Source: Chytriomyces cf. hyalinus JEL632 (lineage: Eukaryota > Chytridiomycota > Chytridiomycetes > Chytridiales > Chytriomycetaceae). Taken from it: 64,000 bases of DNA. A model generated the notes under the pieces. That model did not search any database, was not told the origin of the DNA, and saw nothing but the letters and a program-made list of their open reading frames with translations. The position numbers and the translations under genes are program-made. Every line of letters begins with the position of its first letter. Position 1 is the first letter of the stretch. The stretch is taken from contig JAIWWG010000134.1 of the NCBI GenBank assembly GCA_025435555.1, positions 1-64,000 of the forward strand, read 5' to 3'. Shown in pieces: positions 1 to 64,000 of this stretch.

Positions 1-401
1 AACGTAAAGCCTTCAGATAACGTTTCCGCTTTTTGAAGCATGTCCCCGATTACCCGATTGTCAGCAGAGGGGGGGATGTAGGCAGTGATGAGGATAAGAT
101 CAGAGATGCGCATTGCGCAATAGAACCCCAAGGGATCTTCATAGATAACTCGGAATTGGGGGGAGAGAGTTGCAGTTGAGAACGCCAAAATGCCGCCAAA
201 ATTGCGCCGACCTCCCGCAATTGCCTCCGTGTTTGTACTTGTGATATTAAATAGGTGTGGTCGAAAAGGAATGGAGGATGTTGGGGAGAGCCACGTTTCC
301 ACCATTAAAGAAAGGTCAACAGATTGCGCAGACTTGAATCTCAGGACTTCTTCGGCTTTGCCAGACAGCCCGTTGAGATTCGAAAATGCGATTTTGATCA
401 T
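1..401 (-). CDS. Retrotransposon ORF2, N-terminal endonuclease part (partial, copy A)
   Basis: The reading frame is open from ATG at 401 to the left edge with no indels against copy B. It encodes the first ~133 residues of the apurinic-type endonuclease (EEP fold) domain: the N-terminal SNLNGL motif carrying the catalytic Asn, and the METAL-binding Glu context VETW. The ATG overlaps the ORF1 stop in the tetranucleotide ATGA (398-401). The reverse transcriptase part would lie left of the window. In this class the endonuclease nicks the target DNA to prime reverse transcription. Confidence 0.85.
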   Translation of the reverse strand, partial: MIKIAFSNLNGLSGKAEEVLRFKSAQSVDLSLMVETWLSPTSSIPFRPHLFNITSTNTEAIAGGRRNFGGILAFSTATLSPQFRVIYEDPLGFYCAMRISDLILITAYIPPSADNRVIGDMLQKAETLSEGFT

Positions 402-2281
402 TCTTGGTCGGCGGCGTCAGCCGCGGGACCAAGATCCAGATTGGACACAGACATGGCAACATCGTCTTGACTATCGACAAACTCAGTAGATTCCGGAACT
501 GGGTCGAGAGTCACAAAATCAGTTAGCGACAGTGTGTCTGGGGCAGCAAATTTCGCAACGCGCTACGGGGGGGGCGTGGGGGTGCAAGAAGGGAGTCGGA
601 TGGGGAGCCTCTGGATGGTTTCAAACACTTTCTGCGTGGCTTCCTTGAGTTGCTGAGAGGCACCGGCAAGGATGGCAGCACGGAGATTGACAGTACGTGC
701 GGCTTTGCACAAAAACGCGAGGCGCTTGGCAGCTTTTTCTGTCTGGGTGGAGTCAAGGCGATTTCCGTCAATGTCGGATATGAGTGGGTTGAAGGCTGCA
801 AGGAGGACTTGTTGGCCACGCTCCCTAAGAACTCGCACCACTTCCAGAACAACATCAGTCGGACAATACAGCTCAATGATGGAGTTACCAATAGATGAGG
901 TAAGAGCCACATTGTGGCGAACCCCCATCTGTCCCACAAACGCATCGATCAAATGTTTCCGGTCCCGGAAGGAACATCCGCGCAACTGACGACTGCTGTG
1001 GAGTTCAACACGGATCACTGCAAACTTTTTCGGTTCAGGGACAGCTTTCGCCATCTGTAATGCCTTCTTTTGACGCATGCGGTGTGTTTTTTCATCATAC
1101 TGCTGCTGAGTTTGCGGCGCACGTTGACGAGATTCGCAAGATGGTGGAGGGGCACGACGCGTTCCATTACGTGCAACAGTGGACCAGGCGGCTTCAGCAA
1201 CCTGTGTGGAAGTGTTTTCAACAGCAACGGGTACAGAAACAGTTGTTGTTGAGGCAGGGGCAGCACCTGGGACAATACGCCCTCCAGGTCCAGTGCGACC
1301 TCCACGACCGCTTTTTCGAGAGGTACGCACATGGGGCTGCACGTGGGTGGACTGGGCTCCATTGGGAGTTGGTGCTGCGAGCGTGGGAGCAGTTGAAGCA
1401 CTGATGGAAGCCAAGAGGGCTGTTGCTGTGCTCAATGGCTGCGCCACAGTTGGCTGACACTCATTTGCTGTGCCTGATGGACTTACCCACACCAACTGAG
1501 CCCTGCTGCATCTGGGTGACCAGCTGGGCCAGCAGCGCAATCAGGGACTGCAGCTGCGTCTGAAGGGAAGCTGTAGCGGCCTCTGCTGCCTCTGCACGCT
1601 GCTGCCAGTTGACAGCTGTGGCAGGCACAGCAGGGGGTGGAAATGCATTCGAAATCACTGATGGCGACATTTCGGAGGCTGCAGCGGTGGTCTGCATGGC
1701 TGGCGCGGGTGCCATGAAGCTGAATTCGCTCTGTGGAAGGCCTGCGGAACCAGCTGGGGTGGTGAGATTGGTTGTTGGGGTTGTTGCTGTGCTTGCTGAG
1801 CCTGCTGAGCCTGCTGGTGGCTGATCCACAGAGCGGCCAGCGGTGGCTGCAGCAAATGAGAGGGTCTGTTGGATCAGACGACTCTGAGAAGCACTGCGTG
1901 TGGAAGTAGAGACTGCAGTGGCAGTGTCTGCTTCGGAGTTCTGGCGGCGGCGCTTTGCTGCTGTGCCTGTGGTGGAAGTGACTGGGACCAGCTTACCGAA
2001 AGCCTTCTCCCACTCTGCGTACAGGTCCGCAGAGGCCGACCCTCCTGCCTTCAGCGCTGCGTTGAGTCTGCAACGTTTGGTGCACGTGGTGCACTGCATT
2101 GGATGGTGGAGAACCCAAACTGGTTCGGATTCCCTCCCACCCCAAGGCTCTTCAGAGAGGCCGACCCGCATCCCGCCACGGGACAGCGAGCCGTCCCCTT
2201 GAGGCGCTTTGCGATGTTGAGCTCCAGCATCACGAACGGGTGCTTGGTGTTGGTGCTGCTGCTTTTGATGACCGTGGACAT
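398..2281 (-). pseudogene. Retrotransposon ORF1 (Gag-like), copy A, frameshifted
   Basis: This is the counterpart of the intact ORF1 of copy B. Against that copy it has four single-base indels: one base lost near 557, one gained near 612, one gained near 1480 and one lost near 2099. They split the frame into pieces at 2281-2099, 2099-1480, 1480-612, 612-557 and 557-398, but they sum to zero, so the start and stop keep the same spacing. ATG is at 2281 and the stop at 398-400. Either this copy is decaying or these are sequencing errors. The zero net change is chance, or a sign that ORF2 coupling was preserved. Confidence 0.85.
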
Positions 2282-2300
2282 TTCAAACAGACTTTTTTCT

Positions 2301-2319
2301 CCTAACCCTAACCCTAACG
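2301..2319 (-). repeat. Interstitial telomeric tract, three TTAGGG units
   Basis: The plus strand reads three consecutive CCTAAC units followed by G, which is TTAGGG on the minus strand. The tract sits exactly between the 3' end of one retrotransposon fragment (its minus-strand tail ends ...CTGAAAAC) and the 5' end of copy A. The G-rich strand is the retrotransposon sense strand and points left, the polarity expected if the chromosome end is to the left. No poly(A) tail precedes it. Confidence 0.95.
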
Positions 2320-3793
2320 TTTTCAGTTTCTTTTAATCAAGTTACACAGTAACACAAGTGCGGGGTTGAAAGATAGCAAAAATCACTCAAAAAAGTTCAA
2401 GAACTCCAAAGAATCAGAAGTAAAGTGCGGAAATGTTAAGAAAACAGATGATCGGTAAAGGTAATAAGATATGTATGGTCAGTTCGGGCTTGACGGTTGA
2501 TTATCCAGGCTCCGGGTTTTGCCGTGGTCGCCCAAGCGGGGCTCCCCCGGGTTGAGGTATGCGATTTCGCGGTCTTCGAGGCGGCAGTGGTCGTGCGGGT
2601 GCATCTGGCTCGGCCCAGTAGCCATTGGCTTGCTGTTGGAGGTGGCGACATTCGGTGTAGATGAGAGCTACGGCAGAAGAGACTTCGGTGTACGTGTCGA
2701 TTTCGGAGGGCGGTGTATTCCGGACTTCATTCAGGATCGTATCAAGCCAGGTCATTCGGCCGGCAGGAGGTGCAAGCGTGTCCCAGTTGATGCGCAGGAG
2801 AGCAGTGGCACCAGAACAGTCAGCAGCATGGGATCGGGTCAGTACGTCGTTGCACTTGAGGCACGGTTCGTGTCGGGTGACGGCACCAAGAGTCCAGCGA
2901 AGGATGTTGTTGCGTGTCTTGCGGTCAATTCCCTTGCAGGCAGTCAGATACGGCCGGACTGGGTCTTTGGTTTCGACTTGGATTGCGCCAGCAATGGTGT
3001 CCAGGTTGTTGTCCAGGTTGACGATGGATTCCTTGCGCAGCTTCTTGCGAGCATTGTCAGACAGCGCTTGTTTTGGCTTCGGAGGGTACCGGAACGGAAC
3101 TTCAGCTGGAGGTGGGGGAACCAGTGGTTGCTGTCGAAAATCAATCCATTTAGCATCCACATGAGTCACAAGTGGGTTGGAGCGAGCAAGGCGGGGAAGA
3201 CATTCCTGAAATGGTTTGTCAGCACCAAGCAGAGCGCCGCGCCAGAAACGAACAGCCGGGATAGAACGATCAGTTGAGTTATGCAATCGGGAGGACCACA
3301 TGAGATTGAGCTCGGTAGCACGGTGTTTGAATGGTTCGACTTGCAGCAGCTTGTGGAGAGCGGCAGTGGACGTGTTGCGGGGTGTTGATGTGAGAGTCCG
3401 TAGTGCAAGACGTTGGACCGACTCGTACAACTTGAGCGTGGACGCGGATGGGAGCTTGAGAGCAATGCCATATTCAAGGACCGGCCGAATGAAACTCCTG
3501 TAGATAGTAACAGAAGCTGCAGGAGCCCAGCCCATTGCATTCATACCTACCGATGCCAGCGCCACAATGACACCACGCGCTTTTGAAGTTCGTTCCTTTG
3601 CCAGCAGAGCCCAGTTGATTCCGTGTTGGCCAAAAGGGATGCCGAGATACGGGGCACATTGCTGGGATGGAAGGTCCACGTTGTAGAGCTTGAGAGGTAC
3701 ATCACGTAGTGCTGGAACAGGACCGAGATAGATGCACTTGGATGGCGAGAACCGGATGCCGACAGTGTTGGACCATTCCTCACACGTTCGGAG
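2320..3793 (-). mobile_element. Non-LTR retrotransposon 3' fragment, 5' truncated
   Basis: This fragment holds the C-terminal part of ORF2 and a ~180-base 3' UTR (2320-2500). It is 5' truncated within the reverse transcriptase domain, where it meets the degenerate telomeric tract at 3794. Five-prime truncation is the usual product of incomplete target-primed reverse transcription. That it belongs to the same element family as copies A and B is inferred from orientation, position and shared telomeric borders: the regions do not overlap in sequence, so identity cannot be shown here. The 3' end lacks a poly(A) run. Confidence 0.8.
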
Positions 3794-3795
3794 CC
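2501..3795 (-). pseudogene. ORF2 C-terminal fragment (end of RT, zinc-knuckle-like tail)
   Basis: The frame is open on the minus strand from the telomeric junction to the stop at 2501-2503, about 430 codons. The first residues (CEEWSN, then FSPSKC about 10 residues on) match the segment just after the YADD core in LINE reverse transcriptases, so the fingers and catalytic palm are missing. A region typical of the RT thumb follows, then a Cys/His cluster (CLKC...H..DC) like the C-terminal zinc motif of many LINE ORF2 proteins, then a Pro/Arg-rich tail. Without the catalytic aspartates and endonuclease it cannot be autonomous. Confidence 0.8.
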
Positions 3796-3852
3796 TTAAC
3801 CCTAACTCTAATCTTAATCTTAACTCTAACTCTAATCCTACCCTAACCCTAT
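3794..3852 (-). repeat. Degenerate interstitial telomeric tract (~10 units)
   Basis: The plus strand shows about ten hexamer-like units, CTTAAC, CCTAAC, TCTAAT, CTTAAT, CTTAAC, TCTAAC, TCTAAT, CCTAC, CCTAAC, CCTAT, all variants of CCCTAA in the same polarity as the tract at 2301. It joins a retrotransposon piece cut in the RT domain (left) to a piece cut after the endonuclease domain (right). The many variant units suggest either age or variant repeats of proximal telomere. It supplies the last codons and a stop to the truncated ORF2 on its right. Confidence 0.9.
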
Positions 3853-4195
3853 AGCAGGTTTTTCAAACCTCGTTCGCAGCAATTCCAGGCATAAGCACAT
3901 GTCCTGCTGCGTAGATGGGTTGGGAGCATCGACAGAACGTGTATGGGAGTGGGATGGACCAGCGGACTGAGAAGGACTGTCAGACATGTGAGTGGTGGCT
4001 CTGGGGCAATCCGCAGTGTGAGTAACAGGATCAAGAGAAGCATGGGAAGTACTTCCCGGAGGGTTGGCGCCTACTGCAGGTGCCACGGTGTGTGCATCGC
4101 ACTGTGATACACCCGCAACGTATCCCACAGCAGGGCTTTCCAAGCATGTTCGCAGCAATTCCAGTTGATCCAAGATCTCCTGCTGCGTAGACTCC
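3852..4195 (-). repeat. Imperfect internal duplication in the ORF2 linker
   Basis: Two segments of about 66 bases, 3852-3918 and 4130-4195, share a GTTCGCAGCAATTCCAG core and flanks ending in CCTGCTGCGTAGA. In protein both read as STQQ followed by LELLRT and a PA(V/I)G ending, giving a period near 277 bases. The duplication lies between the endonuclease and the missing RT domain. Confidence 0.75.
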
Positions 4196-4955
4196 AGCTC
4201 CTCAGCAAAACGCTGATGGTATTTGGCAGTTGTGAGGCGACGAACATTCCAGCGCGCAAAAGACTTGGGCTTGGTTTCGACATCCAGTGGCACAGAAAAT
4301 GTCAGCGGCCGATGGTCCGAACCTCCAAGTGACTCGCCTTCATGAACTGTGAGGTTAGAGACTGGGAAGCTCGAGAGTACAAGATCCGGAATCCCTCGAC
4401 CACCACCAGCCCACGACGTCCATTTCCCAGACTCCGGGATTTGAAGCGCAAGTCCAGAGTTGAGCAGTTCCTGCTGCATATACGTTCCACGTGTGTTTGT
4501 GAGTGAATCACCAGCATCCGTCATCCGTGCGTTCAGATCGCCAACCAAAAGACAACGCAACGTAAAGCCTTCAGATAACGTTTCCGCTTTTTGAAGCATG
4601 TCCCCGATTACCCGATTGTCAGCAGAGGGGGAGATGTAGGCAGTGATGAGGATAAGATCAGAGATGCGCATTGCGCAATAGAACCCCAAGGGATCTTCAT
4701 AGATAACTCGGAATTGGGGGGAGAGGGTTGCAGTTGAGAACGCCAAAATGCCGCCAAAATTGCGCCGACCTCCCGCGATCGCCTCCGTGTTTGTACTTGT
4801 GATATTAAATAGGTGTGGTCGAAAAGGAATGGAGGATGTTGGAGAGAGCCACGTTTCCACCATTAAAGAAAGGTCAACAGATTGCGCAGACTTGAATCTC
4901 AGGACTTCTTCGGCTTTGCCAGACAGCCCGTTGAGATTCGAAAACGCGATTTTGA

Positions 4956-4959
4956 TCAT
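4956..4959 (-). promoter_or_regulatory. ATGA stop-start overlap coupling ORF1 and ORF2
   Basis: On the minus strand the ORF1 stop TGA (4956-4958) overlaps the ORF2 ATG (4957-4959). The same tetranucleotide is kept in copy A at 398-401. Termination-reinitiation at overlapping stop and start codons is established for ORF2 of the silkworm telomeric LINE SART1; here it is inferred from geometry. Confidence 0.7.
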
Positions 4960-6839
4960 TCTTGGTCGGCGGCGTCAGCCGCGGGACCAAGATCCAGATT
5001 GGACACAGACATGGCAACATCGTCTTGACTATCGACAAACTCAGTAGATTCCGGAACTGGGTCGAGAGTCACAAAATCAGTTAGCGACAGTGTGTCTGAG
5101 GCAGCAAATTTCGCAAACGCGCTACGGTGGGGGCGTGGGGGTGCAAGAAGGGAGTCGGATGGGGAGCCTCGGATGGTTTCAAACACTTTCTGCGTGGCTT
5201 CCTTGAGTTGCTGAGAGGCACCGGCAAGGATGGCAGCACGGAGATTGACAGTACGTGCGGCTTTGCACAAAAACGCGAGGCGCTTGGCAGCTTTTTCTGT
5301 CTGGGTGGAGTCAAGGCGATTTCCGTCAATGTCAGATATGAGTGGGTTGAAGGCTGCAAGGAGGACTTGTTGGCCACGCTCCCTAAGAACTCGCACCACT
5401 TCCAGAACAACATCAGTCGGACAATACAGCTCAATGATGGAGTTACCAATAGATGAGGTAAGAGCCACATTGTGGCGAACCCCCATCTGTCCCACAAACG
5501 CATCGATCAAATGTTTCCGGTCCCGGAAGGAACATCCGCGCAACTGACGACTGCTGTGGAGTTCAACATGGATCACTGCAAACTTTTTCGGTTCAGGGAC
5601 AGCTTTCGCCATCTGTAATGCCTTCTTTTGACGCATGCGGTGTGTTTTTTCATCATACTGCTGCTGAGTTTGCGGCGCATGTTGACGAGATTCGCAAGAT
5701 GGTAGAGGGGCACGACGCGTTCCATTACGTGCAACAGTGGACCAGGCGGCTTCAGCAACCTGTGTGGAAGTGTTTTCAACAGCAACGGGTACAGAAACAG
5801 TTGTTGTTGAGGCAGGGGCAGCACCTGGGACAATACGCCCTCCAGGTCCAGTGCGACCTCCACGACCGCTTTTTCGAGAGGTACGCACATGGGGCTGCAT
5901 GTGGGTGGACTGGGCTCCATTGGGAGTTGGTGCTGCGAGCGTGGGAGCAGTTGAAGCACTGATGGAAGCCAAGAGGGCTGTTGCTGTGCTCAATGGCTGC
6001 GCCACAGTTGGCTGACACTCATTTGCTGTGCCTGATGACTTACCCACACCAACTGAGCCCTGCTGCATCTGGGTGACCAGCTGGGCCAGCAGCGCAATCA
6101 GGGACTGCAGCTGCGTCTGAAGGGAAGCTGTAGCGGCCTCTGCTGCCTCTGCACGCTGCTGCCAGTTGACAGCTGTGGCAGGCACAGCAGGGGGTGGAAA
6201 TGCATTCGAAATCACTGATGGCGACATTTCGGAGGCTGCAGCGGTGGTCTGCATGGCTGGCGCGGGTGCCATGAAGCTGAATTCGCTCTGTGGAAGGCCT
6301 GCGGAACCAGCTGGGGTGGTGAGATTGGTTGTTGGGGTTGTTGCTGTGCTTGCTGAGCCTGCTGAGCCTGCTGGTGGCTGATCCACAGAGCGGCCAGCGG
6401 TGGCTGCAGCAAATGAGAGGGTCTGTTGGATCAGACGACTCTGAGAAGCACTGGGTGTGGAAGTAGAGACTGCAGTGGCAGTGTCTGCTTCGGAGTTCTG
6501 GCAGCGGCGCTTTGCTGCTGTGCCTGTGGTGGAAGTGACTGGGACCAGCTTACCGAAAGCCTTCTCCCACTCTGCGTACAGGTCCGCAGAGGCCGACCCT
6601 CCTGCCTTCAGCGCTGCGTTGAGTCTGCAACGTTTGGTGCACGTGGTGCACTGCATCTGGATGGTGGAGAACCCAAACTGGTTCGGATTCCCTCCCACCC
6701 CAAGGCTCTTCAGAGAGGCCGACCCGCATCCCGCCACGGGACAGCGAGCCGTCCCCTTGAGGCGCTTTGCGATGTTGAGCTCCAGCATCACGAACGGGTG
6801 CTTGGTGTTGGTGCTGCTGCTTTTGATGACCGTGGACAT
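4956..6839 (-). CDS. Retrotransposon ORF1 (Gag-like nucleic-acid-binding protein), intact
   Basis: The ORF is 627 codons from the ATG at 6839; the open frame extends further upstream, but the counterpart in copy A starts at this ATG just inside the element. Near the N-terminus two Cys pairs (CPVAGC, then CTTC...C about 35 residues later) could form a zinc ribbon, a design unlike the usual CCHC knuckles. Residues ~130-300 are Ala/Gln/Pro/Thr-rich low complexity with a short heptad-like segment, then an Arg/Gly patch. The last ~200 residues hold a compact alpha/beta-looking domain ending in an acidic tail. ORF1 proteins of this class bind element RNA and, in telomere-specific elements, help target telomeres; that role here is inference. 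Confidence 0.85.
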   Translation of the reverse strand: MSTVIKSSSTNTKHPFVMLELNIAKRLKGTARCPVAGCGSASLKSLGVGGNPNQFGFSTIQMQCTTCTKRCRLNAALKAGGSASADLYAEWEKAFGKLVPVTSTTGTAAKRRCQNSEADTATAVSTSTPSASQSRLIQQTLSFAAATAGRSVDQPPAGSAGSASTATTPTTNLTTPAGSAGLPQSEFSFMAPAPAMQTTAAASEMSPSVISNAFPPPAVPATAVNWQQRAEAAEAATASLQTQLQSLIALLAQLVTQMQQGSVGVGKSSGTANECQPTVAQPLSTATALLASISASTAPTLAAPTPNGAQSTHMQPHVRTSRKSGRGGRTGPGGRIVPGAAPASTTTVSVPVAVENTSTQVAEAAWSTVARNGTRRAPLPSCESRQHAPQTQQQYDEKTHRMRQKKALQMAKAVPEPKKFAVIHVELHSSRQLRGCSFRDRKHLIDAFVGQMGVRHNVALTSSIGNSIIELYCPTDVVLEVVRVLRERGQQVLLAAFNPLISDIDGNRLDSTQTEKAAKRLAFLCKAARTVNLRAAILAGASQQLKEATQKVFETIRGSPSDSLLAPPRPHRSAFAKFAASDTLSLTDFVTLDPVPESTEFVDSQDDVAMSVSNLDLGPAADAADQE

Positions 6840-6853
6840 TTCAAACAGACTTT

Positions 6854-7719
6854 TTCCTGACCTGGGCGTTGGCAGAGTTGGAAGCATGTCGCCAGACCTG
6901 CTGCCCCAACAAAACAATGGAACAAGTGAGGGAAAGATACAGCTTCTGCGGTGGCGTTCCACAATTTGCTTTCGACCCCGATGCATCTACCAATATCCCT
7001 GACAGAGTGATGGCTGCATTGGTAAATGTGAATGTTCTCGGGGCAGTCAAGTTTGTTGCCAACCCTTCCGACATGCCGACGGAAGCACACGATCTCATCC
7101 ATCTGGTTGTTGAAAGTGAAGCAGAGGCCGTACTTATCAGTTTCTTGGCGTTGACTTTGCATCCAGATACATTTGCAAAAAACTCTTGGAGCATGATCCA
7201 GACCAAATGATGGAGCCTGTTCAAGAAACCTTCAACGAAAGTCCATGGCCGGTAGCGCAACATCTGTTTCAGATTGACGGGCAAAATGTCCTTTCGGTGG
7301 GTGGAAGGGAGCTCAACTGTCGGAACCTGACAACTGGCGGGCATTCAAAACTGATGCTCGATAAGTTTGGGGGCAAAAAAACCACTCTTTTCAAAGCAAG
7401 TAGCCATCCAGTTTGAAAATACCACAAGCCTTCAGATGATGACCATTTCCCAGCCGTTGATGCATTGAACGAACAGGGAATGTTTCAGTTTATTGTTAAA
7501 GCCGAATATCCGCTGCAAGTTGAAGCTTTGGAGGAATTGTATGCTTTGTGCGATGAGCCAAAACTCTATTTTGTGGTGCCAACGCATCTTTTCAAGGACT
7601 TTAAAAAACGACAGTTGTTGGAGGAGGATGGACATCGGGTGGTGAATACGATTGAAAGGCTGGAGCAGTATGTTTTGGAACTGCCAGTCAAGCCGGAGCG
7701 AAAATGGGGCTACAAATGA
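6854..7719 (+). pseudogene. Crinkler/RHS-family P-loop NTPase, C-terminal remnant
   Basis: Plus-strand fragments match the C-terminal half of the CRN/RHS (Crinkler / retrotransposon hot spot) NTPases. Frame one from 6854 reads TWALAELEAC, then RYSFCGGVP, the hallmark 'GGVPR' region with Gln in place of the usual Arg. After a frame change near 7190-7200 a poorly conserved middle part follows (to ~7416), and a third frame at 7465-7719 holds LYFVVP and QYVLELPV, the usual C-terminal end. The Walker A and B part and the N-terminus are absent: the remnant starts exactly where retrotransposon copy B ends. At least two frame breaks make it a pseudogene. The family assignment is from motif recall, not a search. 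Confidence 0.65.
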
Positions 7720-10700
7720 AAAGAAAAGACCGCGTTGCGTGGCGATGAAAAGAGTTGTCATACTGAGGTTTTTGCAAAACTGCCTGTGTTGATGCGTGTG
7801 TGAATTTCCTTGAGTCGGAAAAGAAACCATCGCAAAAAGAGTTCAAGTCCACCGACAACGACGGACGCTGCGGCCTCCTTCGAACAAGCTTGATTCATCC
7901 AAAAGTTCAAAGCAAGCGATTCAAAGCATCCGCACCCGTTCGATGCCTGTTCAACTCCAACGCTGAAGATCCGAAGGCACCAACTGAAGGTCCTCTCGAA
8001 CTAGCAGTCCAAAGCCCCTCGAATTCCAGCTGCCCATCACAGAATAGATTCAAGCCAAGCGGCTGACGGCCCGCCCAAACAAAACCGCTTGCTGGACTCC
8101 CGAAAAGCCAACCCAACCAGTGAAAAACTGCCCTCACATCGCGCGTGTATATAACCGCGACCAAAGCCATGGATCAGCGAACGAAATCGTGGCAGCTGTC
8201 TTAACCGGATTCCAAGCGCAATTATCCGACAGCAAATAACAAGCGAAACACGATTCTGATGGAAAAGCTCATCAGTTGAAGTGGAGCGTGATCAGCGATC
8301 GGTTGAAGGGGTTCCTCGCACCTCAGCCAAATCGCATACAGGTACCAGATCAGTCCCCCTTTTCGTTTCCACACTGGTAAATAAACTCTTCAAAAAAAAC
8401 CAACAGCTTTGATAATCCCAACAAAAAGCTGCGATCGACACGCTGGAAAATCTGACCGATACGGTCCGACCGATGATCTCATCGCCTTCGGCTTCAGTGT
8501 CGGCCACCATTTCGGCGATCGTATCTGTGGCTGTAACGACGGAATTGGGCACGTGTTGCTGCATCGAAGCACTCGGAACCTCAAGCTGCGACTGCAACCG
8601 CAATTCCAAGAGCAACGCACGCGCGGATAGCTACCCCCTTCCTTATCTTATGAGATTCCGATTTTGGCTTTGGTGAGAGTGTTTGTATGATTTTTAAGAC
8701 AGACAGCTAATTATTGTTTACTGCAGGAATTGCTGCAATTGGTTGGGCGCTTCATATCCCAACTGCAATTCTTTCCGTCATGTGACCCAATACAAACGAA
8801 GAAGCGCGTACAGGCCAAAGATTCCAAGTTCCCAAGTGCCCTGTCTTTCTTCGCAGCGCCGCCTCACATTTCTCCTGAAGTTCGAAGATTTGTCGAGCCA
8901 ATTATTGAGCAAGAATTGCTTCTCAAAGAACTGGTGCCGCTGCCATTGGAGGGTTTGCAAAAACAGTGTGGAACTGATCCACATTATGCTCCGACGGAGA
9001 ATCCGACGCTGAAAGGCTGCGCAAGTTTTGATAGGTTTACGCTGTTCCGTCTTCTGAAATATCGACCCGATTCCGATGACCGCCAATACAATTCCGAATG
9101 GAAGGACGCATCCTCCGTCGAAGAACACTTGATTCATCCGCAAGATCACAAGACACCGCAGAGAAACCATCCAGCCACATCAGCCGTACAAACTCCGCCG
9201 AATTCCGAAGCTCAACCGCCTCAGACAAACGATTTAAACGAAACAGATGATGCGCCTGCTGCGCTTGCTGGGACTCCGGAGAGACCAAATGGAACCAGAA
9301 AAAAACTGCTTCTGGTGACCGCAACTTGCTCGTTTGTGTGACTTGACCAATACCGTACAAATTCGAATCCAGCGGTAATGCCAAAAAGCCGACTAAAAAG
9401 ATTCCCCATTCCGGTTCATCGCCTTCTTCGCATAATCATGAATCGCAGTTGCCGTCTACACCAGATCCCAAGAGCAGCTTGCGGCCAAATATGCTCGACA
9501 ATTTTATTTGCCAATGTCATCGAAATTTAACAGGATCATCAGTTGAGAAGGAGCATGATCAAGGGCTGTCAAAACTTACCACGCAAATTAATCCCCGAAA
9601 ACGCGCAAAATCCGAAATCACCGCATCGAAAAAATATGGTTTCAACGGAGTCTGTGACAGCGCACTGGGAAGTGACGATGCAAACGCACACAAACGACTT
9701 TCTCAGCGGAATAATGGTTGTAGCGAAAGAAAGAACCCAACAGTGGAGCCAGTATGCGCCCCTATTAGAAGGATCTCCGGAAACTCGCGAATAACGCATC
9801 GAGGTCTGCAAGATGGTGAGTATAGTTCCGGTTGAAATTTACTCATACCTCGGTTCGAAACGCTTACAATTTATCAAACCAAACAAGTGGATGACTTGGA
9901 AACAGTCGTTTGTGCCAAAGATTCTCCGCTGGCGACGCCTGAAAAATTGATTTTGCGATCTCTACATTTGAAAGCAGATGCGACGATGCGCGGCTTTTGG
10001 AACGCGCCAGGTTGAAGCATGGACAGAAAATTGAAGATCAAGCAACGAAAGAAAGCTCCGAAACGCGCTCGAGGGGTAAAAACAGTTTGAAAATTCCTTG
10101 TTGCGTTGCGTCTGTTTTAAATTCTGTTTTTTGAACTGGTTTTCAGGGATAAATCCAGCTGGAACTTTGATCGCATCTCCCACAGAAGGTGCAGAGCCTT
10201 CTGCGAACACTGCCCAACCGATTATCTCACCATCTGAAGCACTGATTGTTCCAGTGTGAACGACCAATTTGATAATCGAACCGGTGGCAAGAATGACGGA
10301 ATACGGCACTGCTTCTCCAATGAAATAACGCTGCAGCAACAGCAGCCAAGTACTGAGGAACTCAAATTGCGACTGCAACAGACGCGTTCACCGAATTCCG
10401 AAGCGCAACAGCCCTAGCACAAAGTATTCAAACCAGGCAGACGATGGCACACCAAACATTAACCGTATGGAGGACTCCTGAGAAACCCACCCAACCAGCA
10501 AGAAACTACATCGAGGAGATCTGAAACCTCACGGACCCAACTGAATGACCGTGACCAATAATCGAACCTGCAATACCAAGAAGCTGATTAAACGGAGCGC
10601 CCATCGTTCCGGCCCAAAACCGTCCTTCCAGACGGATGAATCGGAGATCTGTCTCAATCGGATCTCAAGCGTAACTTTGCGGCCAAAAAGGCTTGACAAT

Positions 10701-11373
10701 TTATTCACTTGGACACTCAAATTGTGCACTTTCCAGAGCAATTTCCGAGAATTGCCAGCCGCTTCTTTCCAACGGAGTTGATTCTTGTCAAAGAAATTAT
10801 GTCGAAAGCGGCAGGTGGTGGTACCGAACAAATTGGAGCGGATTCTTACGGAGACAAACAAGGACGCGCTTATGGGCAAGGAGAAGCGGGTGCGCGTTTG
10901 AGTCAGCATCAAATGGAAGTGGCAAGGATGTAGCTTTGCTGGGGTGGGGCTTGGTGATATTTTAAGCACGAGCGCAAATGAGCGATCAGTTACAGCGGCG
11001 AGACAAATTATCTATTCTGGGCCAAAAGACTTGAATATTTCGGGAAGACCTCCCTGCAGGAAAATCGTTGACTCATACAAATCTGAGTACCCAATCGCAT
11101 TATCTTACGCCGTACATTTCTCCTGAGGCTCGAAGATTAGTGATGCCAATTGTTGAGCTGGACTTGCTTCTCAAACGACTGCGCGCATCTGTGGCGGATG
11201 TAGATGGGTTGTGAAAAAGTATGGAACTCATCCACACTATACTACGCTCCAACAGCGAATGCGATGCTGAAAGGCTGCGCGAGTTTTGATGGTGTTAACG
11301 CTGTTGCGTCTTCCAAATATCGACCGGATGCCAACGCGTTGGAGAACGTGGTTCAAGTAAAGGTAGTGCTGAA
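7720..11373. repeat. Decayed tandem-repeat region, no intact gene
   Basis: Several stretches recur in the same orientation with many substitutions. 8470-8620 resembles 10212-10395 (CCGAT.ATCTCA.C core, ending CGACTGCAAC). 8868-9095 resembles 11117-11340 (CATTTCTCCTGA, CTGAAAGGCTGCGC.AGTTTTGAT). 9270-9500 resembles 10465-10700 and in part 8089-8110 (TTGCGGCCAAA, GACAATTT). 8268-8295 resembles 9536-9560 (TCATCAGTTGA). The spacings of 1.2-2.2 kb differ, so the array was shuffled or partly deleted. The longest ORF (8730-9341, plus) lies on one unit, but its second unit has stops. I recognise no domain; these may be dead copies of a subtelomeric gene family. Confidence 0.6.
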
Positions 11374-12230
11374 GTGCCGGCCGTCAAGTGCAAGGCAGAT
11401 GAGATTAAGGCCAAATTTCCAAATGCCTTGGCTCTTATCGATGCTGCTCGGCGATTGTCGGGCTATGACCGTGGATATGACAGGGAATACGACCGCCGCG
11501 GAGGTGACTCATATATACCGCAGAAAATGCAGTGTGCTCTCGTGTTCGGAATTTGGAGCAACGGGAAAATGACTTCATTCAGCACTTTCGTTTTTATCGC
11601 GTTTTTTTTGTTGGCCCTGCTGTCGCCGTTGGATGGACCTTGTGACTGATTGGAGGGACTCACTCTTTTTTTGGATTCATTGGAAAAGGGCGGGCGGTCA
11701 TTTCGATTGGTTGTACTTTTGTTTTGAAGAGGAGCGTGTGCCTATGTTTTGATTTCATATCTTCTGCTTACAATATCCTTTGCCGCGTGAGTCTGGAGCA
11801 AGTTTCAAACAGCGCATCTTCTATGTCTGTAGGTGGGCGGGTACTGCAGTTGGGATGTTGAATTTGGGAAGTGCGCTATGCAAGTGGTAAATTTCTGGTC
11901 TTCCTTGTTTGTTTTGAAAATAAACTCTCGCCAGCATAAATGAATACAGCATACGTCTCACTTAATATTTCAGGAATCATGTCCAGCAACGTGGAGAAAA
12001 TATAGTCGCGGGTGATGGTGTGACTGCTGACTTTTATCGTGAGGAGACTCGTTCTTTTTTCGTAAACACGTGCGCTTGAAGGAGCCTGCCCCGTATGCGC
12101 ACCGCACTCAAAGATAGCACCCATGCCATCTGTCAGAGTAGGCCCCACACACGCGATAATATTTGTGTTGGGCACGAAGACGGTCTCTATTAACAAAATT
12201 CAAACCGCACAATCGTTCGTAAAAAATTCA
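11374..12230 (+). pseudogene. Inverted, internally deleted copy of part of the SR-protein locus
   Basis: 11449-11515 matches, in inverted orientation, the Asp/Arg/Tyr-Gly repeat exon of the SR gene (22520-22585). From about 11527 the match jumps to that gene's downstream region (21330-21800, inverted), including the CATTTCGATT..TTGTACTTTTGTTTTGAAGAGGAGCG stretch in pieces and the AAATAAACTCTCGCCAGCA segment. About 700 bases of the source are missing at the joint. No RRM or zinc-knuckle exons are present, so it cannot make an SR protein. A minus-strand ORF at 11876-12196 overlaps it; I do not recognise its product. The copy ends just before the RasGAP gene. Confidence 0.75.
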
Positions 12231-12257
12231 CGCGAAAAATCTTGACACTTCCGAGGG

Positions 12258-15200
12258 ATGGGCCGCAACCGAGTGGAACATCTCAACCATAATCTATCTG
12301 TAAGAGCCAGCCCTGCTGTTGTACATGGCTAAATCTGCCCCGCGTTTTTCCTCTTTCAATGTGCTCTCCACACGAAACCCAGGATCCGATTCATCTGCTT
12401 CTCGAGAACAATGCCGTTTTGCTGCTCGGAATCTGCCACGTACCCTTCGTGGGAGAAAAAGCATCCATTGTGGCTACTGGCGTTCTTGCCTTGTTGGAGA
12501 ACTGTGTGGACAACACTGCTTCAAATGGCAGCGCTGTCAGCTGCACTGAAATATTTCTCAGGAGACTCCTCGCCATTAAAGTCTTGCAATTTGGTACGAA
12601 ATGTACAAGTTAGATACTCCCTGTCTTATTACTGACATGCGACCAGATGAACGCGACAAAGATCAAAACGACATTCTGCGTGACAACAGCCTTACAACTC
12701 TTCTCCTGACAAGTTACATCCGCCAAAAGGGAGAACCCTTTTTAAAGCAAATTGTAACTCCAAAGCTTGAATCACTATTCCCGATACTGGATCATTGCGA
12801 AATGGACCCCACCAAACTCCAAGGGGTTGAAAACGATACGCCAACCACGGAGTTACAAACCAATCAGAAAAATCTTGTGCGAGTATGCCAAGGCCTCCTA
12901 GATACCGTCTTTCAAAATATGGATCAAATTCCAGACTCTGTTCGCAGGTTGTGCAGATTTCTGAAAGAGGCCATTGAACAACCTGCCAACCTTTCCATCG
13001 CTCTGAAGCCGACATCAGCCAACGTTGCGTATGATGGTAGAGGAGCCAGTGATGCTTCTCTCTTGGTGGATCACTTGCAGCGCGATGAACAACCGTCATT
13101 GTGCTCAACTCCCCGAAAACGATCGGGACCAGGATCCATTCACTCTCCGTCGCAGGCCGTCGATCATTCAAGTATTCGCCATGGAGCAAACAGCTGCTGC
13201 GCTAGTTTTCGAGAAAAGTTTTGGAATTGCAAATCGTTCAACACAAGCAGCTCAAGTTTTGAAACTACTGGAAGTCATAAAGCTGGTTATTTTCCACATC
13301 TCGTCAGGAATAGGAATCGCAGAAGTAGCAGTAGTCGAAACTGCATGTATTTTGATGGGCGCAGCCAATTAGATTGCGGTAGCGAGGTTTCCTCCATGAG
13401 GTCCAACAGCACAAGTGCGTCCCCCAATACTTCAAAGGCTGCAGTTATGTTGGAGATTGGAGTGGGAGATGTATTGCTTCCTGCTCGGATGGAAAGTTGT
13501 GGGTTGAGTGCGTCAAGCAGTCGCACTGAAAGCAGTCGAGCGAGCGATTGGTCGACGTCTAAATGCGCTCCGACTCCTGCCGGCATCCAAAAACGATTCT
13601 GGCAGGTATTTGGTGGAGAAAAAAGAAGCAGTGTCAGCCCTGCCAATACACCTGCTGTGGATGAATCTAGTTCAGCAGTCTCACTTGATCGGGACAAGTT
13701 TGCCGCTTCGAGCAGTGGTGTCCAGGTTCTGAGCCCACCCGAAACTGCCATTAACTCCGAAAACTCTCTGTTTGACGCTTTGGCAAGAAAAACTTTAGGC
13801 CAAGGCGCACAATTTCGTTCCGAGCCAGAGAAACTCGCACGAGGTGCCCCTTTGAAACCAGTAAACAAAGAAGTAAGAGCAGACTCGTTGGATCCACTGG
13901 CAAATTCAAGCGAGTTGCGCATCAACATCAACATAATCTCGGCCACTCCACTGGACGATATCACGTTTCTTCACGCTCAGGGAAACGATTCGGCGGATTT
14001 AGTATATGCACGTCCGAGCTTGGCAGATTCTACAGCAATATTGAGCGAAAGTGAGGACGATGGGAACTCAGTTCGCGGCAAACGTAGCACCCGCAAGACT
14101 GCCTCACGACAATCTTCTCTGCGGCATCGGTGAGATTCCTCTTTTTGTTTTTCGTGAGGCTGATTAGGACAGCACTAGCCACTCGCGCCGACTCTCCGTG
14201 TCATCGATGCAAGACTCCTTCGAAAATGATGCAAAACTGTGTTTGCACGAAAAAGTGATTGGCTCGCTTTTGTTCCTCAGATTCCTGGTTCCCTGTAAGC
14301 TTTTTTTTTTCGGACGAAAAATGGGACTAAGCGCGGTGCACTCCAGTCATCATCACACCTGCCAGCGCGCCAATGTCTCCTTATCACCGAAGGGGACTCA
14401 TTCTCGTCGGAAAGGTTCTGACGGCGAGCTCGAATGGAGTCGAGTTTGGTGCGAAAGAGGACTTTCTGATGCCTCTCAACTGCTTGCTCAAGACAAACAG
14501 AGCCCGCATCAAGGAATTTGTGGACAGCCTGGTTTCTTCAAAGGTGATTGATCTGGCCTACTTACCAGCCGGTCGTCATTGCTCAAACGCTTTATGAAAC
14601 AAGCAGCACAGCAGACCGTCCGTATTGTCCTCTGAAGCAGCCTCGGATGACGGCAATGACTCAACATTTTCAAATCTCCCAAAAGCGCTGTCTTCATCCA
14701 CGTTTTCACTCCGAGATCCGCAAATCTTCTCCAAATCCGCCAACACTGTTAAATCCAAGACATTGGCCAAATCAGGGTTCTTAAGGAAGAGCGTGACGCT
14801 GGGCACATCAAAGCATTTTGAGCGCAACAGCATTGCAACTTCCCCAACTCTTCAACGAAAGCTGAGCAGCGCTACACTGCTTCTGAACGATGAGCCCAGT
14901 CTCAAAACCGAATCAAGCAACCAGACCAAAACATCTTCGAAATGGGGTCGCAGGCAGTCCACACCTCTTCCGTATGTTCCCAGCAGAAAGAGCGGTGGAG
15001 AAGAAGAAGTGAAGGAAAAACGCGTCAGTTTGCCGACAGTCAAGATTTTTCAAAACTTGCCCGCAATGGGAAGGAAGAGCGTGTTCAGTCTGAGTGATCC
15101 TGCCACGCGCATTCTGCCAATGAAGTCTGACACTCGCTCAAAGCAGTATCTGGAAATAACGAAGCCGGCACTGGTCAAGTTTCTGAAGGTTGTGTCTGAT

Positions 15201-15470
15201 GAAATGGCGGGGATTGAGGGTGAAGTCGAGGCAGCAATTGCTGCGGCGCGCGACGGAACTGGACAAAAACGAGTTAGTTCTTGGCTGCAAGAAGACCCGG
15301 AATCACTGAGGGCCAGTTTCGGAGGGCTGCAGAGCTGGTGCTTGAAACGGTATCCAACCACGGATGAAGGAAAGCGCAAGAGTTCTGAGTCGCGGCACGC
15401 CAACCAAGGAGCTTTCATGAAAAAGTTGGGAGCATGGATTGGCGGTAACAGGGAGGCCTTGGTATCATAA
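12258..15470 (+). CDS. Ras GTPase-activating protein (RasGAP)
   Basis: Six exons give a continuous 971-codon frame: 12258-12299, 12383-12593, 12647-14129, 14179-14294, 14347-14543, 14604-15470. The GAP domain is recognisable in pieces: LRDNSL near residue 92 (the arginine-finger context FRxN), LTSYIRQKG, HCEMDPTKL, then FLRFLVP (the FLR signature) and KVLTASSNGV.FGAKE. RasGAPs speed GTP hydrolysis on Ras, turning it off. Between the helix ending ...FLKEAIEQ and FLRFLVP lies a Ser-rich, low-complexity insertion of about 400 residues where related proteins have a short loop. The C-terminal ~290 residues are Ser/Lys-rich without a known domain. The first exon codes only 14 residues and is the least certain part; the protein may extend further upstream, but that DNA is a duplicated pseudogene. 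Confidence 0.85.
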
Positions 15471-17236
15471 AGTGCAGTTCACAGCCCAGAGATATTACCC
15501 CACTCGTTTTGTATTTGATGAAAGTGAATGCACGAAATGCATTAAAAACAAAAAGCCAGACTCAAAGATAAACAGGAATGAACTTCTAGCTCCCATAAAC
15601 TGAAGATAAAAGGCGAAATATTCCAGCGCCGTGCAACAGGCTCAAAAAGGACAAGGGATCCCATCATGAGATTAGAGGAATACAGCATAATATGGAAGAT
15701 GCTGGATTGTTCCAATGCATGAAAGAAGCTAGTATTTGTCTCTGCTTTCTCCACCGTGATGCTTGACACCACCATGGTCTCCACAGTCTTCACAGTTGCC
15801 GCAGCCACCACCACGTTGAAAGCCTCCCTGTTGCTGGAAGCCTCCTTCAGCACAAAAAGAGACAAAGGTACAAAGATGACAGAAGTGAGGTGCTGAGAAA
15901 CCTGAGCCAGCAACAGGTAGACAACAGCCTGGCCACACTATGGGACCAAAGAGTAAAAAAGAAAACAACCTAGTTGTTGCAGATCCTGGTCAAGGTGGAC
16001 CAGCAGTCTCCTCATGTACTCAACATAAAGGAGAGATCAAAATCTCTGGAATGCATGAAGATGTGGGAAACAGGTGTTTGAGCACCTGCAGATCCCATAC
16101 GTAACAAAGATGTAAAATTCACATGACTTCGTGTAAATATAGACAAGCCACAGGGGCAGTAACACACTGTCGATCACATACACAGGTCTCTGGCACATCT
16201 GCCAAGTCCTACAAGCACCCACGTGCCATCCACGGCTATTTATGGTCACTGGATGAGAAGTTGTGAGGCATACTGCCAAGACCCAATAAATCTTTATTTA
16301 CACAAAGTTGGGACTTTAAACAATCCACCATGATAACACACCATCACATGACACCCTCACCAAGTCGTCATAAGGTGTCAGACTCTATCACTCTAGAGAG
16401 TACCAACAGTACTAAGCCAAACTACCTGCAACACCAAGCATTCGGCAGAAACACACCAGTACATAGCTTGTGTAGTTGAAACAAAGCTTTGAGCCTGGAT
16501 AGGCGGCACTTGAGGACCCAGATCTTGCATAAGCAAAGTTCAAAGTTAGTACACCACAGTCAAACTGACACACTGAAACGTACATGGACAGCAGGCAGCG
16601 CTGCTTACTGGTACACTGTCACTTGGACCCATGGCTCCCTACCCAGGTGAGAGAGTCCCTGTCAGAGGTCCAAGGATACAGTCATATGCACTTTGGACGT
16701 TGGTTGGATAGTTTGTTATTCAAATCGTAACTTTTTGGATTGGTAAAGGCCCAACAGTCCTTGGGGACGTTTGGGGGATTTCCATCTCGGTTCTTTATAA
16801 TTTCTACCGTGAAAAAATAGAAAACCAGGGAGATACCCATGAGTTTCCACCCATGAGTGATTCTTTCATGTTCTATTCCAAAGGGTATAAATGGTAGAGC
16901 TTCCACAAGGCAAATAAACATCTTCTTAGACCAAAATCATCGTTGTGCGTGCCACCACCATTTGTACCGACACTAGTGGGGTCCGCGAGAATGGCCGCCG
17001 ACTCCCAAACCACCAGGGTGGGGAGCATGAGGAGGAGCACCATCTGGAGGTTGCATGTTGTGAGGATGTAATTTGTTTTTAAGATAAATTAGTGAAATGT
17101 TTCTCACCAATTTAAAAACTTGGCAAGAGAAAATGTGATATGGAGAAAAAGAACTGCTCCCAGGGAGTTAGGAAAACAAACATCCTCAGTTTGACCAAGA
17201 AATTAGTCCAAAGTAAAGTTCATCATTACACAAACT
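15471..17236. other. Gene-poor stretch, unassigned
   Basis: No confident gene. On the minus strand 15738-15860 reads as a Gly/Cys/His-rich frame (GGFQQQGGFQ, CGNCEDCGDHGG) and 16981-17060 as a Gly/Pro/His-rich frame beginning MQPPDGAP. Both look like exon debris of one or two small genes that I could not join. The middle (16,000-16,900) has no long frame in any direction and is more AT-rich than its neighbours. Confidence 0.4.
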
Positions 17237-19868
17237 TTATTTACTTGTGTTCACACTGCCAGAATCTGGCAACTTTTTCTCCCAGAATTTTAGACAATCC
17301 CACTCTTTTGTCCACTCTTTTGTATCCTTCCTCCAATTGCCCATGTTTATGGTCTTTCCCCCAAACCTTGTCAGTGTAAGCAACCCAGCCTCAAACACAC
17401 AGCTCCAGCCTGGACGACCTATATTGTTCATGCCCACTAAGCCTGATCCATTGAATGTCACACGGAAGGGTTTGTTGAATTTGAAGCAGGCAAACTCCCT
17501 GTCCATGACAACATTTGTTCTCTTGGTCCTTGCATTCAGATCTTTGACATGGCTGACATATTTGCAGATCATTTTGAGAACTGATTGGACAAGTGTTTTC
17601 CTTTTTGTTCCACCTTCACAACAGTCCAACATGAGTGCAGCCTGAACAGTATGTTGCTTTGCAAAGGCACTATCAGCAATATGTTTCAGAATACCATCTT
17701 TGTCAGGTAACCCAGAAACATTGAGGATTTCTTTTTGCATATTGTAAATTTTGACCCTCAAAGCTGATAGTTTTCTACACAGAGCTATCAAGATAAATCA
17801 AATTGAGATTAAAATAAAATTGAGAAAAATAAATCCAGTTAAGATTATGAAACTGTAATAATATACCTTGTGTTTTAAAAAGCTCCTTATATTTGACTTC
17901 CATTCTCGAAATTTTGTTGTTTAGATCTTTGAACTTCTGATTCCCATGGTCAATTTTCTCCTCAATAGATTCCAGTTTTTTCTTTTCTTCATCCAGCTTG
18001 TTGGAGATCTCTGCACTCATGATGGATATGTACGACTGAACTCGATCGCGAATTTCTTCCCAAATTGCCACCATTTCCTCCTTGGCTTCAGACAAACACT
18101 CTGTTACGCCTTCATCACCAATCTTTGTAGACACCTTGGCATATGACCTTGAAAAACAGCTGTATAAGGAAAATGCGAATTTTTCTGGCTCATTTTTCAA
18201 CCTGCCTTCCCTTTTAAAGTCTTTAAGCTTCCCTTCCAGTGGCACAAGAAGACTCCCATACGCCCGCTTTTTTTCCCTGTAGAAATATTCGAGATCCTGA
18301 GAAGCACTGCCTCCTCTTGACTGACTTGAATTCATTTTACGGAGTTGAGATTCAGCATCCAAAAGCACATTCAGAAAAGTGGTTGAATCTGTAAGAATAG
18401 CCACAATTCCTTTTGAGTGTTTGAGATTGTCAGTAATTCCCTGGACCAGCCATGTACCCACATCGGTCACCAGCTTGCCGATTACTGAAGGGGCTCCAAG
18501 GGCAGTACTGACAGCACCAAGAATTGAAAAGGCCACAATCGTTCCCTTTGCCACAAACTTCATCAATGTGGTATCATCAGCCCAAATGTCATCATCTGCA
18601 TCAAGGTTGCCAGCATATGCGTCAAGGTCACCATCATGATCACAATCATCATCATCATTTTCTCCAGTGCCTTGTTTCCCTTCTTTCCCATTGTCTTTGT
18701 TGTTGCCTATCCCTTGTATTTGTCCTTTTAAGCTGGCACTCAGGGTCTCAAGACTGTTCCAGAATGAATTGATTGCACCCTTGTGTTCACAGTACAGTAT
18801 CTGTTGCATAAGGGGACCAAGATCTGGTTGATCTGACAGAGAGCGATACTTGAAGAGTTCATTTTTCTCCTTTGTTGAGAGAAAGGTGGGCATAGTGTCC
18901 ATAGCTTGGTGCTTCTTAGAATTGCCACTCAAAAGGCCATCAATCCTCTGTTCAATCAATTCCAACTCGTGGCCCCAGAACAAAAGAACATGCATTGCAT
19001 GTTCAACAGAAAGAGCTGATGTGTCTTCAGAAGATAGCTGTTTGGGATCCAAATTGCTGCGCACCAGAATCTCCATTGCCGCAGCGTACCTTTTGATTTC
19101 CTCCTGCTGAATATATGTGAGTCCTGATCCTTTCAAAAAGTACTCCTTGGCATTGATGATGCTGGATTTGCCTGACTTTGTCTTTGACCCAACTTTCAAA
19201 TCCCAATGCTGTTTGAGCTTGTCTTCAAATGCTTTATCGACAGCCTTGCCCGCCCTGGACACAGCAGAAATGGCATGGCATGCTGATTTTGCTTGCTTAA
19301 ATTCCCTGCACAGCCTGGCCATGATAACGGTTCGAGCTACACTGCCAGCTGCTTTGTCTGTTAGACTTTGTTCCAAAACCTTGTGAATCAGATGATTACC
19401 TTCTTTCAGAGCATTTTCCAATGTTTCAGAGGTCAAATTTTCAGAGGTCAACAGGGTCTCCAGCTTCTCCAGGCTTTCTAATGTGATGTTGTTGGTGGTC
19501 TCATCCTCTCTCTTCATTTGTAAGTCAACCTCAGTCTTCAAGGCATCTTGGGCATACTTGGACAGGCGCTGCTTGTCAGTGCAGTTGCGATGCTTGGCAA
19601 CCAACCAGGTATTCCATGCATCCTCAATTTGCTCCAGGTACCTGAAGCGCGTCGACTGGTTGTACAGTGTGTGCTGGATATCCGCGTGAATTGTATTGAT
19701 CACATGCTGCCGATTCTTCAGGCCGCTGCTGGTTGGAGAGATGTTGTTTGACTTGGCAGCATCGTTAAAGGCTTTGTTCAAGACAGGGATTCCTGTGCAG
19801 TCTTGGTCCTTGTAAGGCTGATTTGTGCTTGGTTCCTTCATGATTGGTTCCTTTGTGCTCAGTTCCAT
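17237..19868 (-). CDS. Orphan coiled-coil protein with hydrophobic hairpin
   Basis: Two exons, 17867-19868 and 17237-17784, joined by a GT-AG intron, give 849 codons from the ATG at 19868 (the frame is open for ~31 more codons upstream). The N-terminal ~400 residues are charged and helical. An Asp-rich stretch (DDDDCDHDGDLDAYAG) precedes two hydrophobic segments rich in Gly/Ala/Ser/Val (FVAKGTIVAFSILGAVS; then VIGKLVTDVGTWLV), followed by ~150 residues of strong coiled coil (NKLDEEKKKLESIEEKID). The C-terminal ~150 residues are Gly/Trp-rich and may be a beta domain. I recognise no family. The layout, helices around a hydrophobic hairpin, is seen in membrane-inserting or membrane-remodelling proteins, but this is only analogy. 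Its base composition is lower in GC than that of neighbouring genes. Confidence 0.65.
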
Positions 19869-19979
19869 CGTGCTCGGCTTCCACAGACATGTCGTCAACT
19901 TGTCGAAAGCGTCAGAAAAAACTGGGTTTTTGTAAATGTCAGGTGACCAATTTAAATGCAAATTGAGGTCCCACCTTTT

Positions 19980-20165
19980 TCAGCCGCGTCTGCGTCTGCG
20001 CCTACGTCTCCGCCTGTGTCTGCGTCTACGGCCGCGTTTGCGTCTCAGGATACGTTTGCGTCTGCGATTGCATCTCCGGATGCGGATGCGTCTCCCGATG
20101 CGCCAGTTTCTGCGTTTGCATCTCCGGATGCGGATGCGTTTGCGTCTTTGACTGCGTCTGCGGTC
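19980..20165. repeat. Imperfect hexamer/12-mer tandem repeat
   Basis: Runs of GTCTGC, GTTTGC, GTCTCC and GGATGC units fill the tract; on the minus strand they read as GACGCA/AACGCA/TCCGGA. In translation the minus strand gives alternating Asp-Ala, Asn-Ala and Ser-Gly-Asp-Ala, and the plus strand Ser-Ala/Pro-Asp-Ala. A minus-strand frame (20045-20257) ends at a TGA within the tract and resumes in the same frame after it. The tract lies just upstream of the orphan coiled-coil gene. Confidence 0.8.
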
Positions 20166-21000
20166 GCGGATGTGGAACCCTTCAACACCTGTTCCGCATG
20201 TGTCACCGAAAGAGGAGCCTGATCGGGGCTGCCTGTTGAAACAATGAAAGTTGGCAAAGAGACTTCGCCAAAACGAGACCAAAAGTGATAGCGACTGTAC
20301 CAGGAAGCGTTGCATCATCCGATGACATTGATGGAGCCTGCGACATGCTTCGTGATGGATTCGTGTCCAAACCGAGGAGAACCTGTTTCAATTGGTCAAG
20401 GAACGAAAAGGGCAGGAAAGAAGGAAAGAAGAAAAGGAAAGGATAGGAAAAGAAGGATCGCACCTTTTGTCGCGGCAGCATGCGATACGCTTGCATTATG
20501 CGCTGTCATGGACTGCGGCGTTGGCGGGGATTCGCTCATGAACGCGCAATCAATTTCAGGCAAAAAAATGAACATTCCACAAACGAGTGCGAGCAGTGAA
20601 CAACACAACGGCAGCGCACTCGCAACACCACCCCACACCATACAGAATCGAGCGCACAGCTGAACAAGATCCTGTTCTGCATAATCGCACGCAGGGTTAG
20701 ACGCGTTGCCGGCTGCCGTCGGTGGGTGCAAATGCTGCTTAGGAGAGTTGAGGCAGCTCAATCTGATTGTCCACAACGGTTGTCGCTCAAGGGACTTTCA
20801 TGCATTTTGATGGAGGACATACGGTGTTGTCGGAAGGGTCGCCCGGCAGCATGCTATGACTTGGGTAGTCTGTCACTGAGGAGCAACTGCCCCTGCACCA
20901 TTGAGTCGGGTCCGGATCCTTCACACTGTTCCATTCCCTGCTACCATTACTAGTTTGTCCCCTTCTTCACTGGTTTAGAAGAAACTGTGAAAGGAAATAC
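20166..21000. other. Unassigned stretch with short ORFs on both strands
   Basis: A minus-strand gene is possible: ATG at 20539, a 5' splice site at 20463 (AAAAG/gtgcga), a branch-and-tract region, an acceptor before 20382, then frames leading into the Asp/Ala repeat. The exon phases do not fit cleanly, so I do not call it. Nothing on either strand resembles a known protein. Confidence 0.35.
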
Positions 21001-22075
21001 CGTGTCCTTGCGTTCTAGTTTGGCCCGCCGAGGAAATGGATCCGCCACCATATCGCTGAGTTTTCAGCAGTCGCACACCTTTCGTGTCCCACTGTCCATT
21101 CTTTCGGATTTTGTCTGGACTCCAAAACAGTTATGTGATTACTCGCTCCTACTAAATTGAACAAACACGCGAAACATATGAAACATGTACGAGCCCCGTC
21201 AACACCTGGTGTCATAAGTGTTATGTCGATTGACACGTTGCGGTGCTCACCTAATGCTATTGAATGAGTTTTGGTTTTCTTCGGTGTTCGTGACACCCCA
21301 CTTCCTTCCGCCACTTTCTCCACGTTTGCTGTAATCCATTCCTGAAATATAAAGACATACGCTGTATTCATTCATTCTGCTGGCGAGAGTTTATTTTCAA
21401 AACACACAGGCAAGACCAGAAATTTACCCCTTCCTTGGCGCACTTCCCAAATTCAACATCCCAACTGCAGTGCCCGCCCACCTACAGACAAAGAACATGC
21501 AGCGTTAGAAACTTGCCCCAGACTCACCCGCCAAAGGATAGTGTAAAACAAAAGCAAAACATAATGACCAACACGTGGGCACGCGCTCCTCTTCAAAACA
21601 AAAGTACAACTAATCGAAATGACCGCCCGCCCTTTTCCAATGAATCCAAAAAAGAGTGAGTCCCTCCAATCAGTCACAAGCGTCCATCCAACGGCGACAG
21701 CAGGGCCAACAAAAAAACGCGATAAAAATGAAAGCAGATGAAGGGTGCTGAATGAAGTCATTATCCCGTTGCTCCAAATTCCGAACAAAGACATGAGAGT
21801 ACACTGCATTTGTAGCCTCCAGATATGCCCCCTTCCCAATAATCCCAATCTGCAAATGAAGGGAAAAGAAAAAAACCAGGATTCCTCCAGCTCCCCAACA
21901 AAGCCAAGAACTAACGCCGCCTTCCGCACATGTGTAAAAAACCCGTCCAGGTAAAATCCCCCACCAAAATTCTGGAATGAAAGACAACGTCCCACATCCA
22001 CCAAGAACAAAAAGTAATTGCTGAAGTGAAGAAAAAGTTCTCACCTCCACACATTTCCAAAGACTCCAAAATTGA
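21001..22075 (-). other. Downstream region of the SR gene, source of a duplication
   Basis: This follows the SR-protein stop. It has no convincing coding frame on the minus strand, although splice-like sites occur (for example TGTGGAG/gtgagaa near 22048), so a spliced 3' UTR is possible. Its 21330-21800 part was copied in inverted orientation to 11.5-12.0 kb. Confidence 0.5.
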
Positions 22076-23389
22076 TCAAACACGGTCGCTGGGTGCCCCA
22101 ACAGCAGCCAGCGGTGACTCGTAATCACGGGCTGGAGCTCCAGGTGACCCAGGGGCTCGGGAACCCCCCACACTCGCCGCACCACCAGGGCTTGCGGCAC
22201 CTCCACGGGCTCCGTACGGCTCCCCTGCTGGCGGCCCTCCTCGGTAGTACGGGTCACGGTCGTCATAGCCTCGTGCAGGTGGGTAACCACTGAAACGATA
22301 GAAAAAAATTTAACTATGAATACGAAGTTTACATACATCAGCCAACGTATTCCTTAAATCTAACCGGTCTCTGTAATCTCTATCAGGTGGCGGACCCCTG
22401 AAATCACGTCTGTCATCATACCGGCGATCATAGTCGTCGTAATACTCCCGTCTCGGGGGGTACCCGCGTTCGGGGCTTCGTCTATAATCGTCGTAACGGC
22501 CTCGTGGCGGGGGTCCTCCGCGGTAATATGGGTCACCTCCGCGGCGGTCGTAGCCCCTGTCATATCCACGGTCATAGCCCGGCGATCGGGAGCGACCGCG
22601 ACCACCACCGCCACCAGCGCCTCCCTCTCTGAAACCAGAAAATACCGACCGTTAAGCCATGCACGAAAAGGAAAATTAGGTACAAGAGTGACGTGGTTGC
22701 ACCTGCAGAATCTGGCCAAGTGCCCGGGTTGCCCACATTTAAAGCATTTTCCTGAGCGCACGTCCATCCCTTGCTCACGGTTATCTGGGCATTCTCTGAT
22801 CAAGAAATGTGTGAGCGCAGAAAATAACAATAAAAAAAACATATCGCGAAGTAGCGAAAGAAAGGCTCACCGTGCCCAGTGTCCAGCTTGACCGCAGATG
22901 AAGCATGTGCTCGAAGAAGAATTTGCGCTTCTGTGGAATAAGCAGAGTCAGGCATAAGAGGGGCACGAGGGAAAGAAACTGAGTTTGAACAGACCTTCTT
23001 GACCATTCAACCGAGATCCTTTCACCCTCAAAAGGAAAGTTGTTCAATGCAGCGATGGCATCTTCGGCATCCCTGTCGACCAACCATGCAATGAGTACGA
23101 GAAAAGGCCCAAGCAGCAACGAGGTACCTTGAATCTTCGTACTCAACAAAGGCGAACCCGCCCTGTTTAACATCCAGTGAGAGCACCTGAAAGGAGAAAC
23201 GGTATGATTTAGCGCCAGCGCATCATTCGCTGCAATAAAAGCCGCAAAAATTACCCGGCCGTATTTGCCGAACAAATCCTCAAGATCACGCTTCTCGGCG
23301 TTTCTTGGAAGCCTGCCAACGTATAGCTTGGCGTTGTTGTTGCTGTTTGGCCCGCCGACGTGAGGAGGAGCAGGAGCACTGTCCGTCAT
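22076..23389 (-). CDS. SR splicing factor with one RRM and two CCHC zinc knuckles
   Basis: Seven exons give 300 codons: 23255-23389, 23128-23186, 22995-23072, 22871-22930, 22703-22795, 22365-22628, 22076-22289. Residues ~20-95 are an RNA-recognition motif (KLYVGRLP as RNP2, GFAFVEYED as RNP1). Two knuckles of form CX2CX4HX4C follow (CFICGQAGHWARECP and CFKCGQPGHLARFC), then a Gly-Arg/Arg-Ser stretch and repeats of YDRG/DYR/RGGPP. SR proteins bind exonic RNA in the nucleus and recruit splice machinery. Animal SRSF7 has one knuckle; the two-knuckle layout is the hallmark of plant RS2Z proteins. The tail has more Arg-Gly/Asp-Tyr than Arg-Ser dipeptides, so it could be a related RNA-binding protein rather than a strict SR protein. 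Its exon 6 and 3' region were duplicated upstream at 11.4 kb. Confidence 0.88.
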
Positions 23390-23473
23390 GTTTTGACTGG
23401 ATATATTTTCCATATTTACTTTCTCAACCTTCCACTGTTTGCTTATTTTATAAAAAGTAAATAAATACAAAGC
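23390..23473. promoter_or_regulatory. Short divergent intergenic region (84 bases)
   Basis: Only 84 bases separate the ATG of the SR gene (minus) from the ATG of the zinc-finger gene (plus). The stretch is AT-rich, with TATTTTCC and TTATTTTATAAA near its middle. It must contain both 5' UTRs and promoters, so shared control is likely. Confidence 0.6.
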
Positions 23474-25567
23474 ATGAGCAATACGCCGCCCAGCGTGGCT
23501 GACGGGGGCCCCAACACATCTGCAGGCAACAGTACGCTCAGTACGAATGGCATGCATGCAAGCAGCAGCAACGCGATTGCCGTGTCGTTACTCGAAGCCC
23601 ACTTCAACTCACTCGCGGATAGACTCGCAGCAGAGGTGGCCCTGGTCTCGACGTACGAGAGAAAGATCCCAGTTCTTAGAGAAGGCTCAGTGCTTCTCGA
23701 CGAGGACGTGATGGAGCTGACAAGGCGGCTCGACAAAGCGCAGAGGCTGCTGATCCAGGTACCGTGTTCCTCCCACGAAGGCTGCAATTCGCCGTCATGA
23801 CTCTATACACTATACCCTATGTTTATTCTCTTGTTTTATGCGTGCCGATTGGAGCCTGGCTTGTTTTTTGTTTTGCGCTTTTACACCCGCTTAACACTTC
23901 ACCATTCAAAACAGAAAGAAGCAGAACGCATGTTCATTGAAAACATGGCCGAATTCATTCGTGAACGTACTATGGACACTCAGCGCGAAATGGATGATAT
24001 TCGCGTGATGCTTGCGCAAGTTTCACCGGGCTTTGTTCCATCCCAACCACACACTCTCTCTGCACGCATGGCCTCACCCATTGCGCCCATGCCGCAGTCC
24101 TCTATTTCAGGCCCGCCGCCACAGCAACAACACCATTCATCCACCCACAGTCACCACCATCTCCAACAACAGCAACTACAACAACAACACCAAGACCGTG
24201 AGCGAGAGCGCGATCGCGACCGTGACCGAGATCACTCCCACTCACATTCACACTCGCACTCGCAGAGGCATCATGCTCCGCCGCCAGCGCAGCAGCACGT
24301 GCAGTCGCAATCTATGCAAGCCACCGAAGTGCCTTGTGTCGAATTCAACAAACTCGGATGCACGAATTCCACATGTTCGCGGCCACACTTTTGCGTGTAC
24401 TGCCACTCAACATCGCATGGTTTTCTCGCATGTGACCAAAAAGGCTGCATCTGCGTTTACTACAACAAAAATGAGTGCGATATATCCAAGTGCTCCAGAA
24501 TCAACATTTGCTTGTTTTGTCTCAACGACCATCCAATTAGCCGCTGCCCTGAAATTAGCGAGGATGCGAGAAATAGCATGAAAGACATCTGCAACAACTG
24601 GAACGCGATGAGCTTTTGCCAAACGGACCAATGTCGTAAGTAGCATGTTTTGTTCTTGAAATGCTCTTATTCCTTTCTTGCAACACTGTTTTTATATTTT
24701 ATGTCTCTTATTCCGCCATTTGCCGTTGTATTGTTTTGAACTGTATTCTGACCATGATGAACCATACATTTACAACCAGGCCGCCTACACCGATGCCTCC
24801 GATGCAATGAAAAGCACACCACGTTCGAATGCCCGCTTAACGTAGAAAGCTACTTCTCAAACCCTTCAATCAGCCGAATCTACGCACTGTACAAGAGCAA
24901 AGTGATTATCGTGCGCCACGAACCCTACAACAGCCGCTACGGCAGCGGTGGTGGCGGCGGCGGCGGCGGCTCCTCCAAAAGCGTTGGCTCAAGCCGCAGC
25001 TACCGAGAAGAAAGCGGGGGTGGGGGCGGTGGCGGCGACCGTTGGGTGGCGGCTGACAGGGACCGCGACCGCGACCGTACAGACCGCGGCGAACGAGACC
25101 GTGATCGTATGGACCATCGCAGCAGTGGCGATCGCGACCGAGAACGTACAGACCGTGACCGCGACGACCGTGAGAATGGAAGCCGAAGAGACGACGAATA
25201 CCGGAAAAGAATCCGAGACGATGATGCTATCGGAACTGGGAGCTCGTGGCGGAGCGGAGAAGACCGTGGCGGAGATGACAGGGTTGGGGGCGACTTGAAG
25301 CGTGCTAGAAATACCGATGAGGAGGGTGGATCCAGGTTGGCTGCCAGCGGGAGCAGTGGTGGTGGAAGGTACAGCAAGAGACGTGACGATGAATCATCAG
25401 GAAAAGGGACACCTCCACGTCGTGATGACACTTCTTCGTCTCGTCGCAGAGAACGGTCTCCAGAAAAGGGTTTCTCGGCCTCGTTCGAAGATGAAGAAAG
25501 AAAGCAAATGCGCGAACGTTCCTCAGCCGGAGGTCTGCCACCTCCTGCTGGCTCTGGCTCTGTCTGA
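23474..25567 (+). CDS. Cys-rich zinc-finger protein with His/Gln and Arg-Asp repeat regions
   Basis: Three exons, 23474-23758, 23915-24635 and 24780-25567, give 597 codons. Residues ~35-140 are helical (MFIENMAEFIRERTMD). A Gln/His-rich stretch and an RERDRDRD/HSHSHS run follow. Residues ~255-350 hold a Cys cluster: CVEFNKLGCTNSTCSRPH fits CX7CX4CX3H (CCCH type), a second similar unit has Asn at the His position, and further CX2C pairs extend into exon 3 (CLRCNEKHTTFECP). The rest is Gly-rich then Arg-Asp/Arg-Glu repeats (DRDRDRT), typical of pre-mRNA processing factors. It is probably an RNA-binding nuclear protein; I cannot name the family. The divergent pairing with the SR gene fits that. 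Confidence 0.8.
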
Positions 25568-25717
25568 AAGAAAGAGCAAACCTATTGTATTAAGTGAATG
25601 AATGATTTTATGGATCTGGGAGTTCCCTGTGAGGGGTTGGTGTATCGAATACCAAAAAATAAATAGGCGTGGGATACTAAACGAAAATTGGCTTCCTGGT
25701 AGCCGCTTTATTGTGGC

Positions 25718-28700
25718 CTAATTATTTGTGATGTCAACAGAACTGTTGGAACCCAACTTTGAGCGGACAAGTTGGATTGGCTTCGGTGGTATTGGCGGTG
25801 AGCTCGAATGAGAAGCCGACCTTAAACTCGTTGGCAGTGACGGTAGCACTTTGAAGGGATCCAAATGCTTCTGGAAAAATATGAAAACTCGTTAACAGTC
25901 GTCCTTCAACCAGAAAAGAGGCCAAAAACCACTTACTTTTGCAGCTACCGTTTTTGTAAGACTCTCCTCGTCCCCCTGACTCTCAGAGGAACCAGGGATA
26001 CTCCTTCCAGTCCTCGACACAGATTGCCGACCCCATCCGAGCACCGCCGACACTTGAGAGTACGGTTCAGCCGCCTCAACATTTTGCGGCGGCTGCTGTT
26101 GCCTTTTCTTACCCACAGATTTCAAATAAGTTTTAGAAGCGCTTGTAACACTGATCCGCTCAATCGGATTCACAACCCCAGAAAACATGGACGCTCCATC
26201 CACAACGCTACGATTCGCAGCACGTGCAAGATACTCGTCCGAGCCAGGGCCTTCCATTTGTTTTTGCAACTGGTGCGGCTGACCAAGCATCCTTAATCCA
26301 GTACCACCGGCATCGCCATTCATTTTGGGAGATTCCAAACTCTTTCCAACAGGAACGGCAACTCCATCGGAAGACACACTCGTTGATGAAGCCCTCCGTC
26401 GCGTTTTGTGCACTAAAGGCTTTTCTTTTGCGTAATCTCTATGCGTTAGGGACGATGCTGAAGAGTCCGAATCTTGGAACTGTGTCCGGTGTGATTTAAA
26501 TTCCAGCGCTTGCAGCGATTCTCCAAGGTCCACTACAATGGCTGTCGAAGGTTCTGGGTTGAACGTGGTAACAGTGTGAGATGCAAAATCTGAAGATGTG
26601 GCAAGGACACGTTCTTGGCGAGGATGGGATTCTTGCAGTTGTAGTCGGTCAACTGCTGACTTGCGCCGCGCTCCATGAGCTTCCGAGTTTCTGTCGGAAG
26701 AGCCTGCACGAGTTGATACTGGAAGTGACTCCATAGTAGAGTCCGTGGGCTGTTGTTGTTGCGGTGTAAAGAAGGAAAAGAAATTGTGTCGATAGGTGGA
26801 TGAAGTCCCGCTCGTGTCTTTGACTGGAACCATAGAACTAGAGGAACGAATATGTTGCAGCTTCAAGTCATCGTCTATTGTCGCACTGCCTCTGGACCCT
26901 ACATGTTGTTGGGACTGAACAAGCACTTCGAGTTTCTTTACAAGCTCGTCGGAAGCAACGCCATGATATTCCTCCCCTTCGCATTGCGGTGTGTCATTCG
27001 CAGCGAGACCTGTTTGGTTGGTGGAGGTGGGGCAAAGACTGGCAGCCACACTGTCGAACGATCCTCCGGCCTTTTCAGCGATCGGACCAAATGATCGCTC
27101 GACATTCACAGATGCGCGAATATTGACGCAGTCCATACTAACACTCTTGCTTGCACTCGAAAGTTCGTCCATGCCAAGGTTTGTGAGGGATTTTTGCCGC
27201 CGGTTCAAAAGCCGCTCAAGTGGTCGTCCGCGAAGGATCGTATCGGCACCAGATTTCATACTACTTTGTGCAGACTTTTTCCCTGGTGAGCTCAACGCGG
27301 CAGCCGGTGATGAAGTCCCAGACGGAACGGGTTTCGTTTGCTTGGACGATACCAGTGTATAAGCACTCTCAAGCACGCTGATGAATGAATTGGATGTCGC
27401 ATTTGTTCTCGAGCGGGATAAACTCGGAGACGGAGGGATCATCATCGACTCCTTCACTGCTTTCAAGTGCGCATTTGGGTCTGAGCGGGTCTGAGATGCA
27501 TCGTATTCATCGGACTTCGAAGTTCTGTTTGGAGAAAAGTCCCGTTCGTCAGTAGCCGGCACAACCGATGTTGTCGCAGAAACTACCACTGGTGCTTTCG
27601 AAGATGCGCTGCTGGGAGCAGCTTTCGGCTCTCTCTGAAGACTCAAGTCGTCGATCTCCTTCTCGCCAACCCACTTCCGACTAAGCAGCCAGTGCGCCAC
27701 AAAGTTCCCAACATCTTCTTCATTGGCATCCTTCAGCACGCATGCCAGTGTTTCAATCCCATACTCAGACAACCCAGCTCCCTTCACTCGCTTCTTTGCA
27801 GAAGTGCTTCCCTTTTTCGGCAGCCCCTGTGTTCCAGAGAAACTGGACGAAGTCGTCGCATCCATCTCCATCAACATTTCATACGAATACCGAGGTCCCA
27901 AGCTACAAAACCGAATCAACTTTTGAATATCCTGCACTCGCCGATCCGCAGCAATATCTACACAACCTTCCTTCTTTGCAACCACCACAAGATATGTAAT
28001 GTCATGCAACAAAACACCCAAGTACGGAATCATGGGGCGCGTTTGATTTTCCTTGATGAAGGTGCGGTACTTGCTGTAGTTGTTCTCCTCTGAAACCATA
28101 CTCGTCAGTTCGTCCAAATCGGCACACTCCGTCCCGTTCTTTCGCTTCAAGATGGCCCACGTCTTTTTCAACCGAATGATGGGCGGCGTGCGAAGAGCAC
28201 TTGTCACAGCTTTCAAGGTTTGGAAATTGCTGAACCGTTTCAAGTACACGCCAACTTTGATCCATTTCAAAATCGTCTTGACACGGTCAGAGATGTTTGA
28301 GTGCTGCAGAATGGAAATCTCAATCAGGCGCGTAAAATAGTTGAAAAAGTCGGAGGTCGCTTGAAGTGACGGCGCCGGCGCATGTGGGGGCTTATGAATC
28401 AAGATATCATTCGAATGGATATTCCGCAGCAGTCCATGCTCAATATTACACAGCTGGAACGCGATGGCAATGGGCCGGAAACAGAACAAGTTGACTGCAG
28501 GGTTGGATGCTGACGCAATTTGGATTTGGTGCAAGATTTTGGCAATGCGTGTTCGAATCTGATTGGACTCTTCCTCATCCGAGTCTGCCGCAGAGACTTC
28601 GTTGAAATGGCCGCCGGATGCGGGCGAGTTAATGCGGACTATTAACTTTTGGCTTAGACTCATGTACGCTTGGTTCAATGGAGACGGAGGCGTCTCCGGC

Positions 28701-29640
28701 GGGTTTTTGGCGGCTTTCCTGCATCAAAAAGATCAGCACCAACACAACCCAAGCCACAACCAAATATATCTCACCCTGAAGACTCCACAACTGCATGACT
28801 CTCCACAGGCACCGACCCTTCCGACACCAACCTCACTGAATCCCCACCACCACCAATACCCCCTCCAGTTTGATTCAACCCCTCCAGCCGCCGCTCCATT
28901 TCATAATCCTTCAAACTTTCCAACACACTCCCCGCCATCGAAGTCCGGATCGACCCGTTCTGAGAATCCGGAATATCATATGACGACAGCAACGACTCTG
29001 TTTTCACAACGCTGCTGCTACTGGTATCATGATGCTGTTGCGGTTGTGCTGGGGTCAATTCCATCGGGAAGCCTTCAAGAACGGCTGAAAAGAGGGACGC
29101 GTCGTTTCCTGTGGGCAGGTTCTCTACCGATACAAAGAAGCTGGATGTGACACGTCCTGTTATGTTAGTGGAAGTTAGAAAAAAGATACGCTCGTAAGTG
29201 AGTTTTATCATCAGTCACACCTGCTCCTTTGGACAACGGCGGGGGAACGGGCGCACCGGATCTCGTTGTATGTTCGGCGGCAGAGATTGCGCTGGCTTGT
29301 AAAATATCCTCGATTTTGTTGATGCATGTTCTGCAGAGTGGTATCATTCGAAACAGCGCTTCGTCAACATTTTTAGATTGCCCTGTGAAATTTGGCGCTG
29401 GTCAACATGGAATGTACAGATATATCAGCCTCCCTTCTCACTACCGTTTCCACTGATGTCTACAAATGTTTTGAGACGTAGGATCAGGTTACCCAAATTC
29501 GACAGGTACAAGTTGTATGACTCCTGTAACTTGATTCTTTCAGCATCACCAACTGCCTCTCTCAAAAGACTACGTACCTTCAGCTGGCCATTCAGAGCAA
29601 TCTGAGCTGCCACCTTGATGGAGTACTCTATGGCGTCCAT
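25718..29640 (-). CDS. Ras guanine-nucleotide exchange factor (CDC25/RasGEF)
   Basis: Five exons give 1224 codons: 29445-29640, 29221-29382, 28775-29156, 25937-28718, 25718-25870. The catalytic domain lies at residues ~325-535: FRPIAIAFQL, NFQTLKAVTSAL, IRLKKTWAIL, YRTFIKENQ, PMIPYLGVLLHDITYL and IQKLIRF follow the usual RasGEF order. It would load Ras with GTP at membranes, opposing the RasGAP 10 kb away. The ~240 N-terminal residues are helical then Ser/Gly-rich; no REM, SH3 or PH domain is evident. The ~650 C-terminal residues are Ser/Thr-rich and probably disordered. The start was chosen at the first ATG in frame, 92 bases after the LYS2 stop on the same strand; the open frame begins slightly upstream with a GTG. 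Confidence 0.85.
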
Positions 29641-29731
29641 CTGAGCTGTGTCGGTAGAACTTGAGGTTTCTTTTCCTTCCAGAAATCTGGTCAATATAAA
29701 AAAATACCCATTCACAATCCATTCCTATTTA

Positions 29732-32700
29732 TTACTGTCCCGTTCGTTTAACGGCATCAAGACCTGCCAATGAATCCCAGATTGGAAGCTTCTTCATTGC
29801 TGTTCCAGTGCGTGGAGGTGCATCCAAGTACCCAACTGCCACCAAATATCCAAAGTACAAACTCATGACCGTGCTCATGTCTTCACACACTACTTTGGAA
29901 CCTTCACAGATTTTCTTGGTATTCGTTTCATCCAGCTCAGGCGATCGCGTACTGGTTGGCAAGTCATCAAGGACAAAGTGCAACAGTGGGAACAGGGAAT
30001 GTGGTTCTCCAGCCGAAGCTTCGGCAGGTGCAAGAGTCAAGTCCATCAATGCCGTTCTCCAGTTAATGTAGTCGGTCAACTCAACATTGTAGCCATGTGC
30101 CTTGATCTGGTTGAATAAATCGTCGAACCGGAAGCTGCCAAAACGAAAAGAGGTAAGTAAGACAAACAGTCATTCGTCCAGAAAAAACGATGGAAACTCA
30201 ACTGGTTCGCATTCCAAATATGGAAAACTCCTAAAGGCAGTGCCTGTTCGTCCTTTGCGGCGACTTCCGCAATCGCATCTGCAACATAGTCCACCGAACA
30301 CATGTTGACAATGTTGGAAATGCTGGGAACCTGCCCCAGTTGTATGCATCCCTTCACCAGTCGCCACAAGAAATCGTCCGTGTTATTGACACCACTTTTG
30401 GAGTCGCCCACTATGTAACCAGGTCTGATGATCGTGGCAGGAACCCCTCGTTCCCGAGCCCTCATCACAAGCTTCTCTGCGACCCATTTCGTTTGGCCAT
30501 ATCCACTTCGCAGTCCCTTACGCGCCCCTTCCAAATCATCCGATTCAGGAACAGGTTTTCCGGCGTTTAAATACCGGCGAATGAATGAACCAGTGTCAAG
30601 GACAGAGGTGGACGAGACCAGGTGAAATGCCTTCAAGGGTCCAGTTGTTGCAAGCATCAATGCCCAGTGTGTCCCCATGACATTTGCAGCTCTTAACTTG
30701 TGGTATGGGTAAACCCAGTGCACCTAAAAACATGTCGAAACAATGAGATCATTGAAATGACGAATAAAAATCTGAAATGCCTACCAATGCACCGTTATGA
30801 ACGACCACATCGACTCGCTGGCACAAGTCATCCCAAGACGCACCAAGACCCAACTTCTCTTCTCCCAAATCACCGACAACAGCTTCAACGCGCGTGTTCC
30901 ATTCTTCAGACCACAACAAATGACGCGTACCATTTTCTTTCAGGCGTTTCATTCCAAGATCCGCGTCTTTCGCTCGGACAAGACAAATAACTTTACATTG
31001 CGGGAATCGCTTGAGCAGGCTCGACAACACAAAGATACCAAGGAATCCAGTCGCACCCGTCAAGAAAAATACTGCAGGTCGGCCAAGAGCATTCAGGTCT
31101 TTGGGTTCAAACTTTTGAGTTGCTTTGACATGTTCAGGATCGTCAACGACATCCAGGTCATCAGCATAAGGGTAAATGTCATCCAAGAGCTCTTCGTGGG
31201 AGATATTGCTTGTAGTTCTGACACGAGCTGAAGATTCCGTCAAGTTAAGGTCCATATCACGCAGACGCTCCACTTCAGCTGCCATGAGTTCAACGGTGGG
31301 CTCGTTATAGACAACACCCATAGGAATTTCAATAGCAAGAGCTTTACGAAGGCCGAAAATGAGGCGGGTGGCGAGAATGGAATGTCCTCCGAGGTCAAAA
31401 AAGTTATCCGTGAGTGCGATAGTGTCATCTGCAATACTGAGAATTTCAGCCCACACTTTTCTGATTGTGGATTGAATCGGAGTGAGCTCAAACAGCTCCG
31501 CAGTGCTTGGTGCAGTAGTTCCAAACAGAGCAGCCGTGTCAGGGAAAGGCAAAACGTTCTTATCAACTTTTCCATTTGGTGTAAGCGGCATCCTTCGAAG
31601 CGGAGCGATAACTTATCCCGTAATAATAAGAATTAGCACGATGATGTCGAATATGACAATAAATAACGTCAGCGTACCAGTAGGAACAGCGTACGCAGGC
31701 AACTTCTGCTTCAAATATTCACGAATATCCTTCACAAGGGCCCTCAGATCAATCGCTTCGTAGTCTCCGCTCAATGGTACAAAGTAGCTGACAAGTGTGG
31801 GCTCCTCGAATTTATCACGTCTGACAAGCGTCACATTTTCGCGGACGCCAGGATGCTGACTGAGGTGCGTGTCGATTTCGCCCAATTCAATTCTGAATCC
31901 TCGGATTTTAACTTGATCGTCTGCCCGACCCGTGCACTCAACACTTCCATCCGGACGATAGCGACCCAAGTCTCCAGTCTTGTACATACGGTCCCGCGCA
32001 CCGTGGTAGTACGGAAGAGCCTTTTCTTGAAGTCCAGCAACACTGTTGAAGGGGTTTACCAAAAACTTGCTTTGAGTCACTTCGTCCAGCATCAGATAAC
32101 CTTCGGCAAGGCCTCCGCTTCGAACATGGATTTCTCCCACTTCTCCAACGCCGCAAAGAAGTCCGCTGGAGTTGATAACAAGAAGCTGAACGTTGTTCAT
32201 TCCCTTTCCAGCAGGCATAATGTCCTTTTGAAGTGAAAGGAAGGAAGGATTCACACTTGGTGGAGGAATGGGAAGATATGAGACTGCTCGCTGAGTCTCG
32301 GTCGTGCCGTACATGTTGATAATTGTGACATTTTGAGCGAGGTATTGTAAACGAGAAACATCACGCTTGGTAAGCACATCTCCAACAAAGAATGCATTTC
32401 GCAGGGTTGGAATCGATGCAGTGGCATTTGCGCTGAGAAGCTGTCCCATGGCTGGAGTAAGGTGTGTTATCGTGATTCCATGGTTTGACATCCATGAGGC
32501 AAGTTGGCCCGGAGTGGCAATGTCAGAACTTGTTGGAATGTGCAGTTGAGCTCCCAGAAACAGAGGAGTGAAAATATCCCGCTGAATAGGGTCGTGGGCG
32601 ATTCCACTGAGCATAGTGAACCTTTCGGCATTTGAGAGGTTGAATTCTTGTTTCATCCACGGGTAAAAGTGTGTCAGCGAGAAGTGCCTTCCACGAACAC

Positions 32701-34376
32701 CCTTCGGAATTCCGGTACTACCACTGAAGAATAAACGCGGCTTAATATAAGCTTATGTTTTGGAAATGGAAAACCCGTACCTTGTGAAACTCAAAGTTCC
32801 AATGCTGTCAGGACCCAAGACGATATCAGCGTTCACAGTTCCGAGATGTTTCACTGCATCTAAAGAATCAATAGAGCTCCCTTCGATGCTGCCGCCGACT
32901 AGTGACCCGTCCGTCATAATTTCCAAGGCTGGAATTTCGCATTTGATTTCAAGTTTTTCGTTCACGTACGACCTCACTTCGCTGTCCAAAACGCCCGCCT
33001 TTTTAAGGACAACGAGACCTCGGGGTTGGGCCACAGACAAGTAAACAATCTGACGGGGAGGGGGGTATGCAGGGTCTGGAAGAAATTCAAAAATGAGGAA
33101 GAACGATGCAAATATCGAGAGCGGGGAGTAACAGTAGAACAAACCAATAACACTGAAAGTTGCACCACTCTTTAAGACCCCCATCACTGCAACAACAAGG
33201 TCGACTCCTCGATAACTGTATAAAACAACAACATCCTCTCTTTGAATCCCCCCTTTAATGAGTGCATGCGCAACTATGTTAGAAGCTTCGTGGATTTGCT
33301 TGTACGTAAAGGTGCGCTCGGTACTCGTTATACTATATTGTTTTTTCAATATGAAATACAACATCGAACACAGAAATCGAACTCACCCATCAGCGCTCAA
33401 CAAACTTTCAACAATGCAGCAACGATCAGGATGCGCAGCCGCATTCTTGGCAAAGATATCGGTAATAGCACCTTCAAACCCATCCCAGTGCAAATGCTTC
33501 TTTGGATCCGGCAGCCGAGCAACCGAGTCCTTGGTCACAAGACTCAACTTTCCAATAGGGATGGCAGGGTTGGACGCAGCCGTCTCGAGAATCAGCTCAA
33601 TCTGATCCAACATATCCGCAATGCGTGCACCCGAGAACAACACCGAGTTGTACAAGACTTTAACATCAATGGGAAGGATTCTACGCAACGTGGGTGCCTG
33701 CGAAATCAGAATCGTAATATCGCAACTTGAGATGGAAGCGCTCGAAGACGATGCAAGCGTGTCAGCCGTTGTATCGGTTAGATTGAAAAACCGGACTTTG
33801 AAAAGGGACTTGTTTGTATTTTCCTGTCCCTCGGGGTTCTCAGGGGCGGTTCCGGAAGTGGGTGACGAGGACCCAAACATGTGCTCTAGAAGTGCCGTGA
33901 ATGATACTTCAGTGTCGGCAGCCTCTTTCGCATTGGCTGTGACTTTGGCAAGGACTTGCGCAAACGAGTCCGCATCAGTCAGCGCACATCGCAACACAAG
34001 CGGATTCGATGCAAGAGAAGAAGATCCGACGGAAATATCTTCCTCGCCAGTATGTTTGTGCTGCAGACAGGGCGTGGATGGGTTTACATAAACAAATTGA
34101 TCACACAAATCTTATCAACAATGACTCATACGAACTAACCAGAAGAATGACGAATGCAGCCAAAAGAACGTCAAAGGGTGCGCGCGGCTCTGTGGGATCA
34201 CTGATTGCCAGTCGCAGGAGAGACACGGCCGATGTCTCCGAGATGCTCCGATTCGTGGCAGTCTCTACGAACTGGGCAGGGATGGGTCGCGGGTAGTCTG
34301 TCGGGAGGACTATGTCCGTCAGCGCGTGCAGCCGTGTTGCGTTGCGTTCCAGACGGTCTGCAAGGGGAAGTGTCAT
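29732..34376 (-). CDS. LYS2: L-2-aminoadipate reductase (LYS2), with an apparent one-base frameshift
   Basis: Eight exons total 1396 codons if one extra base is discounted, close to yeast Lys2 (about 1390): 34140-34376, 33387-34060, 33145-33332, 32781-33075, 31678-32724, 30785-31611, 30203-30723, 29732-30134. The enzyme reduces alpha-aminoadipate to its semialdehyde in the fungal lysine pathway. Visible are an N-terminal condensation-like part, the adenylation domain ([25 protein letters not shown]), the carrier site FFDLGGHS whose Ser takes phosphopantetheine, and the NADPH-binding [10 protein letters not shown] of the reductase. The run CCCC at 32700-32703 (GGGG in sense) has one G too many: GIPKG is in one frame and VRGRHFSL in the next. 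All other exon phases agree, so this is a sequencing error or a null allele. Confidence 0.92.
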
Positions 34377-34532
34377 GTTTTGGAGCTCTTTTTTTTCTTC
34401 TTTTTTTCTTATCTCCTGACGCATTTAACCCTAATCTACTGGTGGTCGTGATTCATCCATTTCAGACTTTTGGTATTTATTTATTTATTTACTGCGCTTT
34501 AATGACCGACTGCCGCGTGCCGCGTCCCTCCT

Positions 34533-37500
34533 TCACGACCATCCAATGACCTCCTCGCCCCCATCCTCATCCCGCTCAATGCTCCACCACATGTTATTGT
34601 CAGGCATCACTTGATCCAGAAACTGAAAATCAGCCTGCCCATCGTGCCGCAACTTTCGCTCGCGAATCCATTTCCGAACCTTGTGGATATTCCAGACCCC
34701 GATTTCCTCCAACCACATGCCTTTACTCGAAATCTCTTCGCTGCTGTCGTCCTTGTACCATTCCGTCTTGTCCAATTCTACAATTTCAATGCTCCAGTTG
34801 GATATTTCAAAATCGTTTTCAATGAGTTGGTTTCTCCAATGCTGCCGCCGTTCTTGGACCATTTCGGCGGTTTTGAAGTAGTTCACACGCCCGCTGCCAC
34901 GCTTTCTGTATGAATTGCCAGCCTTGTTCATGCACACCAGAACTGGTGTTCTGACTCTCTGAAAAAGAAAAGCACATCGTAAGGACGCATCATCCTGGAA
35001 CCACGAAAGAAATGCACCGAACCTTCAGCTTCGACAGCAACTCAAAGTCACTCTTTTGCAAGCTTATGTTCAAATTCAAAAACACAATCGCAACATCCGT
35101 GATTGACAAATACTCCTCAGTGGCAAGGTTGAACGCTTCCGTCTTACTGTTTGTTCCAGGGAAATCGGCAACAAGCACGCTCTCATGCCGATATAGCTTG
35201 ACACTGGACGTATGCCCCTTCAATTCATCGCTCGTGATTTGCTCAGCCATGTGCTTGAACAGATATATGCCGGCAGTCGTTTTTCCCACCTTTTCAACAC
35301 CCAGCAACGAGACACACAGCGTTTTGTTCATGAATTTTCTCAAATCGCGCACGGCCCAGATAGTTTGAACACGCTCAACGAGTCTTGACCGGCAGTCGTC
35401 CGTTAACCAGTTTGGGAACACGTTTTTGGACACTTGCTCGGATGTTTGAACTCCCAAAGCATTCAAGCGACTCACAATCGCGTCTTCCCAGTTGAACTCC
35501 AAGTTGCCTTCTGGAAACTCTGCAGATATCAGTTCTCCGATTGAAGTAATTGTTTCGATATACTGCTGACTTTGCTCGACTGTCAAAAAAAAAAAAATTC
35601 ATAACGTGAGTTTTCAGAAACAAAAGCCATCATGAGCTCCCATACCTTCTTTCTGCAAAATCTCAACAGTATTCAAAGCCTGCGTAACAAACCCAGCCGC
35701 CACACTTCCAGCAACAATCGTTCCTTCAAGCGCACCCGTGAAAAACATCATCCCCCCAAACGCAACTCCAGCCCCAATCGCAAGCCCAATCACAAGTTTC
35801 CCTGCAAACTCGATATTTTTCGCAAGCTTTGTTTGAACCGTTACTTTTTTGAGACAGCGCGGCAAGATTACGCTAATGACGTATTTTTCTAATCGATCTC
35901 GTGAACAGCAGAGATCATCGAAATCGTCAACGGCCCGTTTATCGAGTTGGAGGAGCCGTGAAACAGCCGCATGGGTGGAAGCATCGAAATGCAAACGACC
36001 AGAGGTGAGGAGAAGGTATCGCACTTTGAACATTCGGTATAGGAGCGCTTCAACTCCCACATGCGGAGTAAACAGTGAAAAAATTGGCGATGAGTGCTTG
36101 TAAGGTTCACTTCCTTTCCACATTGGCCTGAGCTCGAATTCGTAGTTGAGATTTTCGCCAGCGTACAAATCAAAGTCCTTGTTTATACCTGCAGAATAAA
36201 GCATCAGGGCGTCTCTGACAAGGACAATTAAGAAACAATAAAAGCCATACTGGAAAAAACAAGCTGTCGCGGCCTCGTCCGATTCACTTTAAAATGAAAC
36301 ACACGCCCAGAAAACAAGGTTTTAATTCGCGGCTCCATGAAATCCAAGTTTTCTCCAAAGATGGTCAACTTCAACGCAGTGTAGGACCCGTTCTTGAATA
36401 CTTCGCCGGATACTCCGTGGACTTCTGGCATCAACGAAATAATGTCGCCGGAGAGAGCTTCCAACATGCTACCGGAATCGTCCGAAATTGGGCCGTACGC
36501 AATTGAGGCTCTTGCAATGTACTCTTCAATTAGATGTGGGCTGAAGAGCCGATCACTGTTGTCTTGAATGTAGCAGGACATGAATTTCGAAAGCCGCAAA
36601 TCGACCGCTTCAGCTCCAAAGCAGGAGGATGACTCTCCTTGCGAACCCAAAAATTCATAAACGCCTGAATGAATGGTTGTTAAGTAACAAAAAACAGGAA
36701 CCGGAACTCAGGCTAAATTGATCACCAAGCGGATGGTAGTTGTTGAAGCGTTTCTTATCATTGGCAACATCTTCCAGCTGCCTTTTTGCCAAATCCATAC
36801 AAACAGCCACGAGACTAGAACTTGTGGATTTCACATGACTAAAGAATTGCTGAAACATTTCCGGCGACGCAGCACGAGCCGTGGGTATAATAGCAGCAAC
36901 AATATCATCATGATTCGCAACCGTCGTAAACCGCAAGCTCAAGTTTCGAGAGTTTAGAAAGTAGACGACGGGTTCATTGACGCAATACGGAGAACCAAAT
37001 GCGATGGCTTCAGTGAGCGGCGCGTTTTCATCTTGATACTTTGAAGCGTCAACATTGTTTGAAATGTAATATTTGATGAGCTTGAGGAAGGCAATCGCTC
37101 CACCGCGTGAGTGGCCACACACGATGATGTGGTTGAATCCTTTCAAGACGAAATAGGCCAAATCGCACGCAGCCTAAACAAACATTGAGATCAATACCCT
37201 GCATAACACATAAACAAGAGTGGCACCAACATTATTCATTGCCTGCATATACCCACTCATACCCTTCAAATCAGCACCGTTCGCAAGATATTTGGCTCCC
37301 CCAAACGCCGTCATATCAAAATCAGCCATCTGAACAAGATGCGTAGACCCACGTGCAGACCAGTCAATCTGTGATCCGCAAAACGCAATGTACACGCGCC
37401 GCCCTTCGACACCAACAAGAAAGCCTTCATGGTCCGCGTCTCCTACAAACAGGTTCACGCTCTGCAGAGAGTGTAACCCCGCGTATCTTCCTTTTGCGGA

Positions 37501-37853
37501 CAATGCATGGACTGGGTCAGAGTCGTATATGGCGCATGCAAGTGCCAGTGCCGTGCTTTTGATGTGTTTGCGATCCCGAGCTTGTGACTGTTACAGTAAC
37601 CATAAGTCATGATGCTTCATTGTTGCAATAAGGGGTGGGGTATGGATGGAGTACGAATGGAATATGGGTGGATGCAGGGTGTGGGTCAACATAACGAGCG
37701 AGCAATAAGGGGACTTCATCTCTCGGGGGGGAATCAGGAACTCACTGCTCCGCCTTCTCTCAGAAAGATGGATCCCGTCTCTTCGCTGTTGAATGCGCGG
37801 TAGTAGTTCTCGGGGTGCACTTCAAACTCGGTTGGCAGTTCATCCTCCGACAT
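34533..37853 (-). CDS. Class-3-lipase-like / hydrophobic hairpin / GTPase-like fusion protein
   Basis: Seven exons give 937 codons: 37746-37853, 37216-37587, 36726-37173, 36305-36664, 35646-36188, 35023-35579, 34533-34958 (the exon 4-5 junction is the least sure). Residues ~60-300 look like a fungal lipase-3 alpha/beta hydrolase: GRRVYIAFCGSQ, then the nucleophile elbow VCGHSRGGA near residue 180, and NHDDIV as a possible Asp/His region. Residues ~555-600 form a Gly/Ala-rich hydrophobic hairpin (IGLAIGAGVAFGG; TIVAGSVAAGFV). From ~700 a P-loop domain follows: LLGVEKVGKTT (G1), VADFPGT (G3) and VCMNKAG (a G4-like NKxG). It may act on lipids at a membrane under nucleotide control; this is inference. 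I know no named protein with this order. Confidence 0.75.
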
Positions 37854-38010
37854 TTTTTGACGTCAGTAATTGGGGGGACTGATCACAACAACAGTTTCCC
37901 CCAGGTAAAAACAGAAACAAACTCAAGGTACTCTGCATCTTTAAATAAAATCGCATCTTTATCATCGACTCCCTCATTCCAATCCAATCCAAAAAAACGA
38001 ACAACTCAAA

Positions 38011-40530
38011 CTACCGCAACCCCGCATACATTGCCTCAATCTGCCCCTTGAAATGCTCCCGCGCCTGAAACCGCTTCAACTTCATCACCGGCGTCAACAA
38101 CCCATTCTCAACTGAAAACTCTACAGGATGCAAATACACCGCCTTCACAATTTCATACCCCTTCAACCCGTTGGCACGGCCATGCTGCTCAAGTTCCTTC
38201 ACAATGGCTTTCTGGATGTCAGTGTCTTGACAGATGTCTTGTAGAGACTTGTTGTGCGCACTTTGCGTCCGGGTGGCCCACCCGAGGATCGAGATTCGCT
38301 CGGGAACAATCACCGCAACAATACAGGATTTAAGACTGTCTCCGTACACGAATGCTTGCGCAACAAGTGGATGCAAGCAGAGAATCGTTTCGATTTTTTC
38401 CGGTGCAATATATTCGGCTGTTCCAAAGCAAAAAGTTTCAGCAAAAGGTTTAGAAAAAAATAAAAATAACCTTCTCACCTTGCGAAAGCTTGAAAATGGA
38501 CTTTTTCCTGTCAATAATACTCAACCGCCCTTCGGAATCCCACATCCCAATGTCGCCCGTATGGAACCATCCTTGCGCGTCCAACACTGCGACCGTTTCT
38601 TCCGGATTCTTGTAATAGCCTTTGAAAACGCTCGCACCTCGCACACAGATTTCTCCTCGCGGATTTGGCAAATCATTCGACGAAACTCTCATTGCAGGAA
38701 TATCCACAAGCTTCACTTCCAGACCAGGGACAGGAACACCAACATTCCCGGCGGAAAAATCCAAACCATCAGTCTATACCCAAAAAAGAAATTCGAGAAT
38801 TCAAACAAATGCAACATGGAAAAAAAACATGTTCCCACTCACCACAGTCAGCGAACTACAAGTTTCCGTCAATCCATACCCTTCATACACCTGCGCACTG
38901 AAACAAATCCTCAAGAAATCAAGCACATTCTTTGAAATCGGCGCAGCACCCGTCAACATCATTCTCACCCTTCCACCCAGACGCTGCCGAATCCCCGAAA
39001 ATACAATAGAATCCCACAACGCATGATCCACAACGCCATCCTTAAGATTCACTTGTTTCGTTTTATATGCCAGGTTAAAGATTCGTTCACCCATCAGGGT
39101 GCCCGTTGTTGAGGCGCTCATGACTTTTTCGTAAATTCGGTTATACAGACGAGGAACTCCGGGAAAGATTGTGGGTCGCAACTCGGACACGTCGTCCATG
39201 AGTATCAGCGTGTCTCCTTGATAAAATCCGACACTTGCGCCAGCGTGAATGAGGCAGTTGATCATGGTCCTTTCAAACACTGAGCGAGCGAGATTTCGAA
39301 ATTGAGACATACGCAAAAGACATTCAATCGAAAACCACCTCACCATGCGCCAGGGGCAGATACGAGATGTACACGTCCGTATTTCGCAACCCACAGAATC
39401 GCCCCAGTTTTTCAAGCAAGAAAACACCTTTCATCAAAGAAAGCATATTCTCTTGCGTCAAAAGCGCTCCCTTTGGAACGCCGGTCGTACCTAAGCCACA
39501 CACAAAGTCATCCAAAAGTGTTAAACCCAAAAGCAACTCAACAAAGAAAAAAAATAAAAATAAAAAAAAGTAAAAATAAAAAGAACATCTTCCATACCAC
39601 TCGTATAACAAATTGTCGCAACAGAATCTTGACGAGGCTCAACCGGCGCCCTCGGATTCCTATCCCCTTCACTTTCCAACTCCCGAAACGTCTTTACAGA
39701 AACATTCAACCCAAGACTCATTGCTTGCACTTCATAATCCACGACCCCATCCATCAAAACAATATGTTTAAGATGCGGCAGTTTCTTTTCTGAAATGAGA
39801 GCAAGCAGCATTTTCGCCTTGTCCGCCGCAGTGACAATGACAGGCATCTCGGTCTCGTTCAACACGTAGATCAGAGATTCCTTGCCAATCATGTCTAACA
39901 ACGGAATTGATACGAGGTTGTACATGTGGCATGCTTGATCCGCAATGATCCATTCGGGTCGATTCGCCGAAAACAGACCTACGTGCCGTTCAACTGGTTC
40001 TTCGATTCCGTCCAACAATCTCGACAGCCCAGATCTAAAGAACTCATAGGATAAGAAGAAAGGTGACACAAGGAACGGGGTTGACAGAAATACCCAAAGT
40101 TTACGACGCGTTGCTTTCCCTCTCTGTAAGTAAGCCAGATGAAGGGACCCGCAACTCCATTTGTAACTGGACGACTTCCAAGGAACGGCCGATCACCTGT
40201 GAGATCATACAATGTGGGTAATGAGCACAGACAGAGGCACAGAGCACAACGAATGTTTACCCGCAGTCTGAACCGCATGATCAAAGTTCCGATAAAGCGA
40301 AGTTATAGAAGTTGCGCTCGTAATTGGAAGTGATTTCGCTCGAACGGCAGCAGCGTTGACTCGCGGCTATATGTCATAAATTGTCAAAAGCGACCGCAAA
40401 AGGGTTCGCTTGCTTTTCTCACCCGTCCCTCGCCGGCAACCTCTGGATCATCGTTGATCTCGACCGAGTATATTGGAGGATGCGTTGAGTCCCCTCGGAG
40501 GAGCGAGCTCGCGCGGAGGATGCTGTCCAT
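38011..40530 (-). CDS. Long-chain acyl-CoA synthetase
   Basis: Eight exons give 679 codons: 40423-40530, 40261-40366, 40094-40196, 39598-40034, 39344-39490, 38843-39279, 38479-38773, 38011-38417. It is an adenylate-forming enzyme that activates fatty acids with ATP and CoA. Seen in order are [22 protein letters not shown] (AMP-binding motif spanning the exon 4-5 junction), [25 protein letters not shown] and [20 protein letters not shown], ending with MKLKRF. All match fungal LACS. The C-terminus (AGLR) has no peroxisomal SKL signal, so ER, lipid-droplet or membrane action is more likely. The start is the first in-frame ATG; exon 1 and exon 2 link through a GT-AG intron in phase. Confidence 0.92.
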
Positions 40531-40923
40531 TCAACGCTTTTTACTTGTCTTTTGGTTTCATGGTTTTTGCGCAACTTTTATTTATGCAAGGTGGACAGGC
40601 CATCATGGACACGATGGGTATCCAGGAGAATACTGAGGTGATGGACACAGCGAGGAGAGCTCATTGTTCAAGATGCATCCAGGATGAGAAGTGAATCTCA
40701 TTCCACAAAAGTCATTGCGGACATCACTCAAGAAAAGGCGGATGCCCCGTCTGAAACAGGACCGCCTCGCATGCATCGGACCCCGTTGGCAGTACTGTAG
40801 ACTCCCTTCAAACTGTCCCAGAGCGCCAAGCACAAAAACGCGATCAGGTGCGCCCTGGTTCAAAGTTACCTCGTTTCATTTTCACAATTCTATTTTGAAG
40901 GAAAAGTTCAAACTCAAAAAAGA
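40531..40923. other. Divergent intergenic region, no gene seen
   Basis: This lies between the acyl-CoA synthetase (minus) and the SAM-domain membrane protein (plus). It has short ORFs only. It should hold both promoters; I see no clear TATA box. Confidence 0.5.
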
Positions 40924-42344
40924 ATGCACGCAGTCCTGGCCCTCCTCGCACTCACTGCTGCCGGGTACGCCCAAATCCTGACCCGCATCCCTGACTCGCT
41001 GCTCATCACAGACCGTAAATGCATCAACGCTGTGAACGCCGGCCTGCAGAGTTTCTACGACTGCGGCTTCCGAATCACAGCCACCACTACAACCGTCGAT
41101 AATTCAACAACAGATGTAGCAGCGTCTCTTTGTGTCTGTAAGGCGGTGAGTATCACACACTCTTCTCTTTTGCACGAAAGCTGACTTTGGTTTTCCAAAA
41201 ACCCAGTCGAATCTCGCCATCATCAACGCCATGAAACCCGCGTGCTCGGCTGTGGCAAACAGCGACCAGTTTATTGGCCCCATCTCAGAGATTGAGTCTT
41301 CCTGCTCTGTGTTGTCTGGCCCCAATTCAGGATCAGCTCCATCCTCATCGCCAGCAGCGGCAGCTTCAGCATCATCACCGTATCCAACCAACGCTTCTTC
41401 TGGATCATCCTCTTCAAATTCCTCATCTGGTTCTTCAAACGACGGATCAGGATCCTCAAAAAAGACCATCATCATTGTGGTTGTCGTTGTTGCCGTGATT
41501 CTAGGACTCGCTGTGGGGATCTTTTTCTTCTTCAGATCCAAGCAACAGAAGAAAAAGAATGAAGGAGGTGGATCCCAGATTGACAGTCAACTGGCACAGC
41601 CGCCGTTCCTACAGCACCCCAACTCTACGTCTCAGCATCAGTCGGCACCCCATTCTCAACCAACGAGTTATGCCACAGTTTCGGCTCCTCCAATCGGCTT
41701 GAACAACTTTGCACAAGGAGGTCCCAATTACGGAGCAGTCGACATGCCACAAAGATCGTACCCTCCCTCTTCAGCAGGAACTACAGTGGAGATTCAAAGT
41801 TCCTCGTCCACAACTACCAACGGGGCACCTATATCCATCGCATCTGTGATGCCACAAGAAAAACAATCTCAACTTTTCCCCGATCAGTTGCAAAGCTATC
41901 ATAACGTGGCTGGAAACACGTATACTGCCAAAAAGCTGGAATCATTCAACGAAACCTCGTTTAATGTGAATGAGGCGGCCTTGTGGACCACGGGGCAAAC
42001 AATTGCATGGTTAAAAAGTCTTCAATACGATCCTGAAGTACTTCTCGTGTTTTCAAGTTACGTGTCATGACTCTGTTTCTTTTTTCCATGATCTGACACT
42101 ACTTTCAACTTAAAAAACAGAAAACAACTGCGACGGACCCCTCCTGAAAGCAATTGGAAAAACCACCGAAACATGTAAAGAAGCGCTGAAAACCGATTTT
42201 GGCATTTCCGAAGTCCGGACGCGCACACTTCTCGCCGACAATATTTGTGGGCTGTTTGAGAATGGCGCGACGACGCAGGCAGCTCGATATGGTACCTCTG
42301 GTACTACTCGTGACCAGCTTCCTCCTGGATACACTGAGTTTTAA
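40924..42344 (+). CDS. Single-pass membrane protein with cytosolic SAM domain
   Basis: Three exons, 40924-41145, 41207-42056 and 42121-42344, give 431 codons. A signal peptide (MHAVLALLALTAAGYA) leads a ~110-residue ectodomain with five or six Cys (CINAVN, FYDCGF, LCVCKA, PACSAV, SCSVL), then a Ser-rich stalk. A single transmembrane helix (IIIVVVVVAVILGLAVGI) is followed by a basic stop-transfer RSKQQKKK. The cytosolic part is Ser/Gln/Pro-rich and ends in a SAM-like domain split by intron 2: WTTGQTIAWLKSL, then LLKAIGKTTETCKEAL and FGISEVRTRTLL. SAM domains oligomerise or bind partners, so a receptor or scaffold role is likely. I do not recognise the ectodomain. Confidence 0.8.
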
Positions 42345-42683
42345 ATAGCCGTACGTTGGGAAATGACATTCCTCTCTTTTGCGATGTTTTCTATTCTTTT
42401 GAAGTACTGATGGTTTAGAGTCTGTCTCGTGTGGAATAATAAAAGACCAGTTGATCTGTGTGTTCATGAAAGCTGATCTTTTTGTAAATCCGCAGAAAAC
42501 GGCTGGGGAACATCAGTGAATTGTTGGCTGACAAGTGCAAGTTGACAAATCATGCGATCAAGCTTTTTTCGCGCACAACAAACTCTGTTACAAGGCTTTA
42601 TCACTGCTCATATCAATATTATCACCACAAACAGACAAAAAACCAAAACAAAAAACAAAAAAGGATTTGTGCATGTTTTTTTT

Positions 42684-43732
42684 CTAACTCTGCTGCGTTG
42701 TCGCTTGCGCTCGTTTCCAACTCTCTTTTGTAAAGTCTGCACTCGTACTCCCAAAGATTTCAAGAGTCTTCCGGTTCTGATACGCCCATCCGTACTCCAT
42801 ATTCGACGTCGGTGGGAACTTGTACTTTTCCGCCGGCAACAATTCTGATGAAACTCCTTTTTGTCGCAATGCTTTAAACGCACGATCGCTGCCCGCTTTT
42901 GAAGAAACGGCGGATACCAAAGCAGTACGGCTCTGACAAACTGGATGCTGCTGATTCGATACGTTATTAAAAGACGCCAAAGACGCTTGATGCGCGTGAT
43001 TTCTCGGCTCATTCGACCGCTTTGACCCCTGTTGTTGCGTAGCAGAGAATCCAGGTTTATACTGATTCGAAACAACGCGGTGGTAAAGCCCCGTTTGATG
43101 ATCATAACAATACTGTCCGCCTTGATCTGCGTTGTTGTTGTTGTAGTTGGAAGATTCAATTTCATTGCTTCGGAGCGAGGTTCCCTTTGTTGGGTTTGGA
43201 TGATTGGGGTGCCTGGCATTCTTGCAGGACATGAAATCGTGCCGGTTTCCAGTCACTTTGAAGCTGTTGAAGGCCCCATGTTTCTTGTCTGCTTCGCTGC
43301 CGTCAGGGGTCGTAGGTCGCGATGACAGCGGATTCCTTTTCGGAGTATTGATGATACTATATGACGACCATTTCGTTGGCTTTGGAAGTAAAAATAGCAG
43401 TGTGCACTCGCAGTCAGTAAAATTACCACACTGAAAGCACAAAATTTTTACCACAGCCTTGGGCGCCGGAACTGACGAGCCCAGCTCCCCCAGATACAAC
43501 TGCGTGTCGTTGAGGACGCCCCACTTGTCGCTCCAGTCGCGCTGCGCTTTCATTTCTTTTGCCATTCGATCGAGCCTGTCCTTGAAACGCTAAGAAGGGG
43601 TATTGTACATCGACAAGTGAGTGTTTACCAGGCGGCATTCTTTGCTGTGCTAAGCGCGTCTTGCAGCCTTGCAGCATCCTTGTCTCTGAGGCGGGCAGTT
43701 TCCACGACGCCAGCTTTGTTCCGTTTCGACAT
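42684..43732 (-). CDS. Possible ciliary microtubule-associated protein
   Basis: Two exons join in phase: 43629-43732 and 42684-43575. An internal in-frame intron (GTG/gtaaaa ... ccaaag) near 43380-43455 is possible and would remove 25 codons. The N-terminus is helical and charged (DKDAARLQDALSTAKNAAW, LDRMAKEMKAQRDWSDKWG). A low-complexity Asn/His/Gln middle follows, and the C-terminus has FPPTSNMEYGW and RKTLEIFG. The WSxKWG and TSNxxYGW patterns recall small axonemal proteins (CFAP144/FAM183 or CIMIP1 types), which would suit a flagellated zoospore. That link is recall of short motifs only and may be wrong; otherwise it is an orphan. Confidence 0.5.
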
Positions 43733-44177
43733 TTCTGATTGGGTTTGAAGAAAAAGTTTGAAATATTCCTGAAATAATTCCTCACATAGGTTTGTTCCCC
43801 CTCAGTTTATTTCATGTACACAGACTGGGATCTGTGAAAGCTGGTCCAAGTGCAAGAACAGTGACCGCCTTTCTTCCGGTTGCCTGCTTGACTAAAACGC
43901 GGTTCACTGAAGCGCGTCATGTGACCGGCTTCGAATCAATATCCATTCAAGCGTGACAGACCGGCAACTGCTTCCATGGTCGTTTTCAAGCGCAAACAGC
44001 TTGCACAGCAGCCAAAATTCACGCGCGCAAAAATGCGTTTATAAACAAAAAAACACGGAAAAAGGAGCATCATCGCAAATCAGCTCCCCCCTCCTTGCCC
44101 CCCACTTATGCCCACCCATCCCTCTCTCCCCCACCCACATACACTATCTCCCCCCCCAACACACAAAGCATATAAAC

Positions 44178-45040
44178 TCATCGTCTACGACCACCCGTCA
44201 CAAATGCAAAATCTGCAGAAATCTTTTGTCCAAGCAATTCGGTTTCGTTCGTTTCATCAATCGCCGCTTTCGCTTCCTTGAATGTGTTGTACTCCAATAA
44301 AACGTATCCCTGCATACATTTTGGAGGGAAAATACAAGCGTTAACTGCATACACACAATATGCCAAACCCCTGAATTAAAACACAATCGTCACCTTGACA
44401 AATCCAGACCGCCGATCCAAATTCAGGTGCAAGTTTTTGATTTCACCAAAATCGGCAAACCGTTCCTTGATGTCATCTTCGGACGCTTCTTCGTGAATTC
44501 CAGTGACGAGAACAATCCAGCCTTCGATTGCTGTTTTTTTTTGTATATTAGAGAAGGAAATCGAATCGTCAGGCCCAAAAAAGACAGCTTGGCGCAGCAG
44601 TGACATAAAAAAAAAAAATGAAACTCGTCTCACACTTTTGCGCTGCCGATCCCCCGCCAGATCCCTCAATGGCATCAAATGCTCCAGTTGCGATAGTGCC
44701 AGTTCGGTCTTTGAGGCAAAAACGAATTCGGGGGTCGCAAAAAAGAAACAAAGCATAGTCAGAGACTCCGCAAAACTTAAAGACACGGCAACAATCCCAA
44801 ATTCCAAATGCAAACCTGCAGCATTTCCTTCGAAACCGCGCCCTTTTCTGCGAGTTGCGCCTTGCTTAAGTGAGGCTGCTGGGTCTGCTTAGTTTTTTTT
44901 GTGTGTGTCAGCCCAATACGTCTCTATACGCGGGGAACCACTGCTTCTTTTTGCTGTTTCTCGCCTGAATCAATGGCCATGGCGGTTCCGTTTGCCGTGA
45001 GGTCATCTGCGCCAGGGTCCAAGTCTACAAGGTTGGCCAT
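44178..45040 (-). CDS. RBM8A: Exon-junction-complex protein Y14 / RBM8
   Basis: Five exons give 167 codons: 44930-45040, 44816-44864, 44634-44708, 44394-44530, 44178-44309, all phases consistent. Y14 pairs with Mago in the exon junction complex laid on spliced mRNA. The signature is strong: RRKGRGF near the N-terminus, then [36 protein letters not shown] and [17 protein letters not shown], ending in FVTGGRRR. The length is close to animal Y14 (about 174), with a shortened Arg-rich tail. Exon 2 is only 49 bases, and the gene has four introns in under 900 bases. Confidence 0.95.
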
Positions 45041-45501
45041 GCTTATTTTTTGCGGTTATTTTATTTATGAGTGCTTGGATTTAAAAGTAAATATTTATGT
45101 AAAAGTGAAGGCAACAGAAGGGAAGCAAAACATGAAGACGATCTGAAGACATCTCTTCCGATGCTACGCAAGATATGGCATCTCATACATAGAGGCCGGG
45201 AATCTGTCACGTCCTGAGTCAAGCTTGATCGACAGAGCAGTGACCCACGAATGTCGGGGCAACTCCCTCCCAAACAAAACTCACATAATACGTGCCAAGT
45301 CACGGCGTAACATCCGCTCCAATCCATTATTTCTGCATTTTTGCTGTTTGGGCGTGAAACAAATGAACAACGATTATTTTACCAGGTTTCGAAACTGTTT
45401 CACATTTATTTTTATGAACACTTTGCCAACAACTATATAAACTGAGCCAGTATCCCCCAGCCGTTGGGCCAAACCCATCCATCAAACTGTTACACTGAAG
45501 C

Positions 45502-46038
45502 ATGGTCGCTCTCCTCAACTTGATCCTGGCCGTCATGTCTGCATCTGCAATTCCACTTCCCCAAGCTGGCCCTACAACCAACAGCACTACCAACAGCACA
45601 ACCATCAGCACTACCAACACCACCACAGCATCAAACGGAACTACCAGCGACACTACAAACTCCACAGCCATCACTGGCAGCAACACCACAATCCCAACCA
45701 CCAATACAACCATCACAAAAACAACAACACCAACACGAAACTTCAACCTCATCACTCCCTCAGGAGCTTGCATCGCACTCAACTTTTCCAACCCAATCAC
45801 GCTCTCCACTGAATCTTTCACTGGAAACGACTTTGACTTTTTGGGAGCATTTCCAAACGGAAAAGTGTCAGTGTCCATTTCAAAGGACAGCACGCCCGTG
45901 AACCCGGCAAAGAGCGCCGTACAGTGCGCAAAAATGACGCTCAAGTCAAAAGATTGCGCAAACGCGACGCTGACCACGCATCGTATTGCTACTGACACTT
46001 GGTCCGTCAGCTGCGACGTGGCGGTGACTTTAAACTGA
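45502..46038 (+). CDS. Secreted Thr/Asn-rich protein
   Basis: A single exon of 178 codons. A signal peptide (MVALLNLILAVMSASA) is followed by ~55 residues dominated by TTNST/TTNTT repeats with many N-x-T sites, so heavy N- and O-glycosylation is expected. The C-terminal ~100 residues have four Cys (GACIALNF, VQCAKM, KDCANA, VSCDVA) and likely form a small beta domain. It is probably a cell-wall or extracellular protein. I do not recognise the family. No GPI signal is evident. Confidence 0.75.
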   Translation: MVALLNLILAVMSASAIPLPQAGPTTNSTTNSTTISTTNTTTASNGTTSDTTNSTAITGSNTTIPTTNTTITKTTTPTRNFNLITPSGACIALNFSNPITLSTESFTGNDFDFLGAFPNGKVSVSISKDSTPVNPAKSAVQCAKMTLKSKDCANATLTTHRIATDTWSVSCDVAVTLN

Positions 46039-46221
46039 AAAACTCTTGCACGCGCCTTTTTTGTTGTTCTTGAAAAGAGCTCTCGTGGGAGCTTTTGGAA
46101 GGAAAATAAAAAGAAAATAAACTCCTGCTATCCAATTCAAACATTCTTTATTACAGGTGTTGTGTCTCGCATAGGTCTTCCAAATATGAAGAAACGGAAA
46201 AACAAAAGTCCACAATATCAA

Positions 46222-47601
46222 TCACTCCTTCTCCTCATCAGCATCTTGTACATTACTCAACTCCCGCGCCAAAATCATCTGCTCCCGCTCCGAAGCCAAC
46301 GCCTGAATCCGCGCCTTCATGTCCGGAAACTCTGACAACACCTCATGAAAGTCCGTATAAGTCAACCGATACAAAATAGATGGCTTCGCCGCTTGAACCG
46401 TTGCTGTCCGCAGCACTTTGGAAATCAGTGCTACTTCGCCGATATACGCGCCGTCAAAGAGTGACACTTTTTTGACTCCGTCCACAAACACGTCCAGTTT
46501 TCCTGACAGGATAAAGAACATGTCTTGCCCGTTTTCTCCTTGTTTTGTGACATAGTCGCCTTCAACGTAGTATTGGGAGTGCAGGGCTGTTGCGATGCGA
46601 CCCATGAAGATTTCATCCCGTCCATCGTTTTCTTTTCGCTGAAGGAACGGCACTTTTTCAATCAAGGATTTGGTATTCTGGAGCAAGATTTCCTGTTTTT
46701 TTATGCAGCATCAAAAGTAGTGATCCCTTCTTAAACAAAAAAAAGTACTTACCGCGCGCAAAGATTCATTCATTTCCGCAAGAAGTGACTCCTCCTTAAA
46801 ATATTTGCCACGGAACTTTGTTTCATAGTACCGCAACAACCGTTTCTCCGTCTCAGCGCTGAGGTTTTTCCATTTCACATAATCGTTCAGTTCGTCCACT
46901 TTTTGAGCGTATAGTCGACCTGCCGGGTTGACGGACAGCGTTGCCGATGAAATTGCGCCTAAAAAGGTGGCGTACTGTTTTGACCGCATATGAAGCTAAG
47001 TCTGTGCATGGATGCAAAAAAAAAAAAAAAAAAGTACAAACCAAAATTGCGGCAGCCACAATAAAAAGAGACTGGACAAAATGCTCCGCTTCCGTCTGGA
47101 CAATGAGAGAAAGCGGAAACATGTTTCCAACGCTCTGTAAAGAAAAAAGTTGAAAACATGCGAGCAGAAAGGTGCGATGGCCCAAAGACATACATGGTAG
47201 AAACATAGCGCGTAGAACTGAAACTCAGTGGCATGCTCAATATGCTCAAAAAAGACATGCCAACCCACAAAGCCGTTGATGCGACCTGATTTAATTGGCA
47301 GCAAAAAGACATGTATTAACAAAAGCCAGCCCGTGCTGACAAGGACACACCAAAACAAACTTACCAAAATAATACAAAGCACAAGCATTCAAATGAATAA
47401 ACGTGAGAATCCCGCACGCAATTGGAATCACTTTTGAAATGGACGACCCAGTCCACGCGTCCAGTTTTTCTTGCACCTTTTTCAATATCGCACATCGCGA
47501 ACTGGTTGCCGGTAATCGAAACACCCACAATAATCGCAAGAGCAGCAAACCATGCGCGTACTCCAAATGCGAGAAGATAAGGTCAAACGGAACCTGGACC
47601 G

Positions 47602-47633
<32 letters not shown>

Positions 47634-49352
47634 GTTACTTCCAAGTGTCGAACACGTGAAACTCACCACTGCAAGCGGAATCAAAATCAAGTTTTCAAGT
47701 AGTTTCACTTGCACCCATTCCCCTAGACTGGGTCTCATCATTTCATACTCTCGAGTTGAACACAGCGTAGACGGCGCAATCTGCGGTATGGGCGTAAACA
47801 CCGATATTACCGCATCCACCGCAAACACAACCGACGTGATCATTGAAATCCCAAACGCATGGTCCTCAACAATGTCGAAACTGATAAAATACGGAACAAA
47901 CCACACAATCAACACAAACAATGCTGTTGCGAGAAAATCCCAAGTCGAGTTGAACAGGGATCTTGGATGCAGCCCGTTTCTTCTGAGACTCAGATTCTCC
48001 AAGTCTTTGGCTTCGAAGCTTTCGATTTGGAGGTAGTTTCCTTTATGGTCGTATGCCGGAAGGAGAAACCATAGATAGTACCACTTGAAGTTCTCTGTTG
48101 GCGGGGGGCGCGGTTTCTTTGGCAAACGTAGCAGTGTTGTCATGACGATACTTTTCCTTGGCGGAACTGGTCGACTTTCTTCTTTTTCATCAACCGGAGA
48201 CAGAGAAAGAAGCTTGAGTCGATCTTTTGAGCGATGGATGGAGTGAGAAAAGGATGGGTGCTGTGTCAAGCCTTTCGGGGAGGGATAAACAACTGAACCC
48301 ATTTCTTCTTCCTCCTCAATCTTTAACGCAGTCGTGTGGAAACCTTGCAGCACATCTGATCGCGGAGAGTCTGGACATATAACTTCTATCGATGAAGTAA
48401 TAGACGCTGTTCTCTCAATAAACGGTAACCGAAACGCCGACCCCGTCGCAAACGAACACATATTAGGCTCAACACGTTCCATCTCAGTGGTAGCTATCGT
48501 AGACCGACTTTTTGGCACCTCAAAAGACTCGCTCGATTTTTGTGGTGTCGCGTTTTTAAACTTGTGGTGCATGCTGTCATCAGAAACGCCAATGACTTCC
48601 ATCGCAAATGCGGTTAATCCTGTTGGCTTGTCTATCCGGCCCAGGCTTGTTGCTGGCGAGGTACCGCTCCACCGGTATTCGTTTGGTTGAGGTGACGTGC
48701 TATGATCGGGCGCGTAACCTCTCAGCCCCGTCATTTTCTCCTTTCGATTCGCGAATGGGGGAAGGGAAGATGTCGGGGGGAGTGTGGTTGAAGCTTCGTA
48801 ACCGCCTGCAGTTTTGCGTAGGGGGCTCATCATGATACTTTTGACTGTCTGCCGCCGAATCACGCCAGTTTGATCCGTTAGAGACAAGTTACAGTTTGAA
48901 TCGGTGGACCCAGCTGCAGAGGCAGCCCCAATTGAAGGGGTTCCGTTTCGAAGTTTGCTGGACAAATCAAAGATGGAAGCTTCGATACCTTGATTCGTGT
49001 TGTAATCTTCCGCGTCCCATCGGATTCCTAGATCAATAAATGATTTGCGACTATCATGATCTCGCGATGCGCCTCCAAGTAGAGAAGTTCCGGTGGACAA
49101 GAGATGATTTGAAGGAAGTTGATGGCTTGAAAGAAGCTGGTGGCTTGAAGGAAGTTGGTGGCTTGAAGGAAGCTGGTGGCTTGGGGCCACAGGGGTATGG
49201 TGGTGGTGAGGCCTGGCATGACGCGTTGCTTGAGTTGCTCTGAGGAGGTCCAAAACGCGTTGGCATTGGTTGAGCGCGTTTTGGCAGTAGGAAGCAACGT
49301 TTTCGAGGTCAGACACGATCGAATCGATGTTGTGTAAGGCTGTGTGAGGCAT
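46222..49352 (-). CDS. Cyclic-nucleotide-gated/HCN-like cation channel
   Basis: Six exons give 937 codons: 47667-49352, 47365-47593, 47194-47285, 47042-47134, 46753-46995, 46222-46692. The ~440-residue N-terminus is Ser/His-rich with SSHQLP repeats. Six membrane segments follow from FLATALFVLIVWFVPYFISF (S1); the S4 candidate is LLLLRLLWVFRLP. The pore reads FYALCFYHSVGNMFPLSL, without the GYG potassium filter. A C-linker and a cyclic-nucleotide-binding domain follow (QGENGQDMFFILSGKL, GAYIGEVALI, RTATVQA as the phosphate cassette). It should conduct cations under voltage and cAMP or cGMP control; the selectivity is unclear. Intron 1 contains about 29 A/T homopolymer bases (T in sense). A decayed copy lies at 49.85-50.6 kb. 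Confidence 0.88.
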
Positions 49353-49849
49353 GTGTTCTTAGTGGATATTTTTTTGAACTGTGTTTCACAGTTTGCAGAG
49401 AAAATCTCTGACAATGCGGGGCTGAAAAAAGTTTTAGTTAACCGGTCGCGAGATATACATAAGGGCGGAGAAAAGAAGAGACTGAACAAAATAGAATCGC
49501 GATTCTGAAACAAAATATTAATGAAATGATTATCTATGTGAAGTCCTTACTTTGAATTAAGTGTCAAAGGTCTTGGCAAAATGCTTCACAAGTTCTCACA
49601 TGGTGGTGACCCCTTATGTTTTTAGGACCTGCCAGGTATGCTGGGGGTCTCATTACGAGATCCGCGGTGTGTTACTGTCCTCGTGGCTTGTCAGAACTTG
49701 CGCGATGATCCCGTCTTTGTTACATGTGAGGGCTGCAGGTACTCAAAGCCACCCGTTGTCATATCTCCATGTATCCTGAAGCTTGCTGATGGCACATAAG
49801 AACAAGAGCTTTGACAGAAAAATGAAACCTGTTGTTCATCTTTATTATT
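49353..49849. other. Intergenic, nothing recognised
   Basis: This lies between the channel start and its decayed copy. Short ORFs only. It probably includes the channel promoter. Confidence 0.4.
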
Positions 49850-50600
49850 TACAGTTGTGGCGTTAAACAACTTCCAGATTGGGGAATATCAATCATTCCT
49901 TTTCCTGATCAGCAGCTTGCAGGCTACTTAGCCCCTCTCCGAAGCCACAATCTTGCTCGGGCTAACTATTTGGTGAAGTTCCGCTCCACCGATGATCATT
50001 CGGTTGGCACAAAGCTTGGTTGTCCGGCGCGTATCCTCTCAATTCCAATGTTTCTCCTTTCGATTTGCGTATGCGGGAACGGGAGGCATTGGAGGAGCCA
50101 TGGTTGAAGACTCATAACCCCCCGTACTTCTGATCAACGAACTATTAATTAGGCCCTTTACTGTCGATCACGCCAGTTTTGATCCGTTCCAGACAAGCTG
50201 CAACTTGAATCGTTCGATCCAGCTGCTGAGGCAGTTCGAGTTTTGCTGGACAAGTCAAACATCAAAGCTTCGATGCCTTGGTTGGAGTTGTAATCTTCCG
50301 CGTCCCATCGGATCCGTAAATCAACAAACGATTTTGAATGACTGTCATGATTGCGCGACGCGGTCTCAAGTAATGAGCTTCCGTTGGAAAAGGATTGGTT
50401 TGAAGAAAGATGATGTGCTGAAGGAAGTTGATTGAAACGCGTGGGTTGATTTTCTCTGAGAAGGTCCAAAACGCGTTGACATTGGTTGAGCGCGTTTTGA
50501 CAGTAGGAAACAACGTTTTCGAGGTCAAATACGAGCGACTCGATGTTGGGTAAAAATGCTTGGGTCGTTTACTTTTGGTGCGCAAATCTCTGACAATGGT
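49850..50600 (-). pseudogene. Decayed, internally deleted copy of the channel gene
   Basis: In the same order as the functional gene, 49881-49960 resembles its 3' end (46217-46300; AATATCAATCA.TCCTT.TCCTGATCAGCA-like), 49980-50110 resembles 48658-48800, and 50158-50560 resembles 48860-49320. The last part still translates as IRWDAEDYN, NQGIEA and FDLSSK, matching the channel N-terminus. All membrane segments, the pore and most of the binding domain are missing, and stops and frame breaks occur. It is a tandem duplicate that lost its middle. Confidence 0.8.
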
Positions 50601-50889
50601 GATTTTCGCGACTTCCGCTCGCCTGTTCTGACCCTTTAGTATGCACCCTCAGCTGCAAAAAAGCAGCACATCTCAACGTAACCTTCATGGAAAAAGAGTA
50701 AAATCCGGATAATAACAATGATAATTTGAGAATGATTTTCCGTGTCATTATCGCGTCTTATTTTCCAGAAACAGTGTCAAAAATAGAGATCGCTAGTGCC
50801 CCCCCAGCATCAACTGGCGTTGGTCGCATTCCGCAAAAGCCAAAAAGAAAAAAAAAAAAAAAGACGCGCCAAAATAAAAAGATCCGCGC

Positions 50890-51696
50890 TCAACTCGACC
50901 CCAATGCATATCCCAACACAAACCCAACAACAGGAGACAACGCAACAACAGCCAACCCGGCAGCATTTGTGACCCACTTTCTTCTTTTGATCGGACGCGC
51001 CGTGGCGCGAACATGATTGCATGACGGAGAAGAGCGCGGGGAAGAGAGAGGAGACATGGCCTTTCTCTTTTTGGTGTACAAGGGAGACGGTGATGGAGAT
51101 ATGGGTGTCTGCTTCGAGTGGGTATTCTGCGGGTTTGAGGCGCCAATGCCAGGCACTGCCCCACTTGATGCTGCTGGGGTTGATTTGATGGGATCCACAG
51201 GCTGGACAGGTACGATTGGGTATTGATCACGCGCGGCTGATTCATCCAGCGCAGGGCAAGTCGACGCCGGTGACGGAGCCACAAGAGTATGTTCACCGTC
51301 CTGAACAAGAAAGGGATTCTGCGCATACACACTGCTGTCCGGGTATGGTTTCCTCAGATGCAAAGAATCAACGCTTAATGAACGCATCAAATGAACATGG
51401 ACACTTGTATGTTCGTGGTCAGCAAACGGGGTCGTCGCACAGCTTGGACTTGAATGCACGCAGCGGCGTTCTTCCAGTTGGACGAGATCCTGGGCTGTCA
51501 GTTGGCGCCGGGTTGTTGCGGATGCGCGGAGTTGCTGCATGAGGAGGGCGTGCTGCGAGTGTGACTCGTGGAGAGTCTTGCGCTTGGGTGTGGGTCTTAG
51601 TCTCAGCCGCGTTTCTTGTATTTCTTCGATGCTCGGACAGAGCTGCGGCGCCAGTTGCGAGTGTCTGTGCGATGGCGATGCTCCAACTGATAACAT
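50890..51696 (-). CDS. Hypothetical protein with C-terminal membrane anchor
   Basis: One exon of 268 codons from the ATG at 51696. The body is Ser/Pro/Arg-rich and probably disordered (RLRLRPTPKRKTLHES, SPSPSPLYTKKRK). Just before the end a basic patch (RPIKRRKW) precedes one hydrophobic helix (AAGLAVVALSPVVGFVLGYAL) and two Ser residues, the layout of a tail-anchored protein facing the cytosol. I do not recognise the family. Confidence 0.55.
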   Translation of the reverse strand: MLSVGASPSHRHSQLAPQLCPSIEEIQETRLRLRPTPKRKTLHESHSQHALLMQQLRASATTRRQLTAQDLVQLEERRCVHSSPSCATTPFADHEHTSVHVHLMRSLSVDSLHLRKPYPDSSVYAQNPFLVQDGEHTLVAPSPASTCPALDESAARDQYPIVPVQPVDPIKSTPAASSGAVPGIGASNPQNTHSKQTPISPSPSPLYTKKRKAMSPLSSPRSSPSCNHVRATARPIKRRKWVTNAAGLAVVALSPVVGFVLGYALGSS

Positions 51697-51885
51697 GTTT
51701 TCTGTGTCAGATTTTATGAAAAATGTGAATAAATAAATATTATTGCGTCTTTATTTGGAGGAAAAAAAAAAAAAAAAAGGAAAAATAATAATAATACCAC
51801 CACTACCACTACCACCGCGTAAGTCGTACTCTAAGCCCCATCTACCCACAACCGCAAGTAACAATCTGACTTTTGTCAAGAAATC

Positions 51886-53297
51886 TCACTCCTTCGCCAC
51901 ATCGTCACTTGCTTCCAGTGCCACTTTCCCAAACCCAGTCTCTCTAGGCTTTACAGGCTCCACTTTAAACGGTTTATCCGATGGCAGCTTGGCCTGGTCA
52001 TCCTTCCCAAACATGTCGCGTTTCGCTTTAAACTTTAAGCGCTCAGGGTCCTCCACATCCCTAATCTTCATTCTGAGCCTGTTGTTTCTCGACTGCAAGT
52101 CCAGCTCCTTGACCCACGTAGGAACGCCGTCTTCCCGCTCGCGCTCTTTGAGAAGGTTCTCGGTCAGCTCCTTCAAGTTTTGGCGCTCTTCTCGTTCCAG
52201 CTGCAGCCGCTCGTGCAGTACGGACGCGTCCGCCTCCTGCGGCACATCAGTCTCCTCGAGCCGTGGTTCCATGTCTTGGTGCTGGTCAGTTGGCAGCGGC
52301 TTGCCCGCTTTCAGCGCCGCCGACTCGACCATTTCCTGCTTGACTTGCAAAATGTAACTTTCGAGAGCGAGTCGTTGAGCGCGCTCGGATTCGATCAAGT
52401 TTCGGATCTCGACAATGTCGTTGGCTTTGGCCTGTGTTTAATTGAGTCAGTTGGTTTCGTTAAATTACCTTGCATCTTTATAAGCACATTACACGCACCT
52501 GTTGATCGCTTAATAACTTTTTGTGCTCGGCTTCGAGAATTGCATTTTTGGCCCGGAGTTCTTGAACAGTTTGTTCAATTTCCTGCACAACGATCATTTC
52601 AACAAACAAAAAACGCGTCCGAAAGACACGTGGAAAATACCGCTTTGGAAATGGTAGACCTTCGTGGAGTCGCAGTTGCCGGAGTCAGCTGCTGCTGGGG
52701 TTGAGCAGCCATCTCGCCCGACAGAACCTGATTCACCACTTTGCGCTGCAGCTCCAAATCTGAGATATGCTTGTCCACCTCTTTTAATGCCTCCGAATCT
52801 TTTTGGAACCTTTTCGCGGCGGCTTTCTCTGCTTTGGCCTTATCGTGAGCTTGTTTCTGAATGTGAATGACTTTATCACGCGTTTCCTTTTCCCACGGCG
52901 GGCTCCAGTAATGTGCTTCGGTCTGGTGGTCAATGTAGTAGTAGTCCTTGTGTTCTTCGTTGTACACCTCCTCCCATCCGTACGGAAGTTCGCCCGGCAC
53001 AATATCCTTGATGTTATGTTTGCGTAAATGAAAAGTCCGCGGATCAATCCACGATGTACTCTTTTTCTTGTGATTTACAAAATACGATCGAAGCCCGGTG
53101 TCGTCTGTTGCCTTCTCCCAGTCTTTGGGCAACGAACCCAGGATTTCTTCCGTTTCAATTTTGTGGTTGACGGATTGTGGAGCGGGTTTTTCGGGTTTCT
53201 GTTGTTTCGCGCTGGTTTCGGTGGTAGCTGTTGCTGATGTTGGTGACGCGGGACCTCCAGTCATCATGCTGGAGTGTTCTGTGGCTGTGGCGGCCAT
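51886..53297 (-). CDS. KIBRA/WWC-like protein with two WW domains
   Basis: Three exons, 52641-53297, 52499-52582 and 51886-52431, give 428 codons. Two WW domains lie at residues ~55-90 (LPKDWEKA, SYFVNHKKKSTSWIDPR) and ~103-138 (LPYGWEEVYN, YYYIDH, with a final WSPPW). The spacing, the STSWIDPR phrase and the ELPYGWEE phrase closely follow animal KIBRA/WWC proteins, and the same kind of coiled coil comes next (KRFQKDSEALKEVDKHISDL; then LEREERQNLKELTE). In animals WWC proteins feed the Hippo pathway. The C2 domain of KIBRA is absent and the protein is much shorter, so the function here is an inference. The second WW lacks the second Trp in its usual place but keeps an aromatic. Confidence 0.8.
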
Positions 53298-53819
53298 GAT
53301 CAGTTCAAATGACGCGTAGGCAAACTGGGTTTGTTTGGTGGATACTGGTTGCTATGAATGGATTGCGTGCGTGTGTTTCAAGTGCGAGGGGGCCAGCGGC
53401 GTGTTTGGCAGCTCTTTTTTGGACAGGTTGAGACAGGCAAAGAAAGGGATTGTCAATCTCTGACTTTTTTTTTTTTTTCGAAAGGGCCTCGATTGGGGTC
53501 CAAAGCACAATGGACGTGATGCCCATGAGGTTGACCACGTGTATCCAGGCATCCGTCCATCGACCCATCTATGCATCAAGCAGTGCGCATTCGTGGGACG
53601 ATGACATGGGCACCTCTCTCGTTGTCCCTGCGTAGAATGGGGCGAGACTTGCGAGACTAGCGAGATGAGGGACAATGGCGCCATGCGACACAAACGCAGG
53701 GCGAATGTTCCCTGCTAATCTGCACTTTGATTCGTACGAAACCCTCCCGATTTTATCAAGCCTCTCCGGACTTGTGCTGTGGGCACCTCGAAAATTGTCG
53801 AGCTGTTTGGAAAAAAAAT
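53298..53819. other. Gene-poor stretch
   Basis: No gene seen. It contains a homopolymer of about 14 T near 53465 and the promoter side of the WWC-like gene. Confidence 0.4.
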
Positions 53820-54490
53820 GGCATGTCGGGATCCAACCCGTTCTTCACATCATCGCATGTGCCATCGCCAAACTCCAGTATTCGACTTGTAAAACGATCA
53901 AACATGTCGCGTCATTATCGCAATCAAAATATCATCGATCAGCATGTCATTTTGCTCGTTCAACTGCTCTTGTCAAAATGGGGATGGCCTCCTGAAACTC
54001 ACAATTCAAACGAAAGCGGACCCGAGGAGACTATTCATCAGTCGCTCCAAGATTTCCGATCGCAACGGCATTTGAAACGAAGGCCCCATACGCTTAACTG
54101 GCTTTTCAAACCCCAAACTTGCTTCCGCTCCGAAAAAACAAACTCTGTTGTCCCCGAGAGTCGCATAGAAAAAAAACGGGTGAAAACAGCCGGGTGGATC
54201 CAACGCGTTCTTCAATCATCACAATATGGTGGCGGACGAACTCCAGTATTGGACGAGCAAACTATGCATCGAACATGTCGCATTATCTTATTGGGATTAC
54301 AATATCATGTGGCGCGCGTATTGAATCTATCGTATCCACAAACGAATTTATTCAACCGCCGTTGTTATCCCCACAGTCTCTGAGAACTGTCAGATTCAAA
54401 CAAAGGGGGCACGAGCAAACTATCAATCAGTCGTTCCATGGTTTCCGATCGCAATGGCATTTGAAACCAATGGCGTTACCCTGTTATCCA
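53820..54490 (+). repeat. Decayed tandem duplication, period ~370 bases
   Basis: 53829-53940 resembles 54193-54310 (GGATCCAAC.CGTTCTTCA, CTCCAGTATT.GAC, ACATGTCGC.TTAT) and 53995-54100 resembles 54381-54487 (ATTCAAAC.AA.G, CATCAGTCG.TCCA, TTTCCGATCGCAA.GGCATTTGAAAC). A plus-strand frame at 53727-54383 runs across one unit but is broken in the other. No domain is recognised. Confidence 0.7.
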
Positions 54491-54783
54491 TTGGGACCTA
54501 AAAAAAACCATTCTACGCAATCACTGCTGGCTTTTCCCGTGAGCGAGGAATAGTTTTCAGTGACCCTGAAACTCCGCTTGTAGGTACGGAAGAGTTTTTG
54601 AATCTCAGTGAGGCAGTAAGTTGTCGATTCCGCACAAGTTTAACAGATCATTGACTTTCTGCTTATAGGAGGTGAAAGGGTTATTTATTTTCATACCGCT
54701 CTCATGCGTTCTCGGTCAGTATCGCGTTGGTCTGGAAAAAAAAAAGGGGAAGCAGGAGGTTCCTTTTTTTTTTTTTAAGAAAG

Positions 54784-55278
54784 TCAAACCGTTTCATGAC
54801 GAGCTTGAGTGCTATGAACGGGAATGGATATTGTTCCGGTCATGACACCTTTGCGATAAATCACAAACACACTCCTCCTGCAGATCGAAAAGCTTGACGT
54901 ATTTTCTTTTTGCAACTGGCTCTGGTCGATGAGTGCCTGGCGTCCCAATGCGTTTTTGTATTCGATACGCATCGCACTGTACAATTCGCGGTAAAGGCTC
55001 GATTTGACGCAGTACACCATTACTCTTGATCTGTGGTTCGTTTTGATCTGTATGGCAGCCGGCGGGGAGGGGAGTTTTCTTTTCGGTATTTGCGCGCCGG
55101 CCGTTTTCTCGAATTCAACCGCTGCCATGTTCTGGACGGATCCCCCATTTCCATAGGATCGTTGGTTGATGGAGAGACGCCTTGAGCACATGGAGTTTTG
55201 TGGGTGAATAATGGGTTTGATTCCCAGGGATAAGAGGCACATTCCGGACTGGGGTGGCTGTGATGGATAGGAACCCAT
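54784..55278 (-). CDS. Hypothetical protein (orphan ORF)
   Basis: A frame of 164 codons from the ATG at 55278, or 114 from an internal ATG at 55128 (MAAVEFEK). The C-terminal half looks protein-like: SRVMVYCVKSSLYRELYSAM, ALIDQSQLQKEN, SVFVIYRKGVMTG. The N-terminal part before 55128 is less convincing. It lies in a gene-poor region next to one member of an orphan pair, but shows no resemblance to it. Confidence 0.35.
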   Translation of the reverse strand: MGSYPSQPPQSGMCLLSLGIKPIIHPQNSMCSRRLSINQRSYGNGGSVQNMAAVEFEKTAGAQIPKRKLPSPPAAIQIKTNHRSRVMVYCVKSSLYRELYSAMRIEYKNALGRQALIDQSQLQKENTSSFSICRRSVFVIYRKGVMTGTISIPVHSTQARHETV

Positions 55279-55758
55279 TTAAAGGTATTATCGGTGTAGG
55301 ATGGGACGGATTATTCAAAGACAGTAGGGATAAGTTTGTTTTGTTTGATTCCCAACACTGTGAAAGAAGTAAAGTCACCTCGTTAACCACGCCACACGCC
55401 GCTCTACACGTTGCCTCTTGCGTTGTTTTCCGTTCTCATCGCGCCGACCATGCTGAAAGATGCGAAAAGGGTGTCACAGGGGTGGAAACGTTCCCAGGTG
55501 ATTGTCATCGGTGAACCTCAGACAGCGCCGTCTTGTAAATGAGACAAAATTTCAAATTTACTGCGAAGGCCCTCGCAACTGCAAAGTGTGGCGACCATAC
55601 ATGAAACCCAAAACAGGCGTGCGAGCACCTCCTCCATGGGGGACACCATGTTTCAGTCGCTACAAAGAGGTGAGCTGGATTAATTCGCCTTCTCACGCTC
55701 TTCCCCTTGTTCTCAAACATGGAAAACACCAAGACGTCGATTCACTTTTCTTGTCTTT

Positions 55759-56415
55759 TTATTCTACAATCCCATACCCTCGGTCCGCCAATATTTTCCT
55801 TCGAGGGGGCGTGAAGAGGACACCCTTTGCGTTCCCAAAGTCACTGCTGCGATCCATACTCTCCGGAACAAACCGCAACTTCTCCAGAATCACAGCCGCC
55901 TTGCTCCACTCGATATGTCCCGCCTTCTTCATCCCCTTCAACAGCAACTCATCCAAGAAGTCTTTATCCCCCTTTTCATGCAACAAGACCGTGTGATTTA
56001 CCGAATCCGTCAAAAAATCAATCCCCGCCCTCCCGCGACATCCCCAATAACATTTAAATGCGGATGAAACCATAAACCAAAGCAATGAATCGACATCGTT
56101 TCCCGTATATTCGATATATCCCGGTTTCGTTTTCGAACCTCCATATGGCAACGGGCTTTGCGGCTGGAACATGGATCCCGCGGAAATGTATACAAGTCGA
56201 TGCGGAGACACTCTTGATTTCGAAAAGAGCGACAGTATTGCGGTGCAGGAATCACGGATTATGGATTCTTGCGGGTATGTTGGGCTCGTTGCAGAGGCAG
56301 TCAGCTTTTTATCGGTTTCGAAGGACAAAACGAGGGCGATTTGAGGCACGGCGTAACGTACAATTTTGTCTGGATGGGTGGTTGGCCGCTTTGCTGGTAT
56401 TTTGGCGTCTGTGTG
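55759..56415 (-). CDS. Orphan family member 1 (paralogue of 60575-61255)
   Basis: The open frame runs to the stop at 55759 and aligns with the ORF at 60.6 kb over ~150 residues. Shared phrases are (R/K)V(S/A)P.RL(V/I)YI, P(Y/F)GG.SK, GY(I/L).Y.G, S(A)FK.YW.CRGR..(I/V)DF, (K/R)DFL(D/N)E.(L/M)L(K/R)GMK(K/R)AGHI. No ATG is in frame at a suitable place; the alignment extends upstream of position 56349 to about 56415, and an acceptor-like CACACACAG at ~56415 suggests a missing upstream exon. I recognise no domain. It could be a degrading copy, but the frame is intact. Confidence 0.45.
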   Translation of the reverse strand, partial: HTDAKIPAKRPTTHPDKIVRYAVPQIALVLSFETDKKLTASATSPTYPQESIIRDSCTAILSLFSKSRVSPHRLVYISAGSMFQPQSPLPYGGSKTKPGYIEYTGNDVDSLLWFMVSSAFKCYWGCRGRAGIDFLTDSVNHTVLLHEKGDKDFLDELLLKGMKKAGHIEWSKAAVILEKLRFVPESMDRSSDFGNAKGVLFTPPRRKILADRGYGIVE

Positions 56416-59214
56416 TGGGGAGCGGATCGAAAAGATTCAAAGAAAAATGGGGGAGGACAGATTCCAGCTTAGTGTTGGGGATCATAGAGACGGCTGGCCG
56501 TGCGTGGCGCTCGTCGGCAAGCTTACTGGTTACCGTTCGAACGCTGCGGCGTCTTTGCTGGGGAGGAGCTGGCTGCCCGCTTCATTGGGTGTGATGCGAT
56601 GCAGAAAATTCGATGCTTTTCTTTGCCGCTGAGATTGGTAAACATTTTTATGTGTTCCCTCTTTAATTCCGTTCAATGACACCAACACATCCAGAACCAG
56701 TCTTTCAAGTGCTCACCTGTGCCCTTTTCAGCTTGCCTTAGTCCGCTTTGCCTGGCAAATTCCCGATCAAAAAAAAAAAAAGCACGCAAATCCAATCAGA
56801 TGGAACAAGACTAACCAGTATTTCCTCGAGCGATACCGCATGTTGCGGAGATCCATGTGACACCCAGCGACATTATGGTTCTTGTGGGGTGTCGGTTCAC
56901 AAGAACAGGGGAGTGTGGGGATGCACAGCTTTGTTCCGCCATCCAAAGCTCCTCGATAAGAAAATTTAAGCAGTTTTGCACGCTCCGCAGATGCGAGTAA
57001 AATATCGGTTGAATTGCATGAATGCAGTTGGTTCATTGATGAGAAAGCAAGCAAGCTGCGCCCCAGAATAAATGCCAAAAATTTGCATCGATCGCACCCC
57101 CTCGTTCAAATCACAATAGCCGAAACGGAAAACATACCTGAAGGCTTTCTCCCCAGCAATGAAAACAGTGAGAAGCAGCGGCCAGGATGGCCCACCATCG
57201 GCGTGAGTTGGAAGGAGGGAATCTGCATGCCAGACATTCACCGTTTGACACCTGAAACTCAACCGACTTTGACGCGGGGAGGAAAGCGACTGAATTAGAA
57301 TCGAAAGCATCCTTCTGATGAATGAGTTGAAGGGCATCGAATATTCATTCGAGCGCGAGGTTCCGCAGCCCCCTCCATCATGAATGCTTCGCAGATCTGC
57401 ATCCTCTTGGTCTCATGAGCTTCCTGGCCAACTTGCGCCCGCTTTGCACTTTAATGACGCACGTAAAGCTTTACTTTGAAGCTATACTCGACATGGGCGC
57501 GCCTGTGCGGGTTTCCACACTCGTAAACTTGTTATGCATCCCAGCGGCTGAATCATTTCTCTCGCGAATCCAATCAGGCCAATCTACTCGGGGATAGGAG
57601 TCAGATCCTTATTCCTGCATCATCCCAACGTTGTGACAAAGGTCTGGCCTGGATGAGATGAAGTCAGAAATTACCTTTACTTGCCACAACTACCTGCATG
57701 CGAGAGATACCCAGGTCGCGCCAGAGAGACCCAAAAGTGTATATTTTACTGGTGGTAGTGTCAACCTGTCCAGATGATTAGCATGCTCTGTACCCTTTTG
57801 GCTGCCTATGGTCCGACAGGGCGCGCACTGGACCAAGTGGATGTTCAACCGATGTATGCCAGTAATCGATATTCTCAAGATTCGCTCATTGCCGTCACAT
57901 GGTCTCCCCCCCAGGCCGTATGTCCTTCATTAAATGGGAAAGAAAATGTTAAACCTTCCCCCACCCACCCCCGGTTTACGCACGTTAACGCATTTTTCTC
58001 AGCGGGTGAATCCATCGCCAACTCATTCTGAACAAGTTTGCGCAGAGTTCAAGAACGAAAGTGCCGTTCGAGAGGTCATACCGCCATTCTCAAAAGCAAG
58101 CCAGCCACGCATCAAAGCAACCAACGAGTATCTAAGCGCATTAAATTGCAGTACGAATGTGAAGTGGGAGCGGTTGAAATGCAGCTCAGCCTCCGTGATA
58201 GGCGCCTCAAAAACAAAAGTGTGAGTGAAATTCTCTCGGCGGCAATGGCCTTGTACAAAAAGGAATGAGTGGCATACCTCTCCGAAGGGTGTTCGCATGG
58301 TTTCAGGGCCGTGACGTGGCTGCATGCGCATCGGCCAACGCAGCAAAGTTTGGAATGAAAAAAGCAAAGAAAAGAATGGCTGGGAATCAATTTCCTCCGC
58401 AAAACAGGAAACAACGCCCCACCAACCGAGCATCACCGCAGTCTATGCCTGTGACTCAGCGTATCCTGCGAATTGTACTGTCATGAGCAAAGTAGCATAT
58501 GTGATGGTATGAGCTGTCGTATCACGAAGGCACCAGTCAACCAGCTGTATCAGCAAATGTCTCGGCCGACTCGCAGGCGGCATACCTGAGGTGTCGAATG
58601 ATCGATATGCATCCATTGGTGGGACTCTGCCGAAACGCTGTTTCAGCCATACCCATGCTGCTTTGTTTGCTGCGCGTGATGGATTTGCATGATCGCTTCC
58701 TCTCATAGTCGCTCTGAATGATCTCTGAGCGCGTTGCCGTGTAACTCAAGGTGCCCAACAACCACAAGTTCGGTTGTCATGCGGCGAATCGAAAAGGAAA
58801 GCGAAATACTTTCTGTCGTCGGATTTGAGCGCACTTTATGGGAGGCTGAAGGAGCGAGTCGTTTCGTGGTAGATAGACAAGATGGCCAGTTTGGCTTGCA
58901 TTCAAAGTCCGATGGTTCCAAATGTTTCCAACAATGCCGCCGCCATCTCTCAAATACATTTTCTGATGGGCGGACCAACACTCAGGATGCTGCTGCTGCT
59001 GCCGGGTCAGCAGACTTTTCCCTCGCTTTCTCATCGAAGCCACGCCCGTCTTTCTGAATGCCTGATCCAAAACTTGGACGAGCGCTGTTTGAATTCTTGC
59101 GCTTGAAAAAAATTCAAACTTTACAAACAGTCGAAAAACGTTGATAAATGTAACTTGACCCACAGCAGCGACAACAAAGATGATCTGCATCAATATGCGC
59201 GCAAAAGATTAAAA
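56416..59214. other. Gene-poor stretch with short ORFs
   Basis: No confident gene. Short frames with protein-like composition include plus 58110-58268 (YECEVGAVEMQLSLRDRRLK) and minus 58880-59110 (VLDQAFRKTGVASMRKRG). None carries a known motif. The region looks like decayed accessory sequence. Confidence 0.4.
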
Positions 59215-59238
59215 ATAAAAAAATAAAAATAAAAAAAA

Positions 59239-59351
<113 letters not shown>

Positions 59352-60503
59352 TAATAAAATAAATTAAGAATAAAAAAAAGAAACGGGACGCATTCTGCCG
59401 CTCACTCAAAACAGTTTTGTGTAATTGCGCTGTTTTGTTCGAAATCTGAACTGCTTTGTTTCCATCAATTTTTCATAAAAGGTTCCGAGTCCAAACGTAT
59501 GTCCGCGAGCGTAAACAGTCCCAGACGGGAGTCGTCCAGCGCTCGCTGCGTCCACAGCCTATATGTCCACCTCCGAACAGAAAACGCCAATAGCAGCCAG
59601 CTGTGGTGGGCTATCAAGGCTGCAAGGGTCGTTTGGATGGAAAGCAGCACGATTGCGGACAATTTGACAGACACGATTCCGCAGCGCACGTCAAAAACTA
59701 CGAGTCCCAACTCCGACCTGTCGAGGATATCAGAAACCGTGAGAGAATCCATTGCGCATGATCACGTGTTTCGTTCTGGGCGAATATTTATGTGAGTCAG
59801 CGGCTGTCACCCTTATGTTTTTTGACTTGAAAAGACGCACGGCTGACGCTCTTTTTCTTCATCGTTCGAAATCAGTGAATATAAAAAGCTCCTGTCTACG
59901 AAGACCGAACATCAATATACTCGCTGTTGTATCCCATGCCAACTGCGACAATGCTTCAACGATCCCAGCTGAATTCATTCCTGCCGTTCCTGCCCCACTT
60001 CTCAGCACCTCACAAGGCGGATACATGCGATTTGTGAGCTAACAGAGCGAATTCGAATGCCGCGTCGCCCCGTCAAGTTCTCGCCAAACACGGCAGAAGA
60101 GCATTACATCCGCGATCGCAGATGATGGATGCACAAATGTGTTTCGATAACTGCCTTCGATCAGATTTCGTATCATGATCGTTCCAGCCCCGAATGGCTT
60201 GCATGTCTCCTTTCCATGTGAATTGAACTCCGGCGGCGCACAGAAATTTCCGGCATCAACCCAAACAAACACGAGGCCAGCTGTGCCAGGGGCATGGTCC
60301 AACCATATTTGAACCATATGAACAACGTAAAATACATCCACTGACCGGTCGCGTGCGGTGGATTTATCGGAAAGGCTAGTCTGCGCTTCATCGACACCCA
60401 CTCCCAAACGAAGCAAGCAGACAACCTGACAGGATGTGAAGCGCACACGCAATGCGGGTAAAAAGGTGAAGGTTCTTGTTTTTTTTGTTGTTTTTTTTAT
60501 ATT

Positions 60504-60505
<2 letters not shown>

Positions 60506-60535
<30 letters not shown>
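60506..60535. repeat. (CA)n microsatellite, 15 units
   Basis: A perfect CA dinucleotide run follows a T-rich stretch (60479-60500). Confidence 0.97.
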
Positions 60536-60537
<2 letters not shown>

Positions 60538-60574
60538 CAAATACTAATAATCAGTGCCGTTCCATGCAAATGCA

Positions 60575-61255
60575 TCATCGTTTTCTCCTCAGAATTATCT
60601 TGCCATTCTGTCGGGTTTCGCCCGTTTGCTGCGGTTGAATCCTGACAGGCCGACGGATGGGCGTGAACGTGACACATTCCCGCTCCCTCGCTGCCGCCTC
60701 ATCAACATGCTCCAGTCCAAATGGAATCATGGTGCTTCTCGATCCATGGATATGCCCAGCTCGTTTCATCCCCCTCAACATGCTCTCGTTCAGGAAATCA
60801 CGATCCTGCTCTAAATGAAGCGTGAGCGCCTCGTTCAAGCTTTCCACGACAAAGTCCACAGCGTCGCGTCCACGGCAGGACCAATATAGTTTGAACGATG
60901 CGCTCAAGATGTATTCAAGCAGAGACTCGACGGTGGCTCCGTTGTACGCCAAGTACCCCGCACGTGATTTACTGCGTCCTCCGAACGGCGGCGGGGACGT
61001 GTGTTTGAATATGAGATCGACTGCGATGTATATCAGTCGGTCTGGTGCGACTTTAGCTGTCCGGAATAGGGATTGAACGGCCGTGTAAGCGTGTGCAATG
61101 ATTTCGGTGGCGGAAAGATGGTGCGAGTCATTGGTAATGGAGACCGCTAATCGGCGGGAACTGCGGTTATACACAAGCATGAGGCAGCTTGGCGGTGTTT
61201 TGTATAGCTGAATTCTGTGCTCAAATGCTCGGCGGGGACCGTTCGTTGGATTCAT
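60575..61255 (-). CDS. Orphan family member 2 (paralogue of 55759-56415)
   Basis: A complete 226-codon frame from the ATG at 61255. It aligns over most of its length with the ORF at 55.8 kb. Conserved features are a Leu-rich start (SCLMLVYN), a Pro/Gly loop (PPPFGGRSKS), an aromatic-Cys-Arg motif (YWSCRGRDAVDF) and RDFLNESMLRGMKRAGHI. The C-terminal ~35 residues are basic (RRPVRIQ, IILRRKR) and absent from the other copy. The retained motifs between diverged copies suggest selection, so at least one is probably expressed. The function is unknown. Confidence 0.5.
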   Translation of the reverse strand: MNPTNGPRRAFEHRIQLYKTPPSCLMLVYNRSSRRLAVSITNDSHHLSATEIIAHAYTAVQSLFRTAKVAPDRLIYIAVDLIFKHTSPPPFGGRSKSRAGYLAYNGATVESLLEYILSASFKLYWSCRGRDAVDFVVESLNEALTLHLEQDRDFLNESMLRGMKRAGHIHGSRSTMIPFGLEHVDEAAARERECVTFTPIRRPVRIQPQQTGETRQNGKIILRRKR

Positions 61256-62992
61256 TTTTTTTCCCCAAACTTTTTTTGACTTTGGTTTGGTTGCTTTTCT
61301 CGGTGTTCAAAACATATCCACAGTTTGGCATTCTTATATGAAACATTCACGTGTGTCTTTGTGGTTGATCGGCGATGTCAGGCGGTGTCAGTGTTGCCAG
61401 TCCCCCTCTATGGCGTGAGAATTTCGGCTTCAGCCCCTTGGTGGCTCAGTTGAAAAAAGCGGATCAAAAAACGGATCGGCGAAATACAATTTCCAGCACG
61501 CAGCAACAACAGAGCATGAACCCGTTCTCCTTCACGGCATTGGTGCTGTACGCTTAACCAGTTCAAAACCGAATTCTTTCTCCATCCCCCCAATTCAACC
61601 CCACAACGAAAGCCAGACACTCAAGACACAAAAGGCAACAGATTTTGGGTTTTATAAAGATACGCTCAAGTGCATGACGCCAGAGTTCCTACTGCTGAAG
61701 CTGCTGCTGAAACCAGCTTGTCGGGCGACAAAAAGTAAAACTTGATCTTCCGTGTAATGCACCCCAACGGATCCGCAGCACCCTGCGCGCGGCCGTGCAT
61801 TCCTCGACGAGCTTTCCGTTGTGGTACAAGAGTGCTGGCCACGAATTGAATTTTCCGAGCGCAACCATTCTGTGTGAAAATTCTATCAGATCACTCCAAA
61901 GTCCAAGAGCGCGCACTCAAAGCGGATGGAGGAATCTGGCATCTCGGGAAGGGAATAGTCGAAGACGACTCGCATGGGCCCATGAAACGTGGTTTTGTAT
62001 ACTGCAGAGACTGGTGGATGTTCTCCAAGCGCATTGACGATACGGTGAGACGGATTTGAACTCTGCCATGTTGACACGCTGGGATGATATTGACAAGCCC
62101 TTTTCATCGTCACTGGCCCGACTCAGGTATGTTTTTGATGGCTCAACATATTCGAGAGAGTGATATGCAGAGCGCGCACAGCAGTTGCGAACCTATGAGT
62201 TCAGTTTTTGTGCAAGGCAGAGACAGATGTTGATGAGGAAAAGTCACTCTGCCAAGGGAGGCTGCGTTCCGTTTCACATTCACCAAATATTTCCTGCTTT
62301 TTTAAACGTTTATGTTTATGGTCTAGCAACCTGGTTTTGCGTTCGTCATGACTCCTCTGGGCGGCGCTTCTGAGTTCCCTCAGAAGCTCAAACGCGTGCT
62401 GCTGAGAAGCAGCCCAGATCCCTCGGAACAAACAACCGAGCAGGCGTGAACGTGTGGTATGAACTGGACAGAGCGTTGTGCTGCCCCGTTTGAAAACTGC
62501 GGCACCGTGAAAAGGAAGCGGACAGGCTTATCAGCTGTTAGAGCACTGAGTTTGTTCCGACATCCCCACCGGTATTCCCGCCTGCTTGGCTGGGAGACCA
62601 GGTTCATGTTGTTATGTCAAATGCGCAATAAATGGCGTTGCAAAAAAGCAACGAAGGAATTCTGGAAGAGCATTTGAACGAAACAACAACCGGACATCAC
62701 CGCAACCCACGAACGCCTCCGGCCCGTTCGAAGTCTGCGTGCCTATAACAGCGTTAAAGCCGGTCCTCTATCCCTGCAAAGTGCCACAAGGTAACCCCCC
62801 CCTCCCGTTGTTAATGCTGTGGACTCCCTTCAGAAGTAGTTTTGGGGTGTCTCTGGATCCCCACAAACCCACATTCCCCCAGCCACCAATCTTGACTTTT
62901 TCGAAAGAGTGGGGAGGTGTGCTAATCCGCTTCTCTTTTTCCTGTTAAAACAGCTGTAATCCGTGTGTGGTGTGACCAGTTGCGAATCCCAC
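61256..62992. other. Gene-poor stretch with one suggestive minus-strand frame
   Basis: On the minus strand 61890-62030 reads GEHPPVSAVYKTTFHGPMRV and MPDSSIRFECALLDFG, and 61689-61870 in another frame reads VALGKFNSWPALLYHNGKL. They are separated by ~25 bases with GT and AG ends, too short for a normal intron. This may be a frameshifted gene. The rest holds only short ORFs and, at the right end, the promoter side of the kinase gene. Confidence 0.4.
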
Positions 62993-64000
62993 ATGGAACA
63001 AAGCACAACAAGCGGTCCCTCGCAGGCCATGTCCTCATCAACTTCTGCCTCTTCATCGTCTGCATCGGCCATGCTAACTGCTGCTTCTGAACCGCCCGAT
63101 GCGCCAAAGACTGGCAACCCCACCCAGACCCCGACACCTGCCCTGTCAGCCACCAACTCAAATGCGCCCATGGATGACGAAGAGGACGAAGAAAATCGAA
63201 TTGCTGAGGTACGGTGTTAACTCTTTTATGTTCAACTCTGCCAAGGAGTGTTGCCCCTTATTGCCTTGTTGCATTGGACAAACCCGTCAAACAAAAAAAA
63301 AAAAAAAAAAAAAAAAAACGCTAACAAAGCACAAAAAAATCAAAAAATCAAAAATACACAGTCGGATCCCACAGGTCGCTTTGCCCGATACAACGTCCTC
63401 CTCGGAAAGGGGGCTTACAAAGAAGTCTATAAAGCTTTTGACGAAGATGAAGGTGTCGAAGTAGCATGGAACCAACTCCGAGTCGATCATCTCGCAAAGC
63501 GCGAAGCCCAACGCATTCTCAGCGAAATTCAGATCCTCAAATCCCTGCGAAACGATCATATCATTACAATGTATCATGCGTGGGGGGCCAAAGGTCCCGA
63601 CGGCCGCGAACGCGTGTTTTTCATTACGGAGCTCATGACGGGCGGAACGTTAAAATCTTACTTGAAAAAGAGTAAAGGTCCCGGAAGGTTGCCTGTTTTG
63701 AAGAAATGGGCGCGCCAGATCTTGAATGGATTGACTTACCTGCATTCACGGAATCCTCCGATTATTCATCGGTGCGCAAATGATTTTCTTATCAACTGGG
63801 CCTCCATTACCCATCGTTTCTGCTCGGAATAGCGTTTGGCGAAGACTAGATGAGCTAAAATTGCCTCACTTTGCCCAGGGATCTCAAGTGCGAAAATATT
63901 TTTATGAACGGATACAATGGCCAAGCCAAAATTGGAGACTTAGGCCTGGCGATTCCGAAAAGCAAAGATCATGCCTCATCTGTCTTGGGGTGCGTTTTCC
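62993..64000 (+). CDS. WNK-like protein kinase, N-terminal part (runs off right edge)
   Basis: Exons seen: 62993-63208, 63362-63771 and 63879 to about 63989, in phase. A Ser/Thr/Pro-rich N-terminus of ~70 residues leads into the kinase domain: [22 protein letters not shown] (in two pieces: [12 protein letters not shown] is the Gly-rich loop), [31 protein letters not shown] and DLKCEN with KIGDLGLA. Strand 3 has VAWN where most kinases have VAxK, and the Gly-rich loop has Lys in GAYKEVYK, the hallmark of WNK kinases, whose catalytic Lys moved to strand 2. In animals WNKs sense chloride and osmotic stress. The start ATG is at 62993; an upstream GTG frame is less likely. The activation loop and C-terminus lie beyond the window. 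Confidence 0.9.

Follow-up and report, generated by a model that had tools for sequence, protein, structure and literature searches.

Several groups of LINEs inhabit telomere repeats. The TRAS and SART elements of the silkworm (R1 clade) resemble those reported here in being two-ORF LINEs with an apurinic-type (EEP) endonuclease that sit in telomere repeats as several coexisting families, as described in PMC7265360; a further likeness is that the two kinds are inserted in opposite orientations (PMC7265360 and PMC10088271). MoTeR1 of Magnaporthe/Pyricularia and FoTeR of Fusarium, both CRE-type, are likewise fungal LINEs at telomere repeats, and for MoTeR PMC7367193 and PMC12857005 describe arrays, truncated copies and telomere healing. 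HeT-A, TART and TAHRE of Drosophila also form head-to-tail LINE arrays at chromosome ends; according to PMC10088271 and PMC4700185, they join chromosome ends with the poly(A) facing the centromere, and their host lacks telomerase. GilM/GilT (Giardia), Zepp (Chlorella) and Tx1-1_ACar (anole) are further LINEs reported from telomere repeats (PMC10088271). For chytrid telomere LINEs, the accessible open-licence literature held nothing relevant; it likewise held no report of an EEP endonuclease in fungal telomere elements, those found being of the CRE type, and the available part of PMC8381367 added nothing on LINE types.

The window, by which we mean the whole stretch of 64,000 nucleotides analysed here, is part of a 71,872-bp contig (C40) in an assembly of 37.8 Mb and 242 contigs. 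Its first 6.9 kb are made up of three pieces of one LINE family (family 1), all on the minus strand. LINE-C (1..2299) comprises the 5' part of the element, with ORF1 and the start of ORF2, runs off the contig start and matches positions 1-2299 of a full-length copy (C66:38444-44360) at 99.6% identity; its 5' end is located at about 2298-2293 (A6 GTCTG). LINE-B (2319..3794) is 5'-truncated, retains the C-terminal part of ORF2 and a 3' UTR ending ATTAAAAGAAACTGAAAAC, and shows 99.9% identity to the full-length copy from 4427 to the end. LINE-A (3846..6855) is again a 5' part, broken at element position about 3012, with 98.97% identity to positions 3-3012. It carries the N-terminal part of ORF2 (3841..4974, minus strand), whose EEP endonuclease matches PF14529 Exo_endo_phos_2 above the cut-off (E=2.9e-10), and ORF1 (4959..6986, minus strand; a stop-to-stop frame that extends beyond the 5' end at 6855), in which no Pfam family exceeds its cut-off.

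The 3' end of LINE-B and the 5' end of LINE-C are separated by the telomeric spacer GTTAGGGTTAGGGTTAGG (2301..2318, minus strand), with AG at 2300-2299. Read on the minus strand at 2318-2301, the order is ..AAACTGAAAAC, GTTAGGGTTAGGGTTAGG, AG and finally AAAAAAGTCTGTTTGAAATG, which is the next copy's 5' end; a longer read of the LINE 3' end ahead of this spacer is ..TTAAAAGAAACTGAAAAC. The spacer comprises three telomeric units, 18 nt in length (19 by BLAST), and has no poly(A), exactly as the original prediction described. That prediction also placed telomeric repeats at both kinds of border, which is correct for this joint but not for the 5' border of the innermost copy (6856 onward), where the 12 bp ahead of LINE-A, GCCCAGGTCAGG (6856..6867, minus strand), are not telomeric and share 7 of 12 places with GTTAGGGTTAGG (by eye). 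A degenerate telomeric tract (TAGGGTTAGGGTAGGATTAGAGTTAGAGTTAAGATTAAG..., 3795..3845, minus strand) lies between the 5'-truncated LINE-B and the 3'-broken LINE-A. The window contains TTAGGGTTAGGG, with at most one mismatch, five times; shuffled sequence gives an expectation of 0.09. Rfam and ARAGORN returned nothing at their thresholds for the window.

At least 87 matches to the window element were located on at least 18 contigs (32 of 121 candidates scored), many of them in head-to-tail arrays. The genome holds at least three families of one design, in which ORF2 encodes an EEP endonuclease and a reverse transcriptase and the 3' end is common to all. Full-length copies are available for family 1, the window family (about 5.9 kb), and family 2 (about 5.45 kb); for family 3, a copy with open ORF1 and ORF2 was read on C92. 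The open ORF2 frames span 1278, 1221 and 1230 codons in families 1, 2 and 3, and the ORF2 proteins of families 2 and 3 are 30% and 31% identical to that of family 1. At least two further 5' ends appear at joints on C10, C95, C203, C5 and C137. The 3' ends of the three families have ACTGAAAAC in common, in a set that was selected on this motif.

The predicted apurinic-type endonuclease was borne out, since PF14529 scores above its cut-off in all three families as well as in the window copy. A profile of the three-family endonuclease matches L1 endonuclease structures with E of 3e-4 to 5e-3, the R1Bm endonuclease reaching only 0.83. The PDB matches as a whole are to L1, R2-type and APE/ExoIII-type proteins and one bacterial reverse transcriptase, those of the reverse transcriptase being L1, R2-type and bacterial. 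RVT_1 is recognised in the three families (E of 1.9e-25, 1e-23 and 3.6e-15), LLFADDT is invariant across their reverse transcriptases, and a C-terminal CCHC (C-x2-C..H-x3-C) is conserved in the ORF2 alignment. No RHD/PD core of a restriction-like endonuclease was seen by eye at the C-terminus of the three-family alignment. Given the endonuclease, the reverse transcriptase, the 5' truncations and the target-site duplications, these are several families of autonomous EEP-type non-LTR retrotransposons. ORF2 is unbroken in 9/10 family-1 copies and 5/5 family-2 copies examined, and 11 full-length family-1 copies are mutually 99.97-100% identical; the LINE families are young.

The sense strand of the element ends ..CTGAAAAC directly ahead of GTTAGGG, and copies follow one another head to tail about 12 bases apart, mostly with GTTAGGGTTAGG between them, the 18 of the window being an exception. 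We examined 67 LINE-to-LINE joints, 52 of which could be measured against the family-1 and family-2 references; the remaining 15 had no homology to these references. The spacer is 10 nt at 9 of the measurable joints, 11 nt at 9, 12 nt at 15 and 13 nt at 10, with longer ones of 14 nt at 5, 15 nt at 2, 17 nt at 1 and 19 nt at 1, the window joint. The three-unit joint is thus real in the window but not the rule: 51/52 spacers measure 10-17 nt and that of the window, 19 by BLAST, is the longest. The count is blurred at full-length next copies by their starting A-run. 5' truncation is common, and at the joints of the 12 truncated copies that were measured, the spacer is 12 nt in 10/12 and 11 nt in 2/12, with 11 different truncation points and no poly(A) at any of the 12. 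Separately, a family-1 copy with an identical break point (3247) stands behind a family-2 copy at both C66:35764 and C78:10281, pointing to exchange between chromosome ends or haplotypes, so that arrays are also built by exchange with one another.

The bases that follow the LINE 3' ends were surveyed with the 3' end fixed and the next 12 bases free. This gave 139 matches in total (44 for a reversed-pattern control) and 79 zero-mismatch rows among the matches listed; dropping 3 look-alikes left 76 ends, and the last letter of the pattern excludes ends with G as the 13th base. Among the matches listed, the 12-mer of 61/76 ends differs from GTTAGGGTTAGG at no more than 3 positions (30 exact); 9/76 ends belong to a sister sub-family with another 12-mer and 6/76 are further away. 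The telomeric flanks expected at other copies are therefore present over these 12 bases, but what lies beyond is mostly another LINE, and long telomere tracts are found at few places. After the 30 exact GTTAGGGTTAGG, the commonest 12-mers among the 76 listed ends are GTTAGGGTTAGA (7) and GTTAGGATTAGG (4), besides others; some are bound to one locus, namely GTTAGGGTTATG (3, all on C10, where 7/7 listed ends have it), GTTAGAGTTAGG (2, C5) and GTTAAGGTTAGC (2, C203). Over the 41 distinct contig/12-mer pairs, the sister group being left aside, G occupies position 1 in 40 and T position 2 in 41, and the commonest base per position spells GTTAGGGTTAGG. Arrays tend to keep their own 12-mer: 55/83 same-contig pairs are identical against 14.5 by permutation (0/5000 as high), and with the majority 12-mer removed, 9/16 are identical against 0.93 expected. 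Mixed 12-mers occur within arrays on C5, C78, C96 and C142. Exchange between arrays could account for part of the sharing within contigs.

The origin of the 12 bases is most clearly seen inside contigs. On the 216-kb contig C203, three LINE-type units of 2.3, 6.7 and 5.7 kb, of which the ends alone were read, are stacked, and GTTAAGGTTAGC is present four times, once ahead of the first unit and once after each of the three 3' ends; in the 37.8 Mb it occurs 5 times, 4 of them here. Paralogous empty sites on contigs C162 and C173 share both the left and the right flank with this locus and have GTTAAGGTTCGC just once. The copy on C221 is solitary, about 2.2 kb long and truncated inside the family-3 ORF2 (its first codons match from residue 599); GTTAGGGAGTAA stands on both sides of it, an exact 12-bp duplication in non-telomeric flanks. 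When paralogs were sought for 12 internal 3' flanks, with 40 of 266 candidates scored, a LINE-free one turned up for 4/12, namely C2 (GTTAGGGAATAG), C4 (GTTGGGGTAGGC), C13 (ATTAGGCAACAG) and C203, and 4/4 of these already hold the motif (GTTAGGG, GTTGGGG, ATTAGG and GTTAAGG). The duplication covers 12 bp starting with GTTAGGG or a near variant and is complete on both sides at two loci; at first copies in telomeric DNA (C76, C238) it is approximate only. From C203, C221 and the LINE-free paralogs, we conclude that the spacer comes from the host target, of which 12 bp are duplicated; the possibility that the telomeric tract is part of the element consensus is rejected by the empty sites and the exact 12-bp duplications. 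Beyond the stack, C203:103700-105300 resembles a helicase gene (by eye).

We had at first favoured a tail encoded by the element itself, with an RNA ending ..CUGAAAACGUUAGGGUUAGG and arrays built by end-to-end template jumping of the reverse transcriptase between RNAs. The spacer is near constant across families and truncations, and the sister sub-family has another constant 12-mer (GTAACTTTTAGG at 8 places, GCAACTTTTAGG at 1), both as such a tail would predict. The explanation was dropped on the results for C203, C221 and C10 and is now very unlikely: the spacer varies with the locus and agrees with the target beside it (C203, C221), C10, C5 and C137 retain variants of their own, LINE-free paralogs already contain the motif, and the 12-mer is also placed ahead of the first LINE at C203 and C221, at C203 beside flanks that are common to the empty sites.

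It is improbable, too, that only a first copy was inserted and that the arrays are ordinary subtelomeric tandem duplications formed by unequal exchange or break-induced replication. The 99.97-100% identity of copies and the break point common to C66 and C78 would suit this, but duplication does not account for an 11-12 nt spacer that recurs at 11 different truncation points behind the 3' ends of at least three families, nor for a stack inside a contig with its own target 12-mer. LINEs without any target specificity, the telomeric DNA at joints being telomerase healing of broken copies, are hardly credible. Contig C209 does end in a broken LINE with a TTAGGG cap, the window at 3795-3845 looks alike and a TERT gene is present; however, healing accounts neither for dozens of copies with an intact 3' end at ^GTTAGGG nor for insertions flanked on both sides by 12-bp duplications (C203, C221).

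We consider it highly probable that several autonomous LINE families insert by target-primed reverse transcription at the 12-bp target GTTAGGGTTAGG, which is two telomere units, and stack by renewal of the site. The sequence target, the 12-bp duplication, the stacking, the orientation and the 5' truncation are demonstrated parts of this mechanism. The junctions suggest that the first nick would fall in the C-rich strand, 5'-CCTAAC^, and the G-rich strand would be cut 12 nt further on; the 3' OH at the nick would prime cDNA synthesis from the 3' end of the RNA. As the duplicated 12 bp contain the preferred sequence, two intact landing sites would remain after each insertion, and the renewed site would allow later copies of any family to land on the same spot. 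In telomeres, this would yield arrays whose 5' ends face inward and whose 3' ends face the tip, and at lone GTTAGGG-like sites, interstitial copies or stacks. A point against the model is that many sites are available in a long telomere tract; spacers of about 12 in most arrays would require either a preference for the duplicated site or arrays founded at single sites. For SART1 of the silkworm, a role has been suggested for the 12 bp upstream of the nick (available part of PMC7265360), which may be an analogy to the 12-bp target here.

Breaks inside copies may be healed with TTAGGG and the healed ends able to take new copies, which would explain the tract at 3795-3845; we infer that it is a chromosome end that was healed and later buried. 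In the window, LINE-A would have been broken, its end healed with telomeric DNA and LINE-B inserted there, and LINE-C would then have landed beyond LINE-B, one repeat further out than usual. Buried telomeric tracts (window 3795-3845 and the flanks on C209, C76 and C238) are degenerate, often with G-to-A on the G-rich strand (TTAAGG, TTAGAG; by eye), and these changes could be C-to-T mutation of methylated C.

Real telomeric DNA is found next to some arrays. At C111:986975-987100 (of 992,932), 21 TTAGGG units and then one slightly altered unit separate chromosome DNA from a copy that is without about its first 80 bases and reaches the contig end. On C94, (TTAGGG)n lies behind the last copies at the contig end; at the end of C209, a LINE broken in ORF2 is capped by TTAGGG; and degenerate telomere precedes the first copies on C209, C76 and C238. 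Because (TTAGGG)3 is present on only 4 contigs, most arrays are without a link to a real telomere. Flanking DNA is located 5' and the contig end 3' in 8/8 contigs of at least 60 kb among the element matches listed, and likewise on C111 and C94. This fits a chromosome end beyond the 3' side, as an interstitial array would be cut on either side. We rejected clustering near contig ends as proof of a telomeric location, the counts not being above expectation: on 18 contigs of at least 60 kb, 27/41 3' ends lie within 40 kb (25.3 expected) and 18/41 within 20 kb (13.2 expected), 5 of 93 3'-end matches having been left out, a 2-mismatch look-alike among the reasons. Proximity to contig ends proves little in any case, as arrays break assemblies. 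Lone GTTAGGG-like sites inside contigs are also hit, and these internal copies show that the specificity is for sequence and that location is not required. The proposed targeting of telomeres is therefore upheld as insertion into TTAGGG-like sequence but not as confinement to telomeres. At C209:187800-188150, copia-like polyprotein DNA (by eye) is joined directly to degenerate telomere and then a LINE, which looks like a broken, healed chromosome end.

A second kind of LINE, with poly(A), has inserted in telomere-like repeats in the opposite orientation. At C94:22266-22811, its poly(A) 3' end runs in the opposite direction, with TTAGGG units directly ahead of the poly(T); other places are on C193, C177, C167, C232 and C76 and at C5:75069 and C111:14033. 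There are 24 matches, and the C5 copy holds RVT_1. The inward flank is TTAGGG-like at 15/19 places read (by eye, some weak or degenerate) and not so at 4.

The sister sub-family, read in copies on C25 and C120, is 88% identical to the window family and has the 3' end AATAAAAGAAACTGAAAAC. Its 12-mer is GTAACTTTTAGG or GCAACTTTTAGG in 9/9 zero-mismatch rows among the matches listed, with places on C2, C9, C21, C46, C132, C147, C212 and C228. One dispersed repeat (ATTGGTAAAGGCCCAACAGTCC.. or a shortened form) comes next at 8/9 places, suggesting a changed target or a composite repeat.

The host has genes for TERT (PF12009) and IFT46. The window contains a LYS2-like gene (30079-34111, minus strand), for which TIGR03443 (L-aminoadipate-semialdehyde dehydrogenase) is the best match in 5/5 pieces, although no piece attains the full-length cut-off by itself. 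The aminoadipate-pathway gene LYS2 is a mark of fungi. An ORF at 42687-43589 (minus strand) has weak matches to LLC1, SPMIP11, SPMIP1 and FAM183, above two curated cut-offs; we take these to be flagellar or ciliary (sperm microtubule inner) proteins. The LYS2-like gene, IFT46 and this ORF make a flagellated fungus likely, so the original assignment to a zoosporic fungus is probably correct.

We tentatively propose, as a reading that may well prove wrong, that telomere targeting by EEP-type LINEs evolved in zoosporic fungi independently of insects. The two-unit recognition sequence would lie inside the 12-bp duplication, so that insertion never exhausts the landing site and different families pile up on it; the second, poly(A) LINE in the opposite orientation would complete a TRAS/SART-like pair beside a telomerase gene, and the sister sub-family would have shifted to GTAACTTTTAGG in a dispersed repeat. 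If true, the presence of an EEP type in a flagellated fungus would imply a renewed origin of telomere homing among fungi, based on a different enzyme and in the opposite orientation. The stacks preserve a natural history of one 12-bp site being hit repeatedly, and the genome also contains empty sites; together these make the specificity of the endonuclease, and its change between sister families, directly readable.

The elements described here differ from each known system in several respects. HeT-A, TART and TAHRE are unlike them in that target duplications and a TERT gene are present here, and end attachment of the HeT-A/TART type, with a poly(A) 3' end joined inward and no duplication, was not found at the joints, C203 or C221. 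MoTeR and FoTeR have a restriction-like endonuclease and their 5' end toward the tip, whereas here the endonuclease is EEP and the 3' end lies toward the tip. SART1 has a poly(A) end, which must be long, while the families here are without poly(A) (12/12 joints with a truncated next copy). The insertion point of TRAS lies in CCTAA, between C and T, and that of SART in TTAGG, between T and A, whereas the joint here is TTAGG^GTTAGG; neither the insertion position of TRAS/SART nor their poly(A) was found, the 3' joint being CTGAAAAC^GTTAGGG. The telomere unit is TTAGG in the silkworm and TTAGGG here, and the stacked 12-bp duplications are unlike TRAS and SART. As far as the accessible descriptions of these systems go, TRAS and SART are functionally the nearest and, among fungi, MoTeR and FoTeR, with another endonuclease and the reverse orientation.
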